This document shows, piece after piece, positions 1 to 64,000 of a stretch of DNA of 64,000 nucleotides. Below the pieces are notes generated by a model. That model made no database searches. It saw only the letters and a program-made list of their open reading frames with translations, and was not told the DNA's origin. The stretch is from Rhodanobacter sp. L36 (GTDB lineage: Bacteria; Pseudomonadota; Gammaproteobacteria; Xanthomonadales; Rhodanobacteraceae): positions 382,402-446,401 of the forward strand of contig NZ_LMUV01000003.1 of NCBI RefSeq assembly GCF_009765755.1. Direction: 5' to 3'. A program made the position numbers and the translations under genes. The stretch's first letter is position 1. The number at the start of each line of letters is the position of its first letter.

Positions 1-1609
1 TTTGCGGCGTATCTGTGCGGCCGTAGCTCCAGCTGTAACCGGGGCCGGTGTTGAACGTGCCTTGGTCGTAGGCGTTCGCATTCTGGTTGTCGATACCCGC
101 GCTGATGGTGTGGTCGCCGAGGTGATAGCTGACGTCGAAGCGCAAGTTGGTGGTCTTGTTGCTGCGGGTCGGATCCGACAGTGACGAGATTTGCGGATTG
201 CCACGTGGCGCGCCGCCGGTGATTGCGGGGTTTTCGTTGATGGTGTTACTGACGTAGGTGAGGCTTGGATCGTAGACGCCGGGGAAATCGTAGTTGCGCG
301 TATTCAACTGACCGTACATCGCGCTGATGGTCAGGTTGTCGGTGATGTAGCTGGTGTACTTGGCGACCCACAGATCGCCGCCGGTCTTGGTCGCGTCTTG
401 CGGGCGGACGAAATCGCCGCGCGTTCGCGCGTTGTAGTCGTAGTCGTAGACCGAACCGGAACCGATGCGCTTGTCGCTCGCGCCGGTGAGTTCGAGGATA
501 TTGCTGTCGTTGATGTTCCAGTCGAGCTTGGCGTACCAGCGCGGGTCGGTGTAGCGGTAAGTCTGGTTGGGCGCCGACGTGGTCTCGACCGAATTGATCT
601 GGTTGCCGGTTTCACGCTCGGCTTCCGCGGCAATGAAAAAGAACAGCTTGTCCTTGATCAGCGGGCCGCCAGCGTAAGCGCTGACGGTCGTGGTGGTCGC
701 GTCGTTGCCGCTCTTCGGATCGTAGAGCGCGCCAGCAACGGGCGTGACGGGAAGGCCATTGGCGTAATACACGTCGCGCTCTTTCGCGCGGGCAAAATTC
801 GGCTGCCACAGCACCTGCACGCCGAAATGCCAGTCGTTGCTGCCGCGCTTGCCGACCTGGTTGATGACGCCGCCATCCGATCGTCCGTACTGCGCGCTGT
901 AGCCGCCGGTGTAAACCTCCTGCTGATCGATCGCACCGTACGGCAGCGTGAGCCCGCCAGCGGCATTGAGTGGATCGGTCGTGTTGAATCCGTTGATGTA
1001 ATAGGCGTTCTCGCTGGCAGATGAACCGCCGAACGTGACCAACGGCTGGCCAGTTGCACTAGCGAAGTTGGCGGTATTGCGCGTGACGCCCGGCGCAAGT
1101 TGCGCGATCGATTCGGCGGAACGGCCCAGCGGAAGTTTCGCCAGTTGCTGGGCGGTGATCACCGTGCGCGAGTCGACGCTGGTGACGTCGATCGCCGGCA
1201 GCGCGTTGCCAGTCACGTTTACCGCGCTGAGCGCCGCCACGTTCGCGCCGCCAGGCGCTCCCGAAGTCGCCGACGCAGCAAATGACACATTGGTCGCGGA
1301 GCTGACGCGTAATTCCACATTGTTGCGGGTATCGACAACTTTGCCGGCCTGCTGCAACGACACGGTATACGTGCCCAGCGGCAACTGCGCCGCCACGTAA
1401 TGACCGCGCGCATCCACCGGCACCTGACGAACGAGGCCGTTGCTGCTCTGGATCATCACCGAGTCGCCGGCGCGGTCAGCCACCTGACCGACGAGCGTGC
1501 CGGTGGTGGACTGAGCCAAGGCACCGCCGGCCATGCCGATGCCGGTGGTCAGCATCAGCGCGCGAACCAGCGGGCGCCTGCGAAATGGAGAAATGGACAA
1601 GGTGTTCAT
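1..1609 (-). CDS. TonB-dependent receptor, Oar-like, 5' part only
   Basis: Outer-membrane TonB-dependent receptor. The gene runs off the left edge, so only about the first 536 residues are here. I read it from ATG at 1609. A signal peptide (MNTLSISPFRRRPLVRALML..., likely cleaved after GGALA) is followed by a carboxypeptidase-regulatory-like beta domain (about residues 36-120: TGTLVGQVAD, VDARGHYVAAQLPLGTY). Next comes a plug domain with the usual asparagine/glycine pattern (YYINGFNTTDP, YGAIDQQEVYTGGYSAQYGR, GGVINQV), then the start of the barrel. This order is typical of the Oar-like receptors that are abundant in Xanthomonadales. The substrate cannot be deduced. The paired palindromes upstream suggest control by a dedicated repressor. 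Confidence 0.93.
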   Translation of the reverse strand, partial: MNTLSISPFRRRPLVRALMLTTGIGMAGGALAQSTTGTLVGQVADRAGDSVMIQSSNGLVRQVPVDARGHYVAAQLPLGTYTVSLQQAGKVVDTRNNVELRVSSATNVSFAASATSGAPGGANVAALSAVNVTGNALPAIDVTSVDSRTVITAQQLAKLPLGRSAESIAQLAPGVTRNTANFASATGQPLVTFGGSSASENAYYINGFNTTDPLNAAGGLTLPYGAIDQQEVYTGGYSAQYGRSDGGVINQVGKRGSNDWHFGVQVLWQPNFARAKERDVYYANGLPVTPVAGALYDPKSGNDATTTTVSAYAGGPLIKDKLFFFIAAEAERETGNQINSVETTSAPNQTYRYTDPRWYAKLDWNINDSNILELTGASDKRIGSGSVYDYDYNARTRGDFVRPQDATKTGGDLWVAKYTSYITDNLTISAMYGQLNTRNYDFPGVYDPSLTYVSNTINENPAITGGAPRGNPQISSLSDPTRSNKTTNLRFDVSYHLGDHTISAGIDNQNANAYDQGTFNTGPGYSWSYGRTDTPQ

Positions 1610-1684
1610 GAGGCTCCCTGATCGAAGCAACTACGGCACCTCAGCGAGGGGTCGGTGGTTCCTCGCCACCGATGATTGCCTTCA

Positions 1685-1700
1685 TTTGCATCGATCCAAA
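1685..1700. promoter_or_regulatory. Putative repressor operator, proximal copy
   Basis: TTTGCATCGATCCAAA is one base away from the perfect 16-bp palindrome TTTGGATCGATCCAAA. It lies 76 bases upstream of the TonB receptor start and has a partner 90 bases further away. An even palindrome with a central CG is typical of LacI-family operators, so that is my inferred regulator class. No regulator gene is visible next to it in this window. Confidence 0.55.
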
Positions 1701-1774
1701 TTCGAGTCACACCAAGTCGGATTTGACGACTGGAGCAACGGGGTGGGTAACGCAACGGCGTGTTTGCCGGGATC

Positions 1775-1790
1775 TTTGTATCGATCCAAA
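1775..1790. promoter_or_regulatory. Putative repressor operator, distal copy
   Basis: TTTGTATCGATCCAAA differs from the proximal copy at one base, the same position that breaks its symmetry. Two such sites in one promoter region suggest cooperative binding or looping. The identity extends one base past the palindrome (a shared final T). Confidence 0.55.
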
Positions 1791-2004
1791 TAAAGAGTTA
1801 CCGCAGAGGTTCCCCGGAGTCGAGCGCGAAAGGCAAAAACTTGCGACTGTGTCGTGAAACGGGACATTGCTCGAAGCGAATAAGCGTGTTGTGCGCAAAA
1901 ATCCACGTTTTCTTCGCGTTATTCATGCAACGCAAATCAGATTTCAGTTAGAAAAATACGGAAGTGCGTGGTGCAGCCGATGAGTACGGACGCTGTCGCC
2001 GCTT

Positions 2005-3486
2005 CTATTGCCGCGCGTCAATGCGCAGCCCGCGCGGTGTCAGCCAGCGTTCGATCACTTCGAACAGGCCTTGCACCAGCAGCGCAAGCACGGCTGCAGG
2101 GATCGCGCCTTCGAGGATCAGGCTGACGCTGTCCAGCCGGATGCCGGTGAGGATCGTCTGACCGTAACCACCCGCGCCGATCAGCGCGGCAAGGGCCGCG
2201 GTGCCGACGTTGATCACCGCGGCCGTCTTGATGCCGGCAAGAATCGAGCGCGTCGCCAGCGGCAATTCGATGCGACGCAGGCGTACGCGCGGCGGGAGCC
2301 CGAGTGCGGCGGCGGATTCGCGCAGTTCCGGCGCAATGCCGACGAGTCCCGCGTGCGTATTGCGCACGATCGGCAGGAGGCTGTAGAGAAAAAGCGCGGC
2401 AACCGCCGGCCACGTGCCGATGCCGAGCAAGGGGATCATGAACACGAACATCGCCAGCGACGGCACCGTCTGCAGGATGCCGGTCATGCCGATGATCAAC
2501 TGACCGAAACGTTTTAGCCGCGCGGCAAAAATACCCAGCGGAATCGCCAGCAAAATCGCGAGCCCCAGCGATATCGCCACCAGCCTTATGTGTTCTTCCG
2601 TGCGCTGCAAAAGTCGTTGGCGCAAGCCGTCATCGGAGTGATGGACATGCAGCCCGAGGAAATCCGCGGCCACTGCGTCTTCCTTCAAGCCCTGCAATTT
2701 CACCTTCGCGTTCATCGCGCGCATGGCATTTTCGTCGATGCGGCCGGCAAGCTGGTGGAGCGATGCAATGAAGGCCGGAGAACTCTGTTTCAACGCAAGC
2801 CGGTACAGATACACCGCTTCGTAGCGCGGGAAATAATGACGGTCATCGGTCAATGTGCGCAGGTGGTAATAGGGAATTTCGGCGTCGGTGCTGTAGAGGT
2901 CGATCGCATCGACGGCGCCGGATGCGACTGCGCGGTAGGACAGCGTGTGATCCAGTCCGCTCACATGTGTTTGCGGCAAGCCGTACCGTGTGCGCAAACC
3001 CGGCCAGCCATCGCCGCGATCCATGAACTCGTTGGAAAAACCCAGCCGCAAATCCGGATGTTTCAGCAGATCCGAAATCGTCGCGATGCCGAGTTGCGCA
3101 GCTTTGTCCGCTGGCACGCCGATGGCGTACGTGTTGTTGAAACCGAGCGACTCGGTGATGCCGATGCCCAGCGGTTTCAACCGCGCGCGCAGGGTCGGAA
3201 TGTCCGCATCGACGGGGACCTCCTTCAGCAACTCCTGCGTCAGCGTGCCGGTGTATTCCGGATACGCGTCGATGTCGCCCTGTTGCAATGCGCGCCAGAG
3301 AATCGTGGTGCCGCCAAGTTCGCGCTGATGGATCGTGTCGACACCGGCTTGTCGCGCGCTCGCGCTGGCGATTTCGCCGAGGATCACCGACTCGGTGAAC
3401 TGTTTCGATCCGATGCGTACGGGGCTTGCCTGTACAAGCGTCGAAAATATGTACGCGACCGCGATGAGGAACAAACCACGCATCAT
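2005..3486 (-). CDS. Osmoprotectant ABC transporter, fused substrate-binding protein and permease
   Basis: A single 493-residue protein joins a quaternary-amine-type substrate-binding domain to an OpuB/ProW-type permease. The N terminus is a signal or anchor segment (MMRGLFLIAVAYIFSTLVQA). Residues about 22-275 match glycine betaine/choline/carnitine-binding proteins (IGSKQFTESVILGE, DAYPEYTGT). The C-terminal part, about 290-480, has five or six hydrophobic helices and the permease coupling motif region (ESAAALGLPPRVRLRRIELP). The ATG at 3486 overlaps the stop of the ATPase gene as ATGA, which decides the start against a longer open frame. Translational coupling suggests one complex with that ATPase. 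The ligand is inferred only at the level of compatible-solute-like amines. Confidence 0.88.
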   Translation of the reverse strand: MMRGLFLIAVAYIFSTLVQASPVRIGSKQFTESVILGEIASASARQAGVDTIHQRELGGTTILWRALQQGDIDAYPEYTGTLTQELLKEVPVDADIPTLRARLKPLGIGITESLGFNNTYAIGVPADKAAQLGIATISDLLKHPDLRLGFSNEFMDRGDGWPGLRTRYGLPQTHVSGLDHTLSYRAVASGAVDAIDLYSTDAEIPYYHLRTLTDDRHYFPRYEAVYLYRLALKQSSPAFIASLHQLAGRIDENAMRAMNAKVKLQGLKEDAVAADFLGLHVHHSDDGLRQRLLQRTEEHIRLVAISLGLAILLAIPLGIFAARLKRFGQLIIGMTGILQTVPSLAMFVFMIPLLGIGTWPAVAALFLYSLLPIVRNTHAGLVGIAPELRESAAALGLPPRVRLRRIELPLATRSILAGIKTAAVINVGTAALAALIGAGGYGQTILTGIRLDSVSLILEGAIPAAVLALLVQGLFEVIERWLTPRGLRIDARQ

Positions 3487-4244
3487 GACGCCACCGGCAG
3501 GCGTCGCTGTGCGTCGACGAAGCGCGACACGAATGCATTCGCCGGTCGTTCGCGCAAGTCGTCGAGGTCGCCGTCCTGCACCACGATGCCGCGATCGATC
3601 AGAACCAGCCGCCCGGCAAACCATGCTGCTTCCGCCAAGTCGTGCGTCACCACGATCACCGTCTTGCCGATCTGCCCGAAAATCTGCTTCAGCTCATCCT
3701 GCAATTCGTGCCGCACGATCGGATCGAGCGCACCCAGCGGTTCGTCCAGCAGCAGCGCGTCGGGCTCGGCCATCAGCGCTCGCATCAGGGCGACACGCTG
3801 CCGTTGTCCACCGGACAGTTCGGCCGGATAGCGCCCAAGCGCGCCATCGGGAAGATGCGTCAGCGCCGCCAGTTCGTTTGCGCGCTCGCGTATGCGTGAT
3901 GGCTTCCAGCCCAGATGCTGCGGCAGCAACGCAAGGTTGCCCAGCACCGTGAGGTGCGGGAAAAGTCCACCTTCCTGGATCACGTAACCGACGCGTCGCC
4001 GAAGCTGCAACACATCGCTGCGTTGAAGTAGACGTCCGTCCACATGCACCGCACCTTCGTCGGGCCATTCGAGGCCAAGCAGCAAACGCAGCACGGTGGA
4101 CTTGCCCGAACCACTGCTGCCGATCAACGCGGTGGTCGTGCCCGGTGCGAATGTCAGGTTGACCCGATCAAGCGCGGCCGCGCGACCGTAGTGCTTGCTG
4201 GCTGCTTCGAGGCTGAAGGCGATTCCCTGTTTCGGTTCGGTCAT
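3483..4244 (-). CDS. Osmoprotectant ABC transporter ATP-binding protein
   Basis: A 253-residue ABC ATPase of the OpuBA/ProV group that powers the fused binding-protein/permease encoded immediately downstream (4-base overlap). Walker A is GSSGSGKST (about residues 42-50), the signature is LSGGQRQRVALMRAL, and Walker B is ALLLDEPLGALDP followed by the switch histidine in VVTHDLAEA. It is shorter than ProV and has no obvious tandem CBS domains, so it lacks the ionic-strength sensor known from OpuA. It sits 40 bases downstream of the EAL gene on the same strand and may share a transcript with it. Confidence 0.9.
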   Translation of the reverse strand: MTEPKQGIAFSLEAASKHYGRAAALDRVNLTFAPGTTTALIGSSGSGKSTVLRLLLGLEWPDEGAVHVDGRLLQRSDVLQLRRRVGYVIQEGGLFPHLTVLGNLALLPQHLGWKPSRIRERANELAALTHLPDGALGRYPAELSGGQRQRVALMRALMAEPDALLLDEPLGALDPIVRHELQDELKQIFGQIGKTVIVVTHDLAEAAWFAGRLVLIDRGIVVQDGDLDDLRERPANAFVSRFVDAQRRLPVAS

Positions 4245-4284
4245 CGGCTGGCGCCACGCAATGCGACGTCGAGGACGACGTGTC

Positions 4285-5532
4285 TCATGGAACGATCAGG
4301 CCAGCGTTGTATCGGCTGACGAAATCCGTCGCGGGTTCCGGTCTGCCCAGGTGATAGCCCTGGCCGAAATCGCAGCCCATCTCGGTGAGCAGATCCTGCG
4401 TGGCCTGATCCTCGATGCCTTCGGCAACCGTGGTCAGGTCCATGTGATGGGCCATGTTGATGATGGCACTGACCAGTTTGCGGGTGTGCGTGTCTTCGCG
4501 CATCGCGCCGACAAGCGACTGGTCGATCTTCAACTCGGTCGCAGGGAAACGTCGCAGGTAGGCGATCGACGCGTAGCCCGCGCCGAAGTCGTCAATGGCG
4601 ATGCGCACGCCGAGATCACGCAGGCGACGCAGCACTTGCATGCTCGATTCGAGATCGTTGACCAGCGCTGTCTCGGTTATCTCCACCACGACCGCGGTCG
4701 GCGGCACGCCCCAGATATCCAGCGCGCCAATGAGCTGCTCTGCGGTGCCGGTGCGACCGAAGACGCGCGGCGAAAAGTTGATGGCAAAACTGAGGCCGGC
4801 GCGCGCAGGAATGTTGGCGGCCTGACGCAAGGTGGCGTTGATGCTCCAGCGCGTCAGCGCAGAAATGAGGTCGCTCTGTTCGGAGAAGGGAACGAAGCTG
4901 GCGGGCGACACTTCGCCATGCTGTGCGCTTGTCCAGCGTGCCAGCGATTCGATGCCGGAAATGCGCTTGGCCTGAAGATCCCACACGGGCTGGAAAAACA
5001 CCTGCAGTCGGTTCGCCTCGATCGCGTCGCGCAATTCTTCGTAGAAGATTTCCACCTGCGTGTCGTGCAGTTCGTAGATGGCGTGCAACTCGCCACGCCG
5101 CTGCGCTTCGTCCACCGCCATGCTTGCGCGTCGGCACAGCAGGTCGGCTCCAAGGCCGTGATCGGGATAGATCGCCGCGCCGGTGATCGCGCGAATCTGC
5201 CAGGGCGTGGCGCCGCTATCGAGCGGCTGTTCGAATGCCTGCGCGAGTCGGGCACTCGCCAGCAGGACGTGATTCTGGTTGAGCAAGCCGGGGAGGACGA
5301 TGACAAAGCTGTCGTCGCCCGCGCGAAAAACCTGGTCCACCGGGCGCAGCGATTGCACGATCAGCTCGTGCACCTTCTCGCCGGCCTGTTCGCCTTGTTC
5401 GTAGCCGAAGCGCAGGCTGATTTCGCGCAGCCCCTGTACGCGAAGAAACATCACGGCCAGGCGGCCACCCTTGGCATCGGCATGATCGAGCCGTTGCTGA
5501 ATCGCGTTGAATATCTGCGGCCGGTTCAGCAT
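4285..5532 (-). CDS. EAL-domain c-di-GMP phosphodiesterase with degenerate GGDEF domain
   Basis: A 415-residue cytoplasmic protein. Residues about 1-150 form a GGDEF-like domain whose active-site loop is degraded to AGDDSF (71-76), so cyclase activity is unlikely. The EAL domain (about 165-405) keeps most catalytic residues: ESL (195-197) in place of EAL, metal-binding N252 in NFSPR, E287 in ITET, the DDFGAGY loop (314-320), K335, E371 in VAEGIED, and QGYHLGRP. It is therefore probably an active phosphodiesterase making pGpG, with the GGDEF remnant as a possible GTP-sensing domain. No membrane segment or sensor domain is seen. It lies 56 bases downstream of the HD-GYP gene, so two c-di-GMP-hydrolase-type genes are adjacent. 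Confidence 0.88.
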   Translation of the reverse strand: MLNRPQIFNAIQQRLDHADAKGGRLAVMFLRVQGLREISLRFGYEQGEQAGEKVHELIVQSLRPVDQVFRAGDDSFVIVLPGLLNQNHVLLASARLAQAFEQPLDSGATPWQIRAITGAAIYPDHGLGADLLCRRASMAVDEAQRRGELHAIYELHDTQVEIFYEELRDAIEANRLQVFFQPVWDLQAKRISGIESLARWTSAQHGEVSPASFVPFSEQSDLISALTRWSINATLRQAANIPARAGLSFAINFSPRVFGRTGTAEQLIGALDIWGVPPTAVVVEITETALVNDLESSMQVLRRLRDLGVRIAIDDFGAGYASIAYLRRFPATELKIDQSLVGAMREDTHTRKLVSAIINMAHHMDLTTVAEGIEDQATQDLLTEMGCDFGQGYHLGRPEPATDFVSRYNAGLIVP

Positions 5533-5588
5533 GGCTCAGCCCGTTTCCCTGGCGATCGGCATGCGTGCATTGAATCGGACGATGGCAG

Positions 5589-6806
5589 TCACTGCAGGAA
5601 GAGCGCGGACGCATCGATGTTGAAATCGCCGGCGGCGAGGCTGCGCACAATGTCGATGGGCGCGCGTTCGTCGTTGTGGTGCAGCAGGTCGACCTGGCGG
5701 AAATCCTGCGTTGGCTGCTTGTTCGCCGCGGTCAGTATCACGACCTTCGGTCGCAGTCGGCGCACCTGGTTCTGCGCCATCACCACGGCTACTTCGCCGG
5801 TGCTCAGTTCGACCAGCGAACCGGTGGGATAGACGCCGAGGCAAACCTGGAACTGCTCGACCATCTCGGACTGGAACAGCGTACCGCGCGCGGCATAAAT
5901 CTGCCGCAGTGCCTGGTAGCGCGGCACCGCCGGACGATAGGGACGTCGGCTGACCATCGCGTCGTAACTGTCGATGATGCCGAGCATGCGCCCGGTGATC
6001 GGAATCATGGTGCCTGCAAGTCCTTCGGGATAACCGGTGCCGTCGTGACGCTCGTGATGCGTGCGCAGGATGTCCAGCACGTCCTGGTCGGTGATGTCCG
6101 AGTGCGAAACAATCTCCATGCCTTCGCGCACGTGTGCGCGCACGACATCGACTTCGCCCGGCGACAGCGAGCCCTGATATTGCAGCAGCGCTTCCGGCAG
6201 CCGCAGCTTGCCGACATCCATCAGCAAGCCGCCGGCGGCAAGGCTGAGAATGGTGTCTTCGGCGAAGCCGAGATGCCGCCCGAACGCGGCGGCCAATGCG
6301 CTGCAACTCACCGCGTGGCTGTATGAATAATTGTCGCGACGTCGCAGGCCTTCGACGAGAAAAAACGCATCGGCACTGCGCAGCACACTTTCCACCAGTG
6401 GTCGCACGGCTTGCTCGACATGCTCCACCGACAGCTCGCGTCCGCTGACGATGTCGTCGAAGATGCGATCCACCATGCGCGAAGCGTTGTCCATCGCCGC
6501 GCTGGCGCGGGACGCCTCCTGCTCGATCGTTACCTTGTCGACATATTTGATCGCGGCCTTGAAACGCGAGCCGGAAAGGCTCGTTCGCGTGAGCGTCTGG
6601 CGCGCATGGTTGGGCAGCTGCCTGCGCAGGTCGATGTAGACGTAATGACACAGACTACGAACGGCCTGGATGTCTTCCTCGCTGGCGAGCTCGATGCCCT
6701 GCAGTGGAAACGGCGTTTCCTCCCACGGCCGATCGAGTCGGCAGACGAACATGCCGACGCGTATCTCGCTCGTATCGATGCGCCGTTCTTCAAGCTCAAA
6801 AGCCAC
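5589..6806 (-). CDS. HD-GYP domain protein with altered HD motif
   Basis: A 405-residue cytoplasmic protein with an N-terminal DUF3391-like region (about 8-135) and an HD-GYP domain (about 150-340). The GYP part is intact: HH at 250-251 and DGTGYP at 255-260. However, the metal-binding HD pair reads M196-D197 (GGLLMDVGK), so the histidine is lost. Other histidines (H164, H224) remain. HD-GYP proteins hydrolyse c-di-GMP to pGpG or GMP; loss of the HD histidine would be expected to weaken or change metal binding. The start is a GTG at 6806. It is divergent from the diguanylate cyclase at 7092 and precedes the EAL gene, so synthesis and turnover genes sit side by side. Confidence 0.87.
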   Translation of the reverse strand: MAFELEERRIDTSEIRVGMFVCRLDRPWEETPFPLQGIELASEEDIQAVRSLCHYVYIDLRRQLPNHARQTLTRTSLSGSRFKAAIKYVDKVTIEQEASRASAAMDNASRMVDRIFDDIVSGRELSVEHVEQAVRPLVESVLRSADAFFLVEGLRRRDNYSYSHAVSCSALAAAFGRHLGFAEDTILSLAAGGLLMDVGKLRLPEALLQYQGSLSPGEVDVVRAHVREGMEIVSHSDITDQDVLDILRTHHERHDGTGYPEGLAGTMIPITGRMLGIIDSYDAMVSRRPYRPAVPRYQALRQIYAARGTLFQSEMVEQFQVCLGVYPTGSLVELSTGEVAVVMAQNQVRRLRPKVVILTAANKQPTQDFRQVDLLHHNDERAPIDIVRSLAAGDFNIDASALFLQ

Positions 6807-7091
6807 GCATAGCTACCATTCGGCTGATCGGGATGTTCAAAGCATCCTGCGTGGTCGCACTGCGAAATCGCGCGTACGTCGATGGCCTTCGTGGCACCCG
6901 CGGCAGCGTAGCAGCACTGGGGATGGCCGCGCCAAGGGTGCCGATGTCCCAGGCGGCATGGTGTACTGCGAGCACGAGCGGGTTTGGCAATCGAACGAGC
7001 TACGCCGCACGCGTGATCGACGCGTACAGGTTCGGTGTCAGAATACGAACGTCGGCCGGGGAGGCCGGCGGGAACTGGGGGCGCTGGTCGC

Positions 7092-9995
7092 ATGCGGAAG
7101 CTGGTCTGGATCGCGGTGTCGTTGTGCGCGTGGATGCTGTCCACGATTGTGGCGCATGCGCAGCAATTCTCGATGCAGGCTTACGGCCGCAAGTCGGGCC
7201 TGGAAAGCCAGACTGTCAACGTGATGTTCCAGGACACGCGCGGCTTCGTCTGGGCCGGCACCGAAATGGGCCTGTATCGCTTCAACGGGTCCTCGTTCGA
7301 ACGCATGCAGCGCGAAGAGGGTTTTGCCACCGGCGAATTCGTCAACGCCATCACCGAAGATCACCTCGGCCAACTGTGGGTTGCCACGCAATCGGGTTTG
7401 CGCGTGGGCGACAGCATGCATTTCCAGGCGGTCAACGTGGCTGGTCGGCCGATCATCACCGACGCCGGCCGGCGCATCGCCGCACTCGAGGATGGACGGC
7501 TTCTGCTGATCCACAACAACCGCGTGGAAGTGCTGTCGAAAGATGCGCGCGACAACTGGAAGATCGCGCCACTGTTCGATCAGGCGACGACCCTCGCGCA
7601 TCCCGAACTCACCACCATCACGGCGATTCGCGCGATCCGCGGACATGTCTGGCTGGGTTGCGCGCGCAGCGTTTGCGACGCGAATGTCGACGGAAGCGTT
7701 CGTGTGCTGGGCGATGCCGACGGCGTGCCAAGCGACGTGTGGTCGGGCTTCAACCTCGACAGCACCGGCACGCTGTGGCTGCGTGGCACGCATTTCATTC
7801 GCGCACGCACGGCCAATGCAAAATTGTTCGAGAGCCGCGATATTCCCGGCGCGGAGATGGACGTCCTGACCGACGACATGGGTGTTGCCGAAGATCCGCA
7901 AGGGCGCATCCTCACGCGCACCAACAACGGCCTTGCGCTCTGGCACGACGGGCGCTGGAAAGTGTTCAAGCCAAGCAACGGTTTGCCCGATGTCGGCATC
8001 ACCGCGTTGCTGTTCGATCGCGACGGCGACCTTTGGCTGGGTACATATGGCCGCGGCGTCTACCTGTGGAATGGTTACGGCGACATGGAAGGCTGGAGCA
8101 GTAGCCAGGGCATGGACACCGTGCCGGGCTGGTCGCTGCTGCGCGACGACAAGGGCCGCATGTGGTTCGGTAACGAACTCGGCGGTGAACTGCTCGATCC
8201 GGGCGCAACGCGCCTGCGTCCGTGGCCGGCGACGGTTACGCCGCCGCCGCGGCAGAACCTGAGCATGCAGAAGGCGGCCGACGGTGCGATATGGATCGGC
8301 GACTACGACGGGCGCATCCTGCGCAGCGATCCGCGCACTGGCGACATTGCGGTGGTGGCCAAGTTGCCGGTGTTCATCAAGGCGATCCATTTCGACCGGC
8401 AAGGCAAGTTGTGGATTGCCACGACGCAGGGCGTTTACGCGATCGATCAAGAGGGCGAGCCAGCGCACACGTTTCCGCAGGAGCAGATGCCGCCGTCGCC
8501 TTGTTCCGATATCGCCGAAGGCAACGATGGCACGCTCTGGTTTGCCTGCAATGCCGGCTTGCTGAGGTACGCGAACGGCAAAGGCATGTTGTTGCGGCCC
8601 TATGGCGCGGCAGTGCCTGGCGGTTTTATCGCGGTGGCCACGGACAAGAGCGGCGACTTGTGGCTTGGCGCCAACGAACCGGGCTTGTTTCGCGCACATG
8701 TGCAGGGCGACATGCTCGACGTTCAGCGCATCACCGATCGCTGGCTCGACAACACACTCGCCTATTTCATCCGTCACGATCGTCGCGGCTGGTTGTGGGT
8801 GGGCGGCGGGGCGGGCGTGGATGTCTATGACGGAAATCGCTGGGTGCATCTTTCGCAGGACAGCGGACTGCTGTGGGACGAGACCGGCGAAAACGCCTTC
8901 TTCGAAGACAACGACGGCTCGATCTGGATCGGCACGGCGATCGGCGCGAGCCACATCCTGCATCCCGAATCGGTATTCCGTCCGCGTCAGCACACGGTAC
9001 TGATCACCGGCGTGACGCACGGCGATACGCAGTTGCGCAACGGAACGACCGTTGCGATGGATACGCAAGTCGCGCCGCTGAGGTTCCGCTTCGCGCGCAT
9101 GGGTTCGGCGGCCGGCGGCACACCGCATTATCGATACCGACTCACCGGCACGCAGGCGGGTTGGGTCGATACCGCAGCCAACGAAGTGAACGTCGCCGCA
9201 TTGCCTGCAGGCGATTATCGCTTCGAGATCCAGGCGATCGACGACGACCAGCGCGCGTTCTCGCCGGGCGCGACATTCGATTTCAGCGTGTTGCCGCCGT
9301 GGTGGTGGCGCTGGTGGTCGATCCTCGCGATGGTCGTGGTTGTCGCCGCGCTGTTCGCGCTCGCATGGCGCTGGCGCACGCGCGCGCTGACGGTGCAAAA
9401 CCGGCGGCTGGATGTCACCGTGCAGCAGCGCACCGCAGAACTTCAGCGCGAGAAAAGCGAGCTGGAAGGCGCGCGCGCGGAGCTCTACGTGCAGGCGACG
9501 TTCGACGAACTCACTGGCCTACTCAATCGCCGTGCGATCCTGGAAAAGCTCGAGTACGCGCTCGCCAGTCCCAACAACCGGCGCAAGGGTTTCGCACTGG
9601 CACTGGTCGATCTCGATCACTTCAAGCGCGTCAACGACACCTACGGTCATCAGGCCGGCGACGCAGTGCTGCGCACGGTGGCGTTGCGGCTGGCGACGCA
9701 TCTGCGCAGCAGCGACATGCTCGGCCGCTACGGCGGCGAAGAGCTGCTGATGATGATGGAGAACATCGACGAGGCGAACGCCACGCGACGACTGGAAACC
9801 CTGCGCAAGGAAGCCGGCAGCTCCACGCACGTGTGGGGCGAGGCGGATTTCAACGTGACCCTGAGTGTGGGGCTTGCATGGATCGGCACGGAAACCATCA
9901 GCATGCACGACCTGATCCTGCGCGCCGATCAAGCCCTCTACGCGGCCAAGCAGGGCGGTCGCGATCGCGTCGTGGTGGCCGGTCAGGAAGCCTGA
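7092..9995 (+). CDS. Diguanylate cyclase with periplasmic two-component-propeller sensor
   Basis: A 967-residue membrane-bound diguanylate cyclase. I chose the ATG at 7092 because it gives a clean signal peptide (MRKLVWIAVSLCAWMLST...AHAQ); an upstream GTG at 7035 adds an unlikely 19 residues. The periplasmic part contains many Reg_prop beta-propeller repeats (GFVWAGTEMGLYRF, LWLGTYGRGVYLW, SIWIGTAIGASHI) and a Y_Y_Y domain. A transmembrane helix (about 735-760) and a short coiled coil lead to the GGDEF domain. The active site is GGEEL (881-885) and the I-site RSSD sits five residues before it, so product inhibition is expected. The sensed ligand is unknown; related propellers in hybrid sensors bind polysaccharide fragments. 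Confidence 0.92.
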   Translation: MRKLVWIAVSLCAWMLSTIVAHAQQFSMQAYGRKSGLESQTVNVMFQDTRGFVWAGTEMGLYRFNGSSFERMQREEGFATGEFVNAITEDHLGQLWVATQSGLRVGDSMHFQAVNVAGRPIITDAGRRIAALEDGRLLLIHNNRVEVLSKDARDNWKIAPLFDQATTLAHPELTTITAIRAIRGHVWLGCARSVCDANVDGSVRVLGDADGVPSDVWSGFNLDSTGTLWLRGTHFIRARTANAKLFESRDIPGAEMDVLTDDMGVAEDPQGRILTRTNNGLALWHDGRWKVFKPSNGLPDVGITALLFDRDGDLWLGTYGRGVYLWNGYGDMEGWSSSQGMDTVPGWSLLRDDKGRMWFGNELGGELLDPGATRLRPWPATVTPPPRQNLSMQKAADGAIWIGDYDGRILRSDPRTGDIAVVAKLPVFIKAIHFDRQGKLWIATTQGVYAIDQEGEPAHTFPQEQMPPSPCSDIAEGNDGTLWFACNAGLLRYANGKGMLLRPYGAAVPGGFIAVATDKSGDLWLGANEPGLFRAHVQGDMLDVQRITDRWLDNTLAYFIRHDRRGWLWVGGGAGVDVYDGNRWVHLSQDSGLLWDETGENAFFEDNDGSIWIGTAIGASHILHPESVFRPRQHTVLITGVTHGDTQLRNGTTVAMDTQVAPLRFRFARMGSAAGGTPHYRYRLTGTQAGWVDTAANEVNVAALPAGDYRFEIQAIDDDQRAFSPGATFDFSVLPPWWWRWWSILAMVVVVAALFALAWRWRTRALTVQNRRLDVTVQQRTAELQREKSELEGARAELYVQATFDELTGLLNRRAILEKLEYALASPNNRRKGFALALVDLDHFKRVNDTYGHQAGDAVLRTVALRLATHLRSSDMLGRYGGEELLMMMENIDEANATRRLETLRKEAGSSTHVWGEADFNVTLSVGLAWIGTETISMHDLILRADQALYAAKQGGRDRVVVAGQEA

Positions 9996-10007
9996 CGCAT
10001 CAGCACG

Positions 10008-11669
10008 TCATCGTTGCAATGACGTCGTGGCTTGCAATGTATCGGCGAGTCGTTGTGCCAGTGCGACGATGGTCAACGTCGGAAACGCCCAGCCACCGGT
10101 AGGAAACACCGAACTGCCGGCGACGTGCAAATTATCGATGCCATGCACGCGACAATGGCGATCCACCACGCCATGGCGCGGATCGTCTGCCATGCGCGTC
10201 GTGCCCATGTGATGCGCGGTGCCATGCACTTTCGCTGGCGCGTCGTCGTCCAGCAACCAGGACTCGGGTTCGAAGCGGCCATTGCATGAGCGGGCCAGCT
10301 CGTCGCCAAACAACGTGGCAGCTTCTCGATAGGTGCGGCGGTCGATCGGCGTGAGTTGCCAGTCGATGCGCGCGCGGCGTTGCCCCAGCGCGTCGTGCTC
10401 GTCGCCGAGGGTGATGCGGCTGAGTGGATTCGGCGCCTGTTCGAAATAGCCGGTCAGCGCGATGTAATCACTCACAACCGTGGTGCGGTCACGCAGTTTG
10501 CGAACGAAGGCATGCGCAATATCACCGACGCCGAGGCCGATGCGAAGCATGAGTTTCGCCGTACTGTCGGTCGTGGTCGCGGCCGGTTCGTCGGACGCCT
10601 TGTCGTGCTTCATCGCCTGCCACATTTGCTCCGACAATTGCGCGCCCTCATCCTGCAACGGCTGTCGGCGTTTCGCGCGCAAGGCGCGCAGCGCGCGTAT
10701 GCCATCCGGCAATCTGGCCTCCACCGGAAACGCATGGATGCGACCGTTCAACAAATGTCTCGCGTACTGCACCTGCGGCGAAAGACAGATCTTCGTATAC
10801 AGCGGTGCGCGCCCTTCGCCATGATGCTGGTCATACGGACGGATCACGATGTCAGGCGAATCGGTAAAGAGCTTGCCGAGATTGCCGCATGGATGGTCCA
10901 TGAAATAGCGACCGACCAGGTCGTGCTGGTTGCCCAGCCCTTGCGGCACCACCGAATTGGACAGCAACAGCAAGCGCGCATTTTCGATGCCGCCGCAAGC
11001 GAGCACGAAATGCCGCGCGCTCACTTTGCCGCGGCGTCCGTCGAGTGCACCGATGCGCGCGTGATCGATCGAAGCGCCATCCTCACGTGGCTGCAGTTCG
11101 AGCAAGTTGGCGTGCAGCAGCACGCTGATGTTCGACGCCTTTTCCAAAGTATTGCGATAGGCATCGCCGAAGAGGATCGGAGCGCTCACGAAACTCTGGT
11201 TGCTGAGCGTGGCATCGTCCAAAGGCAGCGGCGCGACTGACGGCGCCGTGGTGAAGGCGCCATCCACGATGTCATGCGTATCGATGCGGCAGAACACACG
11301 CACACGGTCGTACCATGGCGCCAATTCTGCATACGAGATTGGCCAGCCGCTGTCCGGCACCCAGTCGCGTTGCTCGAGATCGTGCTTGTTCAAAGGTACA
11401 CAGCCGCCGCCCCAGAGATTGCAGCTGCCGCCGAACGCACGCATGCGCGAATGGTAAGAGTCGAAGGTGGGCGAACCGACGGATTCGCCCTCATGAAGTT
11501 TTTGGCTGATCCGTTCGCCCGCGAGCCCGCCGCTTTCAATGATGCAGATGCGAGTGGAGGTGCCGACGAAGGCATGCGCGATAGCGATGCCCGCAGCGCC
11601 GGCACCGATGATGCAGACATCCGTATCGATATTGGACGGCGTCGATCCGTCCAGGTAGTCGATGATCAC
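10008..11669 (-). CDS. GMC-family FAD-dependent oxidoreductase
   Basis: A 553-residue GMC (glucose-methanol-choline) oxidoreductase. The Rossmann FAD motif DVCIIGAGAAGIAIAHAF is near residue 16, and the C-terminal GMC signature is present (HHMGTTRMADDP, then HVAGSSVFPTGGWAFPTLTI). Such enzymes oxidise alcohols or sugars; the substrate is unknown. I prefer the GTG at 11669, preceded by AGGGGG four bases away. It gives the N terminus IIDYLDGS usual for this family, whereas the ATG at 11708 adds 13 atypical residues. No signal peptide is seen. It is convergent with the propeller diguanylate cyclase gene. Confidence 0.9.
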   Translation of the reverse strand: MIIDYLDGSTPSNIDTDVCIIGAGAAGIAIAHAFVGTSTRICIIESGGLAGERISQKLHEGESVGSPTFDSYHSRMRAFGGSCNLWGGGCVPLNKHDLEQRDWVPDSGWPISYAELAPWYDRVRVFCRIDTHDIVDGAFTTAPSVAPLPLDDATLSNQSFVSAPILFGDAYRNTLEKASNISVLLHANLLELQPREDGASIDHARIGALDGRRGKVSARHFVLACGGIENARLLLLSNSVVPQGLGNQHDLVGRYFMDHPCGNLGKLFTDSPDIVIRPYDQHHGEGRAPLYTKICLSPQVQYARHLLNGRIHAFPVEARLPDGIRALRALRAKRRQPLQDEGAQLSEQMWQAMKHDKASDEPAATTTDSTAKLMLRIGLGVGDIAHAFVRKLRDRTTVVSDYIALTGYFEQAPNPLSRITLGDEHDALGQRRARIDWQLTPIDRRTYREAATLFGDELARSCNGRFEPESWLLDDDAPAKVHGTAHHMGTTRMADDPRHGVVDRHCRVHGIDNLHVAGSSVFPTGGWAFPTLTIVALAQRLADTLQATTSLQR

Positions 11670-11792
11670 GTGACCCCCTGAGTTCCTGTTTGCCACACCG
11701 CACGCCATCCCGTTGCGGTGCGCGCAGATTCTCTCAGAAGGGGGAAAACCACGTGAAGAGTCTTTCCGGCATAGGCCGAAAGTGACTGCAGA

Positions 11793-12284
11793 TTACACAG
11801 TCGCACTGTTTGGCATTCTGCCGGCGCGACGCTGTGCGAACCAAGCGTTGATCAGTCCGAAAACAATCATCGAAAGCAGATTCTCGATCAGCAACCGCGC
11901 CGCGAAATGCGGTATCGATCCATGTCCCGCGCCGGAGAGCGGCACCACCACATAGTTCATGACCACGAAGGACACTGCGCCATACGCAGCGCCGGACATC
12001 ACCCAGTGACGGGGCAGGGCAGGCAAGCGCCGCGCGGCAAGCACGAAGATTGCCGCGATGATCATTGTCATGGTCAGTTGCAATAGCAACCCAAGCAAGG
12101 CTGTCGACATGCCGCCGCCGTAGGCAGCCTTGCCGAGCACACCGCTGGCGATCGACTGCAGCACGATCATTGGCTGCGTGCGGTAGATCGCCATGGCGAC
12201 GCCGACATCAAGCACACCGACGACGAGGCCGGCACCAAGGATCGCGGAAGGTTGCACACGGCTGGGAGAATTCATGGAGGGCAT
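11793..12284 (-). CDS. Small integral membrane protein of unknown function
   Basis: A 163-residue protein with four predicted transmembrane helices (ILGAGLVVGVLDVGVAMAIY, a LLGLLLQLTMTMIIAAIFVL stretch, VMSGAAYGAVSFVVMNYVVV and a last helix near ENLLSMIVFGLINAWF). The start at 12284 has GGAG five bases upstream; the open frame continues further upstream, but those residues look non-coding. The layout recalls YagU/DUF1440-type membrane proteins, which is a weak resemblance only. It is divergent from the PepSY gene, and the Fur-like palindrome lies between them, so it may also respond to iron. Confidence 0.7.
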   Translation of the reverse strand: MPSMNSPSRVQPSAILGAGLVVGVLDVGVAMAIYRTQPMIVLQSIASGVLGKAAYGGGMSTALLGLLLQLTMTMIIAAIFVLAARRLPALPRHWVMSGAAYGAVSFVVMNYVVVPLSGAGHGSIPHFAARLLIENLLSMIVFGLINAWFAQRRAGRMPNSATV

Positions 12285-12389
12285 CAGGACTCCGTCAAGC
12301 GTTCGCGAAAAAGCGGCTGCGATCTTGCGCAACGCGGCGGGTGCGATCCAGAGCCAATTCGTTTCCGATTTGGACGTCCGAACGCCTTG

Positions 12390-12406
12390 ATGAGACTGGT
12401 TCTCAT
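12390..12406. promoter_or_regulatory. Putative Fur box
   Basis: ATGAGACTGGTTCTCAT is a perfect inverted repeat (ATGAGA-N5-TCTCAT) that resembles gammaproteobacterial Fur sites of the type ATGAGAATnnTTCTCAT. It lies 59 bases before the PepSY membrane protein and 106 bases before the divergent membrane protein. Iron control fits the PepSY family, whose members often accompany siderophore receptors. Confidence 0.6.
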
Positions 12407-12464
12407 TGGCGTTTTCCACGGAAACGGTTAAAGTCCGATGATCGACCTCAACGAAAGACCTTGC

Positions 12465-12995
12465 ATGGCGCTCTCCCATCGATTCCTCAAAGCCGTCCGA
12501 TCGATCCATCTTTATCTCGGCGTCTTCACCGCACCCGCGCTGATTTTTTTTGCGATTACCGGCGGCCTGCAGACTTTCAGCTTTCACGAAACCACGCGCG
12601 GCAGCGACTACAAGCCGCCGGCCTGGCTGGCCAGTGCGGCGCAGTTGCACAAGAAGCAAACGCTGGTGATGCCGGCGCGTCGGCCACGTCCCGAAGGAGT
12701 CGCCGCAGGCGCGGATGGTGCACGCACGTCACCGCCGCCGGCGCCGGTTACCGTGGATGCGCCTGCGGCGGAACATGCGAGCCCCGCCTCCGATCGACCC
12801 GCGGATAACGGTCAGGCAAAGCCGAAAAAGAACCTGCTGCCGATGAAGCTGTTCTTCGCGTTCATCGCGTTGAGCCTGCTGCTTTCCGTACTCACCGGGC
12901 TTTACATGGCGTGGCGATTCAGCCGCAGGCCGGCGCTGTTCAGCGCGGTGTTCGTCGCGGGCATCGCCATGCCGTTACTTCTGATGTTCTTCTGA
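12465..12995 (+). CDS. PepSY-associated transmembrane protein
   Basis: A 176-residue inner-membrane protein of the PepSY-associated TM helix family. The first helix (about 15-38: HLYLGVFTAPALIFFAITGG) is followed by a periplasmic, Pro/Ala-rich linker (about 65-120) and two C-terminal helices (LFFAFIALSLLLSVLTGLYM and FSAVFVAGIAMPLLLMFF). Family members are linked to iron uptake and ferric reduction; a reductase role is inference. Neither possible start (12438 or 12465) has a strong ribosome-binding site; I chose 12465 because it begins just before the conserved HRFLKAVRSIHLYLG segment. The Fur-like box upstream supports iron regulation. Confidence 0.78.
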   Translation: MALSHRFLKAVRSIHLYLGVFTAPALIFFAITGGLQTFSFHETTRGSDYKPPAWLASAAQLHKKQTLVMPARRPRPEGVAAGADGARTSPPPAPVTVDAPAAEHASPASDRPADNGQAKPKKNLLPMKLFFAFIALSLLLSVLTGLYMAWRFSRRPALFSAVFVAGIAMPLLLMFF

Positions 12996-13049
12996 TCGGA
13001 TGGATCACATGTACGTTACGCAGAGCCGCAATGTCACTGCATGTTTCGA

Positions 13050-13547
13050 TCATGTCATCACGGTCGGTGTACTGAAGGGCAGTGGCACCGCTCCCGTGTC
13101 GACAACCCCCGCCTGCGCAGCATCCAGTTGCGGCTGCTCGCCATCCAGCACCAGCAGAATACGGCCGGCGGCAATTTCATCCTGAAACGTGCGACTGATG
13201 GCATCGGGCACGTCCAGCCCGATCAGCGCACCGGTCCAGGCGCCGACCGCAGCGCCGGCAACGGTCATTGCCGCGGCACCTGCCAACGTCAGCCCAAGCG
13301 GAGGGACGGCAATGGCGATCAATCCGAGCAGCAAACCACTGCCTCCGCCCAACGCCACGCCGCGCATCGCGCCGGGGCTCGAATCGTGATGGTCCGTCAA
13401 TCGATGGTCGGGAATTTTCTCAATCTCGATGTCATCGCGCGCTACCAGCGAGATGTCCTTGTCGGCGATACCGGCGCTCCTCGCTGCGCTCATGGCAGTG
13501 CGCGCCGTGGTGAGATCGGGCGTGCTGAATACGCGTCGGGTTTTCAT
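13050..13547 (-). CDS. Glycine-zipper membrane protein, stress-protein-like
   Basis: A 165-residue protein. Residues 1-45 look like the N-terminal domain of general-stress proteins of the YflT/DUF1269 type (KTRRVFSTPDLTTARTAMSAARSAGIADKDISLVAR). A glycine/alanine-rich hydrophobic stretch follows (about 68-118: GVALGGGSGLLLGLIAIAV, then AAAMTVAGAAVGAWTGALIG), likely two membrane-spanning glycine zippers. The C-terminal part (DEIAAGRILLVLDGEQPQLD) resembles the ferredoxin-like end of the same family. The start is set by GGAGGA upstream of the ATG at 13547. A stress-related role is inferred from the family only. Confidence 0.75.
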   Translation of the reverse strand: MKTRRVFSTPDLTTARTAMSAARSAGIADKDISLVARDDIEIEKIPDHRLTDHHDSSPGAMRGVALGGGSGLLLGLIAIAVPPLGLTLAGAAAMTVAGAAVGAWTGALIGLDVPDAISRTFQDEIAAGRILLVLDGEQPQLDAAQAGVVDTGAVPLPFSTPTVMT

Positions 13548-13779
13548 GAGTGATCCTCCGCCTCGCGTTGCATGGGTCACGCATATCGTCGTGCAGTGTT
13601 CGTCAGCAGGACGTGACCCTCTCGTCAAAGTCGGCGATGACAAGCGTGCCGCTGCTTTCGGCACAGGAAACATGGGTCATGGAAGGCTATGGTTTGTCGA
13701 TCGCTGATGCGTTGGGTATCGACTATTGCGGGCTGCTCTGAGCTGTCGCGTCTTTCATGATTCACGAAGGGAACAAACC

Positions 13780-14262
13780 ATGGATCGATGGCTGAAAATC
13801 TCGTGCGCCGTTGCCGTTGCCGCACTGTTGAGCGCGAATTCGCACGCCGCGGACGCATACACGGCAGAGCAGCGCGCCGTGCTCGCGCCAGTCAATGCGC
13901 TATTCGACGCGATGGTGAAGCACGATGTCCATGCATCGCGAAAACTGATTCTCACCGGCGCTTCGTTCGTGGTGGTGAAATCCGATGGCAACGTGCTGAT
14001 GGAGCATGACGCGGACTACCTCGACGCACTGGCGAAACACAAGGAACAGTTTCGCGAGCGCATCTGGGATGCACAGGTCACCGTGGGCGACAACATCGCG
14101 CAGGTCTGGGCGCCGTACGATTTTCACCTCGATGGCAAGCTCACCCATTGCGGCATCGACGTCTTCAGTCTGGTGCGCACGAAAGACGGCTGGCGCATCG
14201 CTGGCATCAGTTACAGCACGCAGAAGACAGGCTGCAAATCAAGTCCTCTCGACAAGTTCTGA
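13780..14262 (+). CDS. Exported NTF2-like (SnoaL/DUF4440-type) protein
   Basis: A 160-residue exported protein. The signal peptide is MDRWLKISCAVAVAALLSANSHA followed by ADAY. The mature part has the pattern of NTF2-like proteins: an N-terminal helix (AVLAPVNALFDAMVKHD), a conserved tryptophan/aspartate-containing middle (ERIWDAQVTVGDNIAQVWAPYDFHLDGK) and a last strand (GWRIAGISYSTQKTGC). This fold may be enzymatic or ligand-binding, so the function is open. Two Cys (in THCGID and TGCKSS) could form a disulfide in the periplasm. GAAGGGA precedes the ATG. A strong hairpin follows the gene. Confidence 0.8.
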   Translation: MDRWLKISCAVAVAALLSANSHAADAYTAEQRAVLAPVNALFDAMVKHDVHASRKLILTGASFVVVKSDGNVLMEHDADYLDALAKHKEQFRERIWDAQVTVGDNIAQVWAPYDFHLDGKLTHCGIDVFSLVRTKDGWRIAGISYSTQKTGCKSSPLDKF

Positions 14263-14301
14263 TACCGGGCGGCTGTCCAAGGTGCGCCGATGATTCTCGA
14301 A

Positions 14302-14329
14302 AAGACGGCGGCCTTGAGGCCGCCGTCTT
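14302..14329. terminator. Hairpin between convergent genes
   Basis: A perfect 12-bp stem (AAGACGGCGGCC / GGCCGCCGTCTT) with a TTGA loop lies between the convergent NTF2-like and ohr genes. It lacks a clean T-run, so it could be a bidirectional terminator or another structured element. Confidence 0.6.
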
Positions 14330-14355
14330 CGTCAGCGCCTATGCAATCGTCAAAC

Positions 14356-14781
14356 TCAGACGATGGTGAGCTTCACGTCGATGTTGTTGCGAGTGGCGTT
14401 GGAGTAGGGACACACGATGTGTGCTTTCTGCACCAGCGCCTCGGCGTCAGCGCGCAGCATACCGGGAATCGAAAAAGTCAACTCGACCTCGATGCCGAAG
14501 CCGGTGGCAATTTGGCCGATGCCGACTTGTCCGGTCACCTGAGTTTCCGCCGGCAGCTTCAGCTTTTCCTGCGTGGCGACATACTGCATCGCGCCCAGGA
14601 AACAGGCGGAGTAGCCCGCGGCAAACAGCTGCTCCGGGTTGGTGCCGTTGCCGCCGGCGCCACCGAGTTCCTTCGGCGTGCTCAGCTTGATGTCGAGCAC
14701 GTTGTCGGAAGAAACCGAGCGGCCGTCACGACCGCCAGTAGATGCAATTTTGGAGCGATACAGGACTTTCTCGATGGACAT
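14356..14781 (-). CDS. ohr: Organic hydroperoxide resistance protein Ohr
   Basis: A 141-residue Ohr/OsmC-family thiol peroxidase that reduces organic hydroperoxides (lipid and alkyl peroxides) using lipoylated or low-molecular thiols. The two catalytic cysteines are present: C60 in [12 protein letters not shown] and C124 in [12 protein letters not shown]. The catalytic arginine region (R18/R21) lies in the N-terminal [11 protein letters not shown] segment. Length and motifs are standard for Ohr. The gene is downstream of the OhrR-type repressor gene on the same strand, and its promoter carries two ATAG-N4-CTAT palindromes. Confidence 0.96.
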
Positions 14782-14814
14782 GATGTTTTCTCTGGTGGGT
14801 TGCCTGGGTTATTA

Positions 14815-14841
14815 ATAGTGGGCTATTGAATAGCAAGCTAT
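14815..14841. promoter_or_regulatory. Double OhrR-type operator before ohr
   Basis: Two ATAG-N4-CTAT elements lie 15 bases apart, start to start: 14815-14826 (ATAGTGGGCTAT) and 14830-14841 (ATAGCAAGCTAT). The same pattern occurs before the regulator gene at 15336, which identifies it as the likely OhrR recognition sequence in this genome. Confidence 0.72.
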
Positions 14842-14863
14842 GTATCTGTTTGAAAAAAATGGA

Positions 14864-15322
14864 TCAGTTATCGATCGACAGACGGCTGCGCAGGTTGTGC
14901 AATTCGTTCTTCAAATGCCTCAGCTCGGCTGGCGTGCACTGCGTGGCACAGAAAACCGATTCCTGCACCTTGCCAGCCTTGGCCTTGAGGGCCTTGCCGC
15001 GTGGAGTGAGGCCGATCACCACATGTCGTTCGTCATCGCGCGAGCGCAACCGGGTGACCAGGCCCAGGCTTTCCAGCCGTTTGAGCAGCGGTGTCAACGT
15101 GGCGGAGTCGAGAAAAAGCCGCGCCCCGATCTCAGACACGCTCGGGCTCTCGTCCTGCCACAGCACCATCATCACCAGATACTGCGGGTAAGTGATGCCC
15201 AGTGGCTTGAGCTTGCTTCGATACACCTTGTTCATCGCCAGCCCGGCGGCATAGAGCGCGAAACACAGTTGCGCATCCAGCTTTGGCGCGGTGTCAGCAG
15301 TTGATGTCCGTACGGTAGCCAT
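14864..15322 (-). CDS. ohrR: MarR-family peroxide-sensing repressor OhrR
   Basis: A 152-residue MarR-family regulator. The redox-sensing cysteine of OhrR is in the expected N-terminal place (C20 in KLDAQLCFALYAA). The winged helix-turn-helix follows (LVMMVLWQDESPSVSEIGARL, LTPLLKRLESLGLVTR, RSRDDERHVVIGLTPRG). A second cysteine (C125 in the FCATQC segment, near C129) could allow a 2-Cys mechanism. It normally represses ohr until oxidised. Its own promoter contains the perfect palindrome at 15336, suggesting autoregulation. Confidence 0.94.
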   Translation of the reverse strand: MATVRTSTADTAPKLDAQLCFALYAAGLAMNKVYRSKLKPLGITYPQYLVMMVLWQDESPSVSEIGARLFLDSATLTPLLKRLESLGLVTRLRSRDDERHVVIGLTPRGKALKAKAGKVQESVFCATQCTPAELRHLKNELHNLRSRLSIDN

Positions 15323-15335
15323 GTCGGTAATTTAC

Positions 15336-15347
15336 ATAGCGCGCTAT
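15336..15347. promoter_or_regulatory. OhrR-type operator before ohrR
   Basis: ATAGCGCGCTAT is a perfect 12-bp palindrome 14 bases upstream of the ohrR start. It matches the ATAG-N4-CTAT pattern of the two sites before ohr, so the regulator probably controls itself. Confidence 0.7.
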
Positions 15348-15363
15348 TTGATTGCAAGCGATT

Positions 15364-16119
15364 TTATTTTTGTGGCTGATCCGCAGCGCGCAGCAACTCG
15401 GCCATGGCTGGTTTCCACAACGTCCAGTTGTGGTCGCCGGGCAACATGCGCACGTGACCGGCAGGTAGTTGTGGACTCATCAACTCGATCGGCGCACGCA
15501 AACGTTCGCTTGCGCCATAAGCGAGCCATACGCCTCGCGTCCGCGCCGGCTGGTTCGACCACTGCTTCATGTAGCGCCACAGCTCGCGTGAGTAAGTCGC
15601 CGGCCCCATCGTTTGCGCCGGGCCCGGATTCCATGCGGAAAGTCCGCCGGCGTTGCGCACCGCTTTCGGGATGTCGCTTTCGCCGAGGTAGGGCGACAGC
15701 AGCAGCATGCCGTCTGCTTCGCCGGGATAATCGCGGTCGTACATCAACGTACCCATGCCGCCCATCGAGATGCCGGCCAGCCACACCTGTCGATAGCCAT
15801 GACGTTTCAAGGGCAGCAGCACTTCATCGTGCAGCCGCCGCGTGGCCACGCCGTTTGTGTAGAACGGCATCGTGAGACCGACCAACATCACGTCGGCGTC
15901 AGGCCATTCGCGCTGGATGATTTGCGCCACGCCCTGTTTCTGCAATCCGTGCAGATCGTCGCCGCGACCGGGAAGCATCACCACGACGCGTTGTGCGGGC
16001 CGGGTCGCACGCACCAGTTCGGTCGGCAGCGGCCTGGTCACGTCACCAGGTGCTGCGCAACCAGCAATCGCCACAAGCGAGAGCATCAGGAAAGAGGCGG
16101 GCAACCAACGAAGAGACAT
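15364..16119 (-). CDS. Alpha/beta-hydrolase lipoprotein (esterase-like)
   Basis: A 251-residue putative lipoprotein hydrolase. The ATG at 16119 gives a lipoprotein signal with lipobox (LMLSLVAIAGC, cysteine 21). The hydrolase fold shows the oxyanion region VVVMLPGRGDDLHGLQ, a nucleophile elbow GISMGGMG, and a C-terminal histidine in PGDHNWTLWKPAM. Together these suggest a serine esterase or lipase anchored in an outer or inner membrane leaflet. The substrate is unknown. The ribosome-binding site is weak, and the frame stays open 18 codons upstream, but the lipobox argues for this start. Confidence 0.82.
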   Translation of the reverse strand: MSLRWLPASFLMLSLVAIAGCAAPGDVTRPLPTELVRATRPAQRVVVMLPGRGDDLHGLQKQGVAQIIQREWPDADVMLVGLTMPFYTNGVATRRLHDEVLLPLKRHGYRQVWLAGISMGGMGTLMYDRDYPGEADGMLLLSPYLGESDIPKAVRNAGGLSAWNPGPAQTMGPATYSRELWRYMKQWSNQPARTRGVWLAYGASERLRAPIELMSPQLPAGHVRMLPGDHNWTLWKPAMAELLRAADQPQK

Positions 16120-16310
16120 GGAACGAGGTGTGATCACTGCGCTTGATCCTTGGGGCCATGAAACATTCTTCACACGCCGGCGTATGGCCTGCGTGAGTAA
16201 GAGCCATGCTCAAGTGACCAAGGGCATCGCCTGGGTGTCATTGGGCCGACAAGGCAGCGCACACAGCGCAACATCGGTACCATCGCGGCACCAGATCGGA
16301 GCGAGCCGGC

Positions 16311-17627
16311 ATGACCACCATCGATCCCACCACGCCGCCCGCAGCAGAATCAGATCAGCTGCCCAAGCACACCACGCCTACGTGGGAAGTCGAGCTGCTG
16401 ATCTCCGGCGTTGCCGTGTTTGCCATGCTGCAGTTGCCCGGCTGGCTCGACGATCGATATTTCGCGTTGTTCCCGCGCTTCAATGCCGATTGGGCGGTGA
16501 TGCTGATGATGACCTACCTGTACCTGAAAAGTGCGGCGGTGATCCTGGCCATTACGTTTGCGCTGCATTTATCGCTGCGCGCGCGCTGGATCGCGAAAGT
16601 CGGCATGCATTCGGTTTATCCCGAGGGCGTGCGCTGGGAAAAACACCGCGTCGGACCGATACAGATGGAGATGGAAAAAAACCGCGACGGCAACGCGTTG
16701 CTGTCCATCGAACGTGCCGACAATCAGGCCACCATCATTTTTGCACTGGGCGTCGCGCTGGCAGCGAGCCTGCTCATGCTGACGATGCTGGTGGTTTGCG
16801 GCTTCATTCTCTCGCTGGCGTTCACCTGGTTGAGCGGCAGGCATACCCCGGCCGGTCCGTTGTTCCTCATCTGCATGATGGTGGTGATTGCGCCATTGGT
16901 GTTGCTCAAAAGTTTCGATCGGCTCTATGGCGCGCGTCTGAGTCAGCATGGTGCGCCACGACGCTGGCTGGCGAAGACACTGAACTTCTACGATCGCGTC
17001 GGCTTCGGACAGCGGTCCGGCGTGATGGCACTACTCGCGAGTCACGCGAACAGCCGCTTCCAGCAGTTATTTCTTTTTCTGATCTTCGGTGGCTTGACCG
17101 CCGCCGTGATGTTTCAGCTCAACACGCTGCAATCGCCGCAGCGGCTAGGCAGCTATCAGCTTTTTCCGAAAGCCGTCAACGGTGCGCGCGACATTCGCGG
17201 CGCGCATTACGACGATCAGCGCGACGCCGTGCATGATCCGGCCGTACCTTACGTGCCCAGTCTGGTGGTCGCCGGCCCTTACCTTCAGTTGATGGTGCCG
17301 TTTCAGCCCACCGAAGACACGCCGGCGCTCCAGAAACTTTGTCCAGCCGCCGTCGTTGCGGGAGAGGTTGCTGCACGGACGGCGTCCACGCTCGATTGCC
17401 TGGCGCGCATCCACCCAGTCACGCTTGACGGCGTTCCAATGGCCGCACTGCACTACGACGTTGCCAGCGATCCACGCACCCAGCGGCCGGCATTGCAGGC
17501 AATGATCGATGTGCGAGCACTCGCCTCGGGTCGCCACGAACTGCGCGTAACGCGCGCACCGATCGGTGAATTCCGCAGGGACGAAAGCGACGGCGGTGGC
17601 GAGGATGTGATTCCCTTCTGGCATTGA
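16311..17627 (+). CDS. Multi-pass membrane protein of unknown function
   Basis: A 438-residue protein I do not recognise. It has about five hydrophobic helices: VELLISGVAVFAMLQLPGW, a pair near VMLMMTYLYL and ILAITFALHL, one near ALGVALAASLLMLTMLVVCG, another near LFLICMMVVIAPLVLL, and a last at LFLFLIFGGLTAAVMFQL (about 250). The following roughly 170 residues lack membrane segments and should form a soluble domain, probably periplasmic. That domain contains two cysteines (KLCPAA, DCLARI) that could pair. It starts alone downstream of a divergent promoter region, and no partner gene is obvious. Confidence 0.75.
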   Translation: MTTIDPTTPPAAESDQLPKHTTPTWEVELLISGVAVFAMLQLPGWLDDRYFALFPRFNADWAVMLMMTYLYLKSAAVILAITFALHLSLRARWIAKVGMHSVYPEGVRWEKHRVGPIQMEMEKNRDGNALLSIERADNQATIIFALGVALAASLLMLTMLVVCGFILSLAFTWLSGRHTPAGPLFLICMMVVIAPLVLLKSFDRLYGARLSQHGAPRRWLAKTLNFYDRVGFGQRSGVMALLASHANSRFQQLFLFLIFGGLTAAVMFQLNTLQSPQRLGSYQLFPKAVNGARDIRGAHYDDQRDAVHDPAVPYVPSLVVAGPYLQLMVPFQPTEDTPALQKLCPAAVVAGEVAARTASTLDCLARIHPVTLDGVPMAALHYDVASDPRTQRPALQAMIDVRALASGRHELRVTRAPIGEFRRDESDGGGEDVIPFWH

Positions 17628-17681
17628 CTCGCGTCAGGTGAGCGAAGAGCTGACGCTGTGGTATCGGAAAAAAAGCGAAGC

Positions 17682-18998
17682 TCAGTGCCCGCTCGCCGTC
17701 ACTCGCCACACCGAGTCCCCCACGTCGTCCGCGACGACCAGCGCGCCCTCCTTGTCGAGCACCAGTCCGACCGGGGCGCCGAACAACTGCTTCTCGTCAT
17801 CCGAGTAAAAACCGTTGACGACTGTTTGCGGAATGCCGACCGGTTTGCCTTGCTGGAAGGCGACGAACACGACGGCATAACCGTTCAGCGGTGTGCGATT
17901 CCAGCTGCCGTGCTCGCTGATGAAAGCGCCGGTGTGATATTGCGCGGGGAGCGCGTTGTCGGCGGAAATCAGCAGTCCGAGCGGCGCCACGTGTGAACCG
18001 ATGGCGTAATCCGGCTTGATCGCCTTGGCCACCATGTCCGGCCGCTGCGGCATCACGCGCGTGTCCACATGCTGACCGTAGTAACTGTAGGGCCAGCCAT
18101 AGAAAGCGCCATCCTGCACAGACGTCAGATAGTCGGGCACGAGGTCGGCGCCGATTTCGTCGCGCTCGTTGGCGACGGCCCAGAGTTTGCCGGTGCTCGG
18201 TTCCCATTGCAGCCCGGTCGGATTGCGCAAGCCCGAGGCGTAGATGCGGCTTGCACCGGTGGCGACGTCGACTTCGAGTACGTCGGCGCGGCGGTATTCC
18301 ACGTCCAGTCCGTTCTCGGTGATGTTGCTGTTGGAGCCGACGCCGACGTATAGCTTCTTGCCATCCGCACTCGCCAGCAGCGGTTTGGTCCAGTGGTGAT
18401 TGATGGTGCTGGGCAGGTCGGTGAACGGCGCACTGGGTGCGTTGATCTGCGTTTCGCCGGCGACGTAGGGGAATTTCACGATGCCATCGGTGTTGGCTAC
18501 GTAGAGCGTGTCACCGATCAACTGCACGCCGAATGGAGAATTGAGATTCTGGATGAAGACATGCTTCTCCCATTCACCACCACCATTTTTCTTGCGCAGC
18601 AAGGTGATCTGGTTGCCGCCGGCGGCACTCTTGCCGGAGCGCGCCGTCACCAGCCCGGCGATCAGCTGCTTGGGCGTGGTGACCGGTTCGGTCTCGGGGC
18701 TGTTGGCTTCCACAACCAGGATATCGTCGTTCGGCAGCACGTAAAGTTGGCGTGGATGTTTCAGGCCGCTGGCGATTTTTTCGATCTGCAGACCCGCGGC
18801 GACCTTCGGCGTCTGGCCCGGCTTCCAGTTCGCTTTTTCCGGTACCTGCATCGGCGGTGTCAGGAAGCGCCGTGGTTGCGGCAGGGTTGGATCGCTGCCG
18901 GATTGTTGTGCCGAATTCATCGATGCCTTCTGATTGCAACCGGTCAGGATGCCGGCGAGCGCGAATGCCAGTGCGCCATGGCGAATGAGCTTATTCAT
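17682..18998 (-). CDS. PQQ-dependent sorbosone/glucose dehydrogenase-like lipoprotein
   Basis: A 438-residue lipoprotein (lipobox LAGILTGC, C21) with a six-bladed beta-propeller of the L-sorbosone/soluble aldose dehydrogenase family. Typical stretches are ASGLKHPRQLYVLPNDDILVVE, FGVQLIGDTLYVANTDG, RIYASGLRNPTGLQWEP, ERDEIGADLVPDY and GSWNRTPLNGY. Such proteins oxidise sugars or aldehydes in the periplasm with PQQ. Whether PQQ is made here cannot be judged. The gene overlaps the end of the DUF2231 gene by 8 bases, a common pairing in which the membrane protein may accept electrons (inference). GGGAGA precedes the ATG. Confidence 0.88.
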   Translation of the reverse strand: MNKLIRHGALAFALAGILTGCNQKASMNSAQQSGSDPTLPQPRRFLTPPMQVPEKANWKPGQTPKVAAGLQIEKIASGLKHPRQLYVLPNDDILVVEANSPETEPVTTPKQLIAGLVTARSGKSAAGGNQITLLRKKNGGGEWEKHVFIQNLNSPFGVQLIGDTLYVANTDGIVKFPYVAGETQINAPSAPFTDLPSTINHHWTKPLLASADGKKLYVGVGSNSNITENGLDVEYRRADVLEVDVATGASRIYASGLRNPTGLQWEPSTGKLWAVANERDEIGADLVPDYLTSVQDGAFYGWPYSYYGQHVDTRVMPQRPDMVAKAIKPDYAIGSHVAPLGLLISADNALPAQYHTGAFISEHGSWNRTPLNGYAVVFVAFQQGKPVGIPQTVVNGFYSDDEKQLFGAPVGLVLDKEGALVVADDVGDSVWRVTASGH

Positions 18999-19437
18999 GG
19001 ACGAAATCTCCCTTGGCGTAACGCGGTTGCAAGGCCATCACGACGTAGCTCACGCACAGCAGAAGCACCGTGCACAGCGACAGCCAGACATTGGCGGGAA
19101 CGATTTCGTAGGCATCGCGGCTGTGCACGAAAGCGTTGAAGATCGCCGCGATGATGGCCAGCAGGTTGAGCCAGAAATCGAACCGGTCCGCGCGCGTGGC
19201 GTAGCGCCTGGATGTGATCCACACCTGCGCCAGATTGATCAACCTCGGCACGATCGCGAACAGCAATCCGATGACAATGAGCCACGAGGCGCTTTTTCCC
19301 CACATCACCACGCCGGTGTGCGCGTAAGTGACATCGAAGATCAGCGCGGCGACGAAGAAGCCGAACGGGATCGGATTGAGAAGGCCGTAGATGGCATTCG
19401 CAAAAAAGGAGCGACGCGGCGCGGCAAGAGAGCTCAT
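18991..19437 (-). CDS. DUF2231 membrane protein
   Basis: A 148-residue inner-membrane protein with four helices (NPIPFGFFVAALIFDVTYA, WLIVIGLLFAIVPRLINLAQ, FWLNLLAIIAAIFNAFVHSRD, VWLSLCTVLLLCVSYVVMAL). The histidine and aspartate in the third segment and the HPIPF/NPIPF-type start are typical of DUF2231, a family often encoded beside PQQ- or heme-linked dehydrogenases. The open frame continues far upstream antisense to the amidase gene; the ATG at 19437 is where family similarity begins. It is first in an operon with the sorbosone dehydrogenase. Confidence 0.85.
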   Translation of the reverse strand: MSSLAAPRRSFFANAIYGLLNPIPFGFFVAALIFDVTYAHTGVVMWGKSASWLIVIGLLFAIVPRLINLAQVWITSRRYATRADRFDFWLNLLAIIAAIFNAFVHSRDAYEIVPANVWLSLCTVLLLCVSYVVMALQPRYAKGDFVHE

Positions 19438-19668
19438 GGCAACGGTCTCGGGCAGGAGGAATGGGAAAGCACGGACCTTCCGTTCGTCCGCTTCAGCGCG
19501 AACGCTAGTCGCGCGGGTGTGTACGACACGTCGGGACGCGGCGCAGGAAATAACGAAGCGCCACACATGCAACTCGCGTGAAACGTTCGTGCAAGTGATA
19601 CTGGCGGGACGCACTTGTACGCGTCCGCCGGCGCTTGCGATCAGATGCGATATGACCAGGGGGACATC

Positions 19669-21468
19669 ATGAAAACGCGTCGCGAATTTATTGCCCGTGC
19701 TCCGCTCGGCCTGCTCGGCCTGGCCGTGGCTTCCCGCATCAAGGCCGACGATGTCGATCCTCTGAAGCCGCCGCCGGGCACGCCCGGTGCGTTCAACACC
19801 GCGCCCGCGGTCGGACCGGAAGTAACCATCGCGACGTTCGCCGAAGCGGAGAAGCTGGCGCAGATCGCACTGACGCCCGCGCAGCGCACCATGGCCGCGG
19901 CCAACTGGCGCACGTCGATGGCGAGCATGCTCGAACGGCGTACCGGGCCGCGCAAAGTCGCGCTGGAAGATGGGCTCGCGCCTGCGACCGTGTGGAACCC
20001 GACCTTGCCCGAAAGCACGTCGGGCCCGGCGCACGATCGCTTTGCGCCAAGCCAGCGCGATCCGGGACCGCTGCCATCGAAGGACGATGACATCGCTTTT
20101 TCGCCGGTATCGCATCTGTCGCATTGGGTCCGCACGCGCAAACTCAGCTCGGTGCGGCTGACAAAGATCTACCTCGCGCGCATCAAGCGTTTCGATCCGA
20201 AACTGCGCTGCATCATCACGCTGCTGGAAACGCAGGCGCTCGCGAAAGCTGCGCAGGCCGATCGCGAAATCGCGGCGGGAAATTATCGCGGACCGCTGCA
20301 CGGCATTCCGTTCGGCGTGAAGGATCTGCTCGACACCGCCGGCATTCCAACGACCTATGGCGCCGAACCGTTTCGTCATCGCGTGCCGACGGCAGATGCC
20401 ACCGTGGTCAAGCGGCTCGACGATGCGGGCGCCGTGCTGATCGCCAAACTCAGCATGGGCGCGCTTGCGCTCAACGACATCTGGTTCGGCGGCCAGACCA
20501 TGAATCCGTGGTTGTTGCAGGAGGGCGCGTCCGGTTCCAGCGCGGGCCCCGGCGCGGCGACGGCCGCGGGGTTGGTGGGCTTCGCCATCGGCAGCGAAAC
20601 CGGCGGCAGCATCGTGAGTCCGTCGATGCGTTGCGGTGTCACTGGCTTGCGCCCGACGTATGGCCGCGTGCCACGCACCGGCGCTATGACCTTGTGCTGG
20701 AGCCTGGACAAGCTCGGCGCAATGACGCGTTCGGTGGAAGACACGATGCTTGTGCTGCATGCCATCAGCGGCCCCGATGGCATCGATGTGGCGAGCGTTC
20801 CCAGCCATCTCGACTACGACGCCGATGCGTCGGTCAAGGGTCTCAAGGTTGGCTACTTTCCGGCGTGGATGAAGCAGGATCCGGCAACCGACGTCGATCG
20901 CGCATCGCTTCAGGCATTGCGCAAGCTCGGCATGGTGCCCACCGAAGTGAGCTTGCCGGACTGGCCGTACGACTCGCTCAACCTGATCCTGTTCGCCGAA
21001 TCGGCTGCGGCGTTCGAGGAGCTCACGCTGAGCGGCAAAGCCGACGAACTCGGCGTGCAGACGCCCGATGCCTGGCCAAATCTTTTTCGCGAATCACGCT
21101 TTCTGTCGGCGGTGGATTTCGTGCAGGCCGATCGCTTGCGCCGCAAGGTGGCCATCGAAATGGCGCGCGTGATGTCGAGCGTGGACCTGCTGCTGGTGCC
21201 ATCGTTGCGCGACGAAATGCTGGTGATCAGCAACAACACCGGACACCCTTCGCTGACCCTGCGCACGGGTTTCGTCGAAGTGGCACAGGCGCGCAGCGAC
21301 TGGGCGCCCGACCCGAAGCATCCGCTGCCCACATTCTCGCCGCCGCGCCGTGTGCCCTACGGCGTGACCCTGATTGGACGTCTATTCGACGAAGGCACGA
21401 TCGCGCGGGCAGCGCTGGCGCTGGAACGCGAGATGGACGTGGCGGCGGAGCGGCCACCGGGTTTCTGA
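19669..21468 (+). CDS. Amidase-signature enzyme with Tat signal
   Basis: A 599-residue amidase-signature hydrolase. The ATG at 19669 follows AGGGGGA. The N terminus KTRREFIARAPLGLLGLAVA is a twin-arginine signal, so the enzyme is probably exported folded. The first about 150 residues hold a poorly conserved proline-rich segment. The core has the catalytic Lys-cisSer-Ser arrangement: K in GIPFGVKDLLDT, the serine-rich loop GASGSSAGPGAATAAG, and GSETGGSIVSPSMRCGVTG with the nucleophilic serine. It hydrolyses amides of unknown identity; GatA, a cytoplasmic relative, is excluded by the signal and context. Confidence 0.9.
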   Translation: MKTRREFIARAPLGLLGLAVASRIKADDVDPLKPPPGTPGAFNTAPAVGPEVTIATFAEAEKLAQIALTPAQRTMAAANWRTSMASMLERRTGPRKVALEDGLAPATVWNPTLPESTSGPAHDRFAPSQRDPGPLPSKDDDIAFSPVSHLSHWVRTRKLSSVRLTKIYLARIKRFDPKLRCIITLLETQALAKAAQADREIAAGNYRGPLHGIPFGVKDLLDTAGIPTTYGAEPFRHRVPTADATVVKRLDDAGAVLIAKLSMGALALNDIWFGGQTMNPWLLQEGASGSSAGPGAATAAGLVGFAIGSETGGSIVSPSMRCGVTGLRPTYGRVPRTGAMTLCWSLDKLGAMTRSVEDTMLVLHAISGPDGIDVASVPSHLDYDADASVKGLKVGYFPAWMKQDPATDVDRASLQALRKLGMVPTEVSLPDWPYDSLNLILFAESAAAFEELTLSGKADELGVQTPDAWPNLFRESRFLSAVDFVQADRLRRKVAIEMARVMSSVDLLLVPSLRDEMLVISNNTGHPSLTLRTGFVEVAQARSDWAPDPKHPLPTFSPPRRVPYGVTLIGRLFDEGTIARAALALEREMDVAAERPPGF

Positions 21469-21566
21469 GGAGCAGCGTTGGGCTGCCATCCGTGTCGATG
21501 CTGCGATCTTTATCGGGGCAGGGTGTTACGTTGCGCCATTCCAGAACTTTCCTGCAGGAGCTTTGC

Positions 21567-23513
21567 ATGTCACGTTTCCGCTTTGCCGAGCCGTTCCCCA
21601 ATACGCATGCGAGCAATGTGCGTTTCGCGTTTGCGGTTTCGATCGCACTGGCCGTGGGTGCGGCGAGTGCGCAGTCGCGAACGGACACGGTGCCGCCGCC
21701 GCAGGACACAGCGTATCCCGGCACGATTGCGCTGCAGGTCGATGCCAGCGACACGGTGCAGGGTATTTTCCGTGTGCACGAAAGCATTCCGGTGAAGGCG
21801 GGCGCATTGACGCTGCTCTACCCGCAATGGATTCCCGGCGATCACTCGCCCACCGGTCCGATCGCGATGCTTGCCGGACTTCGGCTCAGTGCCAACGGGC
21901 AACCGCTGGCGTGGAAGCGCGACAAGTACAACGTCTACGCATTCCACCTCGACGTGCCGGAAGGCGTATCGAGCATCGACGTCAATTTCCAGTACCTGTC
22001 CGAACGCAACGACGGCTTTGAAATCACCGACCGCATGATGGACATGGAGTGGAGCAAGGTGTCGCTGTATCCGGCGGGCTATTTTTCGCGCGGAATCACT
22101 TTCGCGCCGAGTGTGAAACTCGCGCACGGATGGCAACTCGGCACAGCGCTCGAAACGGCATCGCAGTCGGGCGATACCACGGCATTCAAGCTGGTGACGT
22201 TCAACCATCTTGTCGATTCGCCGATCTATGCGGGTCAGTATTTCAAGCGCGTGGACCTCACTTCGGCCGGCGGTGCGCCGGTGCACATGGACATCGTGGC
22301 GGACGCTCCGAAGTTTCTGGAAATGACGCCGGAACAGTTGAACGCGCATCGCGCGTTGGTGAAGCAGGCGACCACCGTATTCGGTTCGCATCATTACGAT
22401 CATTATGATTTCCTGTTTTCGCTGTCCGACCAACTGGGCGGCAACGGCACCGAGCACCACCAATCCAGCGAGGATGGACTGGGCGCTGACTACTTCACCG
22501 CATGGAGCGAGAACGCGCCCGATCGCGATCTGCTCGCGCACGAGTACGCGCATTCGTGGAACGGCAAGTTCCGTCGTCCGGCCGATTTGTGGACGCCGAA
22601 TTTCAACGTGCCGATGGGCGATTCACTGCTGTGGGTCTACGAAGGCCAGACGCAATACTGGGGCTATGTGCTGACTGCGCGTTCGGGACTCTGGTCGCAG
22701 CAGCAGTTCCGCGATGCGATCGCCATGACGGCGGCGAACTACCAGCGTAATCGCGCGGGTTTCCAGTGGCGCACGCTGGAGGACACCACCAACGACCCCA
22801 CCGCCGCGCGTCGTTCCAGCCTTCCGTATCGCAGCTGGCAGATGAGCGAGGACTACTACAGCGGCGGTCAGATGGTGTGGATGCAGGTAGACAGCAAGCT
22901 GCGCGCGCTCACGCATGATCGCAAGTCGCTGGACGACTTTGCGCGTGCGTTCTTCGGTGTCGACAACGGCAGCTATGTCACCAAAACGTACACCTTCGAC
23001 GACGTGACAACCGCACTGAATGGCGTGGCTCCGCATGACTGGGCGAGTTTTCTGCACGCACGCGTCAGCTCGATCAATCCACCGCTCGACGGCCTCGAAG
23101 GCAGCGGCTGGAAACTGGTCTACACCGACAAGGAAAGCGATTACGAAAAGCAGTACAACAGCCGTCCGGAACCGCCGCGCCATCTCTACAACTTCACCTG
23201 GTCGATCGGCCTGACCATGGCGGACCACGGTCTGGTGAACGATGTGAACTGGAACGGCGCGGCGTTCAAGGCCGGCGTCAGCACCGGCTCCACGGTGGTT
23301 GCGGTGAATGGTCAGGACTATTCGGAAGACGTGTTGAAAAGCGCGATCACCGCGGCCAAGGGCAACGCATCGGGGATCCGGCTGCTGCTGAAATATCAAG
23401 GCACCTATCGCACCGTTTCGGTGGACTACCACGGCGGTTTGCAATACCCGCATCTGGTTCGCGTGGAAGGCACGCCGGATTATCTCGGCGAGGTGGGTGC
23501 GGCGCGGAAATAG
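21567..23513 (+). CDS. M61-family glycyl aminopeptidase with PDZ domain
   Basis: A 648-residue exported zinc metallopeptidase. AGGAG precedes the ATG at 21567; the N terminus contains a signal-type hydrophobic segment (FAFAVSIALAVGAASAQ). The N-terminal beta domain (VHESIPVKAGALTLLYPQWIPG, GPIAMLAGLRLSANG) and the catalytic motif H325-E-Y-A-H329 in DLLAHEYAHSW, with the downstream glutamate in VYEGQTQYWG, identify family M61. A PDZ-like domain (about 560-640: GAAFKAGVSTGSTVVAVNGQ) closes the protein. It should remove N-terminal glycine or alanine from peptides in the periplasm. Both neighbours look independent. Confidence 0.93.
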   Translation: MSRFRFAEPFPNTHASNVRFAFAVSIALAVGAASAQSRTDTVPPPQDTAYPGTIALQVDASDTVQGIFRVHESIPVKAGALTLLYPQWIPGDHSPTGPIAMLAGLRLSANGQPLAWKRDKYNVYAFHLDVPEGVSSIDVNFQYLSERNDGFEITDRMMDMEWSKVSLYPAGYFSRGITFAPSVKLAHGWQLGTALETASQSGDTTAFKLVTFNHLVDSPIYAGQYFKRVDLTSAGGAPVHMDIVADAPKFLEMTPEQLNAHRALVKQATTVFGSHHYDHYDFLFSLSDQLGGNGTEHHQSSEDGLGADYFTAWSENAPDRDLLAHEYAHSWNGKFRRPADLWTPNFNVPMGDSLLWVYEGQTQYWGYVLTARSGLWSQQQFRDAIAMTAANYQRNRAGFQWRTLEDTTNDPTAARRSSLPYRSWQMSEDYYSGGQMVWMQVDSKLRALTHDRKSLDDFARAFFGVDNGSYVTKTYTFDDVTTALNGVAPHDWASFLHARVSSINPPLDGLEGSGWKLVYTDKESDYEKQYNSRPEPPRHLYNFTWSIGLTMADHGLVNDVNWNGAAFKAGVSTGSTVVAVNGQDYSEDVLKSAITAAKGNASGIRLLLKYQGTYRTVSVDYHGGLQYPHLVRVEGTPDYLGEVGAARK

Positions 23514-23633
23514 CTGAAACGGCAAGGCGCTCCATCGGCCACATCGCGATATGCGATAGTGCGCGCCTCGGCCTTCGGGCCGATGGCTGACGGGCGCGTG
23601 CTGAATGGCAAGGTGCCGGGGAAGCCGGGTCGC

Positions 23634-26564
23634 ATGGGAGCGATTGGATTGCGCATGAGTCGTCGCGTGGGGGGATGGAGTTTGTTCGTGCTGATCGCCT
23701 GCGGCTTGCTCGCGGGCGCGCCGGCGCGTGCGCTCGACCCGGATCGGGCGATCGGCCAACTCACGCACGTCTGGTACGAGAACCAGTTGCCGCAGGGCAC
23801 GGTGCTGTCCATTGCGCAACGCAAGGACGGTTCGATCTGGCTGGCGACGTATGGCGGGCTGGTCCACTACAGCGGCGCGGAGTTCGACGACATCGATCCG
23901 CGCATGGCGCCGGCGTTGAAAAGTACGGCGATCACAGTGGTGTATGTCGATCACGACGGTACATTGTGGATCGGCACCTTGAACGGCGGTCTTTATCGCA
24001 GCCGCGGGCGCGAGCTTGAACCGGTGGCGTTGCCCGCGAACATCAAGAGCGTGTTCGGCATCGTGCAAAGTGGCAGCAGTGGCGCGATCTGGCTGACCAC
24101 CAATGCAGGCGTCGCGCGAATGGGTGCGAACGGGGTTCGCCTGCTTGACGAAGTCAGCGGTTTTCCGCCGCGCGGTTTCTATCGTGCGATCGTGGCGGAC
24201 GCAACCGGCGGCGTGTGGATCGCCGCCGATGGCGTCGGCGTGGTGCACTGGCACGACGGTCAGGTCGAAACATTCGACACAAAGCGCGGCTTGCCGACGA
24301 ACGAGGTTTACAGCCTTGCGATCGCCCACAACGGAACCGTGTGGGCCGGTACGCAGGCCGGCCCCGTGTTTTATCGCAACGGTCATTTCGAACGCGATCC
24401 GCGTGCGGCGGCGCTCGACGGCAAGCGTATCTATTCGATTTATGGCGATCGCGATGGCGGCCTCTGGTTTGCGCCGCTCGGCAAGGGCATCTGCCGATTG
24501 ACCGCCGCGCGCTTCGATTGCGACAACACGCTCAGCGGCATGCTGGGTGAAACCGTACGCTCGATGTTCGAGGATCGCGAGGGCAACCTGTGGATGGGAA
24601 CCACTTCCAGCGGCGTGCATCGTTTCAGTGATTCCAAACTGGTTACCGTCACCGGCGCCATGGATTCCAACGCCGTGCGCGCGGTGTATCAGGACAGCGC
24701 GGGCACGCTCTGGGTCGGCACCGATGGTGCGGGCCTCGCGCGTTACGAAGATCAGACGCTGGTGCCGGCGAAAGCCATCAATGCGAAGCTGCCAAGCCTG
24801 CTGATACGTGCGATCCAGTCCGACGCCACGGGCAATCTGTGGATCGGCTCGACAGAAGGCGTCAGCCGCATCGCGCCCGATGGCACGGTGCGCAATTTCG
24901 GTATCGGCAACGGTTTGCCCGGCAGCATCGTGTTCGCGTTCGCGCCCGGTCGCGATGGCGGCATGTGGGTGGGAACGCTCCAGGGCGTGGCAAAAATCAT
25001 CGGCGATAAGGTCGATGTGATTGCCGGCACGCGCGGCGACGACACGCGCGCACTGTACGAAGATGCGGACGGTCGACTGTGGATCGGCGAGCGCAGCGGC
25101 TTGCGTTGTGCGCGCGATGGCGTGGTCGATCAATGCGGCACCGATGGCATGCCGGGGATGAGCGTGTTCGCGTTTCATCCCGAAGCGAATGGCGACCTGT
25201 GGCTCGGCACCAGCCTCGGGCTCATGCGCATACGCAAGGAGGTGGTGCAGGCTTTCACGAAGCGCGCAGGTTTCTATGGTGATGCGGTATTCGCCATGCT
25301 CGATGACGATGATGCGCATGTCTGGGTGAGTTCGAATCGTGGCATTGCGCGAATGGCATGGAGCGATATCGATGCGCTCGATCGCGGCACGCTGGCGCAG
25401 GCGGAGCCGCACTGGTACGGCAAGAACGACGGCATGCTGTCGCAGCAGGCCAATGGCGCATCACAGACACCGGCATGGCGCACGCGTGACGGACGCATGT
25501 GGTTCGGCACCGCCGACGGCGTGGTCATCGTGGATCCGAAACACGGGCGCATGAACCGGATGCCCCCGCCGGTGGCCATCGAACGCGTGCTGGTGGATGG
25601 CAGGGAAGTCGCTGTGAATCGCATCGGCCGGATCGGCCCCGGCACGGAACGCATCGAACTGCACTATGCCGCGATGAGCTACGTCGCGCCCGCCGCAGTG
25701 ATCTACCGATATCGCATCGATGGCTTCGATCGTGACTGGATCGAAGCCGGGGCGAGCCGCACTGCCAGCTACACCAATCTTCCGCCGGGCGATTATGTGT
25801 TCCGGGTGATTGCGGCCAACAACGACGGCGTGTGGAACACCGACGGCGCACGCATGGCTTTCACGATTGTGCCGAGCTGGTACGAAACCTGGTGGCTGCG
25901 CACGCTGGTCGCGCTTATCGTCATCGGTCTGCTCGCGGCGATTTATCGCCTGCGTGTGTGGCGTTTGCAGGAACGCGAACGCGAGCTGACGCGCCAGGTC
26001 GTGCAACGTACCCAGGCATTGCACGACGCAAACGCGGAGTTGAAACGCATCGCTGCACTGGACGGACTCACCCGCATTGCGAATCGTGGCGCATTCGATC
26101 AACGTCTGCGCGAGGCCTTGCTTGCGCATGCGGCGAGCGGTACGCCGCTGGCCGTGCTGATGTGCGACGTCGATGCGTTCAAGGCGTACAACGACACTTA
26201 CGGACATCTCGCTGGCGACGTCGCACTGACGGCCGTGGCCGGCGCGCTCGCCAAGGCGCTGCATCCGGATGCGGATCTCGCCGCGCGCTATGGCGGCGAG
26301 GAGTTCGCGATCCTGCTGACGGATTGCGACGCCTACCGGGCCGCCAGCGTGGCGACGCGCATTCTCGAAGCCGTGCGCAAACTCGCGATCGACCATCGGT
26401 CGTCGAGCACCGCGCTGCACGTCACCATCAGCATCGGCCTTGCCGCCGTGATTCCCTGCGCCACGGAATCGCCGGAGGCGTTGCTCCATCGCGCGGATGA
26501 AGCGTTGTATCGCGCCAAGGCCGACGGCCGTGATCGCATGGTCGGCGGGCTTGTATGGGCATAG
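23634..26564 (+). CDS. Second propeller-sensor diguanylate cyclase, no I-site
   Basis: A 976-residue paralogue of the enzyme at 7092: signal peptide, Reg_prop propeller repeats (SIWLATYGGLVHYSG, LWIGTLNGGLYRSRG, NLWMGTTSSGVHRF), a Y_Y_Y domain (ELHYAAMSYVAPAAVIYRYR), one membrane helix (LRTLVALIVIGLLAAIYRL), a short coiled coil and a GGDEF domain with GGEEF at 887-891. Five residues before GGEEF the I-site position reads PDAD, not RxxD, so feedback inhibition is probably absent. The start could also be the ATG at 23655; I prefer 23634, which has GGAAG nine bases upstream. The low similarity of the sensor parts suggests different ligands for the two paralogues. Confidence 0.9.
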   Translation: MGAIGLRMSRRVGGWSLFVLIACGLLAGAPARALDPDRAIGQLTHVWYENQLPQGTVLSIAQRKDGSIWLATYGGLVHYSGAEFDDIDPRMAPALKSTAITVVYVDHDGTLWIGTLNGGLYRSRGRELEPVALPANIKSVFGIVQSGSSGAIWLTTNAGVARMGANGVRLLDEVSGFPPRGFYRAIVADATGGVWIAADGVGVVHWHDGQVETFDTKRGLPTNEVYSLAIAHNGTVWAGTQAGPVFYRNGHFERDPRAAALDGKRIYSIYGDRDGGLWFAPLGKGICRLTAARFDCDNTLSGMLGETVRSMFEDREGNLWMGTTSSGVHRFSDSKLVTVTGAMDSNAVRAVYQDSAGTLWVGTDGAGLARYEDQTLVPAKAINAKLPSLLIRAIQSDATGNLWIGSTEGVSRIAPDGTVRNFGIGNGLPGSIVFAFAPGRDGGMWVGTLQGVAKIIGDKVDVIAGTRGDDTRALYEDADGRLWIGERSGLRCARDGVVDQCGTDGMPGMSVFAFHPEANGDLWLGTSLGLMRIRKEVVQAFTKRAGFYGDAVFAMLDDDDAHVWVSSNRGIARMAWSDIDALDRGTLAQAEPHWYGKNDGMLSQQANGASQTPAWRTRDGRMWFGTADGVVIVDPKHGRMNRMPPPVAIERVLVDGREVAVNRIGRIGPGTERIELHYAAMSYVAPAAVIYRYRIDGFDRDWIEAGASRTASYTNLPPGDYVFRVIAANNDGVWNTDGARMAFTIVPSWYETWWLRTLVALIVIGLLAAIYRLRVWRLQERERELTRQVVQRTQALHDANAELKRIAALDGLTRIANRGAFDQRLREALLAHAASGTPLAVLMCDVDAFKAYNDTYGHLAGDVALTAVAGALAKALHPDADLAARYGGEEFAILLTDCDAYRAASVATRILEAVRKLAIDHRSSSTALHVTISIGLAAVIPCATESPEALLHRADEALYRAKADGRDRMVGGLVWA

Positions 26565-26622
26565 TCATCGTTCGGACTGAGCAACACCGTGTGTAACCAC
26601 GACCATCATCGGGAGACATGGC

Positions 26623-27780
26623 ATGACACTGAGCAGACGCGGCTTTCTGACCGCCGCACCGGCGGCCATCGCCGGTATCGGCCTGATGCAGGGCGCGCCT
26701 TCACTGTTTGCACAAGGCGCCGCCAAAAGGCCTGCGATCGCGTCAACCTCAAGAACGGTAGCGCTCGTCGGCGACAGTGCGCCACTGACACCACTTGAAA
26801 CGGCGCGACAACTCGTGCAACTGGTCGAAACACATGCGCTGGCGGACGACAACTATCTGGAGGAAGGCGCTGTCGATGCTCTCGAAAAAGCCATGGCGGT
26901 GATGCTTGGCAAACCCGACGCTGCGTTCATGCCCACCGGTACGCTGGCCAACCACGTGGCCGTGCGCCTGCTGTGCGGCGAGAACCGTCACGCGCTCGTG
27001 CAGCACGACAGCCATCTTTACCTGGACGAAAGCGATACCACGCAGTTGCTCAGCGGCATCAACCTTGTGCCGCTCGCGGCGGGCAAGGTCATGCCGGGTC
27101 ATGACGAGATTGCAGCGGCGATCGACGAAGCCGAGCACGGGCACTATCCGCTGAAGGTCGGTGCGATCTCGATCGAAAGCCCGGTGCGTCGACACGATGG
27201 CGCCAGCGTGTCGTTCGACCAGCTGCAACGCATTTCGGTGCTGGCGAAACAGCACGGCATCGGCATGCACTGGGACGGTGCGCGCTCGCTGTTGCTTTCC
27301 GGCACGCAGGGCTTCGACCTGAGACGCACCAGTGCCTTGTTCGACACGGTGTACGTGTCGCTCTACAAATATCTTGGCGCGCCGTTCGGCGCCATTCTCG
27401 CCGGCGACAGGCAATCCATCGCGAAGGCACGCGAATTGCGGCATGTTTTTGGCGGCCTCATCAAACGTGGCTGGCAGGCCGCCTTGCCGGCGCTCGACGC
27501 GCTACCCGGTTTTGCAGGTCGTTTCATCCAGGCGCGTGCGCATGGCGAACAACTGCTCGCCGGGCTGCAATCTGCGGGCGGCTTCACGCTGCAACGCATA
27601 CCCGATGCGAGCAATATCTGCATGGTGCAGATCGCGCCGGCGCGACTGTCAGGGCTCGAAAAACGCCTCGCCGCTGCAGACATCCGCGTGCACATCAAGG
27701 ACGGCCAGATGATGTTCTTCACCAACGAGAGCATTCTGCGCCGGCCAGTCGATCAACTGCTCAAGGCCTTCGTCGGCTAG
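26623..27780 (+). CDS. Threonine-aldolase/beta-eliminating-lyase family enzyme with Tat signal
   Basis: A 385-residue fold-type I PLP enzyme of the low-specificity L-threonine aldolase family. The PLP lysine is K249 in SLYKYLGAPFGAIL, the ring-binding aspartate is in GMHWDGARSLLL, and the substrate-side segment is FMPTGTLANHVAVRLL. Unusually, it starts with MTLSRRGFLTAAPAAIAGIG, a good twin-arginine signal, and the mature enzyme begins near residue 32. Known threonine aldolases are cytoplasmic, so a periplasmic PLP enzyme is a surprise; Tat export would allow the cofactor to be loaded first. The physiological substrate is unknown. It is convergent with the third diguanylate cyclase gene. Confidence 0.85.
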   Translation: MTLSRRGFLTAAPAAIAGIGLMQGAPSLFAQGAAKRPAIASTSRTVALVGDSAPLTPLETARQLVQLVETHALADDNYLEEGAVDALEKAMAVMLGKPDAAFMPTGTLANHVAVRLLCGENRHALVQHDSHLYLDESDTTQLLSGINLVPLAAGKVMPGHDEIAAAIDEAEHGHYPLKVGAISIESPVRRHDGASVSFDQLQRISVLAKQHGIGMHWDGARSLLLSGTQGFDLRRTSALFDTVYVSLYKYLGAPFGAILAGDRQSIAKARELRHVFGGLIKRGWQAALPALDALPGFAGRFIQARAHGEQLLAGLQSAGGFTLQRIPDASNICMVQIAPARLSGLEKRLAAADIRVHIKDGQMMFFTNESILRRPVDQLLKAFVG

Positions 27781-27806
27781 TCGGATACACGGGTTGTCGC
27801 CCCGAT

Positions 27807-29585
27807 TCAGGCGGCGACCAGATCGTCTTTTTCAATGTCGGCGATGACGCGATTGCGCCCCGCGCGCTTGGCGCGATAGAGCGCAGCGTCTGCTTCCATG
27901 TGCAGGCGTTGCAGGCCGTGACCGCAGGTGTCGCTGGACGCCAGGCCGACGCTGGCGGAAATCGACACGATGCAGCCGTTCTCCATCATCGGCGTGGCTT
28001 CGATGGCCACGCGGATGCGATTGGCGATCTCCATGCCCTGATCGCGTGAGCAGCCGTGCAACAACACGCCGAACTCTTCACCACCCAGACGGCCAAACAC
28101 ATCGGCCGCGCGCAACTGTTGCTGGCAGATCGCAACCGTGCGCTTCAACACGGCGTCGCCCATGGCATGGCCGTGGTTGTCGTTGACCTCCTTGAAATGA
28201 TCGAGGTCGATCGAGATCAGGCAGGCGTGGATGCGTTTCTTTTCCAGCAGGCGCAGCACGCGATCGGCTTCGCTGATGAAGTGCTGGTGGTTGTAGATGC
28301 CGGTCAGGCCGTCGCAACGCGACAGTCGCTTGAAGCGAAGCTGTGAACGCTTGAGCCGAAACAGCCAGAACGCGATCGAGGCGATCGCCATCAGCAACAG
28401 GACGATGTACAGCCGACTGGCTTCCACCGCTTTTTTATCCAGCGCCTGCTGCAGGCGAAGGATATTGTTCTGCTTGCTGAGTGCCTCGGTTTCGAGCTTC
28501 TTGGTCAGGACTTGCTGCTGCGCCATCTGATAGGCCATCGCGCGGGCGCTGACGGCATTGAGATAGCCCTTGTCCTGGGCAACATATCGTTCGTAGTACG
28601 CGAGTGCTGCAGCTGCATCACCGTCTTTCTTCTCGACCTGGTAAAGCACTTCATAGGCATTGCGCAATGGTTCGTTGTCGTCGCCAGAGCCACCTGCGGA
28701 TACCACGTCGAGAGCCATCGCGCGGGCATTGGCATCGTCGCCGAGCTTGGCGTACGTCTGCGCCATGGCCGCCTGCCACGAAAGTATCTGCGCCTGGTAG
28801 TCGTTGTCGCGGATGCTCGGGGCGATGCGGTTGAGCAGTGTCAGCGCCTTGTCCGGATGCCCTTCGTCCAGATACACGCTGCTCCTGATCAGCCACACGA
28901 AGTTGGCATAAACCGGCTGCCCCGAGTTCTGACAACTGTCGACGGCTCGCTGCAGTTCGGGACTGGAGGAGGTGAGCCGCTTGCTGTAGTAGAGCGCAGC
29001 AACTTCCTGGGTCAACGGCATGCACAGTGTTTCACCCGGTGGAAGCGCGTCTTCCATCATCTGTGCATAGCGGATCGCCAGGTCGTTCTGGCCGGCGGAG
29101 CCCAGCAACTGGGACAGGTTGTACAGGACAAGAAAGCGAGCCAGCTTGTCCTGTATTTTCGGGAGGTTCGTTGCCAGCTGATTTGCCAGCTGGAAAGCTT
29201 CTTCGTAACGGTTGTTGATTCCCTTGGCGCTCATCAGCAAGGCGGATGCCTTGGCAACGAGCGTGGGGTCGCCCGAATGGTCGATCACACTTTGAAGTTG
29301 TCCTTCGGCCTTCCCGTAATCACCCTGAAAGGCGGTCTCCCACGCGTCGAGATAACGCAACTGCCATTGCTGTCCGCTGGGCAAGTGGATCGCGTCGCGA
29401 TGGACCTGCTGCAGCATGCGGACAAACTGCGGATGGTCCTTCGTGCGCAGGCTTTCGGTTCGGTCGAGCAGATCGCTCGCGTTGGAGGTTGCTGCGTTCG
29501 TCGCCGTGGCCTGCACAACCGCGCAGAAAGCCAAGGCCGCGAGTGCGGACCATGGCTTCACAGAGCAGCGCCACCAGCGCGACAT
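27807..29585 (-). CDS. Diguanylate cyclase with periplasmic TPR-like sensor
   Basis: A 592-residue membrane protein. A signal peptide is followed by about 330 residues of alpha-helical TPR-like repeats (YLDEGHPDKALTLLNRI, AALAYYERYVAQDKGYLN), a coiled coil (QQQVLTKKLETEALSKQNNI), a membrane helix (LYIVLLLMAIASIAFWLF) and a GGDEF domain. The active site is GGEEF (501-505), preceded by the I-site RAAD. This is a typical exported-TPR cyclase of Xanthomonadales. It begins only 11 bases after the stop of the putative borosin precursor gene on the same strand, so it may be co-transcribed with that locus, although its product looks like an ordinary signalling enzyme. Confidence 0.92.
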   Translation of the reverse strand: MSRWWRCSVKPWSALAALAFCAVVQATATNAATSNASDLLDRTESLRTKDHPQFVRMLQQVHRDAIHLPSGQQWQLRYLDAWETAFQGDYGKAEGQLQSVIDHSGDPTLVAKASALLMSAKGINNRYEEAFQLANQLATNLPKIQDKLARFLVLYNLSQLLGSAGQNDLAIRYAQMMEDALPPGETLCMPLTQEVAALYYSKRLTSSSPELQRAVDSCQNSGQPVYANFVWLIRSSVYLDEGHPDKALTLLNRIAPSIRDNDYQAQILSWQAAMAQTYAKLGDDANARAMALDVVSAGGSGDDNEPLRNAYEVLYQVEKKDGDAAAALAYYERYVAQDKGYLNAVSARAMAYQMAQQQVLTKKLETEALSKQNNILRLQQALDKKAVEASRLYIVLLLMAIASIAFWLFRLKRSQLRFKRLSRCDGLTGIYNHQHFISEADRVLRLLEKKRIHACLISIDLDHFKEVNDNHGHAMGDAVLKRTVAICQQQLRAADVFGRLGGEEFGVLLHGCSRDQGMEIANRIRVAIEATPMMENGCIVSISASVGLASSDTCGHGLQRLHMEADAALYRAKRAGRNRVIADIEKDDLVAA

Positions 29586-29596
29586 GTCGTTGTCAC

Positions 29597-29884
29597 CTAG
29601 CCTGGAAGCGGCGGTTGATCGTGATCGGGGTTTACAGGACGCGGTGCATCATCGTCCTCGTCCTGTTCCTCTTCTTCATGGCCAGGTCCTTGCGTGTGAG
29701 GAAGCTGCATCGGCTTGTGGCCGAACTCCTTGAAGAGCAGGGCACTTTCACCGGTGGCCACCGCCGCCTTGAAGACTTCGGATGCCTGCGCATCCACCAG
29801 TACTTCCACGAGCTCCTCGGGAGTTGCGTGACGCAAAGCGGCGTTCTGGCCGATGGATTCCAGCAAATCGATGGTGTCTGACAT
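29597..29884 (-). CDS. Putative split-borosin precursor peptide
   Basis: A 95-residue acidic protein, start fixed by GGGGGA just before the ATG at 29884. Residues 3-55 look like the borosin-binding domain of stand-alone precursors such as Shewanella SonA: IDLLESIGQNAALRHA, then PEELVEVLVDAQ, then AVATGESALL and FKEFG, spaced like the SonA helices. No enzyme motif or signal peptide is present. After residue 55 comes HKPMQLPHTQGPG, then a run of Glu/Asp (69-79) and a proline-rich end (RPVNPDHDQPPLPG). Where the N-methylated core lies is unclear; the hydrophobic stretch SALLFKEFGHKPMQL (47-61) is one possibility, the C-terminal tail another. It follows the methyltransferase gene after 65 bases. 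The assignment rests on sequence pattern and neighbourhood. Confidence 0.78.
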   Translation of the reverse strand: MSDTIDLLESIGQNAALRHATPEELVEVLVDAQASEVFKAAVATGESALLFKEFGHKPMQLPHTQGPGHEEEEQDEDDDAPRPVNPDHDQPPLPG

Positions 29885-29949
29885 GTTTCCCCCTGTTGTC
29901 CTGATCCTCGGGCAAGTGCCCAAGGTGTGTTCCAGGCCGACGTTGTACG

Positions 29950-30777
29950 TCAAGCCATGGCTGTTTCCTCGTCGAGCGCTTTCAACCTTGCACGAATGGC
30001 GAGATTTTGTTTCAACGCCATGGCAGGCGGCAACACCACCGTTTCTTCCGTGGTGATTGGTGTATTCGGCAAATCGCTCAACCTGACGTGGCGAATGCGC
30101 GGCTGGTCGATGGGCAGCGTGGCGCCACGATAGATGATCACTTCATGGTCGAGCGGATAATCCTCGCTCAGCACGTCCACCAATACCTGCCGATACGCAG
30201 AGCCGGTCTCGAATCGCGCCAGCGACAAGTCGCCCACCAGACCCACCTGCCACAGCACCAGATAACTCGTGGGGTCGATACGGCGCTCGTAGAAAAGCAG
30301 TTGGCTTGCTTCGAAATGCTGGCAGCCGAATCGACCCGGATCGATGCCCAGATCGGCGTAGAGGCAATCCTCAGCGGAAATGCCAGGCTCCATGTGGGCC
30401 TTGAAGCCTTCCGCGCGCGCAACTTCGATGGCCTTGTGCGGCGACCAGGCGAAGATGCCGGGATGGCCGTAGAAAACCCCGCAAACTTTCTTGCCGGCGC
30501 GAACCTCGGCCATGATCAGGTCGACCCATTGGCGGTAGGTCTTCATCCGCGACTTGCCTTCGGCGTAGTAGGGCTGAAGGCTGCGCACATCCGTATGCAT
30601 ACGGCCCAGCCACAGCTCCACGATGCTGTCGGAAAGTCCGGCAAATACCACGTCTGCCTGCTCTATGTGGCTGCGCGCCAGTGGCGTCAAGTGCGAACCA
30701 AGCGTCATGCCCAGGCCAACACAGGCCAGGCTGCCGCGTCGGGCATGGTTCGTTGGCAAGGAATCGGGTGTGAGCAT
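29950..30777 (-). CDS. Split-borosin-type peptide backbone N-methyltransferase
   Basis: A 275-residue tetrapyrrole-methylase-fold SAM methyltransferase that closely resembles SonM, the stand-alone N-methyltransferase of Shewanella split borosins, and the catalytic domain of OphMA. Diagnostic stretches are GSLACVGLGMTLG (SAM loop, 15-27), the catalytic Tyr/Arg segment YYAEGKSRMKTY (Y70, Y71, R77, Y81), VFYGHPGIFAW (Y103), HMEPGISAEDCLYADLGIDP and PLDHEVIIY. Cobalamin-pathway TP-methylases lack this Tyr/Arg set, and no other tetrapyrrole gene is nearby. It should place methyl groups on backbone amides of the small protein encoded next. The start is uncertain: 30777 (ATG) lacks a clear ribosome-binding site, and a GTG at 30849 is possible. 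Confidence 0.88.
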   Translation of the reverse strand: MLTPDSLPTNHARRGSLACVGLGMTLGSHLTPLARSHIEQADVVFAGLSDSIVELWLGRMHTDVRSLQPYYAEGKSRMKTYRQWVDLIMAEVRAGKKVCGVFYGHPGIFAWSPHKAIEVARAEGFKAHMEPGISAEDCLYADLGIDPGRFGCQHFEASQLLFYERRIDPTSYLVLWQVGLVGDLSLARFETGSAYRQVLVDVLSEDYPLDHEVIIYRGATLPIDQPRIRHVRLSDLPNTPITTEETVVLPPAMALKQNLAIRARLKALDEETAMA

Positions 30778-30857
30778 CGCGTGATAGTAGGGCAATTTCA
30801 CACGCGCCGGAGCATACCGGGAAGACGTATGCCGTGCGCGATAGGGCACTTCGGCGA

Positions 30858-30877
30858 TGCGGAATAGCCATTCCGCA
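30858..30877. promoter_or_regulatory. Palindrome before the borosin operon
   Basis: TGCGGAAT-AGCC-ATTCCGCA is a perfect inverted repeat, 81-100 bases upstream of the chosen methyltransferase start. It could be an operator or a 5'-leader hairpin. No matching copy was noticed elsewhere in the window. Confidence 0.45.
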
Positions 30878-31008
30878 CTTGGTCGGTTCGGCAGAATAAG
30901 CCGCTAGCCTTAATGGCTCAGCGCGACGAGACAATTTCCAACTAGGTGGCACACCCTATCTGCCGCATAGCCTGCTTCGCGGGATGGGTTAAAGGCTTTT
31001 CATACATC

Positions 31009-31034
31009 AATCGTGATGTTGAATCGTGATGTTG
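31009..31034. repeat. Tandem 13-bp duplication
   Basis: AATCGTGATGTTG occurs twice, head to tail, directly before the bidirectional terminator. It is probably a replication-slippage duplication with no assigned role. Confidence 0.8.
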
Positions 31035-31038
31035 CCTT

Positions 31039-31068
31039 AAAAAAGCCTGGCGTGGCGCCAGGCTTTTT
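31039..31068. terminator. Bidirectional intrinsic terminator
   Basis: The stem AAAAAGCCTGGC / GCCAGGCTTTTT with a 5-base loop has an A-run on one side and a T-run on the other. It lies 30 bases after the stop of the Cys-rich gene (read leftwards) and insulates it from the borosin operon. Confidence 0.85.
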
Positions 31069-31097
31069 CATATCGCCATGAAATCCGTGCGAGGCAG

Positions 31098-31352
31098 CTA
31101 TGGATTGTTTCGCAAAGCTTGCAATGGCTTTGATTTTTCCCGAACGAGTGCTTTTGCTTGTCTCGTGAACGGGGGGCAGCCTTGACAGCCAAGCAAGCTG
31201 GACGCGCAAGCACTCGGCGTGCCGCCCGCGACAATGCACGCGTGATATTCCGCTTCGCAAGCGCTACATGGCTGTAAAGCAAGCACCGGCTTAGGCAGGA
31301 ATGCGCCGCCGACGACAAGTGCCGAAGCAATGATAAGTGGTTTGAAGTTCAT
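31098..31352 (-). CDS. Small exported cysteine-rich protein
   Basis: An 84-residue protein that I do not recognise. AAGGAG sits six bases before the ATG at 31352, a strong start. The N terminus is a signal peptide (MNFKPLIIASALVVGGAFLPKPVLA, cut before LQPC). The mature part has six cysteines within about 33 residues (PCSAC, YHAC, SAC, LGCQGC), which suggests a compact, disulfide-stabilised exported peptide. The C-terminal region is basic and lacks cysteines. The gene has its own terminator. A toxin, metal-binding or envelope role are all possible, and nothing here decides between them. Confidence 0.72.
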   Translation of the reverse strand: MNFKPLIIASALVVGGAFLPKPVLALQPCSACEAEYHACIVAGGTPSACASSLLGCQGCPPFTRQAKALVREKSKPLQALRNNP

Positions 31353-31549
31353 CCTCTTCTCCTTGAGTGCACACAATGTGCAATGTGCAGACTACGCGCG
31401 GGAGTTATCGCTAGTTTGCTCTGGATCACAATAAAAACGTCGTAGGAATGTGCGCAAGTTTTTGTGGCATGACAGAGACTTCATTCAGCGAATTTGATTC
31501 AATCAATTTCGCGTGCTTGTTGAAGTTTGTTCTTGCCAGCACGCTGCAA

Positions 31550-32392
31550 TCAGCGCCGCGTCGCCAGCACGCCGTCCAGCGCAAGTTGCGCCTTGAAGCC
31601 GGCTTTCTCCAGGCGCTTGGCGACCTCGCGCGGCACGTCGCGGCCGCTGGTGAGTTTGTTGGGGCTGCCGGTGTAATGAAAAAGGCGGCCGCCGCGGCGC
31701 AGTACGCGGGCAAGCTGATCGTAGAATGCCTGCGAATAGAGTTCGCCGGCGATGCCGAAGCGCGGCGGATCGTGCAGCAGCGCGTCCACCGAGGCATCGG
31801 CGATCTGCAGTACGGCTTGAGATACATCAGCGTGCGCGAGTTGCAGGCGGCCGCGGTTCGACGGTGCCTCGGGATCGGGCGACCATGGGTTGAGCGTTCG
31901 CAGCCACAGCACGTCGGCGTTCTTTTCGAATGAGTGGATGCACGCGGCACCCGCTTCGATACAACAGGCGGCGAAATAGCCGAGGCCGCCGCACGTATCC
32001 AGCACCACCTTGCCGCGCGGTTCGATCAGCGCCACCTTGCGGCGCGCATCTTCGAACGGTGACTCTTTCGAGGTCGGCAGCATCTTGATGCCATCGATCT
32101 CGAACGTGGGAGCGCCCCATTCGGTTGGCACCAACTTGATCAGCGAACCGGAAAAGCGCGATACCGGCGCGTAATCGTCGCCGTCGAAGTAGTAAATCGT
32201 GCGGTCTTTCAACGCAGACGGATAGGGAAGCTGCTGGCCGCGCCAGTGCCATGCATCGGCGTCCAGCCATGCGTGATCGCTGGACATTCCAAGGTCGAGT
32301 GATCCGGTCCATTCACGCGCGCCGCCATCCCGTGCGGCGAGCATAGACTCAGCAACGTCACGCGTGAACAGGGGGCCGGCGTAGTGCGACAC
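31550..32392 (-). CDS. Predicted class I SAM-dependent methyltransferase (COG2521-like)
   Basis: A 280-residue protein. A GTG at 32392 preceded by GGAG seven bases away is the best start. The C-terminal two thirds is a Rossmann methyltransferase: SAM loop VVLDTCGGLGYFAACCIEAG, an acidic ribose-binding residue in HSFEKNADVLWL, a catalytic-type loop ALLHDPPRFGIAGELYS, and final strand RLFHYTGSP. The order and motifs recall the COG2521 predicted methyltransferases. The DPPRF motif (D/NPPx) hints at modification of a nitrogen in a nucleic acid or protein, but the substrate is unknown. No evident operon partner. Confidence 0.8.
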   Translation of the reverse strand: MSHYAGPLFTRDVAESMLAARDGGAREWTGSLDLGMSSDHAWLDADAWHWRGQQLPYPSALKDRTIYYFDGDDYAPVSRFSGSLIKLVPTEWGAPTFEIDGIKMLPTSKESPFEDARRKVALIEPRGKVVLDTCGGLGYFAACCIEAGAACIHSFEKNADVLWLRTLNPWSPDPEAPSNRGRLQLAHADVSQAVLQIADASVDALLHDPPRFGIAGELYSQAFYDQLARVLRRGGRLFHYTGSPNKLTSGRDVPREVAKRLEKAGFKAQLALDGVLATRR

Positions 32393-32512
32393 GAAACATC
32401 TCCAGAGATCGCGGCGACTGTCGATCCATCGCGAGGAGCGGCATCGTAACGCACGAGACTTGGAGACATGCATCAGGGCAACGTGGCTGCCCGGATGCGT
32501 GTGGATATTGCT

Positions 32513-33058
32513 TTATCTATTGAGCGCCCTCACAGCATCGAGTGTTTCCTCGACGTGCTTCTTGGGGCTCAGATTCGAATACACATGCGTGATGGTTCCA
32601 GACGGCGCGATCACGTACGACGTGCGATTCGACCAGCCTGGCCGCAGCAGCAACATGGCGTCGTATTCCTTTGCGATGGTCGCACCATCATCGGCGGCCA
32701 CCGGAAACTTGCCGCCGCAATGTTCGGTTTCCTTCGAGAACGCTGCCAGCTCGGTGATGTTGCCGGCGGTGACGCCGATCACCGTGGCGTGTTGCGCCTC
32801 GAACTGATCGATGGCTTCGGAAAACAGATGCGCTTCGATATTGCAGCCCGAGGTATGCGCGGCGGGGAAGAAGTAGACGACCACCGGACCCTTCTTCAAA
32901 GCGTCGGCAAGCTTGAATGTGAAAGGCTGGCCGGCGAGGTACGCCGGTGCGGAAAAGTCAGGCGCATGTGTGCCTTCCTTCAATGCGCCGAATGCCGGAG
33001 AAGCGATGACAGCCGTGCCGACAAGCGTAAGTGCAGCGAACTTGAGGAGCGGGTTCAT
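32513..33058 (-). CDS. Exported peroxiredoxin (AhpC/TSA, BCP-like)
   Basis: A 181-residue thiol peroxidase with a signal peptide (MNPLLKFAALTLVGTAVIASPAFG). The peroxidatic cysteine is C72 in FFPAAHTSGCNIEAH, which fits the Px3TxxC motif of peroxiredoxins; C114 (TEHCGGKFP) could act as resolving cysteine. Most BCP/PrxQ enzymes are cytoplasmic, so this is a periplasmic variant, presumably reduced by a periplasmic thioredoxin-like system not seen here. Start at 33058 is chosen because the signal peptide begins there. Confidence 0.87.
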   Translation of the reverse strand: MNPLLKFAALTLVGTAVIASPAFGALKEGTHAPDFSAPAYLAGQPFTFKLADALKKGPVVVYFFPAAHTSGCNIEAHLFSEAIDQFEAQHATVIGVTAGNITELAAFSKETEHCGGKFPVAADDGATIAKEYDAMLLLRPGWSNRTSYVIAPSGTITHVYSNLSPKKHVEETLDAVRALNR

Positions 33059-33269
33059 GGGGCGGATTCCTGTGACGACGATGTGGTACACGATTTATAC
33101 GCCATACGATGGCATGCGGATGCGTGATCGTGCCTTGATGTTCCAAAGACCCCATGTCGCGACGTGTGGCGACGTTTGTGCAGCATTCGATACTCGATGT
33201 CATAGATCGCTACACTCGTCGCCGCGTGGCATGTCGCGGTCCGCGGAGCCCGACCGAAAGGATTTCCAT

Positions 33270-33656
33270 GTGAGTTCGTGGGTTCGCCAGATCGTTCTAT
33301 TCGGCATCGTGGGACTGCTGCAGGTCGCCATCGACACTGGCGTGCTGGTTGGCCTGACCGCCTTGGGCGTGGCGGTGGCCGGCGCAAATATCTGCGGCCG
33401 GATCAGCGGCGCCTGTGTCGGCTTTCTGCTCAACGGCACCACCACGTTTTCCTCGCCCGCGCCCCGACGTCTGCATCGAGGGGCGCTCGCGCGCTTTCTC
33501 ATCATGTGGATACCGCTGACCATCATCAGTACCTTGCTGATGTCGGTTTTACGCGCGCAGGTGTCGTTGCAATCCGTGTGGGCGATCAAACCCGTGGTCG
33601 AGATCGGGCTCGCGATGATCTCGTTCCTGGTATCGAAATTCTGGGTCTACAAATAG
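33270..33656 (+). CDS. GtrA-family membrane protein
   Basis: A 128-residue protein with four membrane helices typical of GtrA (WVRQIVLFGIVGLLQVAIDT, LGVAVAGANICGRISGACVG, FLIMWIPLTIISTLLMSVL, IKPVVEIGLAMISFLVSKF) and the usual ending KFWVYK. GtrA proteins are thought to flip undecaprenyl-phosphate-linked sugars across the inner membrane. The start is a GTG at 33270 with AAGGA upstream. No glycosyltransferase partner is adjacent. Confidence 0.85.
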   Translation: MSSWVRQIVLFGIVGLLQVAIDTGVLVGLTALGVAVAGANICGRISGACVGFLLNGTTTFSSPAPRRLHRGALARFLIMWIPLTIISTLLMSVLRAQVSLQSVWAIKPVVEIGLAMISFLVSKFWVYK

Positions 33657-33705
33657 CGCCGTATTCGCGACCGCGAGAGACAACATTCATCAAGGGAGCG
33701 GTGAC

Positions 33706-34473
33706 ATGAAAAGAGCTTGGCAAGGAATGGCGTGGGTTTCGATGCTGGCGCTGGCCGCCTGTGCGTCGACGCCAGAAAAAGCAAAGCCGGGAACTCGCAT
33801 CGTCATCGCTCAACCAGGCAGCAAGAACGCCGCCGACGCCGATGCGGATGTCCGACGTGTGGTCGATGGTTTGCAAATGATCCAGGCCGGGCAGATCCAG
33901 GCGGCCATCGACGGCCCGTTCGATGAAGTGGTTCATCGTTACGAAAGCCGATACGGCAACAGCAAGAAGAAAATCTACAGCGCGCGTGGCACGGAGGACG
34001 CGCTCATCTACCTGGCCATGTCCGCCAGTGCCAAGCCGCCGGTTTCTTCCGAAGCCATCGGCCCGGCGTGGGCCATGGCATATTGGGGCCGCGGCTACGC
34101 GTACAACGAAATGGCCCGCTACGATGATGCGATCGTGGAGCTGCGCAAGGCGCTCGCACTCGCACCGTACGACACGCAATACAACATGGAGCTCGGCTTC
34201 GCCTACGAACAAAAGAAGCAGTGGAACACGTCATTGGACTTATTCAAGTCGGCCGAGGCATTCGCCCAACTTACGGCGCCGGCGGAGGAAGTCGCCGACC
34301 TCACCTGCAAGGCGTTGCGCGGACAGGGCTTCAATCTTGTCGAGCTCCACCAGTACGGGGCGGCGCGCGATGCGTACAACGCGTGCCTGAAGAAAATTCC
34401 CGGTGAGCCGAAGTCTTTGGGCGAACTGCAATACATCGACGAAGTACAGGCTAAAAATCAGGCAGGCAAATAG
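33706..34473 (+). CDS. TPR-containing lipoprotein
   Basis: A 255-residue lipoprotein: signal with lipobox LALAACAST (cysteine 19). Residues about 120-235 contain TPR repeats (AWAMAYWGRGYAYNEMARYDDAIVELRKAL, MELGFAYEQKKQWNTSLDLF, GFNLVELHQYGAARDAYNACL). TPR lipoproteins act as scaffolds in envelope complexes; the partner is unknown. GGGAGCGGTGAC before the ATG supplies a plausible ribosome-binding site. It is convergent with the next gene. Confidence 0.82.
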   Translation: MKRAWQGMAWVSMLALAACASTPEKAKPGTRIVIAQPGSKNAADADADVRRVVDGLQMIQAGQIQAAIDGPFDEVVHRYESRYGNSKKKIYSARGTEDALIYLAMSASAKPPVSSEAIGPAWAMAYWGRGYAYNEMARYDDAIVELRKALALAPYDTQYNMELGFAYEQKKQWNTSLDLFKSAEAFAQLTAPAEEVADLTCKALRGQGFNLVELHQYGAARDAYNACLKKIPGEPKSLGELQYIDEVQAKNQAGK

Positions 34474-34507
34474 CAGTTCAGCGCGAGCCATCGGCGGGTC
34501 GATCGAG

Positions 34508-35284
34508 TTACAAGTTGGTCGCCAGACGCGTGCCGTCCTCGAACGACACTGTTTTCGGTTTCCACACCACGGTGTAACGGTCGTGCGGCGCGTGCATGAA
34601 TGCGCGTTGTTCTTCGCTTACGTAGCGATGCGGATCGGCGCAGCGGATTTCCGTGCGGCCGGCGGGGTCGATGCGATCCTGCGGGCCGATATCGACCCAG
34701 CACAGATCAAGCGGCAACGTGGCATCGCGATCGCGCGCCTCGAGTGCGCCGGTAACGCCGACGATCGCCTCGCTGCCCAGATTGTGTAGCGACACGGTGA
34801 CCACGAAGATCGTGGGCTGGTTGCCCGGCAGCGCGGACTTGATGTCGCGGGTCAGTTCGATCGCGCCAGCCAGTTGGCGCGGCGACATCATGTCGATGTG
34901 CTGCACGTCCGCCTGCACGACGGCGCGCAAGGGAGCCATGGCCTCGTTGAGCGCGTCGATGCCTTTCATCGCCAGCGCCGTCTGCGTATCGCGCGTGATA
35001 TCCCATGTCTTTTCCAGCGCGATGGCTTCTCCGAAAGTGCGCGCAGTGAACGGCTGTTCGGGGTCGGCCATCGACGGCAGCAGCACATCGCCGTTGCTGC
35101 GCTTCACGTAGGCTTCGACGAGCGCGCGGTCACTGGCATCAAGGCGTTGCAGCGCCGGTGCCACCAGCGAGAGATCGGCCGAGCCAAATGGCAGCGACGT
35201 GCGCAACGGATCGCGGCTGCGATGAAACAGGAAGGCAAGCAGAACAATGGCGCCGATGACGCCGACAATTCGCACGAAGCTCAA
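34508..35284 (-). CDS. Membrane-anchored protein of unknown function
   Basis: A 258-residue protein with one N-terminal membrane anchor (FVRIVGVIGAIVLLAFLFH) and a soluble, probably periplasmic domain. That domain begins with helices (LVAPALQRLDASDRALVEAYVKRSNG) and ends in a beta-rich part (TIFVVTVSLHNLGSEAIVGVTGALE, YTVVWKPKTVSFEDGTRL), which resembles an immunoglobulin-like fold. I recognise no family or catalytic motif. It stands alone on the minus strand. Confidence 0.75.
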   Translation of the reverse strand: MSFVRIVGVIGAIVLLAFLFHRSRDPLRTSLPFGSADLSLVAPALQRLDASDRALVEAYVKRSNGDVLLPSMADPEQPFTARTFGEAIALEKTWDITRDTQTALAMKGIDALNEAMAPLRAVVQADVQHIDMMSPRQLAGAIELTRDIKSALPGNQPTIFVVTVSLHNLGSEAIVGVTGALEARDRDATLPLDLCWVDIGPQDRIDPAGRTEIRCADPHRYVSEEQRAFMHAPHDRYTVVWKPKTVSFEDGTRLATNL

Positions 35285-35519
35285 TGGTTCACTCCCCCTG
35301 GCGTGATGTCGCGATCATAGGTGAACGCGATGCCTGCAGGGAATCCATGAAGGGCATGGCCGGAAAATGTCTGCCAGATCGAGTCGTGGAGCATGCGTGT
35401 GAATGCGCTTTGCCTCAGAGTCGAGGCACGTTGCATTGACCCCGTATGACCTCCGACCTAGTCTGTCTCGATGCATGCGCATGATCGCGCGCGAGTCTGT
35501 CTTGTCGGGAGTACGTCAC

Positions 35520-36656
35520 ATGCCGCAAGCCGATGTGGTGATCGTCGGAGCCGGCGCAGCGGGCCTGTCCGCGGCGGGCGCGTTGCAGAAGCTGGGCATC
35601 GACGCGGTGTTGCTGGAACAGGATTCGCAACCCGGCGGCACCTGGGCGCGACGTTACGACCGGCTGCACCTGCACACCGTGCGCAAGCATTCCGGGCTGG
35701 CGCACTACCCGATTCCGCGCGGCCGCGGCCGTTATCTTGCGCGCGATGAATACGTGGCCTACCTGCAGGATTACGCGCGTCACTTCAAGCTCGACATCGT
35801 GGCCGATTGCGCAGTGACAAAAATACGAATGGAGCCAGGCACCCCGGTTCGCTGGCGAATCACCGGCGCAACGACGGAATGGGAAACGCCGGTCGTCGTC
35901 ATCGCCGTCGGTCAATACGGCGTGCCGCGCATGCCGTTTTTGCCGGGTCTCGAAAATTTCACCGGCGAGCTCATCCACTCGGTTGACTATCGCAACGCGT
36001 CGCCTTTCGCAGGCAAGCGCGTGCTGGTGGTGGGCGCGGGAAACAGCGGCGCGGAAATCGCGACCGATCTGATCGACAACGGCGCATCGTTCGTCGCGAT
36101 CAGCGTGCGCACGCCGCCACCGATCGTGCCCCGCGATCCGTTCGGCCAACCCGTGCAGCGAACCAGCATGCTGCTGAGCAGGTTGCCACCGCGCATTGCG
36201 GATCGCATCGGCAAGTTCACGGCACGGCTGGTGTTCGGCGACCTCACACGCCATGGATTTCCTGCAGCGGACTGGCGGCCGTATTCGAGCCGACGCGTGC
36301 CGGTGATCGACGTCGGCTTCGTCGACGCATTGAAGAAAGGCAGGGTGCAAGTTCGTGCCACGCTGGTACGGTTGACCGAAACGCAGGCGGTGTTTGCGGA
36401 CGGGCAGACGGAATCGTTCGACGCGATCATCGCGGCGACGGGTTTCTCGACGGGGCTGGCATCGCTGATCGAACCGACCACGGCACTCGATGCGGATGCC
36501 GAGCCCGTTACGCATTCCGGTGAACCCACGGCCAGCCCCGGCTTGTACTTCATCGGCTATACGCACAGTTTGCGCGGGCATCTTTTCGAAGCGAACCTTG
36601 ATTCGCGCAGGCTCGCAGTGAACGTCGCCACCTACCTGAAAGCGCCGGTCGCGTAG
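35520..36656 (+). CDS. Flavin-containing monooxygenase-type oxidoreductase
   Basis: A 378-residue FAD/NADPH enzyme of the flavin-monooxygenase/YUC-like group. The FAD site is DVVIVGAGAAGLSAAGALQ near the N terminus, with PGGTWARRYDRLHLHTVR next; the NADPH site is RVLVVGAGNSGAEIATDL. The linker IAATGFSTGL is a typical ATG-containing motif of these enzymes. It may hydroxylate amines, sulfides or carbonyls. The ATG at 35520 starts right before the FAD fold and has GGGAG upstream. The GST-like gene follows 33 bases later, so the two probably form an operon. Confidence 0.88.
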   Translation: MPQADVVIVGAGAAGLSAAGALQKLGIDAVLLEQDSQPGGTWARRYDRLHLHTVRKHSGLAHYPIPRGRGRYLARDEYVAYLQDYARHFKLDIVADCAVTKIRMEPGTPVRWRITGATTEWETPVVVIAVGQYGVPRMPFLPGLENFTGELIHSVDYRNASPFAGKRVLVVGAGNSGAEIATDLIDNGASFVAISVRTPPPIVPRDPFGQPVQRTSMLLSRLPPRIADRIGKFTARLVFGDLTRHGFPAADWRPYSSRRVPVIDVGFVDALKKGRVQVRATLVRLTETQAVFADGQTESFDAIIAATGFSTGLASLIEPTTALDADAEPVTHSGEPTASPGLYFIGYTHSLRGHLFEANLDSRRLAVNVATYLKAPVA

Positions 36657-36689
36657 TCGCGATCGCACGCCATCCTTAAGGATCAACGC

Positions 36690-37331
36690 ATGAGTGACGC
36701 CATCGTTCCCTGCATCGTCGGGCGCAGCAGTTCGCACTTCACCCGACTGGTGCGCGTGTTCGCGCTGGAGCTCGGCGTGGCGTGCGCGTTCGAGCCGGTG
36801 TTCGATCTGACATCGCTGAATAGAGCGGACTATGCGGGCAATCCCGCGCTTAAGCTGCCCGTGCTGAAGCTCGGCGACAGCATCGTTCTAGGCGCCGAAA
36901 ACATCTGCCGCAAGCTCGCGGAAATGGCGCCGGCACCTTCGTGCATCGTGTGGCCCGAAAACATGCGCGACGTGAACGCGAGCAACGCGCAGGAGCTCGT
37001 GTGGCACGCGATGCAGGCACAGGTGCAACTGGGCCTGGGCACGCAGATCGCCGGGCTTCCCGCCGGCAGCATCTACTTCGTCAAGGCCGCCACCAGCTTG
37101 CGCAACGCGCTGGAATGGCTCAACGACAGGGCGCCATCGATCATTGCCGCGCTGCCGCCGCACGATATCAGCGTGCTTGAAGCATCACTGTTCTGCCTGG
37201 TCGAACATCTGGCCTTTCGCGCGACGATCAATCTTGAGCCGTATGGACGTCTGAACGCTTTTACGCGAAAGTTCGACATGCGCGCATCGGCACAGGCCAC
37301 GCCGTACCGGTTCGACACGCCGGCCACGTAG
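36690..37331 (+). CDS. Glutathione S-transferase-like protein
   Basis: A 213-residue protein with a thioredoxin-like N-terminal GST domain (VPCIVGRSSSHFTRLVRVFALELG, then NPALKLPVLKLGDSIVLGAENI with the cis-proline before V/L) and an all-helical C-terminal domain. A serine cluster (S13-S15) is at the place of the catalytic residue. It could conjugate or reduce glutathione adducts, or just bind ligands. It follows the flavin monooxygenase gene closely, which fits a xenobiotic-processing pair (inference). Confidence 0.8.
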   Translation: MSDAIVPCIVGRSSSHFTRLVRVFALELGVACAFEPVFDLTSLNRADYAGNPALKLPVLKLGDSIVLGAENICRKLAEMAPAPSCIVWPENMRDVNASNAQELVWHAMQAQVQLGLGTQIAGLPAGSIYFVKAATSLRNALEWLNDRAPSIIAALPPHDISVLEASLFCLVEHLAFRATINLEPYGRLNAFTRKFDMRASAQATPYRFDTPAT

Positions 37332-37356
37332 CGGGCAAATACGAATCGCCCGCTAC
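37328..37356. terminator. Hairpin between convergent GST-like and galB-like genes
   Basis: The stem GTAGCGGGC / GCCCGCTAC, with an 11-base loop, overlaps the GST stop codon. It lies between two convergent genes and probably serves both, although a T-run is missing. Confidence 0.55.
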
Positions 37357-37375
37357 TTGCTGAGCGTGCGACTAC

Positions 37376-38095
37376 TCAGGCGAGCACGCCGACCACCGAC
37401 GGGAAGATCGCCTCGTACGCTTCGCCATACGTCATCGGCACGCCGGAGTTTCGTCCCCCTTGCACGCCACGCTGCAACGCCACCCGGGTGTAGTACTCCC
37501 ACAGATGTTCCTGGCCCTGCATGCATTCGATCGCGGCGCGCTTGGCTTCCCACGCTTCGGTGATGTTGAGGATCACGTTCGGCTTCCAGCCGCATTGCTC
37601 GGGTTGGTGGGGCTCGAACAGATACACCTGCGGCGCGCCGATCACCGGCGTGTCCGGGTGGTGGCCGTGCGCCTGCGCGACGATGCGCGCCTCCTGCGTA
37701 AACGCGCTCACTGCGGGGTGGTCGCCGTTGTACGGATCGACGCGCGAATGGCTCATCACCCATGCCGGTCGAATGGCGCGATACAGATCCGCAAGCCGGA
37801 ACAGTGACTCGTTGTCCAGCTTGATCGGGTAGTCGCCCAGATCCCAGAACTGGATGTCGGTCGCGCCAAGTTTCCGCGCGGCGAGTTCGGATTCCTTGCG
37901 TCGTTCGGTCTTGACCTTGTCGAGCGTCATGCCGCCCTGTTTCCATAACTTGGCCGATTCGCCGCGTTCACCGAAGGAGAGGCAAACCACCGTTACTGCC
38001 CAGCCCATCGACGCATGCAACGCAATCGCGCCGCCGGCGCGCCAAACGAAATCAGCCGAATGCGCGCTGACCACCAATGCTGTTTTATCCGTCAT
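37376..38095 (-). CDS. galB: 4-oxalomesaconate hydratase, GalB type
   Basis: A 239-residue zinc enzyme of the PIG-L/LmbE fold that matches GalB of Pseudomonas putida, the hydratase turning 4-oxalomesaconate into 4-carboxy-4-hydroxy-2-oxoadipate in gallate/protocatechuate degradation. The N-terminal motif is AHSADFVWRAGG instead of the deacetylase AHPDD, as in GalB; metal ligands continue with NGDHPAVSAF. The conserved end FEPHQPEQCGWKPN is present. It is the last gene of the minus-strand cluster, 24 bases after the porin gene, and its product would be the substrate of the LigK/GalC aldolase encoded at 42835. Confidence 0.85.
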   Translation of the reverse strand: MTDKTALVVSAHSADFVWRAGGAIALHASMGWAVTVVCLSFGERGESAKLWKQGGMTLDKVKTERRKESELAARKLGATDIQFWDLGDYPIKLDNESLFRLADLYRAIRPAWVMSHSRVDPYNGDHPAVSAFTQEARIVAQAHGHHPDTPVIGAPQVYLFEPHQPEQCGWKPNVILNITEAWEAKRAAIECMQGQEHLWEYYTRVALQRGVQGGRNSGVPMTYGEAYEAIFPSVVGVLA

Positions 38096-38119
38096 GTCTG
38101 TTTGCTCCTGAGTTGGGGA

Positions 38120-39556
38120 TCAATCGCCCGCGGCGCCTTTTTCGAAGCCGAGCATGTTGCCCAGATCCATGCGCAGGCTCACGCCGTACGTGAACATGTT
38201 CTTCGGGAAAATCTTCGTCGTGGTGATGCTCGAGTTGTCCGGATGCACGATGTACTGGACGCTCGGCATCAGCTCCAACCCGCGCGAAACGTGCCAGCCA
38301 TAACTCAACTCGTACGCCGTCTGATGCGCGGCGTTGGTGCCGGTGCCGCCTTTCTTGATGCGTGCGTCGCGCAGGAATTCCCGCTCGCGCGGCGTCAGTT
38401 CGAATTCCGATACCTGAAAATTGAACGTGTCGTGCGGACGCGCTGGGAACAGGCCGGTCCACACGAAGCCGGTGTAAATCTGCTGGCGCATGATCTCCGA
38501 TTCGTCCAGCTGCTGGACCATGCCGCCGAACCAGTTGAGGTTTTCCGAGCTGTCGTCATTCGGGCGATAGATCACGCGATCGCCCATCACGTAGACGCCG
38601 TCGCGGCTGCTGTTCACCGTGAGCGCGGTGCCGCCGTAAAGCGCCTTCGATCGGCCGACGGTATTGAAGTAGGGATCGGTCAGCGGCGAGGTGCTGAGGA
38701 ACGCGCCGACCTTCAGTTCGAACGGATAGCGATACGTGGCCGGATCAGCTTTCTGCCACGCCCATTCGAGCGGCACGGTGACGCCGTTGGCGTTGGCGAT
38801 CGACCAGTCCAGGCCGTTGCTGGCGGAGGTGGTCGGGTTGACTTCGAACACGCCGGTTTCCAGATACGTGTGCTCGGTCGGATGCGCCTTGATGTTGATG
38901 CCCCACGTCGCCGACGGCAGCAAACTGAAGCCTGCTTCCGAAACCAGAATGCGCGGCTCGCCGCAGGTATCGGCCGATTCGAACTGGCAATTGGTGACCA
39001 GGTGGCCGTAATACGTGGTGGTGCCAAGGCGACCGACGACGATGTCGAGTTTGTCGTCCATCAATTTCTGCTCGTACGCAAACAGGCCCAGATGCCAGCG
39101 GTAGAACTCGTTCTTGTAGATGTACTGCTGCTTGGTAAATGTGCCGGTGACGTACTTGTTGAGGCTTTGCCCGTAGTCGCGATACACGGTGAAGTGGAAC
39201 GATCCGCCGTCGAGTCCCCACATGGTGCCGAGGTCGAAGTCGGCGCCGATATTGAACTGGCCGACATTCGTATGGCCTTGATGGATGCCGCCGGTGACGT
39301 TGTTCGCGTATTGATTGACGAGCGCGCTGCGAAAAACGATGCCGTCGGATTTCAGCTTTTTCGCCAGCGGCGAAAGCGGACCTTTGGACGTCGATTTGGA
39401 AGCATCGGCATCGTCGGATGGGGCAGCTGCGGGCTTGGCCGCGACATCCGTGCTGGTGGCAACGGGCGGCTGCGCAGAAGAAGTTTGCGCAACGGCCGTC
39501 GTGGCGATCGCCGCAAGTGCAACGAGAATGGCGGAACTGAGGGCGAAGCGATTCAT
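38120..39556 (-). CDS. OprB-type outer-membrane porin
   Basis: A 478-residue outer-membrane porin. GGAGG nine bases before the ATG at 39556 sets the start. The signal peptide (MNRFALSSAILVALAAIATTAVAQ) is followed by a low-complexity Ala/Ser/Pro segment and a beta-barrel. Its pattern fits the carbohydrate-selective porin OprB family (GVYVMGDRVIYRP, AYELSYGWHVSRGLELMPSVQYIV and the end YGVSLRMDLGNMLGF). Given its place in an aromatic/organic acid operon, it probably admits the pathway's dicarboxylate substrate (inference) rather than sugar. Confidence 0.85.
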   Translation of the reverse strand: MNRFALSSAILVALAAIATTAVAQTSSAQPPVATSTDVAAKPAAAPSDDADASKSTSKGPLSPLAKKLKSDGIVFRSALVNQYANNVTGGIHQGHTNVGQFNIGADFDLGTMWGLDGGSFHFTVYRDYGQSLNKYVTGTFTKQQYIYKNEFYRWHLGLFAYEQKLMDDKLDIVVGRLGTTTYYGHLVTNCQFESADTCGEPRILVSEAGFSLLPSATWGINIKAHPTEHTYLETGVFEVNPTTSASNGLDWSIANANGVTVPLEWAWQKADPATYRYPFELKVGAFLSTSPLTDPYFNTVGRSKALYGGTALTVNSSRDGVYVMGDRVIYRPNDDSSENLNWFGGMVQQLDESEIMRQQIYTGFVWTGLFPARPHDTFNFQVSEFELTPREREFLRDARIKKGGTGTNAAHQTAYELSYGWHVSRGLELMPSVQYIVHPDNSSITTTKIFPKNMFTYGVSLRMDLGNMLGFEKGAAGD

Positions 39557-39641
39557 GAGCATGATCCTCCCCGTCACGCGGCCGGAAGCCACGCGAGGTA
39601 TGTGCTATTCGTGGTGGAAAGTCAGTCCGTGCGGCGCGGCT

Positions 39642-40949
39642 TCAGGCAGCCTGATAGCCCGCGTCGAGTTCTCTCTTCAATTGCCCGCGGTCGACAGCTT
39701 TCTCCCACTTGCCGACCACGATGGTTGCAACACAATTTCCAGCGATATTGGTGAACACGAAAAACGCCGACAGCACTCGATGAATGCCCAGGATCAGATA
39801 GATGCTGCCGACCGGAATGGTCTTGGTTGCCGCAAGCGTCATGGTCAGCACGGCGATCGCTGAACCCGATACGCCGGCGCCACCCTTGGACGTCAGCAGC
39901 AGAATCGCCAGCAAACCCAGTTGCTGTTCCCAGCCCAGTGCCGTGCCGGTGGCCTGCGCCAGAAACACCGCGACGGCCGCGAAATAAAGGCAGGTGCCGT
40001 CATGGTTGAAGCTGTAGGCGGTGGGCAACACCATGCCGACCACCGATTGATCGACGCCGAGTTTCGTGAGCTTGGCGGTGAGTTGCGGGAACACGCTTTC
40101 GGATGAACTGGTGCCAAGCACCAGCACGAGTTCCTCACGGATGTAGCTCATCAGTTTGAGCAGATTGAAGCCGGCATAAAGAGAAATCGGCCCAAGCACG
40201 AGAGCGAAAAACAACACGCACGTCAGCAGGAATTCGCCGATCAATGCGCCCAGTGGAATCAGTGACGCGAGGCCGAACTGCGCGACGGTGAAGGCGATGG
40301 ATCCGAACGCGGCGATCGGCGCGATCTTCATCACCATGCGGATGATCCAGAACAGCGTCTGCGACACCGCATCGACGACGCGCAGCACCGGCTGCGCTTT
40401 CTCGCCAAGCGATGCCAGCCCGCAGGCGAACAACACCGAGAACACCAGAATCTGCAGGATTTCGCCTTGCGCAAAGGCATCCACCGCCGATTTCGGCACC
40501 AGATTCACCAGGAACGCGCCAACACCTTCCGGCGCTGCAGCAGCAGCTTTGCCCGAAGTCACCGCCGCATGCAGTTTCGCGGGATCGACATGCATGCCGA
40601 TGCCGGGCTTGAGCACGTTGATGGTGATCAGGCCAATCACCAGCGCGATGCTCGTGACGATTTCGAAATACACCATCGCCTTGATCGCGATGCGCCCGAC
40701 CTTGCCCAGATCGCGCACGCTGGCAATGCCGTGCGTGACCGTGCAGAAGATGATCAGCCCCACCACCATCTGGATCAGCCGGATGAAGATGTCGCCCAGC
40801 GGCATGAGCGCCTTGCCGACGTTCGGTGCGAGCGCACCGACGGCCACGCCGAGCGCCATGCCGGCCAGCACCTGGAACGTGAGATCCCGATAGAAGGGGC
40901 GGTGCTGTCGCGGCTCCGGTGATGTGTCGCTGGCGATCGACTGGTTCAT
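39642..40949 (-). CDS. DctA-like dicarboxylate:cation symporter
   Basis: A 435-residue DAACS (glutamate/C4-dicarboxylate) secondary transporter. GAGGAAG precedes the ATG at 40949. Typical features are LTFQVLAGMALGVAVGAL at the first helix, the serine-rich hairpin LVLGTSSSESVFPQL, the substrate motif VLPTAYSFNHDGTCLYF, and the second hairpin LLTSKGGAGVSGSA. In DctA these bind succinate, fumarate or malate. Here the gene lies within a cluster for an oxidised aromatic breakdown product, so the natural substrate could be a related di- or tricarboxylate (inference). Confidence 0.92.
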   Translation of the reverse strand: MNQSIASDTSPEPRQHRPFYRDLTFQVLAGMALGVAVGALAPNVGKALMPLGDIFIRLIQMVVGLIIFCTVTHGIASVRDLGKVGRIAIKAMVYFEIVTSIALVIGLITINVLKPGIGMHVDPAKLHAAVTSGKAAAAAPEGVGAFLVNLVPKSAVDAFAQGEILQILVFSVLFACGLASLGEKAQPVLRVVDAVSQTLFWIIRMVMKIAPIAAFGSIAFTVAQFGLASLIPLGALIGEFLLTCVLFFALVLGPISLYAGFNLLKLMSYIREELVLVLGTSSSESVFPQLTAKLTKLGVDQSVVGMVLPTAYSFNHDGTCLYFAAVAVFLAQATGTALGWEQQLGLLAILLLTSKGGAGVSGSAIAVLTMTLAATKTIPVGSIYLILGIHRVLSAFFVFTNIAGNCVATIVVGKWEKAVDRGQLKRELDAGYQAA

Positions 40950-41025
40950 GACTGCGGCTTCCTCAAGATGTCTGGCTGTGGCAACGATTCTTCTTCGATC
41001 CGGATCGTCACCGTGGCGTCCTGCT

Positions 41026-41925
41026 TCAATCGTGCAGTGCTTCAAGAATCTTTTCGGCCGGCCCGAACACTTCGTCCAGGCTCAGCGTGCGCGGCAGCAA
41101 ACCTTGTTCCACGCAGGCGTCGATCACCCACTCGACCGGTGCACGCAAACGTTCGAATCCGAACATCGTCGTCTTCGGTCCTTCTGCCGGCGCAGGCGTC
41201 ATGGCGTCGGCTTCGCGCAACAATCGGTACGCCTCTTTCACCGCGCCGGAATCCCGCGCGCAGATGTCGCTGCCTGCAACCACCATGTGATTGATCGGCA
41301 TGAAGCCATGCTGCTGCGACCACGTGCGATCCTTGGCCGCCGCGTCGGTGATCACCGGAACAAACTCGTCGCCCTTGGGCAGGTCGTTGCCGAGAATCGC
41401 CGCGTCGATGTCGCCATCGCGCAGCATGTCCGGCAGGCTTTTCTCGCCGCTCATGTGTTCGACAAATGCCGGGTCGCGATATTGCTCGACGTGCGCCGGA
41501 TCGTGTGTGAGCCACCGAATGCTTTCGGTCACGAGGCCATCGTCTTCGACCAGATGCGCGCGCACCCACATGCCGGTGGTCTGCGTGTACGAGCGCACAC
41601 CGACGCGCTTGCCGACGAGATCCTTCGGCTCGATCGTACCGCGCGGCCTATACGCGATGATGCAGCCGCGCTGGAATCGTGACGCGACCACGGCGGGCAG
41701 AAGCACCACGGGTCGAGCGTATGCGATTGCCTGCAGGCAGGTGACGATGGCCAGCTCGGAAAGATCGTAAGCCTGCTGCCGCACCATCGGCGCGAATGCC
41801 TTGTGCACTGGCGACACCTCGACGAAATCGAGTGTCACGCGCGGGCTGACCAGCTGGCCATTTTTCAGCGGCGTCGACAGCGGCGACGTGGCGAGCACCG
41901 TGCGCAGAGTCGTCGTTTCGGTCAT
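41026..41925 (-). CDS. 4,5-dihydroxyphthalate decarboxylase-like protein
   Basis: A 299-residue protein with the periplasmic-binding-protein-like fold of 4,5-dihydroxyphthalate decarboxylases (LSELAIVTCLQAIAYARPVVLLP, DLVGKRVGVRSYTQTTGMWVR, MLRDGDIDAAILGN, GFMPINHMVV). It has no signal peptide, so it is cytoplasmic and more likely an enzyme than a transport protein. Its start overlaps the stop of the amidohydrolase gene as ATGA, so the two are translated together. The role in this pathway is not known; decarboxylation or tautomerisation of a pathway acid are both possible. Confidence 0.75.
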   Translation of the reverse strand: MTETTTLRTVLATSPLSTPLKNGQLVSPRVTLDFVEVSPVHKAFAPMVRQQAYDLSELAIVTCLQAIAYARPVVLLPAVVASRFQRGCIIAYRPRGTIEPKDLVGKRVGVRSYTQTTGMWVRAHLVEDDGLVTESIRWLTHDPAHVEQYRDPAFVEHMSGEKSLPDMLRDGDIDAAILGNDLPKGDEFVPVITDAAAKDRTWSQQHGFMPINHMVVAGSDICARDSGAVKEAYRLLREADAMTPAPAEGPKTTMFGFERLRAPVEWVIDACVEQGLLPRTLSLDEVFGPAEKILEALHD

Positions 41926-42779
41926 GCGCGTGCCGTCGATAGCGCGGGATAAATGCGCTCGGCCGTGCCGCCGAAGATCATCGCCTGCTCGTTGTCGCGC
42001 AGGCTCGCAAGTACATCGCGCGCAGCAGCGACCAGCGACGACAGCGAACCTTCCGCCGCCGGGAAATTCGAGCCCCAGGCGATGCGGTTCGCGCCGAAAA
42101 CGTCCACGATCTTTTCGAGAAAGGCAGCGGGCGTCGAACGACCGGCGGCGGAAGCGGCAAGCGTCCGATTGGTGAGTTTCAGATGCACACCTGGAAAGTT
42201 GGCCATGTCGAACAATGCGGCCGCTGCCGCGTAGGGCGCGCCATCGGCAAGCTCGGGGCGCGCGCAATGATCGAGCAGCACGCGCACCTTGGGGAAACGT
42301 TCCAGCAGCGAGCGCAGTGCGGGCAGACCTTCCATCGTCATCTGCAGGCAGATCGGGATATCGAGCGCTTCGGCATGCGCCCAGGCGGGGTACGAATCCT
42401 TGTGGCCGAGCCAGTCGGATTGACCGGGCATCGTGCTGCCAGTGGTGAAAAGGCGAAAGCCGGAGAGCCCTGCGGCCTGCCAGCGGTCGATCTGCTGCAC
42501 GGCATCCGCGGCCAGCGCATCGATGGAATACACGCCGACGAAACGATCCGGATACGCACGTACGGCGTCCACCACGTAGCGGTTGTCGTGTCCGTACACC
42601 GTCGATGCCTGCACTACCACCGATTTCGCGATGCCTGCTTCATCCGCCGCACGCAACAAGCCCGTCACATCCACTGGCCGGTCGCGCGACCACTCCGATT
42701 GATGCCCGCCGATGGGATCGGTGGGGTAGGCGGCGGTATCGGCCGAGATGACGTGGCTGTGTGTGTCGATGATCTTCAT
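41922..42779 (-). CDS. LigI-like amidohydrolase, possible 2-pyrone-4,6-dicarboxylate lactonase
   Basis: A 285-residue TIM-barrel amidohydrolase (amidohydrolase_2/COG3618). The metal/catalytic HxH is IIDTHSHVI at the N terminus; later barrel motifs are VVVQASTVYG, CLQMTMEGL, VRVLLDHCARPEL and IAWGSNFPAAEGSL. The last carries Asn where LigI and many relatives have Asp. LigI opens the lactone 2-pyrone-4,6-dicarboxylate to 4-oxalomesaconate, the substrate of the GalB-type enzyme at 37376, so a lactonase role fits the cluster. Other lactonases of this family are also possible. It is coupled to the following gene by a 4-base overlap. Confidence 0.75.
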   Translation of the reverse strand: MKIIDTHSHVISADTAAYPTDPIGGHQSEWSRDRPVDVTGLLRAADEAGIAKSVVVQASTVYGHDNRYVVDAVRAYPDRFVGVYSIDALAADAVQQIDRWQAAGLSGFRLFTTGSTMPGQSDWLGHKDSYPAWAHAEALDIPICLQMTMEGLPALRSLLERFPKVRVLLDHCARPELADGAPYAAAAALFDMANFPGVHLKLTNRTLAASAAGRSTPAAFLEKIVDVFGANRIAWGSNFPAAEGSLSSLVAAARDVLASLRDNEQAMIFGGTAERIYPALSTARA

Positions 42780-42834
42780 CGTGCTCTTTGTATTCCGTGG
42801 TTCTGTCGCAGAAAGATGGCGGGCGTTGCGTCGG

Positions 42835-43506
42835 TCAGAGGTATTGAAATCCTTCGCGCGTGAGGTCTTCGCGCATGTCATAGATGTCCAGCCCCAGCTC
42901 GCCGCGTGCGAGGCGTTCGCGCACCGTGTCTTCCCGTGTTTCACGCGCCTTGGCTTTTTCCAGTACGTCGGCGGCATCTTTGCGACGCACCACGCAGACG
43001 CCATCGTCGTCCGCGACGATCACGTCGCCAGCGTGCACGTGTGCATTGGCGCAAGTGACTGGAAAATTCACCGAGCCCAGTGACTTCTTCACCGTGCCCT
43101 GCGCGCTGATCGCTCGGGACCACACCGGAAACTGCATCGCCGCAAGGTCGCGCACATCGCGCACGCCAGCATCGATAATCAGACCGCGACAGCCGTGCGC
43201 CTGCGCCGAGGTCGCGAGCAGGTCGCCGAAATAACCGTCGTCGCAACGACTGGTCGGGGTGACGACGAGGATGTCGCCTTCGCGCAGTTGTTCGATCGCG
43301 ACATGCAGCATCCAGTTGTCGCCCGGTGGCAACGAAACCGTTACAGCGGTTCCGGCGATGCGCGCGCCGGCATAGATCGGACGCAAGCGGCTGGCGAGCA
43401 GACCACGGCGCGCTTGCGCCTCGTGCACGGTAGCGACGCCAAGGCGTGCCAGTGCATCCACGACCGCGATCGGTGTTCTTTCGACTTTGGTATTGACTGC
43501 ATGCAT
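42835..43506 (-). CDS. 4-carboxy-4-hydroxy-2-oxoadipate aldolase, LigK/GalC type
   Basis: A 223-residue aldolase of the HMG/CHA aldolase (RraA-like) family that splits 4-carboxy-4-hydroxy-2-oxoadipate into pyruvate and oxaloacetate and can decarboxylate oxaloacetate. Characteristic segments are [36 protein letters not shown], the metal-site region [17 protein letters not shown] and [21 protein letters not shown] precedes the ATG at 43506. It is first in the minus-strand operon and divergent from the LysR-type regulator. With the amidohydrolase and GalB-like enzyme it completes the lower protocatechuate-4,5/gallate route. Confidence 0.9.
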
Positions 43507-43570
43507 GCGCAAAACCCTGCGTTGATGGCGCCGGAATGTGACTGTTGCGTGGCGGTTTGCCAATTTCGAT

Positions 43571-43587
43571 TTATGATCGACCCATAA
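43571..43587. promoter_or_regulatory. Putative LysR-type binding site
   Basis: TTATG-N7-CATAA contains the T-N11-A spacing of LysR-family boxes. It lies in the 101-base gap between the divergent aldolase gene (start 43506) and regulator gene (start 43608), 20 bases before the latter, where a regulator controlling itself and the operon would bind. Confidence 0.55.
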
Positions 43588-43607
43588 GCAAAGGCTATTG
43601 ATTGCGC

Positions 43608-44831
43608 ATGAGCGAACCGTTTTCACTGAATCTCCGGCACCTCGATGCACTGACCGTGATCGGTCGCGCGGGCAGCATGAGCGCGGCCGCGCAACAGGTG
43701 AACCTGTCGCAGCCGGCGCTTGCGCAGGCGGTCGCCAAGATAGAGCGCATCCTCGGCGAGCGCCTGTTCGAACGACAACCCGACGGCATGGTTCCAACGG
43801 CTGCCGGCCGCATCATGATCATTCGCGTCGAGCGCGCGCTGCGATATCTCGTGCAAGGTGTGCGTCTTGCGCGGCGATCCGCGCGGCTCGCGCCGGTCGC
43901 GCACATCGAGCGGCGCGTGAGCATGGCGCAACTGCGTGCGCTGATCGCCGTGGAAAGCACCAGCAGCTACGCGATGGCGGCCGAACGAACGGGCCTTTCG
44001 CAACCGGCCGTTCATCGCGCGGTGCGCGATCTGCAGGATTTTCTCGGCGTGGCGTTGCTGGTGCGTGTGGGACGCGCGGTGCGTCCTACCGACGTGGCGA
44101 ATCGGTTCGTGCGGTTTGCGCGACTGATGTTGTCCGAACTACGCGCGGGCATGGACGAAACCGGCGCCCTTGGCGCGGGCGATGGCGGACGCATCATTCT
44201 CGGCACATTGCCGATGGCGCGCGCGATCTACCTGCCGGAGTTGCTGACGCGCTTCACCGCGATGCATCCAGCCGCATCGGTGGAAGTGGTCGAGGCGCCG
44301 TATGCCGAACTGCTGTCGACGCTGCGCCACGGTGATATCGATTTGCTGATCGGCGCGCAGCGTGATCCATCGCCCGCGAATGACGTCGTGCAGGAAGGTT
44401 TGTTCGACGACGAGCCCGTGATCGTCGGACGCGCCGCGCACCCATTGCGCGAAAAGAAGCGACTTTCGCACAAGGACCTGCTGAATTTCCCGTGGGTCAT
44501 TCCGTCGCACGGCGTGCCCATGCGCGCCAACTGGGAACTGATGTTTCGCAGCCGCGGCGTGGAACCGCCGAAGCTGCGCATCGAATGCGGCTCGGTGCTG
44601 ATCATGCGCGGCCTCATGCTCAAGGGCGACTGGCTCACGTTGATGTCGCGCGACCAGTTCCTGTTCGAGCGGCTCGCCGGCGTGCTCGCCGAAATCGGCG
44701 CGCCGGGACAGGTGCTGCGCCGTCGCATCGCATTGACCCGACGCAGCGACTGGCGACCCACGCCTTTGCAGGCGGATTTCGTCGGTCTTGCGCGCGTGTT
44801 GGCGCAGGAGCGCGATCAGGGCGGCCGCTGA
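43608..44831 (+). CDS. LysR-type regulator with two N-terminal HTH domains
   Basis: A 407-residue regulator, about 100 residues longer than ordinary LysR proteins. The extra length is a second winged helix-turn-helix: the first at about 6-65 ([36 protein letters not shown]) and the second at about 103-160 ([20 protein letters not shown] then [19 protein letters not shown]). The effector domain follows ([25 protein letters not shown]-type strands, [14 protein letters not shown]). It is divergent from the catabolic operon and probably activates it in response to a pathway acid. A TTG six bases upstream, better placed relative to AAGG, is an alternative start. Confidence 0.88.
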
Positions 44832-44877
44832 TTCGCGTGGCTGGCTCGTACGATGCGACCACTTTCGTCTTGATCGT

Positions 44878-45597
44878 TCATCGCGGTGCATTCGGATAGT
44901 CGAGCTTCGGATACCAGTCGGTGCCACGACCTTCGGGTGTCGCATCAAGGATGGTCCACAACGGCATCAGGTCCGGCGCGCCGCGTGGGTCCTGTCCGGG
45001 ATCGGCGGATTCGAAACCCATTTCACCGCTCCAGAAGTGACGGATGCTGCCGTCGCGACGCGTGAACACGTTGAAGGCGGCCTGATCGCCATCGCCACCG
45101 TCCTCATCGATGGCGAAATAATCGCGGCTGTAGTTCTGGTTGATGTCCGAGTACAGCGGCAGGTCACGCCAGCCGCGTTCGCGGGCGAAGTCGAGCAGGC
45201 GCTCGATCGATGAACGTGCCACCACGGCCAACGCGACACGCTGCCCGACGTCGCGGGCTTCACCATTCCATGCGCCGAGCAACGAGGTGCACATCGGGCA
45301 GGGCCGTTCGCGCTGCGGTCCGAACATGTAGCTGTAGATCACCAGTGTCTGCTTGTCGCCGAACAAGCCGGTGAAGTCCACTGCGCCATCCTTGCCTTCG
45401 AAGCGATAGTCGCCAATCACCTGACCACCCGGCGGCAGTGCGCGACGTTGCTCGGCGACGCGTTCGATATGTCGACGCAGCTCGATTTCCTCAACGAGCA
45501 GCGCACGGCGGGCCGCACGGTATTCGGCGCTTTCGTTAGGAAAGGCCATCGTGTTGCGCTTTGCCAGTTCGGCAGCGGGAATAAGAGTCGCAGGCAT
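44878..45597 (-). CDS. DUF899 thioredoxin-like protein
   Basis: A 239-residue DUF899 protein with a thioredoxin-like fold. AGGAG precedes the ATG at 45597. The conserved core is VIGDYRFEGKDG, LVIYSYMFGPQRERPCPMCTSLLGAWNG (CPMC in a thioredoxin-like position), GWRDLPLYSDINQNYSRDYF, and FNVFTRRDGSIRHFWSGEM. Members are presumed redox proteins, but no substrate is established. It is divergent from the ABC ATPase gene. Confidence 0.87.
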   Translation of the reverse strand: MPATLIPAAELAKRNTMAFPNESAEYRAARRALLVEEIELRRHIERVAEQRRALPPGGQVIGDYRFEGKDGAVDFTGLFGDKQTLVIYSYMFGPQRERPCPMCTSLLGAWNGEARDVGQRVALAVVARSSIERLLDFARERGWRDLPLYSDINQNYSRDYFAIDEDGGDGDQAAFNVFTRRDGSIRHFWSGEMGFESADPGQDPRGAPDLMPLWTILDATPEGRGTDWYPKLDYPNAPR

Positions 45598-45819
45598 GAT
45601 CAGTCTCCTGGTGAATGGGATCGGCAACCTTGAAGAAATATGTCGCCCTGGCGGGCGGTGTCATCGCTCGGCAGGAGCAGGTTGTCCGTGATGACGACGA
45701 ACAAGGCGGGCCCATATCGACATCATCCGGACGATGCATCGCTTCGGGCGTGACGGCCGGCATCTCGCCGATGTGCAGTCCGGGTTGATGCCTGTCGCAT
45801 TTGCGGGCATGGTGCGGGG

Positions 45820-46647
45820 ATGACCATCGATATAGACGTCCATACAGAAGCCGATGCCGCCTTGCTGGAAATCGACCGCGCCAGCGTGATGCAAGGCGAT
45901 CGCCTCGTGCTCGACCAGTTCAGCTTGCGCATCGCCGCCGGTGAGCACACCGCTATCCTCGGTCCGAACGGCTCGGGCAAGTCGACACTGGTGAAACTGA
46001 TCGCGCGACAGCTTTATCCGCTGGCATCCGGCGCGTCACCTGGCGCCGTGCGCATCTTCGGGCGTGAACGCTGGGCGGTATCGGAGCTGCGCAGTCTGCT
46101 TGGCATCGTTTCACCGGCAGTGCAGCACGATTACACCAGCGATACACCGGTGGAAGTGGTCGACGCAGTGGTCTCGGGCTTCTTCGCCGCACGCGGCATC
46201 GCACGCCATCATCGGGTCACTGCTTCGATGCGCGACCGTGCCCAGGACGTGCTTCAACAGCTCGGCGCCACGCATCTGGCCGGCCGCATGATGTCCAGCC
46301 TTTCAACGGGCGAAGCACGTCGTGTGCTGATTGCGCGCGCGCTGGTCCATCGGCCGCGCGCCTTGCTGCTGGACGAACCCTGCGCAGGACTGGACATGGC
46401 CAGCCGCCGGCACTTCATGGAAAGCCTGCGCAGCTTGGCAACCGGCGGCACTACGCTGGTGCTGGTTACCCATCACGTCGAGGAAATCGTGCCGGAGATC
46501 GACCGCATCGTGCTGTTGCGCGATGGCCGCGTTTCCGAACACGGCAGCAAGGCCGTGACGCTGACGGATGCCGCGCTGTCCCTGGCGTTCGGCATGCCGG
46601 TGCGCGTGTCGCGTCATGGCGCGTACTACGCGGCAGCGCTGGCATAA
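45820..46647 (+). CDS. Orphan ABC ATPase, ModF-like
   Basis: A 275-residue single ABC domain. Walker A is GPNGSGKSTLV (about 49-59) and Walker B is ALLLDEPCAGLDM with the switch histidine in LVLVTHHVEE. The signature reads LSTGEARRV in place of LSGGQ, as in ModF-type ATPases (LSTGE). No permease or binding protein is adjacent, so it is an orphan ATPase; a role in molybdate transport cannot be claimed from the motif alone. It starts alone downstream of a divergent promoter region. Confidence 0.85.
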   Translation: MTIDIDVHTEADAALLEIDRASVMQGDRLVLDQFSLRIAAGEHTAILGPNGSGKSTLVKLIARQLYPLASGASPGAVRIFGRERWAVSELRSLLGIVSPAVQHDYTSDTPVEVVDAVVSGFFAARGIARHHRVTASMRDRAQDVLQQLGATHLAGRMMSSLSTGEARRVLIARALVHRPRALLLDEPCAGLDMASRRHFMESLRSLATGGTTLVLVTHHVEEIVPEIDRIVLLRDGRVSEHGSKAVTLTDAALSLAFGMPVRVSRHGAYYAAALA

Positions 46648-46749
46648 AACGGCTTTCGGCCTGCATGTCGATTTCGCCGTGTCCTGTTCGTTGCATGGTT
46701 AGCCGGAGTCATGAACGCCGCCGGCCCACCCACATCAGGAGATGGATTC

Positions 46750-47112
46750 ATGCAATTCCTTTCAATGATCAGGATCAACGAGAACGGCACCCAGCGGCCC
46801 GACGAGCGGCTCATGAACGACATGGGCAAGCTGCTGGACGAGATGACAAAAGCCGGCATCATGATCGACACCGCCGGCCTTCGCCCCACCTCCGAAGGTG
46901 TGCGCGTGAAACTCGCCCACGGAAAAATCAGTCGTGTCGATGGTCCGTTCACCGAAGCCAAGGAAGTGATCGGTGGCTACGCGATCATCGAAGTGCCTTC
47001 CATGAAAGAAGCCATCGAAGTCACGCGTCGCTTCCTCGAGGTCCATGGGGATGGATGGAATATCGAATGTGAGGTGAGGCCGATGGAAAGGCATCCCGGG
47101 GGCGGTTGCTGA
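46750..47112 (+). CDS. YCII-related (DGPF-domain) protein
   Basis: A 120-residue small protein of the YCII/DGPF family, recognised by VDGPFTEAKEVIGGYAIIEV and the N-terminal FLSMIRINENG. The fold is a ferredoxin-like dimer. Related genes often sit beside ECF sigma factors, but none is visible here. AGGAG eight bases upstream supports the ATG at 46750. The molecular role is unknown. Confidence 0.88.
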   Translation: MQFLSMIRINENGTQRPDERLMNDMGKLLDEMTKAGIMIDTAGLRPTSEGVRVKLAHGKISRVDGPFTEAKEVIGGYAIIEVPSMKEAIEVTRRFLEVHGDGWNIECEVRPMERHPGGGC

Positions 47113-48417
<1,305 letters not shown>

Positions 48418-48603
48418 AGTGGCAGGGCTCCCGGAATACGCCGAAGGGACCTTGCAACGGGGTGCGAACGCCCTCAGTAGGGCTCTGCCGGCCGCTTCGG
48501 GGCGCCGATGGCGCCGCGCTGCGGCTGGCGTGGCATAATCCCGAATCTTTGACAGGCGTTTGGCCGCTTTGCGGTGTTCGCCCCTACCTTGCGAGACAGA
48601 ACG

Positions 48604-48936
48604 ATGATTTTTTCCAACCCGGTGATCGCCCAGGCTGCCGCTCCGCAAGGTGCTGCCGGCGGTGGCATGCAGATGATCATCATGATGGTCGTGCTGTTCG
48701 GCCTGATGTATTTCATGATGATCCGCCCGCAGATGAAGCGTCAGAAAGAACATCGCGCGCTGCTCGCCGGCCTGTCCAAGGGTGATGAAATCGTCACCAG
48801 CGGCGGCATCGCCGGACGCGTCGACGACGTCGGCGAAACCTTCATCACGGTGGAGATCGCACCCAACGTGATGGTGAAAGTGCAGAAGGGACTGGTGTCG
48901 CAGGTGTTGCCCAAGGGCTCGCTGAAATCAGTCTGA
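48604..48936 (+). CDS. yajC: Preprotein translocase subunit YajC
   Basis: A 110-residue Sec accessory protein. One membrane helix (MIIMMVVLFGLMYFMM) is followed by IRPQMKRQKEHRALLAGLSKGDEIVTSGGIAGRV, the conserved YajC core. It associates with SecDF in the inner membrane. Start at 48604 gives the usual short N terminus. It belongs to the tgt-yajC-secD-secF cluster. Confidence 0.96.
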   Translation: MIFSNPVIAQAAAPQGAAGGGMQMIIMMVVLFGLMYFMMIRPQMKRQKEHRALLAGLSKGDEIVTSGGIAGRVDDVGETFITVEIAPNVMVKVQKGLVSQVLPKGSLKSV

Positions 48937-49038
48937 TGCATGGTCGCGGCCAGCCTTCGGTTGGCAGCCGCTTCCCACCACCCATTTCGATTGTCGCTAC
49001 CGCTGTGGCTGTCGCCACGGCTTTGATGGATTCAGGGC

Positions 49039-50922
49039 ATGAGTGATTTTCCCCGCTGGAAATACGCGCTGGTCGCGCTGGCGATGTTGTTCGGCATCAT
49101 CTACGCGTTGCCGAACGTCTTTGTTCCGTTGCCTTCGGTGCAGGTCACTGCGACTCACAACGCTGCGCCGATCGACCAGTCCATGCAGAAGAAGGTTGCC
49201 GACGCGCTTGTCGCTCAGCACATTCCTGCCCTCGACGTAAGCGTGCAGGGCGATCACCTGCTGGCGACGTTCGCCAACACGGACGTACAGAAGAGCGGCG
49301 CTGACGCGATCAAGGCGACGTTGGGCGACGGCTACAGTGTGGCGTTCAATCTGAAGTCGGTGGTGCCTTCCTGGTTGCGTGCGATCGGTGCGCGTTCGAT
49401 GCCGCTGGGCCTGGACTTGCAGGGCGGGGTGCATTTCCTGATGCAGGTCGACCAGAGCGATGTTGTCGACAAACAGGAAAACAGCTACGCGGATGACATT
49501 CGTGGTCTGCTGCGACTCAAGAATATTCATTACGAGTCAGTGGCTCGCAGCGCGGTGAAAGGCCAGGGCATTGCGGTGATCCTGCGTTCCGCGAACGATC
49601 GCTCCACGGCGTCGGATGCGATTGCCAACGAGTACACCGATCTTAATGTTGCCAACGGGCCGAGCACTCAAGACCGTTTCGTGCTCAACGTCGTGGTCAA
49701 GCCGGAGAAATTGCTCGACTTGTCGCGCAGCACGATCACTCAAAACCTGAGCACGTTGCGCAATCGCATCAATGTGCTCGGCGTGTCCGAGCCGCTGATC
49801 CAGCAACAGGGCGAAAGCCGCATCGTTGTCGAACTGGCTGGCGTGCAGGACCCGGCGGAAGCGAAGGCACTCATTGGCGGTACGGCGACATTGCAGTACC
49901 GACCGGGCATCGGTTTTGCCGGCGACGCTGCCGCGGTGGACGCGGCGCGCACGGGAAATATTCCTCCCGAAGCCAACCTTTACTACATGCATGACAACCA
50001 TGCCCCTGTTCTGGTCAGCAAGCAGATCATCGCGACCGGCAACGAATTGGTGAATGCCAATTCCACGCTTGATACACAAAGTGGCACGCCCGCAGTCAGC
50101 GTGAATTTGAACGCGACGGGCGCGAAAAAGATGCTGGATTTCACGACCGCCAACGTCGGCAAGCCGATGGCGGTTGTCTATGTCGAGCGCGTTACCGAAA
50201 CCAAGCTGGTGGATGGCAAGGAAGTCCGCACACCCAGGATCACCGAGTCGGTGATCAACGACGCCAGGATCGACGGCGTTTTCAGCAATCAATTCCAGAC
50301 CACCGGCCTGGGCACCATGGAAGAGGCTCATAACCTGGCCAACCTTCTCAAGGGTGGTGCGCTGGCAGCGCCGGTGGATATCGTCGAAGAGCGCGTGATC
50401 GGCGCGAGCCTCGGTCAGGACAACATCGACAAGGGCTTCAAGGCCGTGTTGCTTGGTCTCGCGCTGGTGCTGGCCGCTGCGGCGATCTACTACAAGCTGT
50501 TCGGGCTGGTCGCCGACATCGCGTTGTTCTTCAACCTGGTGATTCTCGTTGCGGTGATGTCGCTGATCGGCGTCACGCTGACCATGCCGGGCGTGGCCGG
50601 CATCGTGCTGACGCTGGGCATGGCGATCGATGCGAACGTGCTGATCTGCGAACGCGTCCGTGAGGAATTGCGCAATGGCTCGACGCCACACGCGGCGATC
50701 CGCGCCGGCTACGAGAAAGCGTGGGCCACGATTCTCGATGCGAACGTCACCCACCTGATCGCCGCGCTCGCGCTGACCACCATGGGCACCGGTGCGATCA
50801 AGGGCTTCGGCGTCACGCTGATGATCGGCATCCTGACTTCTCTGTTCACCTCCGTGATGCTGACGCATGCATTCACTGCGCTGATCCACGGCCACCGCAA
50901 GCTCAAGACCCTTTCGGTGTAA
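49039..50922 (+). CDS. secD: Protein translocase subunit SecD
   Basis: A 627-residue inner-membrane protein that, with SecF, uses the proton gradient to assist the late steps of protein export. An N-terminal helix (KYALVALAMLFGIIYALPNV) is followed by a large periplasmic domain with LGLDLQGGVHFLMQVD and NRINVLGVSEPLIQQQG, then five C-terminal helices with MAIDANVLICERVREEL, the conserved proton-channel region. Length and order are normal. Confidence 0.97.
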   Translation: MSDFPRWKYALVALAMLFGIIYALPNVFVPLPSVQVTATHNAAPIDQSMQKKVADALVAQHIPALDVSVQGDHLLATFANTDVQKSGADAIKATLGDGYSVAFNLKSVVPSWLRAIGARSMPLGLDLQGGVHFLMQVDQSDVVDKQENSYADDIRGLLRLKNIHYESVARSAVKGQGIAVILRSANDRSTASDAIANEYTDLNVANGPSTQDRFVLNVVVKPEKLLDLSRSTITQNLSTLRNRINVLGVSEPLIQQQGESRIVVELAGVQDPAEAKALIGGTATLQYRPGIGFAGDAAAVDAARTGNIPPEANLYYMHDNHAPVLVSKQIIATGNELVNANSTLDTQSGTPAVSVNLNATGAKKMLDFTTANVGKPMAVVYVERVTETKLVDGKEVRTPRITESVINDARIDGVFSNQFQTTGLGTMEEAHNLANLLKGGALAAPVDIVEERVIGASLGQDNIDKGFKAVLLGLALVLAAAAIYYKLFGLVADIALFFNLVILVAVMSLIGVTLTMPGVAGIVLTLGMAIDANVLICERVREELRNGSTPHAAIRAGYEKAWATILDANVTHLIAALALTTMGTGAIKGFGVTLMIGILTSLFTSVMLTHAFTALIHGHRKLKTLSV

Positions 50923-50937
50923 GGGCGGGAATCTCTC

Positions 50938-51903
50938 ATGGAAATTTTCAACCACAACAGCAACGTCCCGTTCCTCGGCATGCGCAAGTACAGCGTCGCC
51001 ATCGCGCTGGGTCTGATGATCGCGTCCATCCTGCTGATCGCCACCAAGGGCCTGAACTACGGTCTGGATTTCACCGGCGGTGTTTCGATGGTGGTCGACT
51101 ACGACCAGCCGGTGCAGATCGCGGGCGTGCGCGATTCACTGGCCAAGGGCGGTTTCGAACACGCGGTCGTGCAGAGTCTTGGCGGCACGCGCGAGGTGTC
51201 TATCCGCATGCAGCCCAAGGACGATCCGGCCGCGATGCAGGCGTCGGACGGCAAGGTCAATCTCGATCGCATTGCTGCCGACGTGAGCAAGGTGCTCCAG
51301 GCCACAAGGCCGGATGCGAAGGTCAAAAGCCCGGAGTTCATCAGCGCGGAAGTCGGCGCGGAACTGCGCAGCGACGGCACGGTGGCGGCAGTGTTCGTGA
51401 TGCTCGGCATCATGGCGTACCTGTGGATTCGCTTCGAACGTCGCTTTGCGATTGCGGCAGTCGCCACGGAAGTCCACGACGTGCTGGTGACGCTGGGCAT
51501 TCTGGCGCTGGTGCAGCGCGAGTTCGACATGACGGTGCTGGCATCGGTACTCGCGGTGATCGGTTATTCGATCAACGACAAGGTGGTGGTGTTCGACCGT
51601 ATCCGCGAGCTGTTCCGCCTCGCGCGCAAGGCCGAGCCGGAGGAAATCCTCAACCGCTCGATCAACAACACGCTGTCGCGAACCATCATCACCTCATTGT
51701 TCACGGCGATCACCATGGGCGCGTTGTATTTCTTCGGCGGTCCGGCGGTGCACGGCTTCGCGATCACCATGCTGATCGGCATCCTGGTCGGCACGTTGTC
51801 ATCGATCTTCGTTGCCAGCCCGATCCTGCTGTGGCTGGGTGTATCGAAGAAAGACCTGATGCCGGTGACCCGGGAAAACCCGGAACTGGCGCGGCGTCCC
51901 TGA
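50938..51903 (+). CDS. secF: Protein translocase subunit SecF
   Basis: A 321-residue partner of SecD. Typical parts are MRKYSVAIALGLMIASILLI, GLNYGLDFTGGVSMVVDY, YSINDKVVVFDRIRELFR and the C-terminal membrane region SIFVASPILLWLG. It begins 16 bases after secD with AAGGGCGGGAA nearby as ribosome-binding site. A strong terminator follows its stop codon. Confidence 0.97.
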   Translation: MEIFNHNSNVPFLGMRKYSVAIALGLMIASILLIATKGLNYGLDFTGGVSMVVDYDQPVQIAGVRDSLAKGGFEHAVVQSLGGTREVSIRMQPKDDPAAMQASDGKVNLDRIAADVSKVLQATRPDAKVKSPEFISAEVGAELRSDGTVAAVFVMLGIMAYLWIRFERRFAIAAVATEVHDVLVTLGILALVQREFDMTVLASVLAVIGYSINDKVVVFDRIRELFRLARKAEPEEILNRSINNTLSRTIITSLFTAITMGALYFFGGPAVHGFAITMLIGILVGTLSSIFVASPILLWLGVSKKDLMPVTRENPELARRP

Positions 51904-51927
51904 GCGGGTCTGCCCAGGTCCCGGCAC

Positions 51928-51958
51928 AAAAAAAGGCCCGGATGATCCGGGCCTTTTT
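51928..51958 (+). terminator. Intrinsic terminator after secF
   Basis: The stem GGCCCGGA / TCCGGGCC with a 3-base loop is flanked by an A-run and a T-run. It starts about 25 bases after the secF stop and ends the tgt-yajC-secDF transcript. The symmetry means it can also stop the convergent LtrA-type gene. Confidence 0.92.
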
Positions 51959-51972
51959 CATGCGACTGGGTA

Positions 51973-53160
51973 TCAGTGATGCGGCAGCGGCAGCGCGTAA
52001 GTCGTGTGGCGTCTTGCCCAACTGCCCCAGCCAGCCACTGCCAGCAGGATCAACGTGGTCAAACCGTTGACCATCAGCTGGTCGGTGAGAAAACCCAGTG
52101 GCACCAATATCGCCAGCGCGACGAGCCCGCAGAGATGCGACAGCGGAAAGCGCCCGTACACGACCTTCTTGTAGATCGCATTGCCGAACAGGTAGATCGC
52201 CGGCCCTCCGAGCAGGATGCCAAGATGGCTGGCGACGATGCGCTGGTCCGGATGAGCGATGACCATCTCGTTGGCGACCGCCGACACGATCACGCCGGCC
52301 ACGATGATCACGTGTACATAGTGAAAATAGGCGCCCATGCGGCCCGGATCCTTCGAGTGCGTGATCGCTTCGCTGCCGTCGTGGCTGCTGGTGTCGAAGT
52401 AGACCCACCACATCGCCACGCTGCCGAGGAAGGCGACCAGGAACGCGATCAGGATCGGCAGATCCCACAGCGCCGTGTGATCCAGGCTGGCGCCGGTGTC
52501 GAGGATCGATTCCCCCAGCGCCACGATCACGAACAGCTGGCAGCGCTCGGCCATGTGGCCGCCTTCGATGGTCCAGTCCGAGGTCTGCGAGCGACCGAGC
52601 CCCGGAACCCACAACCCGATCATCGGCGAGAGGTATTCACACGCCACCGCGAGAAGCCAGAGAACCAGGCGCAGATGACCATCGCTCAAACCACCGGCAA
52701 TCCACAACGCGCCGGACAAACTCAGCCATGCCAGCATGCGTCGAAAGTTGGGTGCCAATGCGCTGTTCCGATCGAGCTGCAGAAGCACGAACAACGTGCG
52801 CCCGATCTGGATGGCGGCGTAAGCGCCGGCAAAGATCAAGCCTCGATTCCCGAATGCTTCGGGTATCGCAGCCGACATCACCAGGCCAGCGAGCATGATG
52901 GCGAACATCAGCAGCCGGATCGACATCGTCTCCGGGTTGAACCAGTTGGTCACCCAGCAGGTGTACTGCCAACCCAGCCAAACGGCGAACCACAACACCA
53001 GCGTCTGCAACACGCCCACGGCGCTGAGATCGTCGACCAGTCGATGGGCAAGCTGGGTCACCGCAAACACATAAACCAGGTCGAAAAACAGTTCGACGTA
53101 CGAGACGTGCGCCTCGTTGCCGTCGCGTTCGCGTAAAAGGCTGCCTGTTTCCATGGTCAT
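51973..53160 (-). CDS. LtrA-type membrane protein
   Basis: A 395-residue polytopic protein of the 'low temperature requirement A' family, with about ten membrane helices. The N-terminal signature is VSYVELFFDLVYVFAVTQLAH; later parts include GHMAERCQLFVIVALGESI and YFHYVHVIIVAGVIVSAV, both typical. AAGGAA six bases upstream supports ATG 53160. The family was named from a cold-sensitive Listeria mutant, and its biochemical role is unknown. Confidence 0.92.
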   Translation of the reverse strand: MTMETGSLLRERDGNEAHVSYVELFFDLVYVFAVTQLAHRLVDDLSAVGVLQTLVLWFAVWLGWQYTCWVTNWFNPETMSIRLLMFAIMLAGLVMSAAIPEAFGNRGLIFAGAYAAIQIGRTLFVLLQLDRNSALAPNFRRMLAWLSLSGALWIAGGLSDGHLRLVLWLLAVACEYLSPMIGLWVPGLGRSQTSDWTIEGGHMAERCQLFVIVALGESILDTGASLDHTALWDLPILIAFLVAFLGSVAMWWVYFDTSSHDGSEAITHSKDPGRMGAYFHYVHVIIVAGVIVSAVANEMVIAHPDQRIVASHLGILLGGPAIYLFGNAIYKKVVYGRFPLSHLCGLVALAILVPLGFLTDQLMVNGLTTLILLAVAGWGSWARRHTTYALPLPHH

Positions 53161-53197
53161 TTGAATTCCTTTTGATGATGGCTGAAGCAAGGTGTTG

Positions 53198-53911
53198 TCA
53201 ATCGTGCGCGAGCTGCAACTCTTTATTCAACGAGGCAAGACGGTCCGGTGTGCCGACGTCGGTCCAGGCGCCGCGATGGCGCGAACCGCTGACTTTTCCA
53301 TGCACCATGGCTGCCTCCAGCAGGGGTCGCAATTTGAAGCGCGGCGGCTCCCCCAAGGCGCCTGGCACATGGCCGGCCACTTCGGACCAGTTGTCCAGCA
53401 GTTCGCGACGAAACACGCCGATGCCGCTATAGGTGAGTTGCGGATCGCCGCCGTCGTGCAGCCGGTTTTCTGTATCCAGCCGAAAATCGCCGTGCGGATG
53501 ATGCGCTGGATTGTCCGTCATCAGCAGGTGCGCGAGGCCTTGAGGTTCAGAAGGCATCGCGACAAAATCCACGTCACACCAGACGTCGCCGCTCACGACG
53601 AGAAACGGTTCTGGTCCGAGCAACGGCAGCGCATTCAACATGCCGCCGCCGGTTTCCAGCGGCGTCGGCCCTTCGTACGCGTAACGGATGCGCAGGCCCC
53701 AGCGCGAACCATCGCCCAGTGTGTCGGGAAACTGTTCGGCGAGATGCGACGTGTTGATCACCACGTAGTGCACACCGGCCGTGGCCAGTTTTTCCAGGTG
53801 CCACACGATCAGCGGCTTGCCGCCCGCCGAAAGCAACGGTTTGGGTGTGCGGTCGGTCAGTGGACGCATGCGCTCGCCAAGTCCAGCGGCGAAAATAAGC
53901 GCGTGCTTCAT
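53198..53911 (-). CDS. murU: N-acetylmuramate 1-phosphate uridylyltransferase MurU
   Basis: A 237-residue nucleotidyltransferase: ALIFAAGLGERMRPLTDRTPKPLL is the nucleotide-binding N terminus, and GDVWCDVDF, TYSGIGVFRREL and AWTDVGTPDRL are later active-site segments. Its start overlaps the stop of the AmgK-type kinase by 4 bases. This pair makes UDP-MurNAc from MurNAc in peptidoglycan recycling, bypassing de novo synthesis and its fosfomycin-sensitive step, as established in Pseudomonas putida. Gene order and motifs fit. Confidence 0.92.
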   Translation of the reverse strand: MKHALIFAAGLGERMRPLTDRTPKPLLSAGGKPLIVWHLEKLATAGVHYVVINTSHLAEQFPDTLGDGSRWGLRIRYAYEGPTPLETGGGMLNALPLLGPEPFLVVSGDVWCDVDFVAMPSEPQGLAHLLMTDNPAHHPHGDFRLDTENRLHDGGDPQLTYSGIGVFRRELLDNWSEVAGHVPGALGEPPRFKLRPLLEAAMVHGKVSGSRHRGAWTDVGTPDRLASLNKELQLAHD

Positions 53912-54921
53912 GCGCTCACCGGCTGGCGCAGATCACGCCCGCGCACATGTCGTTCGAGCAGGGTGACCAGCCCGGCGAGTTCGGGATATTGACTCGCCAC
54001 GTCGATGACATAGTCGTACACGCGTGGCAGGTCGTCGAGATAACCGGACTTGCCATCGCGATAGCAAAGCCGGCAGAAGATGCCCAGCACCTTGATATGT
54101 CGTTGCAACCCGGTGAGGTCGAACCAGCGCAGGAAACGTTCCCGATCGACATCGGCAGCGATCAGCCGTGTGTCGATCAGCCGCTGGCGGTATTGCTCCG
54201 CCCACTGTTCGACTCGCGAGTTGTCCCACGCGACATAGCAGTCGCGCAGCAGCGAGGCGAGGTCGTAAGCGATGGGGCCGAGCAGCGCGCCCTGAAAATC
54301 AATGATTCCCGGATTCTGCTTGTCGATCACGAGAAGATTGCGGCTGTGGAAATCGCGATGCACGAAGCACCGCGGTTGCGCCAACGCGTTGTCGAGCAAC
54401 ACCTCGAACGCGGCATCCATCACGGCGTGTTCGTCGGCGTCGGATGCGTGACGCAGATGCCGGCCGAGAAACCACTCGGGCATGATCTGCAGTTCGCGCA
54501 GCAGGAACGCGCGGTCGTAAGGCTGCAGGCCTTCCGTGTCGACATCGCGCTGGATGCGCAGCAGGGAATCCATGGCGTCGCCGTACAAGCTCTCCGCCGT
54601 GTCGTCATTCAGCGCCGACAGATATAGCGACGAGCCAAGGTCCTCGATCAGCAGGAAACCCTGATCGAGATCCGTCGCGCGCACTTCCGGCACGTGCAGG
54701 CCAGCAGCCGAGAGTCTCGCGCCGATTTCCAGCCATGGTCGCGGATCTTCCTCTGCAGGCGGCGAATCCATCACGATCCAGCTTTGGCCTTCGTGATGCG
54801 TGCGCCAATAACTGCGGAAGCTCGCATCGGCCGACGCTGATTCCAGCGTGAGCATGTTGTCGCCCAGAACCTGGCGAGTCCACGCGAGACGTGCGGCGGC
54901 ACGGTCAATGTTTTCGTGCAT
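53908..54921 (-). CDS. amgK: N-acetylmuramate/N-acetylglucosamine anomeric kinase AmgK
   Basis: A 337-residue kinase of the aminoglycoside-phosphotransferase fold. It carries LLIEDLGSSLYLSAL, the catalytic loop CFVHRDFHSRNLLV and the metal-binding IIDFQGALLGPIAYDLASLL. It phosphorylates MurNAc or GlcNAc at C1, feeding MurU encoded downstream (ATGA overlap). The combination with murU distinguishes it from antibiotic-modifying kinases. Confidence 0.93.
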   Translation of the reverse strand: MHENIDRAAARLAWTRQVLGDNMLTLESASADASFRSYWRTHHEGQSWIVMDSPPAEEDPRPWLEIGARLSAAGLHVPEVRATDLDQGFLLIEDLGSSLYLSALNDDTAESLYGDAMDSLLRIQRDVDTEGLQPYDRAFLLRELQIMPEWFLGRHLRHASDADEHAVMDAAFEVLLDNALAQPRCFVHRDFHSRNLLVIDKQNPGIIDFQGALLGPIAYDLASLLRDCYVAWDNSRVEQWAEQYRQRLIDTRLIAADVDRERFLRWFDLTGLQRHIKVLGIFCRLCYRDGKSGYLDDLPRVYDYVIDVASQYPELAGLVTLLERHVRGRDLRQPVSA

Positions 54922-54981
54922 GACTTTCGAATGATGGCGACATGTCGATCAGCTTAGCGTTGGCCGCGCGGGCTGGCGAGT

Positions 54982-55017
54982 CGTGCGCCGTGCCGTCAAC
55001 GAGATGGACGGCGCACG
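54982..55017 (-). terminator. Hairpin after amtB
   Basis: A perfect 10-bp stem (CGTGCGCCGT / ACGGCGCACG) with a 16-base loop lies 10 bases beyond the amtB stop. It probably ends the glnK-amtB transcript; the T-run is missing. Confidence 0.55.
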
Positions 55018-55026
55018 TGCGATCGC

Positions 55027-56857
<1,831 letters not shown>

Positions 56858-56866
56858 TCAGTACCA

Positions 56867-56883
56867 TTTTAGTCCCGATTTAA
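56867..56883. promoter_or_regulatory. Possible Rrf2-regulator site before the suf operon
   Basis: ATTTTAGTCCCGATTTA includes the AGTC element and flanking A/T bases known from IscR-type sites, 23 bases before the regulator's start. It fits autoregulation of the suf operon, but the other half-site is poor. Confidence 0.35.
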
Positions 56884-56905
56884 GCTGCCCAGCCCGAGCG
56901 CCTCC

Positions 56906-57361
56906 ATGCTTCGTGTCAGCCGACTGACCGACTACGCCACCGTGGTGATGACCTGCATCGCCGCGCATCCTGCCGACGTGATCAGCACGGCGCAGATCGC
57001 CGACGAATCGCGACTCGAATTGCCGACCGTCAGCAAGCTGCTGAAAGCGCTCGGCCACGCATCGCTGGTGGAATCGTTTCGTGGCGTCAACGGTGGTTAT
57101 CGGCTCGCGCGGCCGGCCAGCGAAATCTCGCTGGCGCAGATCGTCGAGGCGCTGGAAGGCCCGATCGGCATGACCGAATGCAGCGTCGCCAATGGTCATT
57201 GCGATCGTGAATCGCAGTGCGGCGTGCGTGGCAGCTGGCAGCAGATCAACAACGTGCTCGGCAATGCACTGCGCAACGTGAGCCTGGCCGACATGCTCAA
57301 GCCGCCACCGAATCGCCGCATCGCCGTGACCACCAAAGCCGGGGAGGTCACCACCGGATGA
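56906..57361 (+). CDS. Rrf2-family Fe-S regulator of the suf operon (SufR/IscR-like)
   Basis: A 151-residue Rrf2/IscR-type repressor. The winged helix lies at about 5-65 ([21 protein letters not shown], then [19 protein letters not shown] and [17 protein letters not shown]). Three cysteines, C92, C99 and C105 ([17 protein letters not shown]), bind the [2Fe-2S] cluster that signals Fe-S status. It probably represses the operon when clusters are plentiful. Its stop overlaps the sufB start by four bases. In Xanthomonadales this protein is often called SufR. Confidence 0.92.
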
Positions 57362-58833
57362 ACAACGACACCGTGATCCAGGAAACCAACATCGCTTTGC
57401 GCGACAACGCCGAGGTCGCCGCCGCGCTCGGTCGCAGCTACGCCGCCGGTTTCGTCACCGACATCGAGATGACCAGCCTGCCGCCAGGCCTGAGCGAGGA
57501 CATCATCCGCCAGCTCTCCGCGATCAAGCAGGAGCCGGAGTGGATGACCGAGTGGCGGCTCGATGCGTATCGCCACTGGCTGACCATGCCGATGCCGGAC
57601 TGGGCGAAGCTGAAAATCGCGCCGATCGACTATCAGGCACTCAGCTACTACGCCGCGCCCAAGGCCGGCCCGAAATCACTGGATGAAGTCGATCCGGCAC
57701 TGCTGGAAGCGTACGAAAAACTCGGCGTGCCGTTGCACGAGCGCGCACGTCTGGCCGGCGTGGCGGTCGATGCGGTGTTCGATTCGGTGTCGGTCGGTAC
57801 TACGTTCCGCAAGGAGCTCGCCGCGGCGGGCGTGCTGTTCTGCTCGATGAGCGAGGCGATCCGCGAATACCCGGACATCGTCAGGAAATATCTCGGCAGC
57901 GTGGTGCCCACCGGTGACAACTATTTCGCCGCGCTGAACTCGGCGGTGTTTTCCGACGGCAGTTTCGTGTTCATTCCCAAGGGCGTGCGTTGCCCGATGG
58001 AACTGTCCACCTACTTCCGCATCAACGCGCAGAACACCGGACAGTTCGAGCGCACGCTGATCGTGGCGGAAGAGGGTAGTCATGTTTCCTACCTCGAAGG
58101 TTGTACTGCACCGCGCCGCGATGAAAACCAGTTGCATGCTGCGGTGGTCGAACTGGTCGCGCTGGAAAAAGCGCAGATCAAATACTCCACCGTGCAGAAC
58201 TGGTATCCCGGCGACGAGAACGGCGTCGGCGGCATCTACAACTTCGTCACCAAGCGCGGCGATTGCCGCGGTGACGATTCGAAGATTTCCTGGACCCAGG
58301 TTGAAACCGGTTCGGCCGTCACCTGGAAATATCCCAGCGTGATCCTGCGGGGCGATCGCTCGGTGGGCGAGTTTTATTCGGTTGCGCTCACGCATCATCA
58401 CCAACAGGCCGACACCGGCACCAAGATGATCCACATCGGCAAGCACACCAAGTCGAAGATTGTCTCCAAGGGCATCAGCGCGGGACGCAGCTCCAACAGC
58501 TATCGCGGACTGGTGAAAATGGAGAATGGCGCCGAGGGCGCGCGCAACTACACGCAGTGCGATTCGTTGTTGATAGGCAAGAAGTGCGGGGCGCATACAT
58601 TTCCTTACATGGAAGTGAAAAACCCGACCGCCATCGTCGAGCACGAAGCGACCACCTCCAAGATTTCCGATGACCAGATGTTCTACTGCCGCGCGCGCGG
58701 CATCAGCGAGGAAAACGCCGTGTCGATGATCGTCGATGGTTTCTGCAAGCAGGTGTTCCGCGAGCTGCCAATGGAGTTCGCGGTCGAGGCGAAGAAATTG
58801 CTTGAAGTGTCGCTGGAAGGAGCTGTCGGATGA
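57358..58833 (+). CDS. sufB: Fe-S cluster scaffold subunit SufB
   Basis: A 491-residue SufB. With SufC and SufD it forms the scaffold on which Fe-S clusters are assembled from sulfur delivered by SufS. Characteristic segments are [20 protein letters not shown]-type ([15 protein letters not shown]), [31 protein letters not shown]-like ([15 protein letters not shown]), [17 protein letters not shown] and [13 protein letters not shown]. The ATG at 57358 overlaps the regulator's stop; the open frame upstream of it belongs to the regulator region. Confidence 0.97.
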
Positions 58834-59342
58834 AATCCCTGACACAAGGGCTGCTTCTCGCGCCGTTCGCCGTGCTTACCGGTTGCGTCTATTGGCCGCA
58901 TCACGATCTCACCGCGCCGACGATCAGCGGCACCGTGGTCCGCGCCGGCAAGCCGGTCGTTGGCGAACACGTGCAACTGGCCGACGTGATGACGACCTCG
59001 GGCGATGTTTCGCCCAGCGCGCTCACGCAGGAAACGATCACCGATGCGCAAGGCCACTTCTCGATCGGCCCGATCCGCCGTTTCGCGAAAACCGCGCCGA
59101 TGCCGCTGTTCAATGTCCGCAACAATGTCGTGCCCTGGGGCCTGCGCTTGTCGCCGGACGCCAGGACGTGGCAGGCCGGCTGGTTGACCGATGCCACGCT
59201 GATCGGTGACGTGCCGGATGCGCCGATCATCGCTGCCTGCGACCTCGGCGCCGCGAGCAAATCCAGCGTCATCACAGGCGACAACGCGATGGTCGGCAAC
59301 GGCCCGTGCAACCTGTCGATGGCATCGAAGAAGAAAAAATGA
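58830..59342 (+). CDS. Lipoprotein embedded in the suf operon
   Basis: A 170-residue lipoprotein (signal [19 protein letters not shown], lipobox LTGC, cysteine 19). The mature part starts with a carboxypeptidase-regulatory-like or transthyretin-like domain ([35 protein letters not shown]), then a less conserved part and a lysine-rich end. It has no known Fe-S assembly motif. Yet it is joined by ATGA overlaps to both sufB (upstream) and sufC (downstream), so it is expressed with the operon. A link to iron or envelope stress is speculation. Confidence 0.82.
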
Positions 59343-60109
59343 ACATGCTGAAAATCGAAAATCTGCACGCGCGCGTCGAAGGTCGCGAAATTCTCAAAGG
59401 CCTCAGCCTCACCGTCAACGCCGGCGAAGTGCACGCGATCATGGGCCCGAACGGCGCGGGCAAATCCACGCTCGGCAACGTGCTTTCCGGTCGCGACGGT
59501 TACGAAGTGACCGCTGGCAGCGTGAGCTACAACGGCGAGGATCTGCTGGCACTCGAACCCGAAGCACGTGCGGCCGCCGGCGTGTTCCTGGCGTTTCAAT
59601 ATCCGGTGGAAATTCCCGGCGTCAACAACACCTACTTCCTGCGCGCAGCGCTGAACGCACAACGCAAGGTGCGCGGTGAGAAGGATCTGGATTCCATGCA
59701 GTTCCTCAAGCTGGTGCGCGAGAAACTGAAGGTGATGCAGATATCCGACGAGCTGCTGCATCGCGCCGTCAATGAAGGTTTCTCCGGCGGCGAGAAAAAG
59801 CGCAACGAAATTTTCCAGATGGCGGTGCTCGAGCCGCGGCTGGCGATTCTCGACGAAACCGATTCGGGCCTCGATATCGACGCGCTCAAACAGGTCGCGC
59901 AGGGTGTCAACCTGCTGCGTTCGCCCGAACGCGCGTTCCTGATGATCACGCATTACCAGCGCCTGCTTGATTACGTGGTGCCTGACTTCGTGCACGTGCT
60001 GGCGGACGGGCGCATCGTCGAGAGCGGCGACAAGTCGCTGGCGCTGAAGCTGGAAGAACACGGTTACGCCGGTATCGCCGAACGTCATCCGGCGGGTGAG
60101 GCGGCATGA
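59339..60109 (+). CDS. sufC: Fe-S cluster assembly ATPase SufC
   Basis: A 256-residue soluble ABC-type ATPase. Walker A is GPNGAGKSTLG, the SufC-type signature is FSGGEKKRNEIFQM, and Walker B is LAILDETDSGLDIDAL, with the switch histidine in LMITHYQRLL. It drives the SufBCD scaffold. Its start overlaps the lipoprotein stop, and its own stop overlaps sufD. Confidence 0.97.
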   Translation: MNMLKIENLHARVEGREILKGLSLTVNAGEVHAIMGPNGAGKSTLGNVLSGRDGYEVTAGSVSYNGEDLLALEPEARAAAGVFLAFQYPVEIPGVNNTYFLRAALNAQRKVRGEKDLDSMQFLKLVREKLKVMQISDELLHRAVNEGFSGGEKKRNEIFQMAVLEPRLAILDETDSGLDIDALKQVAQGVNLLRSPERAFLMITHYQRLLDYVVPDFVHVLADGRIVESGDKSLALKLEEHGYAGIAERHPAGEAA

Positions 60110-61410
60110 GTCAGCCGGCGACATCGCCGTTGCTCGCGTCACTGCTCGATGCACCGTTGCCCGTCAGCGGCATCGACTGGCTGGATGCGGCGAGGTGCGA
60201 AAACCACAACGCCTTTGCTGCTGCCGGTCTGCCTGATACGCGTGTGGAAGCATGGAAGTACACCGGGCTGCGCGCGCTCACACAGCGCTCGTTCGCCAGC
60301 GGTGATGCCGATGCGCAGTCACGTGTGGTCGACACATCGCATTTCGTGTTGCCCGGCGCCGATGGCCCTCGAGTCGTCTTCGTCAACGGTGTTTTTCGCG
60401 CCGATCTCTCGTCGATTGATGCACTGCCGCCGGGTCTGCTGCTGCAACCGCTTTCCGTTGCGTTGAAGGAAAACGCCGAACCATTGCGCTTCGCGCTCTC
60501 GCGTCATTACCGTGAAGAAGGTGATGCGTTCGCGCGCATCAACGCCGCGTGCGCGGACGACGGTGTGATGCTGCGCGTGGCAACTCACGCGAAAATCGAA
60601 GTGCCGATACATCTCGTTTTCGTCGGTGCTGCCGCCGATGCCGATCTGGCGTGGCATGTGCGCAACGTAATCGAAATAGGTGAGGGCGCATCGCTCGAAC
60701 TGGTCGAACATCACCTCGCGTCCGGCGAACAGAATCATCTTGCAACACTCGTCGCTGATATCGAACTGCGCGAAGGCGCGCGAATGCGCCACACGCTGCT
60801 GCAGAACGCGGCGGTCGGCGCGAACCTGATGCGTCGCAGCAGTTTCCGGTTGCACGCCCGCGCGCACGCGACTCTGCATGCGCTGGAGCTTGGCGGCGCG
60901 CTGGTACGTCACGATCTGCGGGCGCAGTTGCTGGGCGATGAAGCGCGATTCGATACGCGTGGCGTGTTCATGCCGCATGGTCGCCAGCACATCGACACGC
61001 AAATGGCGATCCGCCACGAAGCATTGAACACGGTGTCCACATCAGTCTGGCGCGGCGTCGCCAGCGATCGTGCGCGTGGTGTGTTTCGCGGTGCGATCCT
61101 CGTGGCGCCCGGCGCGGATGGCAGCGACGCGAGCCTCAGCAATAAGAATCTTTTGTTGTCGACGGGCGCCGAAATCGACACCAAGCCCGAACTCGAAATC
61201 CATGCAGACGAAGTGAAAGCCGCACACGGTGCCACCGTGGGTCAGCTCGACGAGCGTTCGCTGTTCTATCTCCGCTCGCGCGGCATTCCGATGGTGGAAG
61301 CGCGCGCGTTGCTGACCGCCGCCTTCTGTCGCGCCGTGCTTGATGACCTGCCGAATGAGGCGCTGCGCGATCACCTGTCGACGTTGCTGATCGAACATTT
61401 GCCCGCGTGA
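60106..61410 (+). CDS. sufD: Fe-S cluster assembly subunit SufD
   Basis: A 434-residue SufB paralogue that pairs with SufB and SufC. Recognisable segments are EAWKYTGLRALTQRSF near the N terminus, the beta-helix with GVFMPHGRQHIDTQMAIRHE and SNKNLLLSTGAEIDTKPELEI, the histidine-containing AHGATVGQLDERSLFYLRSRG and the C-terminal helical part. ATGA overlap with sufC. Confidence 0.96.
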   Translation: MSQPATSPLLASLLDAPLPVSGIDWLDAARCENHNAFAAAGLPDTRVEAWKYTGLRALTQRSFASGDADAQSRVVDTSHFVLPGADGPRVVFVNGVFRADLSSIDALPPGLLLQPLSVALKENAEPLRFALSRHYREEGDAFARINAACADDGVMLRVATHAKIEVPIHLVFVGAAADADLAWHVRNVIEIGEGASLELVEHHLASGEQNHLATLVADIELREGARMRHTLLQNAAVGANLMRRSSFRLHARAHATLHALELGGALVRHDLRAQLLGDEARFDTRGVFMPHGRQHIDTQMAIRHEALNTVSTSVWRGVASDRARGVFRGAILVAPGADGSDASLSNKNLLLSTGAEIDTKPELEIHADEVKAAHGATVGQLDERSLFYLRSRGIPMVEARALLTAAFCRAVLDDLPNEALRDHLSTLLIEHLPA

Positions 61411-61465
61411 TGGTTTTTCTTCCTCCGTGTTTTCGGGGGAGGGCGCCAATCAGGAAAATCCGAAG

Positions 61466-62713
61466 ATGAGCCCATCTCAAGCCACCACCGCCACCGTCTT
61501 TGACGTCGCGCAAATCCGCGCAGACTTTCCACTGCTCGCGCGCACCGTGCACGGCAAGCCACTGGTGTATTTCGACAATGCCAATACCAGCCAGAAACCG
61601 GAGTCGGTGATCGAGGCGGTGAATGCGCACTATCGCGAACGCAATGCGAACGTGGCGCGCGCCGTGCATCAACTTGGCGAAGAGGCGACCACCGCGTATG
61701 AAGGTGCGCGCGACAAGCTGGCGCACTTCATCCATGCGCCATCGCGCAATGAAGTCATCCTCACGTCGGGCACCACGCAGTCGATCAACCTTGTTGCATA
61801 CAGCTACGCATTGCCGCGCTTGAAGCCCGGCGATTCGATTTTGACGACGGTGATGGAACATCACGCGAATATCGTTCCATGGCAGCTTGTGGCCGCGCGC
61901 AGCGGCGCAACGGTGAAGGCTGCGCCGATCAACGAGCGCGGCGAGCTGATCCTCGAAAAGTTTTTCGAGATGCTGACGCCCGACGTGAAACTCGCGTGCG
62001 TGACGCATGTTTCCAACGTGCTGGGTACGGTCAATCCGATTCGCGAGATCGCGCGCGAATGTCGCAAGCGCGGCATCCCGTTGCTGGTCGATGGCTCGCA
62101 GGCATTGCCGCATCGGCCAGTCGACGTGCAGGTTTTGGGCTGCGATTTCTACGCACTCACCGGCCACAAAATGCTTGCGCCGACCGGCACCGGCGCGTTG
62201 TGGGCACGGCGAGAATTGCTTGATGACATGCCACCTTTCTTCGGTGGCGGAGAAATGATTCGCGAGGTGCGTTTCGACGGCACCACGTTCGCCGGCATAC
62301 CGCACAAATTCGAAGCGGGCACCCCGAACATCGCAGGCTTCGTCGGGCTCGGCGCTGCGATCGACTACTACGATTCGGTCGGCTTCGAAGCGATCCACGC
62401 GTGGGAACAAAATCTGCTTGCTTACGCCACCGAGCGGCTGCGGGAGATTCCCGGCCTGCGCATCTTCGGTGAGGCAAAAGACAAGGAGCCGGTCATCTCG
62501 TTTCTCATCGATGGCGCGCAGGCCACCGACATGGCGACGTTGCTCGACCTGCAAGGCATCGCCGTGCGCTCCGGCCATCATTGCGCGCATCCGTTGATGC
62601 AGTTCTACAACGTGCCGGCCACGTTGCGTGCGTCGCTGGCGTTCTACAACACGCGCGAGGAAATCGACGCCTTCGTCGTCGCCTTGCTCAAGGTGCGCAA
62701 GCTGCTGATGTGA
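61466..62713 (+). CDS. sufS: Cysteine desulfurase SufS
   Basis: A 415-residue PLP enzyme that releases sulfur from cysteine for the Suf scaffold. The PLP lysine is K235 in YALTGHKMLAPTG; the persulfide cysteine is C373 in RSGHHCAHPLM. Other marks are VMEHHANIVPWQLV and VDGSQALPHRPVDVQ. AGGAA eight bases upstream supports ATG 61466. No sufE or sufU gene follows within the window, so the sulfur acceptor is elsewhere or absent. Confidence 0.96.
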   Translation: MSPSQATTATVFDVAQIRADFPLLARTVHGKPLVYFDNANTSQKPESVIEAVNAHYRERNANVARAVHQLGEEATTAYEGARDKLAHFIHAPSRNEVILTSGTTQSINLVAYSYALPRLKPGDSILTTVMEHHANIVPWQLVAARSGATVKAAPINERGELILEKFFEMLTPDVKLACVTHVSNVLGTVNPIREIARECRKRGIPLLVDGSQALPHRPVDVQVLGCDFYALTGHKMLAPTGTGALWARRELLDDMPPFFGGGEMIREVRFDGTTFAGIPHKFEAGTPNIAGFVGLGAAIDYYDSVGFEAIHAWEQNLLAYATERLREIPGLRIFGEAKDKEPVISFLIDGAQATDMATLLDLQGIAVRSGHHCAHPLMQFYNVPATLRASLAFYNTREEIDAFVVALLKVRKLLM

Positions 62714-62755
62714 GCTTGGGTTGTCGCGTCACCCACCACTTTCTGGAATTGCCAC

Positions 62756-64000
62756 ATGCACACGACGTTGCGCAGCGATCTCGTCGATTTGGATTCCATC
62801 CTCGATCGCGCCCACGCCATGGCAAGCGCCCATCTGCATGGCTTGCCGCACAGGCCGGCCGCGGCGACGTTACCGGCCGACTTCGAGTCGTACACCGAAC
62901 TGCCGACGCAAGGTCTCGGTGCGCTCAAGACGCTACAACGCTTCGAGCGGGATTGGGAAAAACAAATCTCGGGTAGCGCCGGTCCGCGCTACTTTGGTTT
63001 CGTGACCGGTGGCACCACGCCGGCAGCGCTCGCGGCGGACTGGCTGGTCGCCAGCTACGATCAGAACGCGCAGCGCAATGGCGACACCTGTGCGGCGTCG
63101 ATCGAGCTGCAGGCGGTCGATCTTTTGCGCCAGCTATTGCATTGGCCGAAACAGTGGACCGGACTCTGCGTGACTGGCGCCACCATGGCGAACTACGTCG
63201 GCATGGCTCTCGCCAGGCAATGGTACGGCCGACAGCATGGCCGTGATATCGCGGACGAAGGGGTGTGGGGGCTGCCGCCCGTCGCGGTGTTCGCTGGCGC
63301 GGCGCACTCCAGCACGCACAAGGCCCTGAGCATGGCGGGCATCGGGCGCAAGCAACTGCAGTCGCTGCCGCTGCTGGATGGTCGCGAAGCGATGGATGTC
63401 TCCGCGCTGGAACGCGAGCTGATTCTGCGCAACGGCGAGCCATGCATCGTGGTCGCCAGTGCCGGCACCGTGAACACGGTGGACTTCGATGATCTCGTTG
63501 CGATCGGTGCGTTGAAATCCCGGTTTCCTTTCTGGCTGCACGTGGATGCCGCATTCGGCGGCATTGCGGCGGCTTCGGAGAGACATCGGCATTTGCTGGC
63601 GGGCATCGAAGCGGCGGACTCGGTCACGGTGGACGCGCACAAGTGGCTCAACGTTCCGTACGACTGCGCGCTGGTCTACACCCCACACATCGCGCTGCAG
63701 CTGGAAGTGTTTCAGAACCAGTCGCCGTATCTCAACGCGCCGCGGGCGGTGCCGGATAACTATCTGCATCTCGCACCGGAGAATTCGCGTCGCTTCCGCG
63801 CGCTCCCGCTGTGGATGACCTTGCTCGCCTACGGCCGCGAAGGCCATGCCGAACTGGTGGAACGCAATTGTGCGTCTGCGCAACTGCTCGGCAGGCTGCT
63901 CGAAAGCGATCCCTTGTTCAAGCTGGCGGCACCGGTTCGTCTCAACGTGGTGTGCTTTGCACTGGCGAATGACGATGCCGGGGCTTTGCGGCGCCTGCAG
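62756..64000 (+). CDS. PLP-dependent decarboxylase (group II), 3' end outside window
   Basis: The first 415 residues of a group II amino-acid decarboxylase/sphingosine-1-phosphate-lyase-like enzyme; the gene continues past the right edge. Family motifs include GFVTGGTTPAALAADWLV, TGATMANYVGMALARQW, AHSSTHKALSMAGIG, the PLP-binding HVDAAFGGIAAAS, and K296 in TVDAHKWLNVPYDCAL. The substrate (for example tyrosine, tryptophan, glutamate or aspartate) cannot be assigned. It lies 43 bases after sufS, perhaps on the same transcript. Confidence 0.9.
   Translation, partial: MHTTLRSDLVDLDSILDRAHAMASAHLHGLPHRPAAATLPADFESYTELPTQGLGALKTLQRFERDWEKQISGSAGPRYFGFVTGGTTPAALAADWLVASYDQNAQRNGDTCAASIELQAVDLLRQLLHWPKQWTGLCVTGATMANYVGMALARQWYGRQHGRDIADEGVWGLPPVAVFAGAAHSSTHKALSMAGIGRKQLQSLPLLDGREAMDVSALERELILRNGEPCIVVASAGTVNTVDFDDLVAIGALKSRFPFWLHVDAAFGGIAAASERHRHLLAGIEAADSVTVDAHKWLNVPYDCALVYTPHIALQLEVFQNQSPYLNAPRAVPDNYLHLAPENSRRFRALPLWMTLLAYGREGHAELVERNCASAQLLGRLLESDPLFKLAAPVRLNVVCFALANDDAGALRRLQ

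Follow-up and report, generated by a model that had tools for sequence, protein, structure and literature searches.

The window, by which we mean the whole 64,000-nucleotide stretch of Rhodanobacter sp. L36 DNA that was analyzed, carries on its minus strand what is very probably a type IV-like split borosin operon. It consists of three genes: a SonM-like α-N-methyltransferase (positions 29950 through 30777), a small, separately encoded precursor (29597 through 29884), and a TPR-GGDEF sensor (27807 through 29585). An earlier, sequence-only reading of this DNA had proposed a methyltransferase followed by a gene for a 95-residue protein; both frames are present on the minus strand, and the third gene was absent from that two-gene reading. 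Sequence analysis establishes which families the three genes belong to, shows the catalytic residues of both the enzyme and the cyclase, and reveals a conserved linkage that extends to one-polypeptide fusions. A 2023 paper reportedly presents the final product of a split borosin pathway from Shewanella; the usual association of these systems with a sensor hints at the purpose of the peptides.

The methyltransferase gene encodes 275 residues from an ATG start and was assigned from its reading frame and its homology to SonM. SonM and SonA form the type IV split borosin pair of Shewanella oneidensis (PMC8429565), which has in common with our locus a separate enzyme and precursor, the same active-site residues, and a leader formed by a borosin-binding domain (BBD). 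A search of PDB sequences returned SonM as the top match (E = 5e-77, residues 15 through 266 covered), with 49.6% identity over 254 columns, in line with the close resemblance noted in the sequence-only reading. The fused fungal borosins OphMA, dbOphMA, and MroMA rank after SonM (∼1e-48). Their methyltransferase domain is homologous, but their core is fused to the enzyme, whereas in the window it is separate. In the alignment, SonM residues Y58, R67, Y71, and Y93, which were mutated in the work of PMC8429565, correspond to Y71, R77, Y81, and Y103 of the window enzyme. All four are identical across 135 aligned homologue rows (105 of them distinct), in agreement with the borosin set of catalytic Tyr and Arg residues noted earlier.

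A competing assignment, a cobalamin- or siroheme-type methylase beside an unrelated small protein, has a shared domain in its favor, as Pfam recognizes PF00590 (TP_methylase) and nothing else in the enzyme. The scores point away from it: none of the eight NCBIfam families listed comes near its cut-off, the top model (YabN) reaching 35.5 against 525 and the cobalamin and siroheme models 11.6 to 18.1 bits against 92.9 to 400. No cobalamin methylase is found among the 25 PDB sequences listed for the enzyme. In a tree of 45 rows, from which the intended outgroup rows L192, L195, and L001 were left out, six CysG/CobJ rows lie on one side (support 100/99) and the window and SonM clades on the other, so that the enzyme stands apart from these methylases; clustering with them was a result that, for the sequence-only reading, would have refuted the proposal. 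The window enzyme belongs to a clade of 20 rows (95/92) and SonM to a separate clade of 5 rows (100/98); branching among these two clades and the remaining borosin rows is without support. With borosin active-site residues and a conserved precursor added to the scores and the tree, the methylase assignment is, as far as sequence can show, rejected as wildly improbable. By its sequence, the enzyme is a stand-alone borosin-type α-N-methyltransferase homologous to SonM and OphM. It is expected by homology to be a dimer, and its probable activity is methylation of the precursor backbone.

The precursor gene lies 65 bp beyond the methyltransferase gene, has by eye a strong Shine-Dalgarno-like sequence before its ATG start, and encodes 95 residues. 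Profiles and a predicted model define an N-terminal BBD of five predicted helices (approximately residues 1 through 55; 29720 through 29884), followed by a linker/core and an acidic, proline-rich tail (residues 56 through 95; 29597 through 29719, stop codon included) that together hold 11 Asp/Glu and 9 Pro. Searched singly, the precursor has no match in Pfam or NCBIfam and only two chance matches in the PDB (E 0.5), and SonA was not found. Single searches with 72 precursors gave scattered weak matches, at most 9 of 72 to Secretin_N and 4 of 72 to Nif11. A profile of the 72, run against 177,635 PDB sequences, lists below E 1 only SonA chains (best 3.6e-5; the next match has E 1.2). We distinguish class A precursors, which resemble that of the window, from class B precursors, which resemble that of a paralogue in the same genome and many of which have Cys-Cys in the core region. 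The class B profile alone (22 sequences) reaches SonA (9.6e-7), whereas with the class A profile alone (33 sequences) SonA is not among the matches up to E 10, the best PDB match being 2xyk (E 0.035). The two profiles are clearly related (2.5e-20); because class A alone misses SonA, the link between the window precursor and SonA runs through class B.

The model of the precursor has five helices within residues 2 through 54 and a disordered remainder (mean pLDDT 67). Its sole Foldseek match in the PDB is SonA in the SonM complex, with a poor E-value of 6.5. A second structural comparison superposes it on SonA with Z 7.0 (2.5 Å, 53 of 54 residues), a value that is not rare for a helical bundle and, according to the tool's own warning, may mean merely a common arrangement. 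The SonA-like character that the sequence-only reading saw in this protein is retained for the five-helix model and for the wider-family profile, and is lost for the single protein and for class A. Even so, its identity as an adjacent, separately encoded BBD-type borosin precursor is supported and, together with the SonM homology, the active-site residues, and the tree, sustains the earlier assignment of the locus as a split borosin. Points on the other side are the failure of class A to reach SonA, structural matches that may be generic, a tail that contains prolines and is unlike SonA's hydrophobic core, and the three operon genes themselves, among which there is no protease or exporter (the flanking genes are only partly annotated). 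A search of the same genome for pepsin-like peptidases (PF00026) such as shewasin gave no match, but its controls were equally silent.

According to PMC8429565, SonA has a five-helix BBD (residues 1 through 53), a linker (54 through 61), and a core (62 through 71) methylated at L63 and I65. Profile alignment to SonA suggests a candidate methylation zone at approximately residues 59 through 68 of the window precursor. In the mechanism that we propose, the SonM-like enzyme would bind the precursor by its helical, N-terminal BBD and carry out SAM-dependent N-methylation of one or a few backbone amides just past that domain. The precursor is longer than SonA (95 versus 71 residues), and its core is not SonA-like; class A tails have a fairly conserved stretch, P-Q/H-x-Q-x-P-G-H-E/D. 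Because the tail differs from the SonA core, it is plausible, as far as sequence can indicate, that the product of this locus is new. Elsewhere among the precursors, that of Tahibacter aquaticus (L125:7364-7783) has a tail with GGDKDEEEIR three times, resembling a multi-core precursor, and the precursor gene occurs in tandem near-copies at L185:1010-1762 and L187:971-1971, the third gene at L185 being a GGDEF remnant.

The third gene starts 11 bp past the precursor stop, again with a Shine-Dalgarno-like sequence by eye, and encodes 592 residues; a promoter and terminator scan was near chance level. Pfam and a predicted model (mean pLDDT 86) describe a helical TPR superhelix over approximately residues 35 through 345, one strong hydrophobic segment at about 391 through 410, and a GGDEF domain at 424 through 579. 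The N terminus looks signal-like by eye but is under the hydropathy cut that the segment at 391 through 410 passed; in the putative membrane orientation, the TPR part would be periplasmic. The GGDEF domain has GGEEF and an RxxD I-site (RAAD), and by these motifs the protein would be an active diguanylate cyclase making c-di-GMP. The sensor region has no match among PDB sequences up to E 1. For the whole model, the 50 Foldseek matches listed show GGDEF-domain proteins, so the TPR part is visible only in a second structural comparison. There, GGDEF structures come first, and the superhelix itself is matched best by the degron-bound TPR receptor APPBP2 (8jal; Z 25.6, rmsd 3.8 Å, 316 residues). 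This likeness is compatible with peptide binding and is no proof of it, because TPR folds are common. All 33 aligned sensors have cysteines at the positions of C188 and C218, which perhaps form a disulfide.

To define the conservation of the three genes we used the best 80 of 150 relatives as named loci, taking the best enzyme frame per locus; some genomes are represented twice. The precursor follows the enzyme in 78 of the 80, and the other two loci end within 124 bp of the enzyme frame. A sensor is present in 73 of 80, with GGDEF in the same frame in 70 and a frame cut by the contig end in three (L054, L109, and L123). As the contig ends before a sensor could appear at L106, L108, and L119, 73 of the 77 loci with room have one. 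The remaining four (L111, L113, L116, and L121) have enzyme and precursor and no sensor despite room. In the genome of the window, which holds 22 GGDEF domains, the sensor region has just two homologues, one behind each of the genome's two borosin pairs. The second of these complete operons (L051:5731-9085; G000:C4) has a precursor (6805 through 7071) that carries the core-like motif VCCMMLP twice. Within class A (51 loci), mean identities are 81% for the enzyme, 66% for GGDEF, 62% for the BBD, 53% for the sensor, and 30% for the tail; sensor and precursor diverge faster than enzyme and GGDEF.

The same association holds across the family. With a threshold of E 1e-15 for each, enzyme and sensor occur together in 157 of 233 genomes, 70 have neither, one (G081) has a sensor only, and five have an enzyme only, giving the enzyme in 162 and the sensor in 158. 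The five genomes counted as enzyme only (genus g5), and G339 from another family, encode sensor, GGDEF, and methyltransferase in a single polypeptide after a BBD precursor gene (frames L216 through L221, ∼830 to 890 residues each; three confirmed with Pfam). Because such TPR-GGDEF-methyltransferase fusions exist, there is strong evidence that enzyme and sensor serve a common pathway. In many genomes sensors outnumber enzymes (five and one, respectively, in G200), and precursor and sensor occur at L211, L213, and L215 with no enzyme in the examined stretch. Among 38 sensor frames in 20 regions picked because they hold extra sensors, many of them tandem copies, 18 have a precursor of their own alongside, a count in which one precursor is cut by a region edge and one split sensor gene supplies two frames; the expectation of a separate precursor for each extra sensor did not hold. 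The four sensorless loci with room, the surplus sensors, and the 20 of 38 sensor frames lacking a precursor all count against the operon reading.

The sequence-only reading had expected a new lineage, but a rare one is not supported: besides its frequency in the family, the enzyme occurs in 204 of 398 genomes from the order, a sample that includes the family, and in 15 of 398 sampled from the phylum, among them the genome of the window and two others of the family. At all 14 listed places outside the family (L135 through L148), precursors were recognized in 3 by profile and in 11 by eye, some of them weak. Eight of these places have a sensor with GGDEF, three have neither sensor type (L137, L144, and L148), and in three a TPR hybrid histidine kinase with a receiver replaces the cyclase behind the borosin pair (L145:1264-4116, L146:1251-4499, and L147:1283-4528). 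L148 belongs to another class of the same phylum; its 1177-residue frame (3843 through 7373) has a borosin-type methyltransferase domain, and a profile search found no sensor or BBD frame behind it. A 545-residue frame at L223:2330-3964 has two borosin-type methyltransferase domains in tandem, and a Dyella-like operon lies on the contig of L059, whose label is Candidatus Eremiobacteraeota, perhaps through a binning error.

The arrangement extends to the reference system itself. The genus that includes a genome with an enzyme 100% identical to SonM has the enzyme in 112 of 129 genomes. We examined 20 of its listed places, in 18 genomes, and found the precursor in all 20 by eye (18 by profile) and sensor and GGDEF in one frame in 17; they are in two frames at L171 and L183, and L185 has the GGDEF remnant only. 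At L168, the locus with the enzyme identical to SonM, a TPR-GGDEF gene stands directly behind SonA.

The third gene would be a membrane sensor, a c-di-GMP maker by its motifs, that is tied to the enzyme-precursor system and through which the modified peptide, or the precursor, may act. Tentatively, we favor peptide-to-c-di-GMP signaling, a possible reading in which the released methylated core reaches the periplasm, binds the TPR part of its cognate cyclase, and raises or lowers c-di-GMP, with phosphorelay as the output in some lineages. The linkage of sensors to enzyme-precursor pairs, the sensor-enzyme fusions, the exchange of the cyclase for a hybrid histidine kinase, the precursor-sensor pairs with no enzyme alongside, and the likeness of the superhelix to a degron-bound receptor, its top match outside the GGDEF structures, all agree with it. 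So does the covariation of the parts. In 80 loci with one precursor each, a comparison whose pairs are not independent and for which we claim no significance, BBD and sensor distances, once corrected for those of enzyme and GGDEF, still correlate at 0.40, compared with 0.07 in the GGDEF control. The tail, which is the supposed ligand part, correlates weakly with the sensor in the same comparison (0.20 versus 0.11), and this tells against a released ligand, as do an operon whose three genes encode neither exporter nor peptidase, the tandem and orphan sensors with no precursor of their own, the general protein-binding nature of TPR repeats, and the putative character of the periplasmic placement. 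That the methylated peptide is the ligand of the cognate sensor is, for these reasons, a rather speculative proposal. We are equally guarded about its extension to the whole clade, from Shewanella to Rhodanobacter, in which split borosins would be signaling peptides read by cognate membrane TPR receptors and relayed into c-di-GMP or, after an output swap, into a phosphorelay.

The exporter-free operon would also suit a cytoplasmic coupling in which the cyclase is regulated at the inner membrane face by the enzyme-precursor complex itself instead of by a peptide set free from it, the TPR part responding to some other signal. The fusions place the methyltransferase directly after GGDEF, and as no domain lies between them the two would be on the same side of the membrane. 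The precursor BBD is nevertheless tracked better by the sensor half than by the GGDEF half, and we think this coupling unlikely. Operon linkage alone would suffice if the cyclase merely set the timing of peptide making or use (for example, in surface life) with no contact between them, and orphan and extra sensors fit such co-regulation; fused sensor-enzyme polypeptides do not, nor does the near absence of the sensor from the 71 genomes of the family that lack the enzyme (1 has it), and we regard co-regulation as conceivable but doubtful. Signaling by the peptide, the reading we favor, may have a purely functional analogy in the RRNPP regulators of Gram-positive bacteria, which are cytoplasmic TPR proteins that sense unmodified peptides. 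In both, a small peptide gene is associated with a sensor of TPR type; they differ in that the window system combines a membrane cyclase with a probably modified peptide.

The conserved third gene, the enzyme fusions, and the swapped outputs lead to a testable proposal, namely that a dedicated sensor is the target or the partner of the peptides. If it is true, a RiPP class would be linked to second-messenger signaling in common soil and water bacteria, and many candidate peptide-receptor pairs would be available for comparison. If, further, the peptides are the ligands, backbone methylation would yield a first messenger that a diguanylate cyclase reads directly. Split borosins as such are already known and, according to PMC8429565, none of their pathways had yet been tied to a final product as of 2021. 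The word GGDEF is absent from the main text of that paper; some borosin-GGDEF association is already in print, since the legend to Figure 1 of PMC11395268, a borosin architecture figure, explains a GGDEF label. A full-text literature search returned no borosin report naming Xanthomonadales, Rhodanobacter, or diguanylate. In the parts of the borosin literature that were searched, we found neither the TPR sensor as a part shared from Shewanella to Rhodanobacter nor the sensor-enzyme fusion as functional evidence or the histidine kinase swap.

Two neighbors of the operon lie on the plus strand of the window. The first (26623 through 27780), convergent with the operon, encodes a GntG-type PLP aldolase or β-eliminating lyase with a Tat-signal match just below the cut-off. 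The second (23559 through 26564) encodes a further GGDEF protein (GGDEF at G000:C9:408453-408938) in which LWIGT-type repeats are visible by eye.
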